A stretch of DNA of 34,665 bases, taken from contig PLEX01000133.1 in the NCBI GenBank assembly GCA_003136575.1, positions 138 through 34,802 on the forward strand, written 5' to 3'. Below are positions 1-34,665 of this stretch, piece by piece (position 1 is the stretch's first letter; each line of letters starts with the position of its first letter). Made by a program: the position numbers and the translations under genes. The notes beneath the pieces are model-generated. The model saw nothing but the letters and a program-made list of their open reading frames with translations, was not told the DNA's origin and did no database searches. The stretch comes from Bryobacterales bacterium. Its GTDB lineage: Bacteria > Acidobacteriota > Terriglobia > Bryobacterales > Bryobacteraceae.

Positions 1-970
1 CAGGGTGCGCGAGCGGAACTTTGATGATGTCGATGCGAAATAAGGCGGTGTTGGGATTGGCGGAAGGATCCCCGCCGAAACAACCGGCCAATTCCTGCTC
101 CTGCCGAACCTGGCCCGTTCCCGAGATATAGATGTAGACGTTCTCCTTATCCTTCGGATCGAGCACGAGCGTATGCGTGTGCGAGCCTCGGCAACTCTGG
201 ACGGCGGCGACCTGTTTTGGATTCGACGCATCGGTGATATCGAATATGCGGACGCCACGGAATCGGTCCGGACTCGGCGGCGGCAGCGGACGCGCTCCTC
301 TGCCACGTCCGCCGGATGCGCCCTGCGCCCCGCTGGCACCTTCGGCAACCGCAGGTGGTGGTGGCGGAGGAGGAACGTAACCGGCGGGCAGCGGGATTCC
401 CTGCGCGCCGCAATCGGTACGTCCGTTCAAAGCCTCGCCGGACATAAAAAGCAGATGTCCGTAGACGGAAACATCTCCCTGGCCACCGGGGCAGAGCAGG
501 GAAGTCTTGAGTTTGATCTTCGCGGGATTATCGATGTCGTAGAAATTGATGCCGTTGTAGTTTCCGACGAAAAGGTGGTTGTTGCTGAACGCGAGGTCGG
601 AGTTCGTGGAGCCGAGCGGGATCGTGGAACCTCGTCCTCCGCCCGAAGCTCCGGAAGCCCCATTCGCGCCCGCCGGCGGAAAGGCATTCGCGGTTGTCGC
701 CGTCGCGTTGTTTTCAGGCGAGAAGCCGGGCGGCTTGGGCAAGGTTGCCAACAGCTCCAGACCGAAGGCCGCCTGACCGGCATCGTAAAAACCGGCCTTC
801 AGGCCAACGCGCGGATCGTCGGACCCGGCGCGGGGATTTGTGTAAACCGTAGGTGCCGGCGGCGCGGGCGCGGGGGATTGGGCACGATAAAGCGGCGCGG
901 TGACGATAAGCAGAGTAAGGCACGTTATTCCGGCACCCACGAGTCGGCGTAAACTTTTTTCAGCGATCAT
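1..970 (-). CDS. LVIVD-repeat secreted protein (3' part outside window)
   Basis: An uninterrupted minus-strand frame runs from an ATG at 970 to the left edge (323 codons), so the C-terminus is missing. The N-terminus is a signal peptide (basic residues, then a hydrophobic stretch GAGITCLTLLIVTAPL, then an Ala/Pro linker). The mature part has beta-propeller strands such as LFVGNYNGINFYDIDNPAKI and VRIFDITDASNPKQVAAV, the pattern of LVIVD repeats found in surface or periplasmic proteins of Acidobacteriota. Two Gly/Pro/Ala-rich low-complexity inserts interrupt the propeller. Its ATG overlaps the TGA of the upstream DUF305 gene (ATGA), so the two are probably translated together. The biochemical function is unknown. 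Confidence 0.8.
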   Translation of the reverse strand, partial: MIAEKSLRRLVGAGITCLTLLIVTAPLYRAQSPAPAPPAPTVYTNPRAGSDDPRVGLKAGFYDAGQAAFGLELLATLPKPPGFSPENNATATTANAFPPAGANGASGASGGGRGSTIPLGSTNSDLAFSNNHLFVGNYNGINFYDIDNPAKIKLKTSLLCPGGQGDVSVYGHLLFMSGEALNGRTDCGAQGIPLPAGYVPPPPPPPAVAEGASGAQGASGGRGRGARPLPPPSPDRFRGVRIFDITDASNPKQVAAVQSCRGSHTHTLVLDPKDKENVYIYISGTGQVRQEQELAGCFGGDPSANPNTALFRIDIIKVPLAHP

Positions 971-1677
971 TTCTTCTCCTTAAGAAGCATGCCTTTCATG
1001 ATTTCGATTTCGGCACGTTGGGTGTTGTCAATGTCGGTTGCAAAGTCGAACAGAACGTTGTCCTGGCCCGCTCCTGGGGTGTCAAAGAGATCCTGAACCA
1101 TAGTGAGAGCACCGCCGTGGTGCTGAATCATTCCGGTCAAAAACAGGTGGTCGAATTTCGCGTCCTTCGCCGCAGCCAGCGCTTTCATCTGCTCCGGCGT
1201 CAGCATGCCTGGCATGAGCATGGGCGCCGGATTCATGTTCATCGGCGGGTTCATGTGGTCCATGGGTCCCATCGCCATCGACCCAGCCATGGAGTCCATG
1301 TGGCGTTCCATGGTGATGGGCTGGCCGCGATCTTCGAGCCATTGCTTCATGTACTTCATTTCGTCGGTCTGCGAAATGCTGATGCGCTTTCCCAATTCGA
1401 GCAACGCTTTGTTGCGAGTCCGCGTTGCCATCAGAGCGGTCATATCGACGGCCTGGGAATGATGCATGATCATGCCCTGCATGAAGCTGATGTCGGCTAT
1501 TGACGCTGCCCGTGGCGCAGGGGCGATGCTCGCCGGGGACAAGGTCTTGCTGTCTTTCCCGGGTGCGCCCGGCTGCACGATCGGCGCGGCATTTTGCTGC
1601 GCGAACGCAGCAACGCTCAGCAAGAGCAGGACCGCTGAAGAGTGTGCGTGTCTCGATTTCAGGAAATCCATAAACAT
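967..1677 (-). CDS. DUF305 domain secreted protein (CopM-like)
   Basis: A 236-aa protein when started at the ATG at 1677 (another ATG at 1671 is equally possible). The frame extends upstream to a TTG at 1755, but the first 26 residues would precede the signal peptide (MDFLKSRHAHSSAVLLLL...FAQQ), so I reject that start. Two DUF305 signature blocks are visible: MIMHHSQAVDM (His72-His73) and MIQHHGGALTM (His186-His187), separated by a very Met/His-rich linker (many M, MDHM, MNMNP). Family knowledge: DUF305 proteins are periplasmic four-helix proteins, some linked to copper binding; the Met/His-rich linker fits metal binding here. First gene of a pair with the LVIVD-repeat gene, with a 4-bp overlap. 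It is divergent from the phosphorylase gene, with about 260 bp of shared upstream DNA. Confidence 0.85.
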   Translation of the reverse strand: MFMDFLKSRHAHSSAVLLLLSVAAFAQQNAAPIVQPGAPGKDSKTLSPASIAPAPRAASIADISFMQGMIMHHSQAVDMTALMATRTRNKALLELGKRISISQTDEMKYMKQWLEDRGQPITMERHMDSMAGSMAMGPMDHMNPPMNMNPAPMLMPGMLTPEQMKALAAAKDAKFDHLFLTGMIQHHGGALTMVQDLFDTPGAGQDNVLFDFATDIDNTQRAEIEIMKGMLLKEKK

Positions 1678-1937
1678 GTAATCGCTTGCGATGCCATGCA
1701 CGAATCGAATCGGGGAATCGTTTTCGGCGGACAGGCCGACCCGGCGGCTGTCCAATGATCTGTACTATCATCACACAACCGGAAACCGCCTGCCGGGATC
1801 GGCCGATTTCGGCTTTTCTCTCGTCGGCGACCTCCGGACCAGAGGTCAACGTCTCCGCGACCCTCCCTGTACAATGAGAAGTTCCCGCCACGTTGGCGCT
1901 CTGAACTCAGTCGATCAGAACTGGAGAACAACCAAAA

Positions 1938-4607
1938 ATGAGCGCAACCTTCAGGTACGCCGATAGCGATCTTGCGGAACAACATGTCCTGACCCTTGAG
2001 GAAATTGCCAACCTCACGAAGGAAGGGGGAAAACCCGCCGAAACTCTGATGAACGTGGTGGCTCTGATCGCGGGCCGCTTCCAGACCGAAGTCTGCTCCG
2101 CCTATCTTCTGGAGCCGGATCGCGCCAATCTGGTGCTCGCCGCGACCGTCGGACTTCGTCCCGAGTGTGTCGGCACGCTCCGGCTGGCCCTCAACGAAGG
2201 CCTGACGGGCCTGGTGGCCGAAGAGGTTCGGCCGGTTGCCGTCGAGCAGGTGAAAAACCACCATCGCTACAAGTTTTTCGACAAGACCGGCGAGGAGGCC
2301 TATCAGTCGTTTCTTGGCGTTCCAATCATCGATCGCGGCGTTCTGCAGGGCGTCCTCGTCGTGCAGACAACGGAAGCGCGCGTCTTTGAGGCCGACGAAA
2401 TCCGCATGCTGACGGATGCGGCACTCGAGGTCGGGCCAGTGGTGAGCGAAGCGCGCACCATTGGACGTTTCATCGCGCCGACTCAGGAACGGCTCTGGGC
2501 CATGGCGCGCAATCTGGGCTGGACCTGGGATAACGAAATCACCAGCATCTTCCGCGAACTCGATCCGGTTCGTTTCCGCGCTCTCAATCACAACCCGATT
2601 CTCCTTCTGCAGGAAATGCCTCTGGCAGCCATCGAACGGCGCTGCGGCGAACTGATGCTCCACAGCCGCATCAACGACGCATACAGGCGGCAGATGAAAT
2701 ACATGAACGCCGACCGCACATGGGGAGCCACGCATGCCGGCGTGCTCAGGCCTCGCCCCGTCGCGTACTTTTCCGCCGAATTCGGCATTCATGAATCGGT
2801 GCCGATCTACTCGGGCGGCCTCGGCGTGCTTGCTGGCGACCATGTCAAGAGCGCCTCCGATCTAGATATCCCGCTGGTCGCCATCGGTCTGTTCTACGGT
2901 CATGGTTATTTCCGCCAGCGGCTCGATTCCAACGGATGGCAGCAGGAAGACTACCTGCCGACCGACGTTGGTTCGCTTCCCATGGAACTGGCCATCGGCG
3001 CGGACGGCGTACCCGTCGTTATTCAGGTCGATACGCGCCGCGGGTGGATCAAGGCCAAGGTCTGGCGCGTGAAGGTCGGCCGCATCGATCTTCTTCTGCT
3101 CGATTCCAACGTGGAAGGCAACCTTCCGGAAGACCGGCAACTCACGTCGCAGCTCTATGGCGGCGATGCGCGCACGCGAATCCGCCAGGAACTTCTGCTC
3201 GGCGTCGGGGGCGTGCGGGCGCTGCGGGCCATGGGGATCACGCCGGGCGTTTTTCACATGAACGAGGGGCACAGCGGATTTGCAGTTCTGGAAGCTATTC
3301 GCACGCGCATGGTGGATGAAGGCATCGGATTCTATCAGGCCGCGCCGATCGTCGCCCGCGAAGTCGTTTTCACGACCCATACTCCGGTTCCGGCGGGGCA
3401 CGACCGTTTCGGCGCCGATCTGATCGACGAGCACCTCGGCCCGCTCCGCGAAAACCTCGGTATTTCCCATGAAGCGCTTATGGATCTTGGCGCCGAGCAT
3501 CATGGCCACCGGCATGAATTCTGCATGACGGTGCTGGGACTCAAGCTATCGCGCCGCGCCAACGCCGTCTCTTCCCTGCATGGCGAAGTCTCGCGCGCCA
3601 TGTGGACCGGACTCTTCCCGGGGCGCGGCGAAGACGACGTGCCGATCGGCCACATCACCAACGGTGTCCATGTACCGACCTGGCTGGCGCCGCAAATGTT
3701 CCGCCTCTACAACCGCCATCTGAGGATCAACTGGCACGAACGCCCGGGCGAGTCCCACATCTGGGAGGGCATCGACAATATCGACGATGCCGAGTTGTGG
3801 GAGACGCACCTGAGCCTGAAAGCGCGCTTGCTCGATTTCATCCGGCGTCGTGCGACAGACCAGGCCGCGCCCCGCCAGGAATCGGCGGCGGCCATCAACC
3901 GCCTCGGCAAGGTGCTCAATCACGACGCGCTGACCATCGGGTTCGCGCGCCGCTTCGCGACTTACAAGCGCGCCAATCTTCTGCTTGCGGATATCGAGCG
4001 GTTGAGCGCCATGGTGAACGACCCGAAGCGGCCGGTGCAATTCGTTTTTGCGGGTAAGGCTCATCCGCGCGACGAACCCGGCAAGCGCGTGCTCCAGCAA
4101 ATTGCGCAGCTGATGCGCGATTCGAAGTTTGCCGAGCGATTTGTCTTCATTGAGGATTACGACATCAACGTCGGCCGGCACCTGGTGCAGGGCGTGGATG
4201 TGTGGCTGAACAATCCCAGGCGTCCGCTCGAAGCGTCCGGCACGAGCGGACAGAAAGTCGTTCTGAACGGCGGCCTGAATCTTTCTGTGCTCGATGGGTG
4301 GTGGGCGGAGGCCTACGACGGGATGAACGGCTTCGCCATCGGCAACGGGCGCACCCATTCGAACATGGACGTTCACGACAGCCGCGACGGCGAGGATCTC
4401 TACCGCGTGCTGCACGACGAAGTGATTCCGCTCTATTACCAGCGGGACCGCGACGGGCTGCCGCGCGGCTGGATCAAGCGCATGAAGCGGACGATCCGGA
4501 CGCTGGGGTGGCGATTCAACGCCGATCGCATGGTGATGGATTACACGCTAAAGTGTTATGTGCCGGCGGCTGGCGGAACGTCGAGCGATATGAGCCGCAG
4601 CCATTAG
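1938..4607 (+). CDS. glgP: Alpha-glucan (glycogen) phosphorylase with N-terminal GAF domain
   Basis: An 889-aa protein that phosphorolyses alpha-1,4-glucans to glucose 1-phosphate using pyridoxal phosphate. The C-terminal ~700 residues are the GT35 phosphorylase of the short, TIGR02094-like type: YFSAEFGIHESVPIYSGGLG, a HMNEGHS block, FTTHTPVPAGHDRF, ARRFATYKRANLL and the PLP-lysine block EASGTSGQKVVLNGGLNLS, where Lys773 is the expected Schiff-base lysine. Residues ~10-175 form a GAF domain resembling that of PtsP-type sensors (VCSAYLLEPDR, LTGLVAEEVRPVAVEQ, SFLGVPII..GVLQGVLVVQ). The fusion suggests that a small ligand or nitrogen/redox signal gates glycogen breakdown. The start is supported by GGAGA at 1923-1927, 10 nt upstream. 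It is monocistronic; a hairpin follows the stop. Confidence 0.93.
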   Translation: MSATFRYADSDLAEQHVLTLEEIANLTKEGGKPAETLMNVVALIAGRFQTEVCSAYLLEPDRANLVLAATVGLRPECVGTLRLALNEGLTGLVAEEVRPVAVEQVKNHHRYKFFDKTGEEAYQSFLGVPIIDRGVLQGVLVVQTTEARVFEADEIRMLTDAALEVGPVVSEARTIGRFIAPTQERLWAMARNLGWTWDNEITSIFRELDPVRFRALNHNPILLLQEMPLAAIERRCGELMLHSRINDAYRRQMKYMNADRTWGATHAGVLRPRPVAYFSAEFGIHESVPIYSGGLGVLAGDHVKSASDLDIPLVAIGLFYGHGYFRQRLDSNGWQQEDYLPTDVGSLPMELAIGADGVPVVIQVDTRRGWIKAKVWRVKVGRIDLLLLDSNVEGNLPEDRQLTSQLYGGDARTRIRQELLLGVGGVRALRAMGITPGVFHMNEGHSGFAVLEAIRTRMVDEGIGFYQAAPIVAREVVFTTHTPVPAGHDRFGADLIDEHLGPLRENLGISHEALMDLGAEHHGHRHEFCMTVLGLKLSRRANAVSSLHGEVSRAMWTGLFPGRGEDDVPIGHITNGVHVPTWLAPQMFRLYNRHLRINWHERPGESHIWEGIDNIDDAELWETHLSLKARLLDFIRRRATDQAAPRQESAAAINRLGKVLNHDALTIGFARRFATYKRANLLLADIERLSAMVNDPKRPVQFVFAGKAHPRDEPGKRVLQQIAQLMRDSKFAERFVFIEDYDINVGRHLVQGVDVWLNNPRRPLEASGTSGQKVVLNGGLNLSVLDGWWAEAYDGMNGFAIGNGRTHSNMDVHDSRDGEDLYRVLHDEVIPLYYQRDRDGLPRGWIKRMKRTIRTLGWRFNADRMVMDYTLKCYVPAAGGTSSDMSRSH

Positions 4608-4617
4608 ACTGGCGTGG

Positions 4618-4638
4618 CGCGGGCCTGGAAGACCCGCG
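4618..4638. terminator. Hairpin between convergent genes
   Basis: Arms CGCGGG (4618-4623) and CCCGCG (4633-4638) with a 9-nt loop lie in the 39-bp gap between the convergent glgP and the next minus-strand gene. There is no clear T-run on either side, so it may act as a weak bidirectional terminator or an mRNA-end stabiliser. Confidence 0.5.
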
Positions 4639-4646
4639 TCGAATGC

Positions 4647-5324
4647 TCACTCGAGCACAGTGAAGGGGCCGGGCTCGTTGACAACGCTATAGCCACTTGG
4701 TACCTGAAAATACGCGGCAGGCGGGTCGCCAAGCTGTAGGCTTGTGAACTCCGTCACGGCCGTGAGCGAACGGTTAACAGCTCTCATGAGCAAAACGAGC
4801 TGCAGATCGGCACAGTTCCAACGTTCGACCGACTGAGCGCCATTAGCCGTAGTCGTGATCGTTCCTGTCGCCTGCTGGCCCAAAATTATTCGCATGCCCA
4901 TATCCAGGACGTTGGGCGCTGTAGCAGTGGAGGGCGACAGCGAGGGGGTCGGCGGCCGCGGAGGTATGGCTCCCTTGTGGGCGACTTGCGCCCGCGCGTC
5001 CAGAATGTACCAATCGCCCGCAGCCGGATCGTCTATCTCGGTCATATTGTTGCTGTAGCCGCCGGACTGGAATGGAGGACACGACATTGTTCGTCCCTGC
5101 GAATCCCGATACAGACGATACAACCGGGAAGTGCCCCTGCCCTTTCCCGTCGTCTGCGTCGTCAGTTCCGCGGAGAATGGATGATTGGGCAGCCGGGCGA
5201 TCCCTCCAGGACCCGTGAACTCCCAGCCCGCCGAATCGGGCGCCAACTGTGCGAAAACGACGCCTGCGACAATCACACCAAGCGAAGCCACAAATAGGAA
5301 TAAACTACGACGAAAACAGATCAT
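4647..5324 (-). CDS. Exported protein of unknown function (acidobacterial 'YRDSxGRT' family)
   Basis: A 225-aa protein with a clear signal peptide (MICFRRSLFLFVASLGVIVA...FAQ). The mature part follows a pattern I recognise from large families of exported acidobacterial proteins: PFSAELTT, then RLYRLYRDSQGRT, then ITEIDDPAAGDWYILDARAQ, interpreted as short beta-hairpins. A Pro-rich stretch (PPRPPTPSLSPS) separates this from a C-terminal half that mentions no catalytic motif. The start has a good Shine-Dalgarno (TGAGGAGA in the mRNA, just upstream of ATG at 5324). Function is unknown; I infer a periplasmic or surface location. Confidence 0.75.
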   Translation of the reverse strand: MICFRRSLFLFVASLGVIVAGVVFAQLAPDSAGWEFTGPGGIARLPNHPFSAELTTQTTGKGRGTSRLYRLYRDSQGRTMSCPPFQSGGYSNNMTEIDDPAAGDWYILDARAQVAHKGAIPPRPPTPSLSPSTATAPNVLDMGMRIILGQQATGTITTTANGAQSVERWNCADLQLVLLMRAVNRSLTAVTEFTSLQLGDPPAAYFQVPSGYSVVNEPGPFTVLE

Positions 5325-5381
5325 CTTGCTTTCTCCTCATTGGACGTTCATCCCAGACGCCACTGATGTTCAAGAAAACTA

Positions 5382-6968
5382 CTAATTCGGGCGCGCGCTT
5401 GGCGACGGACCCGGCTTCGTCGGCCTATCGGACCTGGGCGCGGGCTTTGCCGGTCGTGGCGAATTCACGAGCGGCACCGTATAGCGTACTGCCGCGCGCT
5501 GCATCGCGGCTGCGGGCAATTGACGCCGCAAGTCTGCAAGCTGTTTTGGCGCGAGAGGCCGCCCCTGGTTCTGCGCCAGCAAACCAAGTTTCGCGGCAAA
5601 GGAAATCGGCGCGGGCGGCGGGGCAGTCCTCGCGATCAAGGGGCGATTCGCAATAGCCGGTCGCGGACGGACCGTTCCCAGCAACACGCTCTCCCGCACG
5701 GGCATTACGAGCGGCGAGGAACCCAGCACCTGCCCCTGCACCGCCAGGCCGAGCGCAGGCCGAACGCGCGCCCCGGCAACGAAATCGTTCTGCGACATCG
5801 TACGCACCGCGCCCAATGCCGTTCGGTTCATCGACGCGCGGGAAACAGAGTTATCGCCGAAAGCGCGCCACGGCGGAGTCCAGACGTCCTGCGGCCCGAG
5901 CGGGAACCAGCTGACGCTGTCGGCCGCGCCACCGCCGACGAAAGTCACAAGAGCCGGCGCGTAAACCCGCACCGTGTTGCGCGGCCCCGGGATCCAAACC
6001 CAGCGATTATTCGTGAACGCCCAGCGACCGTAGTGAAACGGAGCGAATCCCCATGGCGCGGCGTCGATCCAGGTCCAGCCCCATGGTTCCACATACGCGA
6101 AGTCGCCGTCGCTGTATGGCGCCCAACTCGGGTCGACCGGCGGAACCCATTCCTGGCCATAAGGGCCGTTGTTTTGCCAGGTACCGTATGTGTTGAGGTC
6201 CTCAGCTCCAGTGACGCCGTCGGCGACAAGATCGGCTACGGACACGCGGTCGGCAAAACGATCTATGCCGCGCGGAGTGTTCGACGCCGCGCTTAGAGCG
6301 GCGTCCACTGCCACCACGTTACCTTCACGCGCGTCGACGAAAGCATCGAAATCGTCCGGCGGATTCGCAGTCTGCAGATTCGGGCTCTGGTCGGTCTTGA
6401 AGTACGCAGTCTGCTGCGCGCGGATCAGGACGCTCGTGGAACCGGAAAAAAGCTCGGCTTGACCCGCGCGGACGGTGAGCATGGTGGCGTCGATTTCGGG
6501 ATCGGTGTCGATGCGGTAATCGCCGGTGCGGAGGAGGGTGATCGCGCCGTTCGGTGTGGCGATCTCAAATGCGTCGCTGTCGTCGAGCGTGAGCAGATGG
6601 ACTTCCATCGAACCTTCGGTGACGCTGACCTGAACGATGGAATCGTCGAGGTTCAGAAAACCGAAGTTCGTGTTGGCGTCGAGGCGGATCGCGTTGGGTC
6701 CGACGTGCATCTCGGCGCGGGAGTCCTTGCCGGTGAAGAGGTGGTCGCTGGTGGTGAGCGGGTAGTTGACTGTCGCGCCGGTCCATTCCTCGAGCCCCGC
6801 GGGCTGGAAGGAGACGTCGCCCGAGAGCCAGTTGAGGCGCGCGACGCGGGAAGGCGGGTCGTCCGACTGCGGAGCGGGAGATTGCGAATTCTGAGAGGAA
6901 AGAGGAATGGCCGCGAGTGCAGCGGCGATTACCAGCCACGGAGCAGATTTCGCCGTACTCTTAATCAA
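5382..6968 (-). CDS. Exported FecR/DUF6600 domain protein (paralogue 1)
   Basis: A 528-aa protein starting with TTG at 6968 (mRNA GAGGCG about 6 nt upstream); the signal peptide is MIKSTAKSAPWLVIAAALAA...SSQ. Residues ~45-200 are a FecR-like beta-sandwich (RVARLNWLSGDVSFQPAG, PLTTSDHLFTGKDSRAEMHV, GAITLLRTGDYRIDTDP, LTVRAGQAELFSGS). The middle is the Trp/Tyr-rich DUF6600-type region (WGWTWIDAAPWGFAPFHYGR, then WFPLGPQDVWTPPW). The C-terminus is Pro/Ala/Arg-rich and ends in a disordered tail. Unlike true FecR it has no inner-membrane helix after the N-terminus, so it is probably periplasmic or surface-exposed. It is a tandem paralogue of the gene at 7111-8961. No sigma/anti-sigma partner lies nearby. 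Confidence 0.82.
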   Translation of the reverse strand: MIKSTAKSAPWLVIAAALAAIPLSSQNSQSPAPQSDDPPSRVARLNWLSGDVSFQPAGLEEWTGATVNYPLTTSDHLFTGKDSRAEMHVGPNAIRLDANTNFGFLNLDDSIVQVSVTEGSMEVHLLTLDDSDAFEIATPNGAITLLRTGDYRIDTDPEIDATMLTVRAGQAELFSGSTSVLIRAQQTAYFKTDQSPNLQTANPPDDFDAFVDAREGNVVAVDAALSAASNTPRGIDRFADRVSVADLVADGVTGAEDLNTYGTWQNNGPYGQEWVPPVDPSWAPYSDGDFAYVEPWGWTWIDAAPWGFAPFHYGRWAFTNNRWVWIPGPRNTVRVYAPALVTFVGGGAADSVSWFPLGPQDVWTPPWRAFGDNSVSRASMNRTALGAVRTMSQNDFVAGARVRPALGLAVQGQVLGSSPLVMPVRESVLLGTVRPRPAIANRPLIARTAPPPAPISFAAKLGLLAQNQGRPLAPKQLADLRRQLPAAAMQRAAVRYTVPLVNSPRPAKPAPRSDRPTKPGPSPSARPN

Positions 6969-7110
6969 TGACGCGCCTCGCTTTCTTACAACGCCAGTTT
7001 ATCTGATGACGCACGAGAGTGAGCGCGCGTTTATTTTCCGCGCAAAATAAATCTTCGGGCGAGGGGGGCAGCCGGCTTGCCCGCACTGGCCGCCTCGGGC
7101 GCCGTTTCGG

Positions 7111-8961
7111 CTACTTCTTCTCTTCCTTTTCTTCCGGCCTGCCCTTGGGCGTCGCTTTCGTTTGTTTATTGGCTGGTCGGACCGGGGCTGCCGGCTGCAC
7201 TGCGGGCTGGGCAGCAGGAGTCACACGAGGTGCCGGCAGCGCCGCAGGCTGGGCTTGCACGGCTGGCTGCGCCGGGCGCGACTGCACTGCCGGGGCCGCT
7301 GGCTGAGACTGCGCGGCAGGCGTCGGCAACGGTTGAGCGCCCGGCGGCCGTGAACTCATCCTGTCTGCAGGCCGGGTCGGATTCGCCGTCGTTGTGTTCG
7401 TCGCCGGCGCGGCGTTGCCGACCGGCTGTCCGGCGGGAGCGCCAACCGCGCGCACCTGCGCATGCGGCACGACCGCTGCCGGTTGCTGGCTGCGCAATTG
7501 CCCGACCTGGCTTGCGCTCAGCGGAAGGCCATGATTCTGCGCCAGCAACTGCTGCCGTGCCTGGAACGACACGGGCGCGGGCGGCGGCGTTGTCTTCGCC
7601 ACAACTACTCTGGCCGAAACAACCGGCGCCGGGTGAACCGCGCCAACCACCACGCTTTCGCGGGCCGGCACGACGCGCGGGCTGGTGCCCAGCACCTGCG
7701 CTCCCTGGAGTTGCGCCGGGGACATGCGAATGGCCGCCGCGCCGACGGGCCGGGCAGCGGCAAAATCGGCCTGGGAAACCACCGTCACGTTCTGACGGTT
7801 CACGTAGGTCACGTTAGTCACGTTCACCACGTTGATATTGGTCACGTGCATGACGTTCACGTTGTTGATATAGGCTCGGGAAGCGCCCCAAGCGGGAATC
7901 CACGGCTCGCGCGGCCCGAGCGGGAACCAGCCGATGGAGACGCCGAACCCGCCTCCTCCGACGAAGGCAACCAGAGCCGGAGAGTAAACCGGGCGGTACG
8001 ACGGCGCGCCCGGAATCCAGACCCAGCCGCCCCGCAGCATCGCCCAGCGGCCGTAGTGGAACGGCGCGAAGCCCCAGGGCGCTTCGTCAACCCAAGTCCA
8101 GCCCCACGGTTCCACGAATGCCCAGCGGCCGGTGCTGTATGGAGTCCAACCCGGATTTACCGGAGGAGCCCAGACCCAGCCGTAGAGCGGATCGTTGACC
8201 CAGTGCCCGTAAGCGTACAAATCCTGAGAGCCGATCATCGATTCCGGAACGTAATCGCGGCGCGGAAGCATTTCCTCGGCGTCATTGCGGGTGCCGACGA
8301 AGGCATCGAAATCGTCGCGTGCGTTCTCGGAATTGACTTCGGGGCTGCCGCCTTCGTGGAACCAGGCGGTTTGGTGCGGTGTGACCAACAGACTGTTGCC
8401 GTCCTGGTAGACTTCGGCCTGCCCGGAGCGCACGGTGACCATGGTGGCGTTGCGGGCCGGGTCCGTATCGACGCGGTAATCGCCGGCCCGGAGCAGCGTG
8501 ACCGCGCCGTTGGGAGTGTCGATTTCATACGAATCGTTCTGGTCGAGCTGGCGCAGGCGGAGTTCGAGCGATCCTTGATTGAAACTCATCTGGACGATGG
8601 AGTCATTCAGGTTGAGGAAGCCAAAGTTCGAATTCGAATTCAGCCGGATGGCGCTGCCGCCGATGTGAAGTTCGGCGCGCGCGCCGGCGTTGACGAAAAT
8701 GTGGTCGCCGGTGGTGAGGGGGTAATTCAGGGTCGCATTGGTCCAGGTATCGACGGTGGCGGGCTGGTAGGCGACGTCGCCGGATATCCAGTTCAGACGT
8801 GCCACGCGCGAGGGCGGGTCCGCTTGCTGGTCCTGGTTAGGCTGGGTTGCCTGGGGTGCAGGCTGGCCTTGCGATTGCGGCGGCGGAAACTGAGGCTGTG
8901 CCATCAGTGACACCGTCAGGATTGCTGCGCCCATTGCGAGCGCCGGAAATATTCGATTCAT
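7111..8961 (-). CDS. Exported FecR/DUF6600 domain protein (paralogue 2, repeat-rich)
   Basis: A 616-aa protein with ATG at 8961 and an excellent Shine-Dalgarno (GGAGGGTAA, 6-nt spacing). Signal peptide: MNRIFPALAMGAAILTVSLMAQ. Its FecR and DUF6600 regions match paralogue 1 nearly block for block (RVARLNWISGDVAYQPA, GAVTLLRAGDYRVDTDP, WGWTWVDEAPWGFAPFHYGR, WFPLGPREPWIPAW). It differs by a short Asn-Val repeat segment just after the Trp-rich region (INNVNVMHVTNINVVNVTN) and by a ~110-residue C-terminal tail almost wholly made of Pro, Ala, Gln, Val and Thr, ending in a Lys/Glu-rich patch. The tail suggests a flexible surface or cell-wall-spanning segment. The 142-bp gap to paralogue 1 could hold a promoter for it. 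Function is unknown. Confidence 0.82.
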   Translation of the reverse strand: MNRIFPALAMGAAILTVSLMAQPQFPPPQSQGQPAPQATQPNQDQQADPPSRVARLNWISGDVAYQPATVDTWTNATLNYPLTTGDHIFVNAGARAELHIGGSAIRLNSNSNFGFLNLNDSIVQMSFNQGSLELRLRQLDQNDSYEIDTPNGAVTLLRAGDYRVDTDPARNATMVTVRSGQAEVYQDGNSLLVTPHQTAWFHEGGSPEVNSENARDDFDAFVGTRNDAEEMLPRRDYVPESMIGSQDLYAYGHWVNDPLYGWVWAPPVNPGWTPYSTGRWAFVEPWGWTWVDEAPWGFAPFHYGRWAMLRGGWVWIPGAPSYRPVYSPALVAFVGGGGFGVSIGWFPLGPREPWIPAWGASRAYINNVNVMHVTNINVVNVTNVTYVNRQNVTVVSQADFAAARPVGAAAIRMSPAQLQGAQVLGTSPRVVPARESVVVGAVHPAPVVSARVVVAKTTPPPAPVSFQARQQLLAQNHGLPLSASQVGQLRSQQPAAVVPHAQVRAVGAPAGQPVGNAAPATNTTTANPTRPADRMSSRPPGAQPLPTPAAQSQPAAPAVQSRPAQPAVQAQPAALPAPRVTPAAQPAVQPAAPVRPANKQTKATPKGRPEEKEEKK

Positions 8962-9148
8962 CGGAATTACCCTCCAGTCATCAGGTGGCTGATCTACGCC
9001 GGGGTGCGGCGGGGTGCAGACGCCATCTCACCTGCCTTGGATGGAGACGGCGCACGCCGCGTTACGGTCGAGTTGAAATTGTGAAGCAATAATAATCGTA
9101 GACCAGGTCTGTAAGGCGGGCGTTCCGCGTGCCTTGAGCCTCTGAGGG

Positions 9149-10036
9149 CTAAAGTGCCAGCGTTTTCAGATATTCGCGGAATGGGCCGCCGAGGTCGTGG
9201 CGGCGCAGCGCGAATTCCACCGTTGCCTTGAGAAATCCGAGCTTGTCGCCCGCGTCGTAGCGCTTGCCGTCGAATTTATATGCGTAGATCGGTCGGCTGC
9301 GGAGCAGACGGCGAAGCGCATCTGTCAGCTGGATTTCACCTCCCGCACCAGGGTCGATATTTTCGATGGACTCGAAAATGTCCGGCGTCAGCACGTAGCG
9401 GCCGATAATGGCCAGATTCGACGGCGCCTCGCTCGGCTTCGGCTTTTCCACCAGATCCCGGATGCGGAACACCTTATTCTTACTGCCATTGTGCGAAACG
9501 GGCTCGGCGTCGATGCACCCGTAGGACGAGATGGACTCATGCGGGACCTCCATGACTGCCAGGACGGGCGCGCAGAAGAATTCGTAGATATCGAGAAGCT
9601 GACGGATGCAGGGCGTTTCCGCGTCGATCACGTCGTCGGCGAGCACGGTGGTGAACGGCTCATCGGCTACCATTTCGCGGGCGCAAAGCACGGCGTGGCC
9701 GAGTCCGCGTGCCTCTTTCTGGCGGGTGTAGGCGACATTAATAAGGTCGGAAACCTCGCGCACCAGGGCCAATAGCTCCGTTTTCTTGCGGATCTCCAGG
9801 AGATGTTCGAGTTCGTAACTGACGTCGAAATGGTCTTCGATTGCCGTCTTGCCGCGGCCAGTCACGATGATGATATTCGTGATCCCGGAGTGGATGGCTT
9901 CTTCGACGCCATATTGGATGATGGGCTTGTCGACAAGCGGCAACATCTCTTTCGGTTGGGCCTTGGTGGCTGGGAGGAAGCGCGTTCCCAAGCCGGCGGC
10001 TGGGAAAACGGCTTTGCGAACTTTCGCGGCGGGCAT
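9149..10036 (-). CDS. galU: UTP--glucose-1-phosphate uridylyltransferase
   Basis: A 295-aa protein, the normal length of bacterial GalU. It makes UDP-glucose from UTP and glucose 1-phosphate in the cytoplasm, for exopolysaccharide, glycolipid and galactose metabolism. The N-terminal nucleotide-binding block reads AVFPAAGLGTRFLPATKA followed by PKEMLP; further blocks are VDKPIIQYGVEEA, GRGKTAIEDHFD, RQKEARGLGHAVLCA, LADDVID and the DAGDKLGFLKA stretch near the end. All are diagnostic of GalU. Start ATG at 10036. The 187 bp between its upstream neighbour's stop (10282) and its start are non-coding, so it probably has its own promoter. It could be functionally linked to glgP, whose product glucose 1-phosphate is its substrate. 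Confidence 0.95.
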   Translation of the reverse strand: MPAAKVRKAVFPAAGLGTRFLPATKAQPKEMLPLVDKPIIQYGVEEAIHSGITNIIIVTGRGKTAIEDHFDVSYELEHLLEIRKKTELLALVREVSDLINVAYTRQKEARGLGHAVLCAREMVADEPFTTVLADDVIDAETPCIRQLLDIYEFFCAPVLAVMEVPHESISSYGCIDAEPVSHNGSKNKVFRIRDLVEKPKPSEAPSNLAIIGRYVLTPDIFESIENIDPGAGGEIQLTDALRRLLRSRPIYAYKFDGKRYDAGDKLGFLKATVEFALRRHDLGGPFREYLKTLAL

Positions 10037-10281
10037 TCATCTCTATCTTGACGGGTAAGGGGTAAATATCGCAACTGTTTGGCACAAAGTGCCGAACGGA
10101 CCGGACCAACCATGCAGGTCCGCTTCGGGCCTGATATTCCCCGGATTGCCCTACCCCCGCGAGGTCCCCGATATATCTCCTCCCGAACGAAGTATTACGC
10201 CGGACATTCCCTGAAAAAACTACGAAATTGCCGCGTCCCCCATAGACCGGTGAATCGGGGACTCGGACAGGCAAACCGGAC

Positions 10282-11835
10282 TTACTTCGATGTCGGCAAG
10301 GCGCGTCTGATTGTAGCCGCTGTGACGGTAATGACCGCCGTCGCCGATCCATTCGGCGTGACGACCTGCAGCCTGACCCGGCCTGCGATCCCGCTTGGCA
10401 GCATCAGGTTGAGCTGAGTCGGAGAGACGTACAACAACCGCGCGAGCTTGCCCTCGGCGTAGACCGTTATGTCCCCCAATTGGATGGAACCCGAGGGCGC
10501 ACTCGCGGGCGGGACCTCCGGCCGCACGGCAAAATTCCACCCAAACACGGTCACTACCGAATCCGCGACTATATGGGTCGTAAAATCCGCGGCGTTCACT
10601 ACTCCGTCCGGCGCGATCACAGGAGGTGGATTGAGCGTGACCGCGTCGAGAGCATTGCCATCCAGCCCGATGGATGTAAAGATCAACCCGTGTCCCCTCA
10701 AATCGACGCGCAGATAGTTGAAAGCCTGCACGGAAAGCGCGCACTGGGGTAACGATCCCACCGTCTCCAGCGTCTGGCCGCCGCCGGCAGTAATCACATA
10801 CATGGTGGATGCGATGCCCGCGTCGACTGCCTGATTCGCCACCAGCGGGAAGCTGCGCTCGTAGCCATGTTCATGGCCGGAAAGGACCAATTGAACGCCA
10901 TGACGCTCTACGATCGGATTGACGTTCTGCTGGACCGACACGCAGATCGGATCGCCCAGATGGGTACCGGTCGGATACGGCGGGTGGTGCAGGAAAACAA
11001 TTTTCCAGTACTTTCCCGTGGCGGCAAGATCGGCGTCGAGCCAGTTCAGCATGCGAGACGCGGCATCGGTGGGCAGGAGGTTCGAATCGATCGACGCGAA
11101 ATGCACGTCACCCCAATCGTAGGAATAATACCTCCCGAGGTCCGCTGCCGGCACATTGCCGGCGGGCGCGGCATGGCCCGCCAGGAACGCAGCGGCGTTG
11201 GCCGTAATGTAGTCGTGATTACCGGGCGTGGCAAAGAACGACAGGCGGCTCATCAGAGGAGCGTACAGAGCAAAATAGTTGGCCTCGAGCTGGGCAAAGG
11301 TGCCGTATTCATACGCCAGGTCGCCTACGTGCATGACTTTGGCGATACCCGTTTCGGCGGCCATCCGCGTGATGAGCGAGAGTTGCTCGGGTGAATCCGC
11401 CCCGCTGTCACCGAAGACGAGAAAGGACATGTCGCCGGGAGTTGGGGTGCTGAAGCCATTCAGGACCGGGTCGTTCGCGGCAACCTGGCCATCCAGCATC
11501 ACCTGATACTGGTAGCCGGTCGCCGCCTGCAAACCCGTTACGTCGGCCTGGTATTGGTAGTAGGCGGAAGAAAGCTGAGTGGTGGACGGCTGAAACACAC
11601 TCATTGTCGCGGGGAAAACGCTTTGGGTACCGTCCGGCGCCGATACCACGACCGAGCCTGCAACAGGCTGAGGGGTGGTCCAAAGGATGGAGACGGAGTC
11701 CGCCAGAAGCCTCTGAAGATAGGGCAGACGCGTAAAGCCACTCGCTGCTGCGGCCGCCTGGCTCAGTCGGGTAAAGCCGACGGCCGCTGCGGAGGCTTGC
11801 AGGAATGTACGTCTTGATACGGATAATGCCGGCAC
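10282..11835 (-). CDS. Tat-exported purple acid phosphatase-like metallophosphoesterase with Solibacter C-terminal domain
   Basis: A 517-aa protein started by GTG at 11835. The N-terminus has a Tat-type motif, SRRTFLQASAAA (residues 7-18). Residues ~36-130 are the fibronectin-like N-domain of purple acid phosphatases. The metallophosphoesterase core is complete: GDSG (Asp143), GDLAYEYG (Asp172, Tyr175), GNHD (Asn207, His208), FLHHPP (His283/284) and GHEHGYERSFP (His321, His323), giving a two-metal centre. The last ~110 residues (NAADF..., FGWNFA, VYAEGKLARLLYVSPTQLNL, GRVRLQVVTPNG) form the TIGR03437-like domain typical of Solibacter secreted proteins. It hydrolyses phosphate esters outside the cytoplasm (inferred). 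It probably shares regulation with the CotH gene directly upstream. Confidence 0.88.
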   Translation of the reverse strand: MPALSVSRRTFLQASAAAVGFTRLSQAAAAASGFTRLPYLQRLLADSVSILWTTPQPVAGSVVVSAPDGTQSVFPATMSVFQPSTTQLSSAYYQYQADVTGLQAATGYQYQVMLDGQVAANDPVLNGFSTPTPGDMSFLVFGDSGADSPEQLSLITRMAAETGIAKVMHVGDLAYEYGTFAQLEANYFALYAPLMSRLSFFATPGNHDYITANAAAFLAGHAAPAGNVPAADLGRYYSYDWGDVHFASIDSNLLPTDAASRMLNWLDADLAATGKYWKIVFLHHPPYPTGTHLGDPICVSVQQNVNPIVERHGVQLVLSGHEHGYERSFPLVANQAVDAGIASTMYVITAGGGQTLETVGSLPQCALSVQAFNYLRVDLRGHGLIFTSIGLDGNALDAVTLNPPPVIAPDGVVNAADFTTHIVADSVVTVFGWNFAVRPEVPPASAPSGSIQLGDITVYAEGKLARLLYVSPTQLNLMLPSGIAGRVRLQVVTPNGSATAVITVTAATIRRALPTSK

Positions 11836-11842
11836 AGATGTA

Positions 11843-11861
11843 ACTTGCTACTTTAGCAAGT
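11843..11861. promoter_or_regulatory. Hairpin/dyad just upstream of the phosphatase start
   Basis: A perfect 8-bp dyad, ACTTGCTA and TAGCAAGT with a 3-nt centre, sits 7 nt upstream of the GTG start at 11835, where a ribosome binding site is expected and none is otherwise clear. It could be an operator or a translation-controlling hairpin in the phosphatase mRNA. Confidence 0.4.
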
Positions 11862-11954
11862 CGCCACGCACGCCAACAGATTCTTACGGGTGTTTACAAT
11901 TATTTACGGAACTTTTTCGGACAGAGCACAGGCAACCGCCACAATTGATTGACT

Positions 11955-13931
11955 TTATTGGAGCGGGAATTGGATTGTCGATGTCGCGCCGCCAGCTGTC
12001 AGAGCCATCTGTGTTGCGGCGCCTGGAGGCAGCGTTGCGGGCATTTGAGCGTTCACCTGATAAAGCCCGGCAAAATCCGACGCGAGTCCGGAAAACCAGA
12101 CATTCATCGGAACGCCGCCGAGTGTCACAATCGGCGTAATAATCGTCGTCGCAAACGATCCGCTCTGCGGCGGCGCGCCCAGTGCCACGTCAGGCGTAAC
12201 CGCACCGAGACCGATTGCGTAGACGCTGACGATTTCGCTCGCTATAGGGGCATTTCCCGCCGCCGCAATCGACCCGTTAGCGCGGGCGACGGCCAAAATG
12301 GCCGGCGAAGCGGGCGATACCGCCACAGACGCCGAATTGCTCATTGCTCCTCCGATCGAGACCACCACGTGTGCGGCGTCGCTCGTAGCTTCATCCTCCG
12401 GAATCTGGAAGCCAATGTACCCGGGATTCGTGAGCACAAGGGGAGCACGGACGCCCTCTATGGCGACGAATGTGGAGCCGATGATGCGGGGCAGCACCGC
12501 CCCGGCTGGTGTTACCAGGGAAGCCTGCGCCGCCGGACCAAGGTCAGACCCGTTGATTTGGGAAAGCGCTCCGGGAGAAAGCTGAAGCACGCTGGTTGCG
12601 GGCGGGTACAGAGTCACGCTCTGAATTTCCGGGTCGGATGACACGGGCTGGAAGCCGGCGCTTATCGAAGACGACAACACAAAGGCCGAGCGCTGCGCGA
12701 GAAAGGAGTGAATCGACTGCAGGGCCGCCAACGTATCCGCCGTTCCGCAGGGCGCCGGTGCGTTTGCGCCAATGACGCACTGTTTATTCGGGTCATCGAG
12801 CGCGGCCGGACTGATCACGCCCCATTCCCGCGTGATTTCGCTGTCCGCCCAACCTCCGGCGCCGCCCAATAGCGTTGCCGCGCGAGTCAGTTCGTTCAGG
12901 TACACGTTGTGGTAGTCCGGGAAGCCATAAAGCGTCTGAGCGAGAACGTTGATATTCGATCCCGTGACACCGCCTTCGGTGATTGTCGCGCCCTGCGTTA
13001 CGCCGTAGATAATGGGCCGCGAGGGGTCGCTGAAAGTGTTGTCTTTGTCCCAGGCGATCATCTGGTACTGAGTTGAATTCTGAAACTGATAGAGATAGAA
13101 ATTGTTCGCGCCCACATATCCGCCCAGAACACCGTCAGTTTCCGCGAGCACATTTTCGGTCGCACAGTAGCTGAGGAACAGACTCGGGTTCATGTAGGCG
13201 GAAAGGCCGGAAATATAGCTGGCCTCAGGCGACGTGGGCGCATTGACCGCCTGGATGAAGTTGGCGAAGGTCTGCAGGTCGGGCGCAGTCTGATTCGACT
13301 TCAGCTTGAGAAAAGCGGAGTAGGAATTCGGATCGGTGCCGAGGTTTCCGAACTCGTACGAGTCACCCCACTGCCACTCATACAAATACCCGCCGTTTTC
13401 TCCGAAGTTCCGCTGAAGAAAATTACCAGCCTGATCGTCTTCATGCTCGACAATGTAATAGAGGCCAAGGAGCTGACCATTCATGAAGAGCTGCGCGGGG
13501 GCCTCGCGCGGCGCGGGAAGTCCCATGGCCCGGTAGAGTTTCATCGAGATCCATTCACGGAGATTCGATGGATCTTCGTTGTTTGCCTTCATCATGACGA
13601 ATTCGAGGCCAAGGAACGTCTGGCCCGTACTGTAGTGGCCGAAATTGAAATCCAGATCGGGCTTGATCGGGCTTCGGCTGCCGTCGCCGTGGGAGCGGAT
13701 ACCGAAAGTAACGGATGCGCCATTCCATGTCATACTCGCGTGGTAATAAGTATCGAGCAAATAATTCTGCTGCAACGCCGCCCAGTCGGACGGAGCCATG
13801 GTAACGTCGATAACTTGAATCTGCGTGTCGTCAAAGAACGCATTTGCGGCCGTTTGGGCCGACGCCGGAACAGAAGATACTGCGGCGAAGATTAATACAT
13901 GGAGAATATAAGCCCGGTGTGGAATCGTCAT
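11955..13931 (-). CDS. CotH kinase-family secreted protein with Solibacter C-terminal domain
   Basis: A 658-aa protein when started at the ATG at 13931, which places a signal peptide first (MTIPHRAYILHVLIFAAVSSV...ASAQ); an ATG 15 codons upstream (13976) adds a non-signal leader and is less likely. Neither start has a strong ribosome binding site. The CotH domain (~40-430) shows FGIRSHGDGSRSPIKPDLDF, YYIVEHEDDQAGNFLQRNFG and the DxD-type block QMIAWDKDNTFSD that corresponds to the metal/catalytic region of atypical CotH protein kinases. The C-terminal ~220 residues are the TIGR03437-like domain (PAILAVARANG, VSVYAIGLGAV, FAGLYQVNAQMP). Family knowledge: CotH phosphorylates exported proteins in Bacillus; substrates here are unknown. 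It may be cotranscribed with the phosphatase gene 119 bp downstream. Confidence 0.85.
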   Translation of the reverse strand: MTIPHRAYILHVLIFAAVSSVPASAQTAANAFFDDTQIQVIDVTMAPSDWAALQQNYLLDTYYHASMTWNGASVTFGIRSHGDGSRSPIKPDLDFNFGHYSTGQTFLGLEFVMMKANNEDPSNLREWISMKLYRAMGLPAPREAPAQLFMNGQLLGLYYIVEHEDDQAGNFLQRNFGENGGYLYEWQWGDSYEFGNLGTDPNSYSAFLKLKSNQTAPDLQTFANFIQAVNAPTSPEASYISGLSAYMNPSLFLSYCATENVLAETDGVLGGYVGANNFYLYQFQNSTQYQMIAWDKDNTFSDPSRPIIYGVTQGATITEGGVTGSNINVLAQTLYGFPDYHNVYLNELTRAATLLGGAGGWADSEITREWGVISPAALDDPNKQCVIGANAPAPCGTADTLAALQSIHSFLAQRSAFVLSSSISAGFQPVSSDPEIQSVTLYPPATSVLQLSPGALSQINGSDLGPAAQASLVTPAGAVLPRIIGSTFVAIEGVRAPLVLTNPGYIGFQIPEDEATSDAAHVVVSIGGAMSNSASVAVSPASPAILAVARANGSIAAAGNAPIASEIVSVYAIGLGAVTPDVALGAPPQSGSFATTIITPIVTLGGVPMNVWFSGLASDFAGLYQVNAQMPATLPPGAATQMALTAGGATSTIQFPLQ

Positions 13932-14075
13932 ACTCGAATTGTCTTTTGGCGTTCCCTTTATCGGCAGGTTATTCATTTACGGCGCGGTTGCCCCAACGGG
14001 GCGTTCCTTATCTGCCGTGAACCGGCACGGTGCAGACTCCAAGGTACTCGCGCGGTGCTCCCGCCGCGCTTGACG

Positions 14076-14094
14076 GGCTGACCCCGAGTCAGCC
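14076..14094. terminator. Hairpin overlapping the stop of the LTxxQ protein gene
   Basis: Perfect 7-bp arms GGCTGAC (14076-14082) and GTCAGCC (14088-14094) with a 5-nt loop overlap the stop codon at 14089-14091. No T-run follows in the minus direction, so termination is uncertain. Confidence 0.35.
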
Positions 14095-14562
14095 GCGGAG
14101 TTGCGACAATGCGCTCTGCTGGGACGGCGTGAGGAGCTGAAAGAACTTTGCGTGGGCAAGCGCCCCGCTCGCGATTTTCTCGCCCGTGAGAGCGGAGAGC
14201 GATGCCGCCGCCTGACTTATGGCCGCGGTATCGTTATTCTTCACAGCGTCCTTAAGCGATTTGCGAGCGGGTTTCAGGCCACTTTGAACCGATTGCCGCG
14301 AAGCGGATGCGGTTGTGAAGATGGCAGCGGCTTCCTGCTGTTGCTCCGGCGTTAGCGACAAGAGAGCCGCCAGACCATTCACATACTTAGTGACTTTAGT
14401 CGCCTTGGCCGGAATCTTGTAAGCGGACTTCGATCCGCCATGTGATGCCAGCGCCTTGTTCGATATGCCCGATTTTGCCTGAGCCTGGGTTTCGCCCAAT
14501 GCCTGGTGACCAGCAGCCAGCGCTGCAATTCCTGGAAGCACTAATAACGTTCGTCGTTCCAT
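14089..14562 (-). CDS. Small exported LTxxQ-motif (Spy/CpxP-like) protein
   Basis: A 157-aa, Ala/Ser/Lys-rich, predicted all-helical protein. The N-terminal region MERRTLLVLPGIAALAAG... is a signal peptide. Two LTxxQ-type motifs, LSLTPEQQQEAAAIF and LLTPSQQSALSQL, frame the helical domain, as in Spy/CpxP periplasmic proteins that bind unfolded envelope proteins or metals. Start ATG at 14562 has a strong Shine-Dalgarno (GGGAGGAT, 5-nt spacing). Chaperone function is inferred from the motif only; many acidobacterial members are uncharacterised. Confidence 0.75.
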   Translation of the reverse strand: MERRTLLVLPGIAALAAGHQALGETQAQAKSGISNKALASHGGSKSAYKIPAKATKVTKYVNGLAALLSLTPEQQQEAAAIFTTASASRQSVQSGLKPARKSLKDAVKNNDTAAISQAAASLSALTGEKIASGALAHAKFFQLLTPSQQSALSQLRG

Positions 14563-15050
14563 AGGTATCCTCCCTGGACCCTTCGTTCAAATTCTTCAGC
14601 AGCAGCTGAATCGAGAGCACTTTGAACTCCATGTCGGGCGCGACAGGGCGCCCGACGCCGGTATTCCGCTCAAATTGCTCTAAATTTACGCTACTCGGCT
14701 ACCCATATATGCGCATATTTCCGGAAAAAGTTGCCCATGTTTCTGAATCAGGCGTGCGAAAAGATACATTGCTCGCGACGGCGGGTCGTCTTTTTGTAAT
14801 GCGCGCAGTCGCAAATCGGCGAATGTGTGCAGCCGACAGCCGTCCCCGCACCTTTGAACTACGGAGGATTCGCACTCGATCCACCGGCGTCCTGCTGGAG
14901 CAACGAGGACAACGAAATGATGCGGCCTTGTGACGTCTTGCCGCGCTCCGTTACGACCGGCTAACCCCTTATTCAACGGACGTTAGCGCCAATGGCATCG
15001 TATTTTCACATTGCCCGCATAGGTTGCAGTGTGGAGGTCATCTGCCGACA
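14563..15050. other. Non-coding region between divergent genes
   Basis: I see no gene here that I would support. It must hold the promoter of the LTxxQ gene. The only clear structure is a hairpin at 14633-14656. All short ORFs crossing it have compositions unlike a real protein. Confidence 0.5.
14633..14656. repeat. Perfect 9-bp inverted repeat
   Basis: Arms GTCGGGCGC (14633-14641) and GCGCCCGAC (14648-14656) with a 6-nt loop, about 70 bp upstream of the LTxxQ gene start. Possibly an operator, a REP-like palindrome or a terminator of an absent gene. Confidence 0.5.
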
Positions 15051-15757
15051 GTGCCGACGAATTCGGAAGCATCCCTTGAAACGCAGCCCGGCGGTTTTGA
15101 AGGGACTCGTGAATACTTGGCCGGCACGCCCCTGCAACCTCTTGCGCCCGCGCTCGATAAATGGTTCAACGAGAACTTCGCGCGCGTCTATTTCCCGGTT
15201 CACGACTGTTCGCGACACACGGCGACTTTTTTTGTCAGGCTGTTGGCTAGCCTGGATAACCGCTACGAGTGCGCGCCGACCGATCTGAAGCGAATTCCGC
15301 CAAAAGGTCCGCTGATCGTCGTAGCCAATCATCCGATGGGAGTGGCGGACGGCGTCATTATGGGTGCCCTGCTCAAATGCGTGCGGCCGGACATCCGCTT
15401 CATGGCAAATTCCCTGCTGAGGGCAGTCCCTCAGCTGCGTAACTACGTGATCCCGGTTGATCCCTTCGACGGCGCGCCGGCAGCCAATAAGCTCAACCGG
15501 CAGGGCGTGCGCCGAACCATCGGATGGCTTCGCGGCGGCGGGCGCAGTGCCGGCTATGAGCGTGCCGGTAGGCGTCGTTGAACCCGAGTGGAAACGAAAG
15601 CGTCGCCAGACTGGTGCAGCGCCTGAGCGTGCCCGCGGTGCCCGTGTTCATTCATGGCGGCGGCAGCGCGGCCTTTCACGCCGGCGGTCTGCTGAATCCC
15701 CGCCTGCGCACCATGATGCTGCCGAGCGAGTTGCTGAAGAAGTATACGGACAGTTGA
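15051..15757 (+). pseudogene. Decayed lysophospholipid acyltransferase-like gene
   Basis: The first frame (GTG at 15051, with GGAGG at 15033-15037; an in-frame TTG lies at 15024) encodes the N-half of a PlsC-like acyltransferase, including the catalytic NHPMGVAD (H-x4-D) block and VIPVDPFDGAPAANKLNRQG. After WLRGGG near 15536 the frame is lost. Homology continues in a second frame (VVEPEW, to ~15592) and then a third (NESVARLVQRLSVPAVPVF, then HGGGSAAFH, then LNPRLRTMMLPSELLKKY), ending at TGA 15755-15757. The FPAGEVS-type region between the first two pieces is missing and the C-terminus is short. With two frame changes, an internal deletion and a truncated end, a non-functional gene is the likeliest reading. 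It is convergent with the esterase. Confidence 0.8.
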
Positions 15758-15838
15758 TCGCCAAGGTGACGGGGTGCCGCGAAGAGCAGGACCGGTCCCG
15801 TCGGCACCTTCGTTGTCCAAAGTTCCCGTTGAACCCCG

Positions 15839-17092
15839 TTACCACGCGTCGCGATTGGCGATGGTCACCCGGAAAAACGGCTTCTCTTTCTCCGCCGGGT
15901 CCATCGTAAACTCCTGCGATGTCTTCTTCGGGTCATAATCGCGCCACAGCCAGGTGAGCGACTCAGGCAGATCGAGCGCGGCCTGAGCGCCACCGTGCGC
16001 CGCCGTGCCGAACCGGAAGTGGAAATCGTACTCGCGCAGCTTCAGCGAGTTTGCCATCGCGATGTTCTGCATGGGCCAGGAGCCGTGTTCGTTTTCGAGG
16101 TCGTCGGCTCCGTCGCTCATCCAGATCCGGATATTCCGCTTCGGTTCCTTGCGCACCATGAACGGGTACACGTTGCCGCCGTCGTTATTCTCTTTTGATC
16201 GCCACTGGATCGAGGTAAAGCTGCCCACCGCGGAGTGAACGCGCGCGAATTTGTCGGGCATGAGCCACGCCGCGTTAAATGCGCAGATGCCCCCGGAGGA
16301 CTCGCCGGCGATTGCCCGGCTGTAACCGTCGGGTCTGAGCTTGTAAGTCTTTTCGACCTCGGGAAGAACCTCTTCCATGAGGAAACGTGGATAGCGGTCG
16401 CTGACCGTGTCGTACTCGATGGAGCGCATCGCTTTCCCGTCGGCAGAAGTGCCCGGGGCGATCATTACGTGCACGAGCGGCGGGAGCAGTCCCTGTTGCA
16501 CCAGATTCTCGGTCACGGTGATCAGCCGGATTCCGCCCAGTTCTGTAATCAGGCTCTGTCCATCTTGCCACACCATCAGCGGGGCGGGATCATTGGGGTC
16601 GACGCCGGGGGACGCGTAGACCCAATAGTCGTACTTCATGCCGTCGTAGATCTTGCTGGTCATGGTGTGCTTCTCGCTGAGCTTGCCGTGGGGAACGCCT
16701 GGCTTAGGGTACGAGTCGGGGTTGTAACCGACCGCGTCGCCGCGCGCACCGAGAGGTTTGCCCGCCGCGTAGAACTGATACTGATGGAGCACACCGGTAC
16801 GCATTTTGGTGAGCGTCATCCAGTGGTTCGCGTCCACCTGCGCCAGTGGTTTCTGCGGCTGCAGATCGATCGATACGGTCACCGGCGAGGGCGAACTGGC
16901 GAGGAAGAGGTAATCCTGACCCCAGACGACGACTTGGGTGGAAGCGGTCATCGCCGCGACGCGCCGCTTCATTTCGGCGCTGTCGGGTCCCTTCCGTGCG
17001 GCGTCGATGCTTTCGGCCGGTGTTGGGGTTTGAGCGAAGATGGCGGGTAAAACGCACAAAAAGGCGGCGAGAGTCTTTATGGTGATCTTCAT
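15839..17092 (-). CDS. Secreted Fes/EstA-type alpha/beta-hydrolase (esterase)
   Basis: A 417-aa protein from ATG at 17092 (a GTG lies one codon upstream). Signal peptide MKITIKTLAAFLCVLPAIFAQ. An N-terminal beta-sandwich (~45-110: VWGQDYLFLASSPSPVTVSI) resembles the CBM48/E-set cap of enterochelin-esterase-like enzymes. The catalytic domain has the nucleophile elbow GESSGG (Ser ~265), the acid region WMSDGADDLEN (Asp ~327-330) and His at TAAHGG (~366), a complete triad. Relatives act on feruloyl-xylan, siderophore or other esters in the periplasm or outside the cell; I cannot choose a substrate. The stop is 81 bp from the decayed acyltransferase, in convergent orientation. Confidence 0.88.
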   Translation of the reverse strand: MKITIKTLAAFLCVLPAIFAQTPTPAESIDAARKGPDSAEMKRRVAAMTASTQVVVWGQDYLFLASSPSPVTVSIDLQPQKPLAQVDANHWMTLTKMRTGVLHQYQFYAAGKPLGARGDAVGYNPDSYPKPGVPHGKLSEKHTMTSKIYDGMKYDYWVYASPGVDPNDPAPLMVWQDGQSLITELGGIRLITVTENLVQQGLLPPLVHVMIAPGTSADGKAMRSIEYDTVSDRYPRFLMEEVLPEVEKTYKLRPDGYSRAIAGESSGGICAFNAAWLMPDKFARVHSAVGSFTSIQWRSKENNDGGNVYPFMVRKEPKRNIRIWMSDGADDLENEHGSWPMQNIAMANSLKLREYDFHFRFGTAAHGGAQAALDLPESLTWLWRDYDPKKTSQEFTMDPAEKEKPFFRVTIANRDAW

Positions 17093-17260
17093 CACGCGCC
17101 AGTATACACCCGGGCTGATGGGTCGTTCGGCTCGCCCGCGCCGCCCGGTTGGTCATAACATCGAGATGAGTAGATCCGTCAGAATGAGAGGCGGTGCGCT
17201 CAACTGAGCGGGGAATGAATCCGCGGCCGTCGCGGTGACACACTATGAAAGGTTCACATC

Positions 17261-18688
17261 ATGAATAAGATTCCGTTCGCGCGGCGGTTCACGCCGATCA
17301 TCGCCGTTTTTGCCGTCGCCGGCTGGTGCGCCGGGGCCGATGCGCCGGGCCACGACTGGCCTCAGTTCGGCTGGGATGTGGCCAGTTCCAGCGCTTCCGG
17401 CGACGCGACCGGCATCACCGCCGCCAACGTCGGCTCCCTGGTTCGGCATCAGGTGGCGCTGAACGGCACCGTGGATGCTTCGGCGATTTATCTGCACAAT
17501 GTCACCGTCAAAGGGTCGAAGCACAACGTGTTTTTCGTGACCACGCTTTACGGAAGAACCATCGTGGTGGATGCCGATACGGCCACGGTCCTCTGGGAAT
17601 ACACGCCATTGCAGTTTGCCACGTGGGACGGAACGCGGCAGATCACCAATAGTACGCCGGTCGCCGACCCCGACCGACAGAATATCTACACCGCCGCGCC
17701 CGATGGCGCAGTTCGAAAACTCGCCATCTCGGACGGCCACGAAGTCTGGACGACGCCGATTACGCTGCTGCCCGCGCGCGAGAAGATCGCTTCTCCGCTG
17801 AAGGTGTTTCGAGGTCGTGTGATTGCGGTTACGGCCGGATACATCGGCGATCGCCCGCCCTACCAGGGTCATCTGGTGGTCCTCGATGCCAAAGACGGTA
17901 AGTTGCTGCATGTGTGGAATTCGCTTTGCAGCGACCGCGCCGGGTTGATCCAGCCCGATTCGTGCGCGGCTACGCAATCGGCGATCTGGGGGAGAGCGGG
18001 TGCGGTGATCGACCCGGAAACCGGGAATATCTTCGTCGCCACCGGTAACGGCCCGTGGGACGGCAAGACCAGCTGGGCCGACGCACTGATCGAACTGGAC
18101 CCCGACGCCACGAAAATGCTCGGCAACTACACTCCTTCCAACAACGCCGAACTCAGGGCGCGCGACCTCGATATGGGTTCGGCTTCGCCCGCGCTGCTCG
18201 GTGGCGGTTATCTGGCGCAGGGAGGTAAGGACCGGATGATTCGCGTGATCGGCATCAAGGCGATCTCGGGCGCCGATCCGCACCAGAACGACGACCCGCC
18301 GAGCGTGTCCACACCGTCGGGCGGCATGATGCTGCCGGCTACCGCGGTCTGGCATCATGGCGCGGATACGTGGCTGTTCGCCGCCGACGCGGGAGGCACC
18401 GCGGCGTGGACATTCAAAGACGGCAAACTCTCTCCCATGTGGAAGAACGGCAACGGCGGCACGAGTCCGGTAGTGGCCGGTGGCTTGTTATATGTCTACA
18501 ATCCGAGGGGCGGATTACTTGTCTACGACGCGGAAAAAGGACAACAGGTCGCTAGTCTGGAGTGCGGTAGCGGGCATTGGAACAGCCCGATTGTGGTGGA
18601 TGGCAAGGTCGCGCTGCCCGAAGGCGGATCACGGGGACAAGCGGCGGGGACGAATGTGCTGGATATCTGGAGTTTGCCGGCAAAGTAG
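17261..18688 (+). CDS. Secreted PQQ-type beta-propeller protein
   Basis: A 475-aa protein; signal peptide MNKIPFARRFTPIIAVFAVAGWCAGA. Multiple propeller repeats of the PQQ/BamB type are visible: LYGRTIVVDADTATVLWEYT, IYTAAPDGAVRKLAISDGHE, HLVVLDAKDGKLLHVWN, VFIDPETGNIFVATGNG (I read AVIDPETGNIFVATGNG), LYVYNPRGGLLVYDAEKG. The catalytic Asp/Glu set of methanol dehydrogenases and a c-type haem motif (CxxCH) are not visible, so it is more likely a binding or scaffold propeller than an oxidoreductase. Start ATG at 17261 with AAAGG ~10 nt upstream. It is divergent from the esterase, with 168 bp of shared promoter DNA, and stops 189 bp before the peptide operon. Confidence 0.85.
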   Translation: MNKIPFARRFTPIIAVFAVAGWCAGADAPGHDWPQFGWDVASSSASGDATGITAANVGSLVRHQVALNGTVDASAIYLHNVTVKGSKHNVFFVTTLYGRTIVVDADTATVLWEYTPLQFATWDGTRQITNSTPVADPDRQNIYTAAPDGAVRKLAISDGHEVWTTPITLLPAREKIASPLKVFRGRVIAVTAGYIGDRPPYQGHLVVLDAKDGKLLHVWNSLCSDRAGLIQPDSCAATQSAIWGRAGAVIDPETGNIFVATGNGPWDGKTSWADALIELDPDATKMLGNYTPSNNAELRARDLDMGSASPALLGGGYLAQGGKDRMIRVIGIKAISGADPHQNDDPPSVSTPSGGMMLPATAVWHHGADTWLFAADAGGTAAWTFKDGKLSPMWKNGNGGTSPVVAGGLLYVYNPRGGLLVYDAEKGQQVASLECGSGHWNSPIVVDGKVALPEGGSRGQAAGTNVLDIWSLPAK

Positions 18689-18781
18689 CGTGCGCGCGTG
18701 ACGGCCGCGCGGCGAATGTACGCTATGGCACGGAACCGGCGCCGCCGCGGAACTTAACGTCGCGTCCCAATTAGGTGACGC

Positions 18782-18810
18782 TTGACATCCCGACGCCCGT
18801 GCGAGAACAT
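18782..18810 (+). promoter_or_regulatory. Candidate promoter of the peptide operon
   Basis: A perfect -35-like TTGACA at 18782-18787, then 17 nt, then GAACAT at 18805-18810 (3 of 6 matches to the -10 consensus). It lies 68 bp upstream of the first precursor ORF, leaving room for a 5' leader. It is the best promoter-like match in the 189-bp gap; the weak -10 keeps it tentative. Confidence 0.4.
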
Positions 18811-18877
18811 GCGGTGAGGCGGGCAGTTATGACACCGTAACAAGGCTTGTCCAGCCGAATATAAGGAGGCCCTATAT

Positions 18878-19081
18878 ATGGCCGATTACGAACAAAGCAG
18901 CGGGAAGATTATTGCGGAGACGCTTGCAGCGATTCCGCTCACCGAAGAACAATCAGCGCAGCTCAAAAACGACGTGGGAGTGGATATGTCGTGGCTCGTG
19001 ATACAGCGTCTTACGGGCTCGGCGGTGCGAGATATCGATCCGAGCTACGTATCGCTCGTGCGCGCAACCTGGTGCTGGTAA
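18878..19081 (+). CDS. Putative RiPP precursor peptide A (ends TWCW)
   Basis: A 67-aa ORF with a near-ideal ribosome binding site (AAGGAGG at 18863-18869, 8-nt spacing). No signal peptide. The N-terminal ~50 residues (SGKIIAETLAAIP, then LTEEQSAQLKNDVG) look like a helical leader. The C-terminal part RDIDPSYVSLVRATWCW (51-67) is the conserved block, with the only Cys at 66 and Trp at 39, 65 and 67. A paralogue (precursor B) follows after 35 bp and shares D..W, RDIDPS.VSL and the terminal CW at equal spacing. The downstream genes are a B12-type radical SAM enzyme, an arginase-fold enzyme, a kinase-like protein and a caspase-fold protein, which is typical RiPP architecture. The core boundary is unknown. 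Not a family I can name. Confidence 0.82.
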   Translation: MADYEQSSGKIIAETLAAIPLTEEQSAQLKNDVGVDMSWLVIQRLTGSAVRDIDPSYVSLVRATWCW

Positions 19082-19116
19082 CCCGGCACAAGAGATTCAC
19101 TGAAGAGGAGACAGAA

Positions 19117-19338
19117 ATGGAAATTCCGGAACAATCGATAAAGCCCAGGGTTGTAGGCAAGAACGTTCTTCAGGCCGTGGTGGGGGGGCTCGAACTTAAC
19201 GACGACCAGAAGACGCAAATCAAGGAAGCCACGGGAACGGACGTGGAGTGGATACTGTTCAACCAGTATCATCTTTCGTTCGCGCGCGATATAGACCCTT
19301 CAAATGTCTCGCTGATCAAGCTGTCCTACTGCTGGTAA
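19117..19338 (+). CDS. Putative RiPP precursor peptide B (ends SYCW)
   Basis: A 73-aa ORF from ATG at 19117, with the strong Shine-Dalgarno GAAGAGGAGA at 19102-19111. The frame is open further upstream, but this start matches the site and gives the same layout as precursor A. Helical leader-like region (GKNVLQAVVGGLELNDDQK), then ATGTDVEWILFNQ, then the conserved block ARDIDPSNVSLIKLSYCW (56-73). Compared with A, Arg57 (RDIDPS), Asp58, Asp60, Pro61, Ser62, Val64-Ser65-Leu66, Cys72 and Trp73 are conserved, whereas other Arg/Lys positions vary (VR in A, IK in B). The single invariant Arg is therefore the natural candidate for an arginase. The C-terminal aromatic-Cys-Trp is Y-C-W here and W-C-W in A. 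Confidence 0.82.
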   Translation: MEIPEQSIKPRVVGKNVLQAVVGGLELNDDQKTQIKEATGTDVEWILFNQYHLSFARDIDPSNVSLIKLSYCW

Positions 19339-19352
19339 GGGCCTTCAGGCCC
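19339..19352 (+). terminator. Intercistronic hairpin after precursor B
   Basis: GGGCC (19339-19343), loop TTCA, GGCCC (19348-19352) starts directly after the precursor B stop codon. With no T-run it is more likely an attenuator or 3'-end protector that lets precursor mRNA exceed that of the enzymes. Confidence 0.45.
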
Positions 19353-19450
19353 GACAACCTGAAAACCGGGGCGGACTTTCGTGTCGCGACGGGCGGTGGG
19401 CCTGAAAAGACTGAGCTAATGGCTGAGATACGGCCGGGGGGCGGAGCTAT

Positions 19451-20839
19451 ATGACCGGCGAGACCGGTAGCCGGGCCAGGGCGGAGGCGTTCGTGGTGCA
19501 ACTACCGTTCCCTTCCACGTCGGATGCGAACCCGGTAATCCACCGTTATTACACCGATTACGAGCGCCGATTCTCCCGCCTGGTAAGGGATTTTTTTATT
19601 CCGGCGCAGTCCCTTTGGGAGATGCCGCTTTGGGTTGCGCATCTGGCGGGAATGCTGGAGGCGGTGGGTACGGAGCCGGTTTTTCTCGATCTTTCAGGGG
19701 AGGCGCCTCAAGCTGACATCTGCCTGAGGCGAGTGCTGGCGGAGACCAGCACGGGGTCGGTGGTGATGCTCTCGCCGCTGGCCCAGAATCTGCAACTGGC
19801 GCTGACGGTATCTCAAAAACTGATAGCGCACGGGCGACGCACGATCATTGGCGGCAATATGGCGCCCCTGGTGAATCCGAAGGACTGCACGCAGGTGTAT
19901 CGGGGGCTGCTGAATCCGGAGAAACTGCGGGCGATTCTGGCGGGCACACAGAACGGGTGTCCGATCAGCGACATACTCACCCCGCGAGGCCGGATCTCCT
20001 GGGCGCCAAGCTACCGGCTGCTGAGGCGTTACCACGGGAAAGTGCCGCTGCTGCGGCTGATGGCCAGCCACGGGTGCCTGTACGCCTGCTCATTCTGCGG
20101 CGACGCGTGGTCGCAGAAACTGTATGTGACCGATCCGGGGGCGCTCGAATCGGAAGTTCGCGATTTCGAGACTTTGTTCCCGGAAACGCGGCTGATTTAT
20201 ATCGGCGACAAGACGTTCGGGCAGTCCAAAGAAGCGGTGGCGAATCTGCTTTCCGTGTTCTCGAAGCGACGGCAATACCGGTTTATTGTTCAGACGCATA
20301 TCTGCGCGGTGAATACGGAACTGATCGAAACAATGAAGGAGCTCGGGGTGATTGCGGCGGAGGTGGGTTTCGAGAGCGGAAGCAAGGAACTGCTGGCGGA
20401 TTCGCACAAGACTTCGGTGCCGGAGACGCAGTATCTGAAGAACATCGACCGGATCCGGTCGGCGGGGATCGAGGTGATTCTGAACGTGCTGGGCGGGCTT
20501 CCGCAGGAGCGCGCAGAAGACCACGAGTCGACGATCAGGCTGATGCGCAGGTGGTCGGAGCATGTGTTTCTGTACAACCTGTATAATTTTGTGCCTTACC
20601 CGCTCACTCCGGTATTCGAATCGCTCCGGGAGCGAATCACGGACTGGAATTTCGAGCACTGGCGCGAGGATGCACCGCCGGTATTTGTCCCGTATCATCA
20701 GACCATTGAGCAGAGCTGGAACCGGTTTCTGGAGAAGGTAGAGGTGGCGCATGAACTGGTTCGGCGGGCGCCGGGCAGGGAAACGAGGACGAGTGCACGG
20801 TACGAGTATTCAACCATGGATCGAGCTGCTCAGGGATGA
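19451..20839 (+). CDS. B12-binding-type radical SAM enzyme (peptide-modifying candidate)
   Basis: A 462-aa protein. Residues ~55-165 resemble the Rossmann-like cobalamin-binding domain of class B radical SAM proteins (VVMLSPLAQNLQLALTVSQK, IAHGRRTIIGGNMAPL), though the DxHxxG motif is absent. The radical SAM core follows with CLYACSFC, i.e. Cys209-x3-Cys213-x2-Cys216 for the 4Fe-4S cluster, then IYIGDKTFGQSKEAV, VGFESGSKELL and LNVLGGLPQERAEDH, the usual core strands. No SPASM-type Cys-rich C-terminus is visible. Family knowledge: such enzymes C-methylate or otherwise modify unactivated carbons, including in RiPPs. Start ATG at 19451 with GGAG at 19443-19446 (short spacing). The 3' end overlaps the arginase gene by 89 nt, implying one operon. 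Confidence 0.88.
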   Translation: MTGETGSRARAEAFVVQLPFPSTSDANPVIHRYYTDYERRFSRLVRDFFIPAQSLWEMPLWVAHLAGMLEAVGTEPVFLDLSGEAPQADICLRRVLAETSTGSVVMLSPLAQNLQLALTVSQKLIAHGRRTIIGGNMAPLVNPKDCTQVYRGLLNPEKLRAILAGTQNGCPISDILTPRGRISWAPSYRLLRRYHGKVPLLRLMASHGCLYACSFCGDAWSQKLYVTDPGALESEVRDFETLFPETRLIYIGDKTFGQSKEAVANLLSVFSKRRQYRFIVQTHICAVNTELIETMKELGVIAAEVGFESGSKELLADSHKTSVPETQYLKNIDRIRSAGIEVILNVLGGLPQERAEDHESTIRLMRRWSEHVFLYNLYNFVPYPLTPVFESLRERITDWNFEHWREDAPPVFVPYHQTIEQSWNRFLEKVEVAHELVRRAPGRETRTSARYEYSTMDRAAQG

Positions 20840-21824
20840 CGGCGCGGCGCGGGAACTCGGCCCTCAGCCTGGCTGGTGCGGGGTGGCGACGCTCTTTGGC
20901 AGCCGGGGTGGGACGATCGAAGAGCTGAGCGCGGGCGACTATGCGGGGATGGGTGTGCCGTTCGACTCGACGGCGAGTTCGCGGCCGGGCGCGGCTGAGG
21001 GGCCGGACGCGGTGCGGCGGGCCAGCCGTGTTTTCGCGTCCTATCTGAACAGCCTGGGCGAGCATGAAATGTTCGACACGCGGACGGGGGAAGCCTTCCG
21101 GTACCGGGAACCACGGCTGGTGGACACGGGGGACGTAGCGGTGTTTCCAGCGGACATCCGGAGGACGTTCCAGTCGCTGGCGCTGGGGGCGCGCGATGTG
21201 GCGGCGAAAGGGGCGACGCAGGTGGCGATCGGAGGGGATCACTCGGTCAGTTTCCCTCTGTTTGCCGGCTTTCAGGAGGCGGCGAGGAGGCGCGGGCAGG
21301 AGGATCGGGTGGGTTATATCCAGGTGGACCATCATTTCGATTTCGGGGATTCGAGCGCGATTTTCGGACCGGTGTATCACGGATCAAATTCGCGGCGGAT
21401 CAGCGAATTGCCGGGTATGGCGCCAGACCGGATCGCGTTCGTCGGAGCAGGGACAGTGACGAAGCGCGCGCAATTCGATTACTTGCGTGAGACGGGTTAC
21501 CACGTGGTACCGGCGACAACGCTGAAGAATGACGCGGATGCGCTGAAGAGACTGGTGGACAACTTTCGGCGGAACTGCAGCCAGGTTTATCTTTCGCTGG
21601 ACATCGACGTGCTCGACTGCGCGACGGCGCCGGGCACGGGCAATGTGACTTGCGGGGGAATGGACGCGGCGGGCCTGATCGACGCGTTGCGGGTGCTGGC
21701 GGAATTGCCGCTCGGGGCGATTGACGTGGTTGAGGTGGCCCCGCGCTACGATCCGACCGGACGCACGCCAGCGCTGGCGGCACAGGCGCTGGTGGAGCTG
21801 ATATACCGCTGCCCGTGCGCATGA
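20751..21824 (+). CDS. Arginase/agmatinase-fold enzyme (candidate peptide arginase)
   Basis: A 357-aa ureohydrolase with the full binuclear Mn site: GGDHS (His164), DHHFD (Asp193, His195, Asp197) and SLDIDVLD (Asp284, Asp286), followed by APGTGNVTCGG and VEVAPRYDPTGRT. It cleaves a guanidine group to urea plus an amine. Inside a peptide operon this points to a peptide arginase, making ornithine from Arg in the precursor, as known for OspR in landornamide biosynthesis; free arginine or agmatine cannot be excluded. ATG at 20751 has GAGGTGG upstream but overlaps the radical SAM gene by 89 nt; an in-frame GTG at 20793 is an alternative start. The stop overlaps the next start as ATGA. Confidence 0.9.
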   Translation: MNWFGGRRAGKRGRVHGTSIQPWIELLRDDGAARELGPQPGWCGVATLFGSRGGTIEELSAGDYAGMGVPFDSTASSRPGAAEGPDAVRRASRVFASYLNSLGEHEMFDTRTGEAFRYREPRLVDTGDVAVFPADIRRTFQSLALGARDVAAKGATQVAIGGDHSVSFPLFAGFQEAARRRGQEDRVGYIQVDHHFDFGDSSAIFGPVYHGSNSRRISELPGMAPDRIAFVGAGTVTKRAQFDYLRETGYHVVPATTLKNDADALKRLVDNFRRNCSQVYLSLDIDVLDCATAPGTGNVTCGGMDAAGLIDALRVLAELPLGAIDVVEVAPRYDPTGRTPALAAQALVELIYRCPCA

Positions 21825-22750
21825 TGAGCGGCATACCGGAGTGCCCCCGCGACCTGGAGGCGGCGATGGCGCTGGCCGCAAGAGAGCTGGCAGCCCGCGC
21901 CGACCTGGAGGCGGAGGACTTGCGGTATTTCTCCGCAGGCCTGGAGTTTGTGGTTTGCCGCGGCCGGTTGCGCGGGGTGGGCGAGATCGTAGTGCGGTTC
22001 CCGTGGGTTCGCTGGATCCATAACGACAACGACGTGGACCTGGACGCGCGGGACCTGCTCAGGCAGGAAGCGGAGCTGCTGCAGTTTGCGAGATCGGTGG
22101 GGATTCCGGCTCCGAGGGTCGTGAAGCTGAGCCTGGGGGATGCATGCGATTTCCTGGTAACGGAGTATCTTGAGCACGACGATTCGGAGCCGGATCCGCG
22201 GGAACTGGGGGAGATTCTGGCGCGGCTGCACGGGGCGGCTGCGCCCGTGCGCGCGCCGGTGTTGCATTTTGGCCAGAGCACGGACGAGGTTTTGGCGCAG
22301 CGGCTGCGGCATCGGGCCGATGTTTGCGAACGGCTGGGTGGTGTGCGGCTGGGACTGCCCGATGCGGCGCGGATGAGGGCGGAGCTGCGGAGTTTTCCGG
22401 CGCGGAGGCGGCTGCTGCATATGGATTTTCGGCGCGCCAACATCCTGGCGCGGGAGGGCCGAGTGGCGGGGGTAATCGACTGGTCAAACGCGCTGACGGG
22501 CGACCCGGCGCTTGAGGTATGCCGGATCGCTGAGTTTCGGGAACAGCCGGCCGGTCTTACGGATGGCTACGGCGGGGCTGCGGCTTGGCCGGTCGCGCCG
22601 CCGGTGGTGGATCTGCTCTACAGGCTGGATACGGCCGTTATGCTGGGTGTGGTGTTTTTGTCGGAGGCGCCGGACGCGGGCAAGGCGGCTGTGCAGCTGG
22701 CGAGGATTGACGAACTGGCTTTCGAGCTGAACTGGAGGATGCCGAGGTGA
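21821..22750 (+). CDS. APH-family kinase-like protein
   Basis: A 309-aa protein of the aminoglycoside phosphotransferase/choline-kinase fold. The frame opens at GTG 21815 but the ATG at 21821 overlaps the arginase TGA (ATGA), the expected coupled start. Catalytic loop LLHMDFRRANIL (His200, Asp202, Asn207) and the Mg-binding VIDWSNALTGDPALE (Asp220) are intact. The N-lobe has IVVRFPW and RQEAELLQFARSVGIPAP; a clear Lys for ATP binding is not obvious. Its place in the operon suggests it phosphorylates the peptide, a modified side chain such as ornithine or Ser/Tyr, or confers self-protection. Not predicted to be membrane bound. The end overlaps the next gene by 4 bp (GTGA). Confidence 0.85.
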   Translation: MMSGIPECPRDLEAAMALAARELAARADLEAEDLRYFSAGLEFVVCRGRLRGVGEIVVRFPWVRWIHNDNDVDLDARDLLRQEAELLQFARSVGIPAPRVVKLSLGDACDFLVTEYLEHDDSEPDPRELGEILARLHGAAAPVRAPVLHFGQSTDEVLAQRLRHRADVCERLGGVRLGLPDAARMRAELRSFPARRRLLHMDFRRANILAREGRVAGVIDWSNALTGDPALEVCRIAEFREQPAGLTDGYGGAAAWPVAPPVVDLLYRLDTAVMLGVVFLSEAPDAGKAAVQLARIDELAFELNWRMPR

Positions 22751-25008
22751 GTCTCGCCCGCAGGATCGTGGGCGTTCGATTCGGACCTTTGCCGGACCCT
22801 GAGCCACTGCGTTTCCGGGCGAATTCGGAGGGTGTCATTGCGTATCTGCGCGGCGACACGTTGAATGTCGCGATGGCCCGGCGGTGGCTGGCGAGACTGT
22901 CCATTGCGGTTTACGAAGGCGAGATCCGGGACGCGGCGCTGGCGGAGCCGTTCCTGACAGTTCCGACGCTGGCGATTAGCGTGGACCGGCGGATCGACAG
23001 CATCGCGCGGATGTTTGCGGGGGCGGCGGGGGCTGAGTTCGTTGCGGCGGCCGGAACGGCGGAAGCGGTATTGGCGACGGAAGGACGCGCGGGCTCAAGG
23101 AGCAATACGGTGTTCGTGCTGAACGACCGTCTAACGCACGCCCTGTGTCTGGGACTGGGGGCGGCCGGGCGGAGGCGGATGGCGGCGGGAGAGTGGGTGA
23201 GGCCGAGCGGATTCATGACTGCGTTTACGCCGGAACAGCTGGCGTGGCTGACGGTGAAGACGCTGGCGCTGATGACGAACGGGTTTCCCGAGACGATGGG
23301 ATTTTCCGAATTCAATGCGCACGGGGGCGGAGCGAGGTTTCAGCGCTATTCGAAAGACGGGGCGGCCGAGGGGGTGCCCGATGCGGATCTGAGGATGGAA
23401 TCGGAGGAGACGACAATTCAGAGTATTTGCTCGCATGGGGTGTCGTTCGATGCGCAGGTGGGGGACGTGGCGCTGTGCGGGCACATGGACCCGCCGCTGA
23501 GTCAGCTGCGGATGGCGCAGGCGCCGGTTTGTTTTCACGACGGGAAGTGCTTTCGGCTGAACCGTTCGAGCGAGTCGCCGACGCGCGTACTGAAGGCGGT
23601 GCAGGCAACGCCGATGGTTTGGTTTCTGAATGCGTGTGGCGCGATTCCGTTCGGCAACAGTGCGTTCGGCGACGGGACGGGCTACGCGTTCGGGTTGCTG
23701 GCCGGTGCGGCGGTGGCCGTGATTGGTCCCTATCTGGCGCAGCCGACAACATTCTGGCCGAACCGGGTGTTTGAAGGGCTGGTGACGACGGGCGCCTGTT
23801 TGGGCGAGACGGTGGTGGCTCTCTCTCAGGCGGAGGAGCAGGCGGATTTCGAATCCTACATACTGCTGGGTTGCCCGGAATTGCGGATGTTCGAGTGGAC
23901 TGGCGTCGGGCGCGAGGGCGATTCGCCAGACTACCGGATCCAGGGTCGGTCGCGAACGGCGGTCCGGCTGCCGGCACCGACGCAAGGCGCTTGCCACGTG
24001 GTGGCGGACGACGGGACGGCGCTGTGGGAACAGGCGGACCATCAGTTGGTGCGCTATGGATCGGCACGGGAGATATTGCTGCTGTTTGCGGCGGCCGTGG
24101 ATATAGACGGCTGGGTCCGGCTGGGCGGCGGGCAGTGCAGCGACGAACAGTTGCTCGAAGAGGCTGCCGAGATCCGCCGGCGGCTGGGGGTGTTGGCGCT
24201 ATACGTGTTTTGCGCCGAAGAGCGGCAGGAGATCGAAAACTGCAAGGCCCTGGCCGAGAGACTGGAGAATCTGCTTCGGGGTGCCCGGTGGGCGAGGAAG
24301 CGGATCTATGCGGCGTGGTTTTATGCGAAGCTGCAGGTAACGACCGAGGCGCTGCAGGAGCGGGTGGCGGAGCGGTTTCTGGCACATGTGGCTCGGGTGG
24401 ATTTCAGCTTCGACCGGGAGAGTTCAAACGGCTTCGTGGCGGGGCAATTGAGGATCAGCGAGGAACTGTGTCCGCAGTGTGGCGATACTCTGTACCTGGC
24501 GAACGACCGGTGGATGAATGAAGAATCGTACGAGCGGCTGAAATACGTATGCGCGAACTGCTTCAGCGTGAAGATGTTCCTGACGTCGAGCCCGATTCGG
24601 GTGGTATCGGCGGCGATGGAAGTGAGCGTGGAAGAGCTGGAAGCGCGGCAGCGGATCGAAATCGCGAACCGGACCGGGAGGGTGGCGCAGGTGCTGGCGG
24701 CGGCGATTTCGCGTCACGGGCCTGCGGAGGCCGCTTCGGGTCCGGTGAAACTCCTGGTACCCGCGTACGAAACCATGGCGCATACGTTTGTATTTCCGCT
24801 GGATCCGGCGAGGCGGGGAGTGATTTCGTACCGGGCGATCCTGCTTTGCCAAGGGTCGGCGGAGTTTTATTCGTTCAAGTATGGGAACGAAAGACCAATG
24901 GGCGGTCTAGGGGATGTGGGGGCGGAGTTGGCGCAGATCGGAGATTGTCCACGTGGGCTGGTGTCTTCCGGCGGGGTAAGGACGCGCGGCGGGGCTGAGC
25001 CAGATTGA
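22747..25008 (+). CDS. Large caspase-fold (clan CD-like) cysteine peptidase candidate with zinc ribbon
   Basis: A 753-aa protein, GTG start at 22747 with GGAGG 8 nt upstream. Residues ~90-385 have the order of a caspase-fold peptidase: TTIQSICSHGVSFDA (His230) after a strand, VWFLNACGAIPFGN (Cys297) and a closing YILLGCPELRMFEW strand reminiscent of the C25 gingipain end 'LLGDPxLR'. The His-to-Cys gap (67) is long and the N-terminal ~200 residues match nothing I know. A zinc ribbon follows: CPQC (575, 578) and CANC (602, 605). The C-terminal ~150 residues are unassigned. In this operon it could cleave the leader, release the product, or act as the effector triggered by it; CHAT-like proteins remain an alternative. 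No signal peptide. It overlaps the convergent HAD gene by 102 nt. Confidence 0.72.
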   Translation: MSLARRIVGVRFGPLPDPEPLRFRANSEGVIAYLRGDTLNVAMARRWLARLSIAVYEGEIRDAALAEPFLTVPTLAISVDRRIDSIARMFAGAAGAEFVAAAGTAEAVLATEGRAGSRSNTVFVLNDRLTHALCLGLGAAGRRRMAAGEWVRPSGFMTAFTPEQLAWLTVKTLALMTNGFPETMGFSEFNAHGGGARFQRYSKDGAAEGVPDADLRMESEETTIQSICSHGVSFDAQVGDVALCGHMDPPLSQLRMAQAPVCFHDGKCFRLNRSSESPTRVLKAVQATPMVWFLNACGAIPFGNSAFGDGTGYAFGLLAGAAVAVIGPYLAQPTTFWPNRVFEGLVTTGACLGETVVALSQAEEQADFESYILLGCPELRMFEWTGVGREGDSPDYRIQGRSRTAVRLPAPTQGACHVVADDGTALWEQADHQLVRYGSAREILLLFAAAVDIDGWVRLGGGQCSDEQLLEEAAEIRRRLGVLALYVFCAEERQEIENCKALAERLENLLRGARWARKRIYAAWFYAKLQVTTEALQERVAERFLAHVARVDFSFDRESSNGFVAGQLRISEELCPQCGDTLYLANDRWMNEESYERLKYVCANCFSVKMFLTSSPIRVVSAAMEVSVEELEARQRIEIANRTGRVAQVLAAAISRHGPAEAASGPVKLLVPAYETMAHTFVFPLDPARRGVISYRAILLCQGSAEFYSFKYGNERPMGGLGDVGAELAQIGDCPRGLVSSGGVRTRGGAEPD

Positions 25009-25707
25009 GCGCATGCCGAAGGAACTGGCACCCCAGATATCGGCGACGGCATCGTCGCCGATATGGACGATGTGTTGCGGCGAGAGATTCAGTTTTTCGA
25101 GCAGGGCGCGGAACATGGCGGGATGGGGCTTACAGAAACCGATGTTTTCGGAGAGAATTGTGGCGTCGAACAGGCCTTCGAGGCCGGATTTGCTGAGCAG
25201 ATTCCCGATGGCGCTGGCATGGCTGAGATTTGAGAGTAGCGCTACCCGGAAGCCTGCCGTGCGGAGAGCGCGGAGGACTTCCAGTGCCCCAGGGCAGGCA
25301 TGAATGGAGGCCGCGATGGCTTCCATCTGGATGTCGCAGAGGCGGGCGGCGAGAATTTCCGGATGGGTATATCGGGGGGCACCCAGGCCACTGAGAACGG
25401 CTTCGAAAAGGAACTGGTCGGGTATTTCGCGGCATTGTTCGGGGGGGAAAGGGGGCCGGACGGGCTGCGAGGCGAGGGTGTTGAGGATTTCGATGCGGGT
25501 GGCGGCGGGGTACTCGGGGGCAAGGGCGTCGGCGAGAAGTGGAAGCGTGGAACGGTGGTTGGCGCCGTTGAAGTTCAGGTGCGGAAGGCGCGCGGGGTCG
25601 ACGGAGACGAGGGTGTCGAAAAGGTCGAAGGAGACGGCCCGGACGACGCCCGAGGCCAACTGGTGTCTGAGGCCATCCAAGGGATCACTGCGGTTCGAGC
25701 CTGACAC
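24907..25707 (-). CDS. HAD-superfamily hydrolase
   Basis: A 266-aa protein started by GTG at 25707. All HAD motifs are present: SFDLFDTL (motif I, nucleophile Asp28 and Asp30/31), ALLSNLS (II), CKPHPAMF (III, Lys) and HIGDDAVADIWGA (IV, the double Asp). The cap inserts between I and II, so it resembles the beta-phosphoglucomutase/phosphatase subfamily. It hydrolyses a phosphate ester or a C-Cl bond in the cytoplasm; the substrate is unknown. It lies convergent to the peptide operon, overlapping the end of its last gene by 102 nt, so co-regulation is unproven. Confidence 0.88.
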   Translation of the reverse strand: MSGSNRSDPLDGLRHQLASGVVRAVSFDLFDTLVSVDPARLPHLNFNGANHRSTLPLLADALAPEYPAATRIEILNTLASQPVRPPFPPEQCREIPDQFLFEAVLSGLGAPRYTHPEILAARLCDIQMEAIAASIHACPGALEVLRALRTAGFRVALLSNLSHASAIGNLLSKSGLEGLFDATILSENIGFCKPHPAMFRALLEKLNLSPQHIVHIGDDAVADIWGASSFGMRSIWLSPAARPYPAGRHQPTWTISDLRQLRPHIP

Positions 25708-25982
25708 GGAGCCATTATAGATGAGGCTTGCCAGGTCGTTGAGGGATTGTTGGACAGAATTGAATACGCGATGCGCGGTGCTTTGAGTTAGCGGATGCCC
25801 GGGCGGGGGGCATTAACGCACGGAGAATTCCGCATTTTCATCGTGTTCAATTCGCTGGATGAATATTGCCCGGCGCCCGTCGGCGGCCATCGAGATTACG
25901 ACGGAGGGTGGACTGGTACAGCACAACCAGCGGAATCGGCGGTTGGGGCGGCCAGCGTGCGGCGCCGATGAGGAGCGGCGTT

Positions 25983-26486
25983 ATGCTGGGGATAATGCGC
26001 GTATTCATTGCCGGTTTCACTTTCTCGCTATTTACGGTCGCTCTGTTTGCCCAGCAGTCGTCCACTTCACTTCAGACCTTTGCATCGTCCGCCGATGTCA
26101 CGGCCCTGATTGCGAAGGCGAAGGCCGAGCGTAAAGAGGGTCAGGCAAATGTGATCGAGAAGATCCTTCAGTTCGCTCCATACTCGGCGAACCTGGAGTA
26201 TCGTCCGATCGCGGGTTCGGCGTCGGTGCACGAGAAAGAAGCGGAGATGATGTACGTGATCGACGGCTCCGGGACGCTTGTGACCGGAGGCAAACTGGTG
26301 GGCGAGACTCGCACCAATGCGACTAATTTATCGGGAACCGCGATTCAGGGCGGGGAAGCGCGGAAGGTGTCGAAGGGAGATTTTATCGTCGTCCCCGAGG
26401 GTACGCCGCACCAGATCGCCGCCGTGGATGGCGCGCTCGTGCTGATGACGATCAAGGTGCCTCGGGGTGGGGCTGGGGCACCTTAA
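25983..26486 (+). CDS. Small exported cupin protein
   Basis: A 167-aa protein from ATG 25983, with GAGGAG at 25971-25976 directly upstream; the open frame starts at 25866 but the extra residues precede the signal peptide MLGIMRVFIAGFTFSLFTVALFAQ. The cupin fold shows motif 1 (SASVHEKEAEMMYVIDGSG) and motif 2 (KGDFIVVPEGTPHQI), with His and Glu ligands of a metal site. Enzymatic role unknown; exported cupins in acidobacteria are mostly uncharacterised. It stands alone between two minus-strand genes, with 275 bp of non-coding DNA upstream. Confidence 0.82.
   Translation: MLGIMRVFIAGFTFSLFTVALFAQQSSTSLQTFASSADVTALIAKAKAERKEGQANVIEKILQFAPYSANLEYRPIAGSASVHEKEAEMMYVIDGSGTLVTGGKLVGETRTNATNLSGTAIQGGEARKVSKGDFIVVPEGTPHQIAAVDGALVLMTIKVPRGGAGAP
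26454..26484 (+). terminator. Hairpin at the cupin stop codon
   Basis: Arms AAGGTGCC (26454-26461) and GGCACCTT (26477-26484) with a G-rich 15-nt loop end on the stop codon. It lies between convergent genes and could end both transcripts. Confidence 0.4.
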
Positions 26487-26515
26487 CCGCATCGCGAGAT
26501 TGTTCATTTCGCGCT

Positions 26516-27148
26516 TCACTCCTTGAGGAATAGTTCGGCGTCCGAGCGGCGGACGTAGTTGGCTTCGATGGATGCCGGGTCGCACAGGTCGCCTGCGAGG
26601 CAACGGTCGATCGCCAGCCGGGCAATCGCCGCGGCGAGTTCTGGCGGGGCTGCGGTGAACGGCCGGCCTGGATCGAATCCGGCGGAAATGAATTCAACCG
26701 GCCGGGTGCCCACCAATTCGAGAAATGCCTGGACCTTCAGCACCGACGCGGGGACGACTTCATGGCCCTCCCGATCCAGCACGGCGGCAAACACTTCACC
26801 GCGTCGTGCATCGATGATGGGCGCGCGAAGATCGGCGCTTCCGAATTGCTCCAGTGCCTCCAGATTCGATATGCCGATGGCGGGTTTGCCGGCCACTTCC
26901 GCCAGTCCCTTGATTGCCGCCAGTCCGATGCGCACGCCGGTGAATGAGCCTGGCCCGCTTGCGGCGGCATAGAGTTCGATATCGGCAAGCCGGACCTGAC
27001 AGCACGCGAGCAACGCCTCGATCTCCCCAAACAGCGTCTGTGCGAAGCCGCCGGGCGCGCACAGGCGGATTTCCTCACGAATTCCGTTCCGATCGGCCAG
27101 AGCGATGCTGCCGATTTCGGCGGCGGTATCCACTGCGAGAGTGAGCAT
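26516..27148 (-). CDS. tsaB: tRNA threonylcarbamoyladenosine biosynthesis protein TsaB
   Basis: A 210-aa protein of the TsaB/YeaZ family, the dimer partner of TsaD in making t6A37 on ANN-decoding tRNAs. The signature YAAASGPGSFTGVRIGLAAI and the opening LAVDTA, plus NLEALEQ and PIIDARRGEVFAAV, are diagnostic. TsaB lacks the metal-binding His pair of TsaD, as here. It starts immediately after the upstream stop (TAAATG), so translation follows from the glycoside-hydrolase-like gene: an unusual pairing of a housekeeping gene with secreted-sugar genes. Confidence 0.93.
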   Translation of the reverse strand: MLTLAVDTAAEIGSIALADRNGIREEIRLCAPGGFAQTLFGEIEALLACCQVRLADIELYAAASGPGSFTGVRIGLAAIKGLAEVAGKPAIGISNLEALEQFGSADLRAPIIDARRGEVFAAVLDREGHEVVPASVLKVQAFLELVGTRPVEFISAGFDPGRPFTAAPPELAAAIARLAIDRCLAGDLCDPASIEANYVRRSDAELFLKE

Positions 27149-28915
27149 TTATCTGGTCAGCGTGTAATTGCGGTCCAGCGTGTAGACTTTGCCGAGGCCG
27201 TTCATGCCATAGAGTCGCACGTGAAACGCGGCGGGGTATTCGTTTGCGATATTGGCGGGGATGCGGAAAGTTCCGTTCGCGCCCGTGGCGATCACACGAT
27301 AACCCTGTCCCGATGCCGCGATTTCGCCGGTCCACAACCACGACATATGCTGGAGCGCTTTTGACTGGCGCTTCAGCTTCACGCCGAATTGGGCGGGCCT
27401 GGCGATAGAGAGATTGTCGGCATCGGGGCCGGTGATATCGAAAGGAATTTTCCCGGGATCGACCTCGATGTCCTGCAGCTTGAGCTCTTCGTCGCGCGAA
27501 ACGAACTTGACGCTTTTTAACATGCTCGCCTTGACGCCTTCGCGGGAGATGTGCAGAATCCAGTCGTGCGCAGGATTGGGCGGCGTGGCAACACAGGTTT
27601 CGCCCTTGCAGGGGTCTTTGATTTTTGTGTGCGCGCCGGTGGCCGGGTCGATCCACTCGGCGTCGTAGCCATGCTTTTCGACGGTCACGGTTACCGGTCC
27701 CGGATTCTCAACGTAGATGGCGTACTCAACGCCTTCCAGTTGGAAGCCCCGCCCGTTATCGACGTCGAAGAACGGCTCCAGTTCCCAATGCCTGGTCGAT
27801 TGCATGAACTCGTACCAGGCCTTCATGGCCGCGGACGCCGGCCCCTCAATCGCGGCGGGTATCGAGGCGAGCGGGTACTGGCCGTTCATAGTGGCGTTCC
27901 AGAGATGATGGCGGAAGGCTTCGGCCGTCGTGTCGGCCGCGCTGAAATTATTCACAGCCGGAAAAGGATATAGCTGCTGCTCGATGCCATCGACCGCGTC
28001 ATCGGAGGTCTGGTACGAGCGGATGTGCATCCAACTGTCTTCGGGCTTGCCGTCGAAGAGCGCCGCCGACGTAGCCAGTGTGCGCGACGTACTTTCGTGT
28101 TTGTACGGGTCGAACGACGCGATGTAGTCGGCGATTTCCTTCACCAGCGCGCGGCCGTCAGGGTAGTTCTCCCATGCTTCCGTGCCTGCCCAGACAACAT
28201 CGAACGCGGCGAGGCGCGACAGCGCGTAAGTGAACCAGGTTCGGCGGTCGGCGGCAGTCGGCAGAAGACGCGTCAGCAGGTCGGGGCCGAAAAAGGCCAG
28301 GTCAATCATGATGCCGTGCTGATTGGCGTAAGCGAATTTCTCTTCGGCGGCGCGGAAAAATTCAGGCGTTCGGAACTGCGAGGCGGCGGATTGGTCCACC
28401 AGCGTGACAGCCAGATGGTTGAAATGCTGCAGGGCGCGCGCGTCGACGAGGGCTTTCCATCGGCTCATATCCATGGACGGAAAGTCCGGGACTAAGGCAC
28501 CCATATACAAGTACGGAGTAAGGACGATCCGGTCGATCAGGGCGAAATGGTGTAGGTTGGCGGGCCGCAACGATCCGAGATGGTCCGCCGGGTCTGGCGT
28601 CACGGTCAGTTCCCCTTGTTTTCCCGAGAAACCGGAGGCCGGGCCGGTGCCAGTGAGCCGGAACGTGTGGGTTCCGGTTTCGAGCGGCGAATAGCGGATG
28701 ATCCACTTGCCGCCGCCGTCCCAAAACGCGTGCGCGAGGAATGTGCTGGCGCGGGGCGAGCGGAATTCTGCGTAGAGATTCAGTGGTTTGTCCGATGGCG
28801 CCGATGGGATATCGAAGACAAGATCGCAGGTGGAATACGCGGGCGTGGGCGGACAAATGGTTTGGGCCGATGCGGCAACGCAGAACCCGAGAGCGGCCAG
28901 CAGGCGAGCCAACAT
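27149..28915 (-). CDS. Secreted DUF5060-type putative glycoside hydrolase
   Basis: A 588-aa protein; signal peptide MLARLLAALGFCVAASAQ. Residues ~20-110 are a DUF5060-like N-terminal beta-sandwich (LYAEFRSPRASTFLAHAFWD, YSPLETGTHTFRLTG). The centre (~125-400) looks like a (beta/alpha)8 barrel of the DUF4038/GH type (LDARALQHFN-type strands, HGIMIDLAFFGPDLL, ATWFTYALSRLAAFDVVWAG). Catalytic Glu/Asp residues are not certain from sequence alone. The C-terminus has beta-rich putative collagen-binding-type strands. It lies 33 bp downstream of the SDR gene in a minus-strand operon. Substrate unknown; location secreted. Confidence 0.78.
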   Translation of the reverse strand: MLARLLAALGFCVAASAQTICPPTPAYSTCDLVFDIPSAPSDKPLNLYAEFRSPRASTFLAHAFWDGGGKWIIRYSPLETGTHTFRLTGTGPASGFSGKQGELTVTPDPADHLGSLRPANLHHFALIDRIVLTPYLYMGALVPDFPSMDMSRWKALVDARALQHFNHLAVTLVDQSAASQFRTPEFFRAAEEKFAYANQHGIMIDLAFFGPDLLTRLLPTAADRRTWFTYALSRLAAFDVVWAGTEAWENYPDGRALVKEIADYIASFDPYKHESTSRTLATSAALFDGKPEDSWMHIRSYQTSDDAVDGIEQQLYPFPAVNNFSAADTTAEAFRHHLWNATMNGQYPLASIPAAIEGPASAAMKAWYEFMQSTRHWELEPFFDVDNGRGFQLEGVEYAIYVENPGPVTVTVEKHGYDAEWIDPATGAHTKIKDPCKGETCVATPPNPAHDWILHISREGVKASMLKSVKFVSRDEELKLQDIEVDPGKIPFDITGPDADNLSIARPAQFGVKLKRQSKALQHMSWLWTGEIAASGQGYRVIATGANGTFRIPANIANEYPAAFHVRLYGMNGLGKVYTLDRNYTLTR

Positions 28916-28948
28916 AGTTACTATTTTACGAAGGAGGTCACGCGGCGT

Positions 28949-29899
28949 TCACGCGCGATTCCGCGTGCTTCGGTACCAATCGAGCGTCGCGCGAAGGCCC
29001 GCTTCAAAGCTCACTTGCGGAGAGTGACCGAGTTCGCGAACGGCCGCGGTTGTGTCGGCCTGAGAATCCCGAACGTCGCCGGGACGCGGCGGGCCGTATA
29101 TCGGCGGAATCGCGACGCCTTCGAACTTCTGCAGCAGATCCCATGCCTGATTCAGCGTAATGCGCCCGCCGTTGCCCGCGTTGAAAACTTTGCCGGACAC
29201 GCTCGCCGGAGCTTCGGCGGCGCGCAGGTTCAGACCGACAACGTCCTCCACGTAAGTAAAGTCGCGGGACGTTTCGCCGTCGCCGAAGATAGTGGGAGTC
29301 CGGCGGTCCAGAATGGCGGAAATGAAGAGGGAAAGAACGCCGGAATACTGGCTCGTCGGGTCCTGACGCGGGCCGAATACGTTGAAGTAGCGCAGGCTGA
29401 CGGTTTCGAGTCCGAAACACGAAGCCCACACCGACATGTAGTATTCGCCCATCAGTTTCTGCGCTGCGTAAGGCGACTTCGGCGCGGTCGCCATGGTTTC
29501 GACCTTCGGAAGCACAGGCGTATCGCCGTAGGCGGAAGACGACGCGGCGTAGATCACGCGGCGAACGCCCGCGTCTTTTGCGGCACGCAGCAGGTTGAAG
29601 GTACCGTTGATGTTGACGTCGTGCGATGGTACGGGTTCGGCGATCGAGCGCGGTACGGAAGGAATCGCCGCCTCATGGAACACCACGTCGATGCCTGCCA
29701 TCGTCTTTCGCAGCGCGTCGTAATCGCGGATATCGACGCGATGAAAGTCGATTGCGCCGCAGACTTCGTCCAGATTACGCTCGTAACCGGTCAGCAGACT
29801 ATCGACGACGGCCACGCGCGACGCGCCTTTTGCCAGCAGTCCCCGCACCAGCGCGGAACCGATGAAACCGGCGCCGCCGGTTACCAGGAAATTACTCAT
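28949..29899 (-). CDS. NAD-dependent sugar epimerase/dehydratase (SDR, UDP-sugar 4-epimerase-like)
   Basis: A 316-aa extended SDR: GGAGFIG NAD-binding motif (residues 8-14), the SSSAYGD stretch, catalytic Tyr144-x3-Lys148 (PYAAQK), RYFNVFGPRQDP and FGDGETSRDFTYVEDVV, which match UDP-N-acetylglucosamine 4-epimerase-type enzymes (WbpP/Gne). It interconverts nucleotide sugars in the cytoplasm. It follows the isomerase gene with a 4-bp ATGA overlap. The exact sugar cannot be told from the sequence. Confidence 0.88.
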   Translation of the reverse strand: MSNFLVTGGAGFIGSALVRGLLAKGASRVAVVDSLLTGYERNLDEVCGAIDFHRVDIRDYDALRKTMAGIDVVFHEAAIPSVPRSIAEPVPSHDVNINGTFNLLRAAKDAGVRRVIYAASSSAYGDTPVLPKVETMATAPKSPYAAQKLMGEYYMSVWASCFGLETVSLRYFNVFGPRQDPTSQYSGVLSLFISAILDRRTPTIFGDGETSRDFTYVEDVVGLNLRAAEAPASVSGKVFNAGNGGRITLNQAWDLLQKFEGVAIPPIYGPPRPGDVRDSQADTTAAVRELGHSPQVSFEAGLRATLDWYRSTRNRA

Positions 29900-30774
29900 T
29901 CTGAGAGACGCCCCGAAGCCGACGCCGCTTTCTTCATGTGTTCGAGCGATTCGCTGGCGATCGTTTCGGCGCCGGCCGCGAAATCGAACGCTTCCACGGA
30001 AACCCAGCCCTTGTACGCCAGCTTCCTTAAGATAGCAAATATGGGCGCAAAATCGTAATTTGCCGTGCCCGGGTGACCGCCGTTCATTTCGTTGAGATGA
30101 ATGTGGCGAATCAGATCGTAGTGGCTCTCGATGAGTTGGGCGTGCGGCTCGGTCTCATCCTCGGCGTTATGGGTGTCGAACATGGTTTTCACCGCGGGAC
30201 TGTTAATTTCGCGGACGACGGCGACGGCCTCTTCGAGAGTGTGGATCACGTCGCTTTGGGAGTGCGGGAGAGCTTCGACGAGGATGGTGACGCCGCGATC
30301 TTCGGCATGTCCGGCAATTCCGGCGAGTCCGGCGACGTAGTTGCGGACGGCTTGGGCCGCCGTAATTCCGCCGGTCGATGAACGCTGCTTCGGAGAGCCA
30401 AAGACCATGATCCCGTGCGAATCGTCCGCACCGCCATCAGGCGAGAGATCCGCACAGAGATCGATGAGTCCTCTCACGTATTGCCAGCTTCGCTCCCTGA
30501 GCGCGAGATCGGGCGTGGTGACGTGGATGGGAAAGGGAACGACCAGGAGCCAGTGCAGACCGACGAAATCAAGCCCTTCGCCGACGATGATGTCGCGCAG
30601 TTCCCGGCGTTGGGCGGCGCGTAGCGCGAGGGGATCGTCTCCGAGGGTGAACGGGGCCAGTTCGATACCGGTGTAGCCGACAGTGCGTAAAGTCCGGCAG
30701 ACTTCGGTAAAGGGCCGGCGTTCGAAGGCTTCGTTGCACATGGCGAAGCGGAATGGATAAGGCATCTTTTTCAT
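29896..30774 (-). CDS. Sugar phosphate isomerase/epimerase (xylose isomerase-like TIM barrel)
   Basis: A 292-aa protein of the AP-endonuclease-2/D-tagatose 3-epimerase superfamily. Metal ligands align as Glu167 (ILVEALPH), Asp200 (MFDTHN), His226 (HIHLNEMN) and Glu261 (SVEAFDF). It catalyses isomerisation or epimerisation of a ketose or polyol, with the substrate unknown. First gene of the minus-strand operon isomerase, SDR, DUF5060 protein, tsaB; start ATG at 30774, with no strong ribosome binding site seen. Together with the epimerase and the secreted hydrolase, it suggests processing of an external sugar. Confidence 0.87.
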   Translation of the reverse strand: MKKMPYPFRFAMCNEAFERRPFTEVCRTLRTVGYTGIELAPFTLGDDPLALRAAQRRELRDIIVGEGLDFVGLHWLLVVPFPIHVTTPDLALRERSWQYVRGLIDLCADLSPDGGADDSHGIMVFGSPKQRSSTGGITAAQAVRNYVAGLAGIAGHAEDRGVTILVEALPHSQSDVIHTLEEAVAVVREINSPAVKTMFDTHNAEDETEPHAQLIESHYDLIRHIHLNEMNGGHPGTANYDFAPIFAILRKLAYKGWVSVEAFDFAAGAETIASESLEHMKKAASASGRLSE

Positions 30775-31279
30775 TATGGCGGCAGGTGCGCGATTATCGG
30801 CCGGACGCGAGGTGCCGCACGCGTGAGTGGGGTTAGTGGGGGGGGTAGTGGGCGCGGTGATCGCGAGATTCGCAGGCGAAAAGGCTGGCGAGAGGCGCGG
30901 CAGAGTGAGCGGGTGCGTCGGCGTTGGCGAAGTGTTGGGGACCCGCGTGATCCGGGTCCTTCATGGCGCGCGGGCTGGCGCGGGCCGGGAGTGCCGTCGT
31001 TCCGGAGATATTTGGTTTGCAAGAGCAATCGGTGGCCGGCGGCGGCGCGGCCTTCTGATCGCAGTCGAGCACACGCCGCAGCCAGCTTTGCCGGCTGGGG
31101 CTGCAAGTCATGGATAGCGACTCTAATAAAGTCTTCACTTTGTCGCTGATGCGACGAGCGAACCGACGAAGTCCCGAAACACGACCACACGGGCCAACAG
31201 GAACGCTGAAAAAGCTTGTAATGATCCCGATTTCTGCGACGATCCTTCGACTGCGATCGTATGGAAGGAGGGTATTTTC
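30775..31279. other. Gene-free region
   Basis: No ORF here looks genuine; the minus-strand frames are Pro/Arg-rich with no domain. It must carry the isomerase promoter. A perfect 7-bp hairpin, GGACCCG/CGGGTCC with a 7-nt loop, sits at 30939-30959 within a GC-rich stretch typical of acidobacterial intergenic palindromes. Confidence 0.5.
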
Positions 31280-31438
31280 GTGGAAAAAGAAACCGTCATC
31301 ACGCGCACGCCGACGCCACCACCGGCGCAGACGCGCACGGAAACGCCCGTCCGGACGCTGCCGATCGATGAAGCCAAGAAGCTTATTCGCAAGACCAGCA
31401 AGCAGCACGCTGAGTTGTTCCGTCTTCTGGCTAAATGA
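31280..31438 (+). CDS. Putative antitoxin of a Doc-type toxin-antitoxin pair
   Basis: A 52-aa ORF from GTG at 31280 with a strong ribosome binding site (GGAGGG at 31267-31272, 7-nt spacing). The N-half is Thr/Pro-rich (TRTPTPPPAQTRTETP) and the C-terminal helix is LPIDEAKKLIRKTSKQHAEL. The TGA overlaps the toxin ATG (ATGA), the usual antitoxin-toxin coupling. I do not recognise the sequence family; the role is inferred from the overlap with a Doc toxin. It is too short for most gene finders. Confidence 0.65.
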   Translation: MEKETVITRTPTPPPAQTRTETPVRTLPIDEAKKLIRKTSKQHAELFRLLAK

Positions 31439-31630
31439 GCCCCGGCATTGAGCCGAGGTTTCTTACACGCGCAACCGTCGAAGCCATTCACGAAGAGCAG
31501 ATCGATACATACGGCGGTCTGCATGGTGTTCGCGATGAAAACACGCTGGAGTCGGCTATTGCGGCAGCGCAGAACGTGTATCTCTACGGTGGCGGCGACA
31601 TGTATGAAGTCGCAGCCGCCTATGCATATC
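31435..31630 (+). pseudogene. Doc/Fic-type death-on-curing toxin, truncated by an insertion sequence
   Basis: The first 65 codons (from ATG 31435) match Doc toxins: FLTRATVEAIHEEQIDTYGG, HGVRDENTLESAIAAAQN, then MYEVAAAYAYHL. Doc proteins normally continue directly into HPFxDGNKR, the catalytic Fic motif. Here the IS left end begins at 31631 and the reading frame continues into IS sequence until 31749, so the catalytic motif is lost and the toxin is almost certainly inactive. The missing half is not found after the IS right end. Confidence 0.8.
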
Positions 31631-31658
31631 ATTTGGGTGTGGCTATTTTGGAACGACG
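31631..31658. repeat. Left terminal inverted repeat of the IS
   Basis: Begins ATTTGGGTGTGGCTATTTT and pairs with the right end (33610-33637) over 28 bp, with one mismatch (G/A at position 20). The transposase stop codon (31643-31645) lies inside it. Confidence 0.85.
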
Positions 31659-33099
31659 CTCCACGCCTCGGGATACAGACGTTTCTGATCCTGTTCGATG
31701 TGGAATTGCCAGTAGGTGTCGAAGTCTCCGGAGAGGTAGACAGCTCTGAGTTGGACGATGGCCTCGGCCATCGGCTCGGTCCAGCGCATGCCGGAGCGCT
31801 CCATCCGGTCTTTGATCAGGTTTTTGCAGGCGCCTTCGACCGGGCCACTGGCGATCGGCCAACCGTTGGCGAGGTATTCGTGGTAGCGCATGCGGGTGCG
31901 GTTCCGGTAAAGGTATTCGGTAACTCCCTCCAACGTTTTGCGTTTGGCTCCCGCGAGTGCGCGTTTGGTGATGCTTTGACGGAGCCCCTTAACAACCTGA
32001 CCCACACCGCCTTCCAGGATTCGCGAAGTACGGTCCATGACCCGGAGATCGGCCTCCAGGCTGCCTCGGCATGGAAGACATAAGCGGCCTTCCACAGTTT
32101 TTCCAGCGCGTGTATCAGGTCGAGGATCAGTGTGACCTTCAGCTTCCGGTCGACTCGAATCTGGAGCGCGCGCTCACCGTCGGTCAGGGCCACACGGGTT
32201 TTGGAAGCTGACGGATCGCTCCGTTCCATCTCCTCGGCTACCTCCTGAACGACGGCATCCTTGCCTTTGAGCAGACTCGCCCACACCCGTTTGTTCTCCG
32301 GGCGCGGCGGTGCCGGCGCATCCGCCGGAGTCGGGCGGGAGATGCGGAACAGGCTTTCGGCGACCTGTTGTGGGGTGCGCACCCAAGGCGCGCGGGTGAA
32401 GACAGTGGCGACCGTCGCCATGCGCTTCTTGTTGGCCTTCTGGCCTTTCGCCAGCCGCGATGTGGGTTGCGTGCCGGGTGGCTTGACCATGGGAATGCCC
32501 TTGCAATCGACGGCTGCCACCAGGATGGAGCCGGTGGCGGGCTCAGGCGAACGCTGCCGGTAAAAAGCGTCGAAGTCCTGCGCCACGTCGGGCAGGATCT
32601 GCTCCAGGCTGCCTTTGGAGACGGACACGCCGGTGAGGTCGGCTATGGTTTGGACCGAATCGAGGAAAGGATTCTGCACGGCGGCCTTGACCAGCCGTCG
32701 CTGGAGTTCGTAAGAGAACGAGCGGGCGGGCAGAGTCAGCGCCCGATCCAGAGGAAAGATACCGGGCATACCTGGGCGGGAGTAGCCCATGCGAACCAGT
32801 TCGACGGCTCCAAAGACGGTGGTGAGCGAGCGGGTGCCCAGCCGTCGGTGCGAGTACGCCACCACCTCGCCGTCCTGCCGCTGGAGGTACAGGGCGGGTC
32901 CCACATCTCCGTTGCCGCGCTGTTGCAGGTGTGCCTGGAGAAGCAGGCGTTGCACCTCGCGGCCTTTGATCTGCTGTTGGCACTCAATCTCGTGGAGGGG
33001 AAGTTGCAGGACTCTGCTGGAGGCCAGCCAGGACTGAAGAAGAGCGAACTCGACAGCGGCGGGTGTGGTCGGGGACGAAGCTGCGGTTGCGATTGTCAT
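31643..33099 (-). pseudogene. ISKra4-type transposase, frameshifted
   Basis: The N-terminal part (ATG 33099 to ~32067) holds HRRLGTRSLTTVFGAVEL, the first catalytic Asp in ILVAAVDCKGIPM and the second in ALTDGERALQIRV. The C-terminal part, in another frame (~32067 to stop 31643), holds MRYHEYLANGWPIASGPVEG with the catalytic Glu, then DRMERSGMRW. Reading FHAEGSLEADL across the junction needs one more base in the C-run at 32064-32065, so a one-base deletion splits the DDE enzyme. A sequencing error or a -1 frameshift site could also explain it, but no standard slippery heptamer is present. Confidence 0.82.
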
Positions 33100-33129
33100 A
33101 TTATTACGGTATTATTACCGTAATAATAT
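33098..33129. promoter_or_regulatory. 14-bp perfect inverted repeat at the divergent IS gene start
   Basis: Arms ATATTATTACGGTA (33098-33111) and TACCGTAATAATAT (33116-33129) flank a 4-nt centre. The AT-rich dyad includes the transposase ATG (33097-33099) and abuts the upstream region of the small gene, in an otherwise GC-rich element. It looks like an operator or shared promoter dyad. Confidence 0.65.
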
Positions 33130-33167
33130 GTCACGCCCCCGAACTTCGATCCTGCGCCCTGAACAGA

Positions 33168-33514
33168 GTGCCCGGACAGAACGCCACGCGCAGCGCTTCC
33201 AGGATTCTCAAACGGGGCCTCGATCAACTGGAGTACTTCTGCAAGGGAACGGTACTGAAGCGGATGATGAAGTGCGGTAAAGCCCAATGCGCGTGCGCAT
33301 CAGACCCAATAAGCGCCACGGGCCTTACTTCGAACTCACTTACAAGGCCAACGGGAAAACGGTCAACGTGAAGCTCTCGCCGGAAGCGGCTCCGCTTTAC
33401 AAGGCCGCTTCCCTCCAATATCGAAAACTGAAGACCCTGCTCAACCGCCTCGAAAAGCTCTCGCAAACCATCCTGCGGCAGCAGGCCAAACTGGCCCAAT
33501 CACCCCGCGAATGA
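33168..33514 (+). pseudogene. DUF6788-type IS accessory gene, frameshifted
   Basis: Frame 1 (possible GTG start at 33168) encodes RILKRGLDQLEYFCKGTVLK, then CGKAQCACASDP. Frame 2 continues with NKRHGPYFELTYKANGKTV and a helical tail (LLNRLEKLSQTILRQQAKL), ending at TGA 33514. Joining them needs one extra A in the run near 33305-33310. The CGKxxCxCA then HGPYY-like pattern is that of the small zinc-binding-like protein paired with ISKra4 transposases. Role in transposition unknown. Confidence 0.7.
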
Positions 33515-33609
33515 TCGCAAAAACAGGGGTTATCCCGATAACCCGGATCTAAGCGGCCGCCAACCACAGGCCAAAGCAGTCTAACTAGCTGATTTCGCGT
33601 AAGTTATTC

Positions 33610-33637
33610 GTCGTTCTAAAATAGCCACACCCAAATC
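33610..33637. repeat. Right terminal inverted repeat of the IS
   Basis: Complement of the left repeat with one mismatch over 28 bp; ends with the sequence ACACCCAAAT on the plus strand. Confidence 0.85.
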
Positions 33638-33909
33638 ATTGTCGTCACAGCCGTGGTTATCTTCTGGATTGTTTCGTGGCTTCGACGGAGGGAACCTCCG
33701 TCGGGTAACGACCTAAACCCCCCATCATTGGGGCTCACGCGGCTCATCCGGCCGTAATAGTCCTCCCTCGAACCGGAGTCGGTGGCCGATCCTCTCACAG
33801 GAGGGCACTTCGGGGTTCGTGCCGAAGACAACTGCCTCCCCGCGATGGATGCGTTTCGAACCTTCGCGAAATTCCCGCCGCCAGCGATCAGGGCGGGATT
33901 TCAACAGAT
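33638..33909. other. IS-flanking non-coding region with palindromes
   Basis: No gene I can support. A perfect 9-bp hairpin, CGACGGAGG/CCTCCGTCG with a 3-nt loop, is at 33683-33703. A second, CCCC/GGGG with a 6-nt ATCATT-type loop, lies near 33719-33732. A short plus-strand frame from the IS end to ~33757 encodes a hydrophobic stretch (IVVTAVVIFWIVSWLRR), which may be the remnant of a membrane-protein gene cut by the IS. Confidence 0.45.
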
Positions 33910-34665
33910 TCAGACGCTTATGGCTTCGTGATCGCCGGGATGGATTTTCGGAGAAACGCGCCGTGGGTACTGAGGAAAGGACATTCCGCCAACAGACCAG
34001 AGGCGCCGGCAAATTATCAGCAGTGTTGGTAAACGCTGCGCGATCAGGCAGGATCCAGGCTGCCGCGACGCCCAACTGCCGTTCCGCGCGGCCTGAACGG
34101 TCTGCGTGATCAGGGTGGCAATCGTCATCGGACCCATTCCGCCCGGCACCGGCGTGTATGCGGCGCATCGGCCGATCACTCCCGGCAGTTCGATATCGCC
34201 GACGCCGGGTGGATGGTAACCCGCATCGACGACCACTGCTCCGTCTTTGATCCAGCGGGCTTTGATGAACTCGGGCTTACCCACCGCAGCAATCACAACA
34301 TCGGCGCGCGTGACGACCGATTCCAAATCGTGCGTCCTGGAACGGCAGATGGTGACCGTTGCGTTGGCGTTCACCAGCATCGCCGCCATCGGCTTACCGA
34401 GAATCGGACTGCGGCCGAATACCACAGCCTCTTTGCCTTCGAGAGCGATTCCGTAGTGCTTGAGCATCGTCAGGATTCCACCCGGAGTTGCCGCGTTAAA
34501 CGCCGGCTCGCCAAGCGCCATCCGCCCGTAGCCAAGAGTCGTGACACCATCGACGTCCTTTCTCAGCTCGATTGTGTCGAAACACAACCTTTCGTCCACC
34601 TGTCTCGGAACCGGGTGCTGCAGCAGGATGCCGTAGACGCGCGGATCGGCGTTCAGTGTTTTAAC
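33910..34665 (-). CDS. folD: Methylenetetrahydrofolate dehydrogenase/cyclohydrolase FolD (5' part outside window)
   Basis: The frame is open to the right edge ([20 protein letters not shown], then KDVDGVT), so the N-terminus is missing. The NADP-binding half is clear: [55 protein letters not shown] and the C-terminal [15 protein letters not shown]. FolD interconverts methylene-, methenyl- and formyl-tetrahydrofolate. FolD normally ends soon after this block, but here ~60 residues follow ([15 protein letters not shown]..., then [10 protein letters not shown]) with no family resemblance; this could reflect loss of the native stop by a small indel or a rearrangement near the IS 270 bp away. Confidence 0.88.

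What the first reader, a model, noticed from the sequence alone, without database searches (positions are those of the whole stretch)
18878..25008. Candidate new RiPP pathway: two CW-ending precursors with B12-radical SAM, arginase, APH kinase and caspase-fold genes
Seen: two small paralogous ORFs with very strong ribosome binding sites, then four genes linked by 89-, 4- and 4-nt overlaps. Known: B12-type radical SAM enzymes and arginases each occur in RiPP pathways (peptide arginase OspR makes ornithine). Inference: this gene set, including an APH-like kinase and a caspase-fold zinc-ribbon protein, is not a RiPP class I recognise. No transporter is present, so the product may stay in the cell or use another exporter.
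Basis: partly seen in the sequence, partly recalled or inferred. Interest (0 to 1): 0.95.

Follow-up and report, generated by a model that had tools for sequence, protein, structure and literature searches.

The report
Arginine-tailoring enzyme cassette with two mini-proteins
A bacterium carries a rare, apparently undescribed set of three enzymes that probably remodel an arginine side chain, and here the set sits behind two tiny paired proteins that may be what the enzymes work on.

Summary
The genes are as described, with caveats on start codons. The two small ORFs (67 and 73 aa) are real paralogues under selection; the four larger genes overlap. Comparison changes the interpretation. Radical-SAM, arginase-fold and APH-kinase genes form a conserved cassette: of 16 close relatives (15 genome loci in Actinomycetota and Bacillota, one Mesorhizobium plasmid), 16 have the arginase and 15 an APH-kinase near the radical-SAM gene. 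No relative of the CW peptides was found with them. Instead they carry PEARL-like ligases (7/16), FemAB/GNAT transferases (7/16), a conserved unknown protein (15/16) and exporters (12/16): small-molecule logic. So the enzyme set does not define a new RiPP class. My reading: an undescribed arginine-tailoring cassette, possibly rewired here to a peptide-borne arginine (the only Arg shared by both peptides lies in the block RDIDPS). 'Caspase fold' could not be shown; 'B12-type' rests on a predicted fold, not on shown cobalamin binding. Eight full-text searches of an open-access library listed no paper on the set.

The parts
18782..18787 (+). TTGACA, possible -35 element
   Evidence: Exact TTGACA; the promoter scan found no site passing its threshold in 18500-25300, so this is weak.
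18878..19081 (+). small ORF A1, 67 aa, ends in CW; candidate precursor or carrier peptide
   Evidence: ORF with strong Shine-Dalgarno; paralogue of A2 with synonymous codon differences in shared residues; no Pfam hit, one sub-threshold NCBIfam match (E 0.023).
19117..19338 (+). small ORF A2, 73 aa, ends in CW; candidate precursor or carrier peptide
   Evidence: The pair was found only in this genome: 1 of 101 genomes with A1 as query; with both as profile, only G000 below E 0.05 among 17 genomes or records.
19451..20839 (+). radical-SAM enzyme with predicted B12-type fold (C-x3-C-x2-C at residues 209-216)
   Evidence: PF04055; fold matches AprD4, TsrM, CysS, TokK, OxsB, also MiaB; 42-53% identical relatives.
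20751..21824 (+). arginase/agmatinase-fold ureohydrolase with metal-ligand motifs retained
   Evidence: PF00491 2.1e-58; H164, D193-x-H195-x-D197 and D284-x-D286 invariant in the window protein and 10 of 16 relatives aligned.
21815..22750 (+). APH-fold kinase with HxDxRxxN and D222 retained (ATG start also possible at 21821)
   Evidence: PF01636 1.3e-19; motif invariant in the window protein and 10 of 15 relatives aligned.
22747..25008 (+). 753-aa protein without detected relatives; SHG...NAC motif and two CxxC pairs
24907..25707 (-). HAD-family hydrolase gene, convergent and overlapping the 753-aa gene by 102 nt; possible phosphatase counterpart of the kinase (inference)
   Evidence: PF00702 7.3e-22; found only in G000 among 41 genomes at E<=1e-30.

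Best explanation
A rare natural-product cassette that remodels an arginine side chain. The radical-SAM enzyme (predicted B12-type fold) alters an unactivated position of an arginine-derived substrate; the ureohydrolase removes the guanidine carbon as urea, leaving an ornithine-like amine; the APH-fold kinase phosphorylates the intermediate or product. In the relatives the product appears to be a small amino-acid derivative, extended by tRNA-dependent ligases or an ATP-grasp ligase and exported. In this bacterium the cassette has most likely been wired to two ribosomal peptides: the only arginine shared by both lies in their best conserved block (RDIDPS), and the 753-aa protein with an SHG...NAC motif would cut the product free. 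Shown by computation: the cassette, its conservation, its catalytic motifs, and that the peptides are real paralogues. Predicted: the radical-SAM fold. Inferred: arginine as substrate, order of steps, use of the peptides, proteolysis.
For: Arginase homologue in 16 of 16 relatives and kinase in 15 of 16, in two phyla and on a conjugative plasmid of a third. Metal ligands and kinase motif invariant in the sequences aligned (window plus 10 relatives each). Fold hits AprD4, TsrM, CysS, TokK, OxsB. Cobalamin adenosyltransferase homologue in 6 of 16 relatives. PEARL-like in 7 and FemAB/GNAT in 7 of 16. Peptides: strong ribosome-binding sites, upstream of and in line with the cassette, synonymous divergence in the conserved block, one shared Arg.
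Against: No relative of the CW peptides was found with any of the 16; the peptides are known from one genome only; a 112-nt gap separates A2 from the radical-SAM gene; no leader-recognition family was hit; the 753-aa protein is not shown to be a protease; PF00491 enzymes mostly act on small guanidines (recalled), and the nearest solved ones here are guanidinobutyrase and agmatinase-2 types. The fold hits include MiaB, which is not a B12 enzyme (recalled), and the best hit AprD4 is a dehydratase.
Confidence: 0.42

Rival explanations
1. The cassette makes a small arginine-derived metabolite from free substrate, as in its relatives; the two peptides are not its substrates (small proteins with another role that happen to share the operon).
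For: 15 of 16 relatives carry all three enzymes and no relative of these peptides was found with them. In Bacillus fonticola nine genes run with gaps of at most 17 nt, and in Streptomyces naganishii eight genes with gaps of at most 48 nt (starts are those of the longest ORFs, so true gaps may be somewhat larger).
Against: The operon here lacks the partners that make the small-molecule reading convincing in the relatives: the conserved unknown protein (none at E<=0.001 in the held genome, 83% complete), and PEARL-like, FemAB-like and exporter genes. The peptides directly precede the cassette and have strong ribosome-binding sites.
Confidence: 0.38
2. Pearlin-like carrier logic: A1 and A2 are carriers whose C-terminal Cys-Trp (or an amino acid added to it) is modified and then clipped off, the product being a modified amino acid.
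For: Carrier peptides with C-terminal modification are known, with a cobalamin radical-SAM enzyme among the tailors in one case (PMC9303977, passages). Both peptides end in CW. PEARL-like genes occur with this cassette in 7 of 16 relatives.
Against: No PEARL-like gene was found in the window's 83%-complete genome at E<=0.001 (its 14-genome control also rang nowhere, so this is weak). No carrier-like peptide was seen in the relatives' PEARL-like clusters that were read. It leaves the arginase without an evident role.
Confidence: 0.12
3. Not a pathway: a degenerating remnant of an acquired cassette, with unrelated neighbours.
For: The conserved unknown protein and exporter are missing from the operon; long branches of the window radical-SAM and arginase proteins (0.95 and 1.18 changes per column).
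Against: All six frames are open, catalytic residues are kept, ribosome-binding sites and overlaps are intact, and third-position GC (0.65-0.79) is in the coding range of three neighbouring genes (0.75-0.79) or a little below it.
Confidence: 0.08

Closest known systems
Enteropeptin pathway (KgrD arginase, pfam00491)
   Same: RiPP in which a PF00491 arginase turns an arginine of the peptide to ornithine (PMC12703449, passages); a radical-SAM step is recalled
   Different: Different partners; no APH kinase or large unknown protein known to me there (recalled); no sequence comparison with KgrD was made here
OspR-type peptide arginases (landornamide; PbsE of a biphenomycin-like pathway)
   Same: Peptide arginine to ornithine
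   Different: pfam12640, not PF00491
Pearlins (3-thiaglutamate, 3-thiahomoleucine, ammosamides)
   Same: Small carrier peptide; cobalamin radical-SAM tailor in one case; PEARL-like genes in 7 of 16 relatives of this cassette
   Different: No PEARL-like gene found with the peptides (weak control); no arginase in the passages seen
AprD4 (apramycin) and TsrM/CysS/TokK/OxsB radical-SAM enzymes
   Same: Two-domain fold; radical-SAM core similarity
   Different: At most about 18% identity in the fold alignments listed; far below every NCBIfam cut-off (best 52 bits against 600)
Proclavaminate amidinohydrolase / guanidinobutyrase
   Same: PF00491 fold; removal of a guanidino carbon in clavulanic acid synthesis (role recalled; similarity)
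   Different: Different pathway and only distant similarity
APH-like kinases of class V lanthipeptides and thioamitides (recalled)
   Same: APH-fold kinase in a RiPP context
   Different: Its HopA1-type lyase partner (recalled) was not hit among the six genes; this kinase matches those of the cassettes without such peptides

Membership tests
RiPP biosynthetic cluster | Gene-encoded small peptide beside tailoring enzymes | tested here: met
   A1 and A2 upstream of the enzymes
RiPP biosynthetic cluster | Precursor travels with the enzymes in other genomes | tested here: not met
   0 of 16 relative genomes or records have a convincing A1/A2 relative; weak matches at E 0.08-0.57 in 3 of 16; none in the loci below E 9
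RiPP biosynthetic cluster | Leader-recognition domain or dedicated leader protease | tested here: inconclusive
   No such family hit; the 753-aa protein is unassigned
RiPP biosynthetic cluster | Peptide is modified by the enzymes | not testable with these tools
   Needs co-expression and mass spectrometry
Peptide arginase pfam12640 (OspR type) | pfam12640 domain | tested here: not met
   Only PF00491 found; definition from PMC12703449 passages
PF00491 ureohydrolase | Fold family and the metal-ligand motifs | tested here: met
Cobalamin-dependent radical-SAM methyltransferase | Rossmann-like N-terminal domain plus radical-SAM core with CxxxCxxC | tested here: met
   Predicted model pLDDT 74.6, pTM 0.77; fold hits; motif
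Cobalamin-dependent radical-SAM methyltransferase | Binds cobalamin and transfers methyl | not testable with these tools
   The top fold hit AprD4 is a dehydratase, so the fold alone does not decide; adenosyltransferase neighbours in 6 of 16 relatives are indirect
Pearlin pathway | PEARL enzyme (Lant_dehydr_N) | tested here: inconclusive
   None in G000, but its 14-genome control rang nowhere and the genome is 83% complete
Caspase/CHAT/C25 protease | Recognisable family or fold | tested here: inconclusive
   No Pfam hit returned at max E 10 for two fragments; model unusable; only the SHG...NAC motif (motif meaning recalled)

The most novel reading that the evidence does not exclude
A cassette that elsewhere builds a small arginine-derived metabolite has here been transferred onto ribosomal peptides: the arginine in RDIDPS is changed by the radical-SAM enzyme, trimmed by the ureohydrolase, phosphorylated by the kinase, and released by a protease of a new family. 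That would be a metabolite pathway converted into a RiPP pathway, with living relatives of the unconverted form for comparison.
Probability: 0.35. Interest if true: 0.85.

Novelty: new variant of a known kind. Interest (0 to 1): 0.6.

Why it matters
The three-enzyme cassette recurs in Actinomycetota, Bacillota and on a Mesorhizobium plasmid, including named Streptomyces, Micromonospora, Catenulispora and Bacillus strains (record titles), and eight searches listed no description of it, so its product can be sought directly. If the peptides are its substrates here, the locus is a case of small-molecule tailoring enzymes recruited to a ribosomal peptide, a step in RiPP evolution that, to my knowledge, is rarely caught with both forms extant.

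Tried and rejected
Rejected: OspR-type arginase (wrong family). A weak relative of the 753-aa protein in G502: it is a 62-residue match that, to my reading, lies in a frame that is not a gene. Riboswitch or known RNA in the window: none at gathering thresholds. The hairpin just after A2: stable, but not unusual for its composition (z -1.2 for the short stretch, -1.5 for the whole gap) and not listed as a terminator. Defence-system reading: only weak PADLOC hits (E 0.00023 for the radical-SAM protein, 0.023 for the 753-aa protein). Empty-site comparison: the PQQ-repeat gene before the operon has a match at E<=1e-60 in 3 of 40 relatives; in the two of these that I extended, the genes around it differ, so no insertion site can be read. 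Viral scans found nothing; plasmid and phage scans for the 753-aa protein and a plasmid scan for A2 found nothing. The PDB gives no match to the conserved unknown protein.

Led nowhere: AlphaFold of the 753-aa protein from one sequence.

Left out of parts of the work: the radical-SAM alignment A2 holds 13 of the 16 relatives, the arginase and kinase alignments 10 each, the alignment of the unknown protein 8 of 15; the trees hold 15 of 16 (L019 left out) plus the distant L021 in the radical-SAM tree.
Full report
Observation. The six ORFs are as described. The two small ORFs are genuine paralogues: 34% identical, with 13 of 23 shared residues written in different codons and 12 of the last 20 residues identical, a level reached by 0 of 200,000 residue shuffles. 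They share R-D-I-D-P-S-x-V-S-L and end in Cys-Trp; the arginine of that block is the only arginine shared in the alignment. Both have strong ribosome-binding sites. The enzymes follow after 112 nt and overlap one another; the 89-nt overlap depends on the upstream start codon of the arginase.

Identity of the parts. Pfam gives Radical_SAM, Arginase (PF00491) and APH; nothing for the peptides; for the 753-aa protein only sub-threshold, mostly zinc-ribbon matches. NCBIfam places the radical-SAM protein near, but far below the cut-off of, B12-type families (best PhpK-type, 52 bits against 600). Its model (14-row alignment, pLDDT 74.6, pTM 0.77) matches AprD4 first (TM 0.60), then TsrM, MgmA, CysS, MiaB, TokK and OxsB. 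This supports the B12-type architecture but not cobalamin binding: AprD4, the best match, is a dehydratase and MiaB is not a B12 enzyme (recalled). The ureohydrolase keeps H164, D193-x-H195-x-D197 and D284-x-D286 in the window protein and all 10 relatives aligned, and the kinase keeps HxDxRxxN and D222 likewise. The nearest solved relatives of the ureohydrolase are guanidinobutyrase and agmatinase-2 types. The 753-aa protein has an SHG...NAC arrangement and two CxxC pairs, but no family match was returned at max E 10 for two fragments and its model is unusable (pLDDT 32.7); 'caspase fold' remains a guess.

Distribution. The peptides were found only there: 1 of 101 genomes. The 753-aa protein: 1 of 151 and 2 of 396, the second a short match that I reject. 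The radical-SAM protein: only G000 among 61 genomes at E<=1e-20 and 396 genomes of the phylum at E<=1e-30. A pattern scan of the species-genome collection gave 16 loci, one of them only a distant match (L021); the other 15 are 42-53% identical. A Mesorhizobium conjugative plasmid gave one more at 51%. Thus 16 close relatives, a minimum. Sampling 348 genomes of the phylum of G551 (the genome of L018, Bacillus fonticola) and 296 of the phylum of G539 (the genome of L006, Streptosporangium carneum) at E<=1e-60 found only the seed genome each time: the family is rare.

The cassette. Of the 16 relatives, counted by tblastn at E<=1e-6 in the fetched stretch (L021 also searched, no partner found): arginase 16, APH 15 (L016 shows only a weak hit on the other strand), a conserved protein of about 350-377 aa with no significant Pfam or PDB match in those tested 15, PEARL-like Lant_dehydr_N proteins 7, FemAB/GNAT-like proteins 7, MFS exporter 12, PHP or histidine phosphatase 9 (seven and two; short PHP matches in L007 and L011 were dropped because the query ORF overlaps the neighbouring gene), cobalamin adenosyltransferase 6. 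The unknown protein was not found at E<=0.001 in G000 or on the Mesorhizobium plasmid. Its invariant PH-x-DG and N-x4-H motifs (8 sequences) recall Fe/2-oxoglutarate oxygenases; this is recall and was not tested. In Bacillus fonticola an ATP-grasp ligase resembling L-amino-acid ligases ends the run. In the radical-SAM tree the window protein lies with the plasmid and the two Bacillota proteins (99/98), on a long branch; in the arginase tree its place is unresolved. Joint inheritance is suggested by gene order, not proven by trees.

Peptides in the relatives. A profile search of the loci gave nothing below E 9. A whole-genome search of the 16 relatives gave only E 0.08-0.57 matches in three. 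A mechanical list of ORFs of 25-150 aa ending in CW in the 16 loci gives four, in three loci; all lie outside the cassette, none has a Shine-Dalgarno-like site or resembles A1/A2. Small ORFs just outside the cassettes, listed on the + strand for 12 of the 16 loci, show nothing like A1/A2; one (L008, GTG start) has a Shine-Dalgarno-like site. The nine-gene Bacillus run has no gap above 17 nt and the eight-gene Streptomyces naganishii run none above 48 nt, by longest-ORF starts. Hence the enzymes do not seem to need such a peptide there. A diverged, unrelated or distant precursor in the relatives is not excluded. Nor does it refute use of the peptides here, because the window differs from most relatives just where it would have to: no unknown protein, no aminoacyl transferase and no exporter hit in the window, but two peptides and a large novel protein. 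(The plasmid locus also lacks the unknown protein, transferase and exporter, and has no such peptides.)

Mechanism. Most likely an arginine-type guanidino substrate is altered by the radical-SAM enzyme, relieved of its guanidine carbon as urea by the ureohydrolase, and phosphorylated by the kinase; 9 of 16 relatives carry a phosphatase-type gene too. Next to the window operon lies a convergent HAD hydrolase gene, also without a match at E<=1e-30 in 40 relatives, which may be the counterpart (inference). Whether the substrate here is free or is the arginine of RDIDPS I put at near even odds.

Literature. Eight full-text searches of an open-access library listed no paper that appeared to describe this set; subscription papers are mostly not held. 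Passages read: PMC12703449 (peptide arginases, KgrD), PMC9303977 (pearlins), PMC12945691 (GNAT-fold transferases). PMC10885120 was searched for six terms for caspase-type proteases and holds none. The other papers were seen in search listings only.

Changes made on checking: the relatives are now called genome loci instead of chromosomal, the organism is no longer called a soil bacterium (no call says so), the number of loci inspected for small ORFs is 12, the alignments' coverage is stated, and one search was added.

Noticed in passing
24907-25707 (-): HAD-family hydrolase gene overlaps the 3' end of the 753-aa gene by 102 nt tail to tail and has no match at E<=1e-30 in 40 relatives; it may belong to the same acquired block.
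   Followed up: partly
L018 5325-14412; L017 8465-15468: L018 (Bacillus fonticola): compact run of adenosyltransferase, arginase, APH, unknown protein, GNAT, radical-SAM, histidine phosphatase, MFS and ATP-grasp ligase genes. L017 (Paenibacillus MAG): a similar set, with the adenosyltransferase on the other strand.
   Followed up: partly
L010 7340-19130; also L009, L012, L013, L015, L019, L020: Two PEARL-like Lant_dehydr_N genes flank the cassette in L010, at least one in each of the others by similarity; no carrier peptide gene seen in the L010 run, suggesting ligases acting on a small molecule.
   Followed up: partly
L022 9001-13048: The three-gene core alone on a conjugative Mesorhizobium plasmid, with transposase genes on both sides.
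   Followed up: partly
alignment A5: Conserved unknown protein of 15 of 16 cassettes with invariant PH-x-DG and C-x-C-x2-C motifs and no PDB match; possibly an iron oxygenase (recalled motif, untested).
   Followed up: partly
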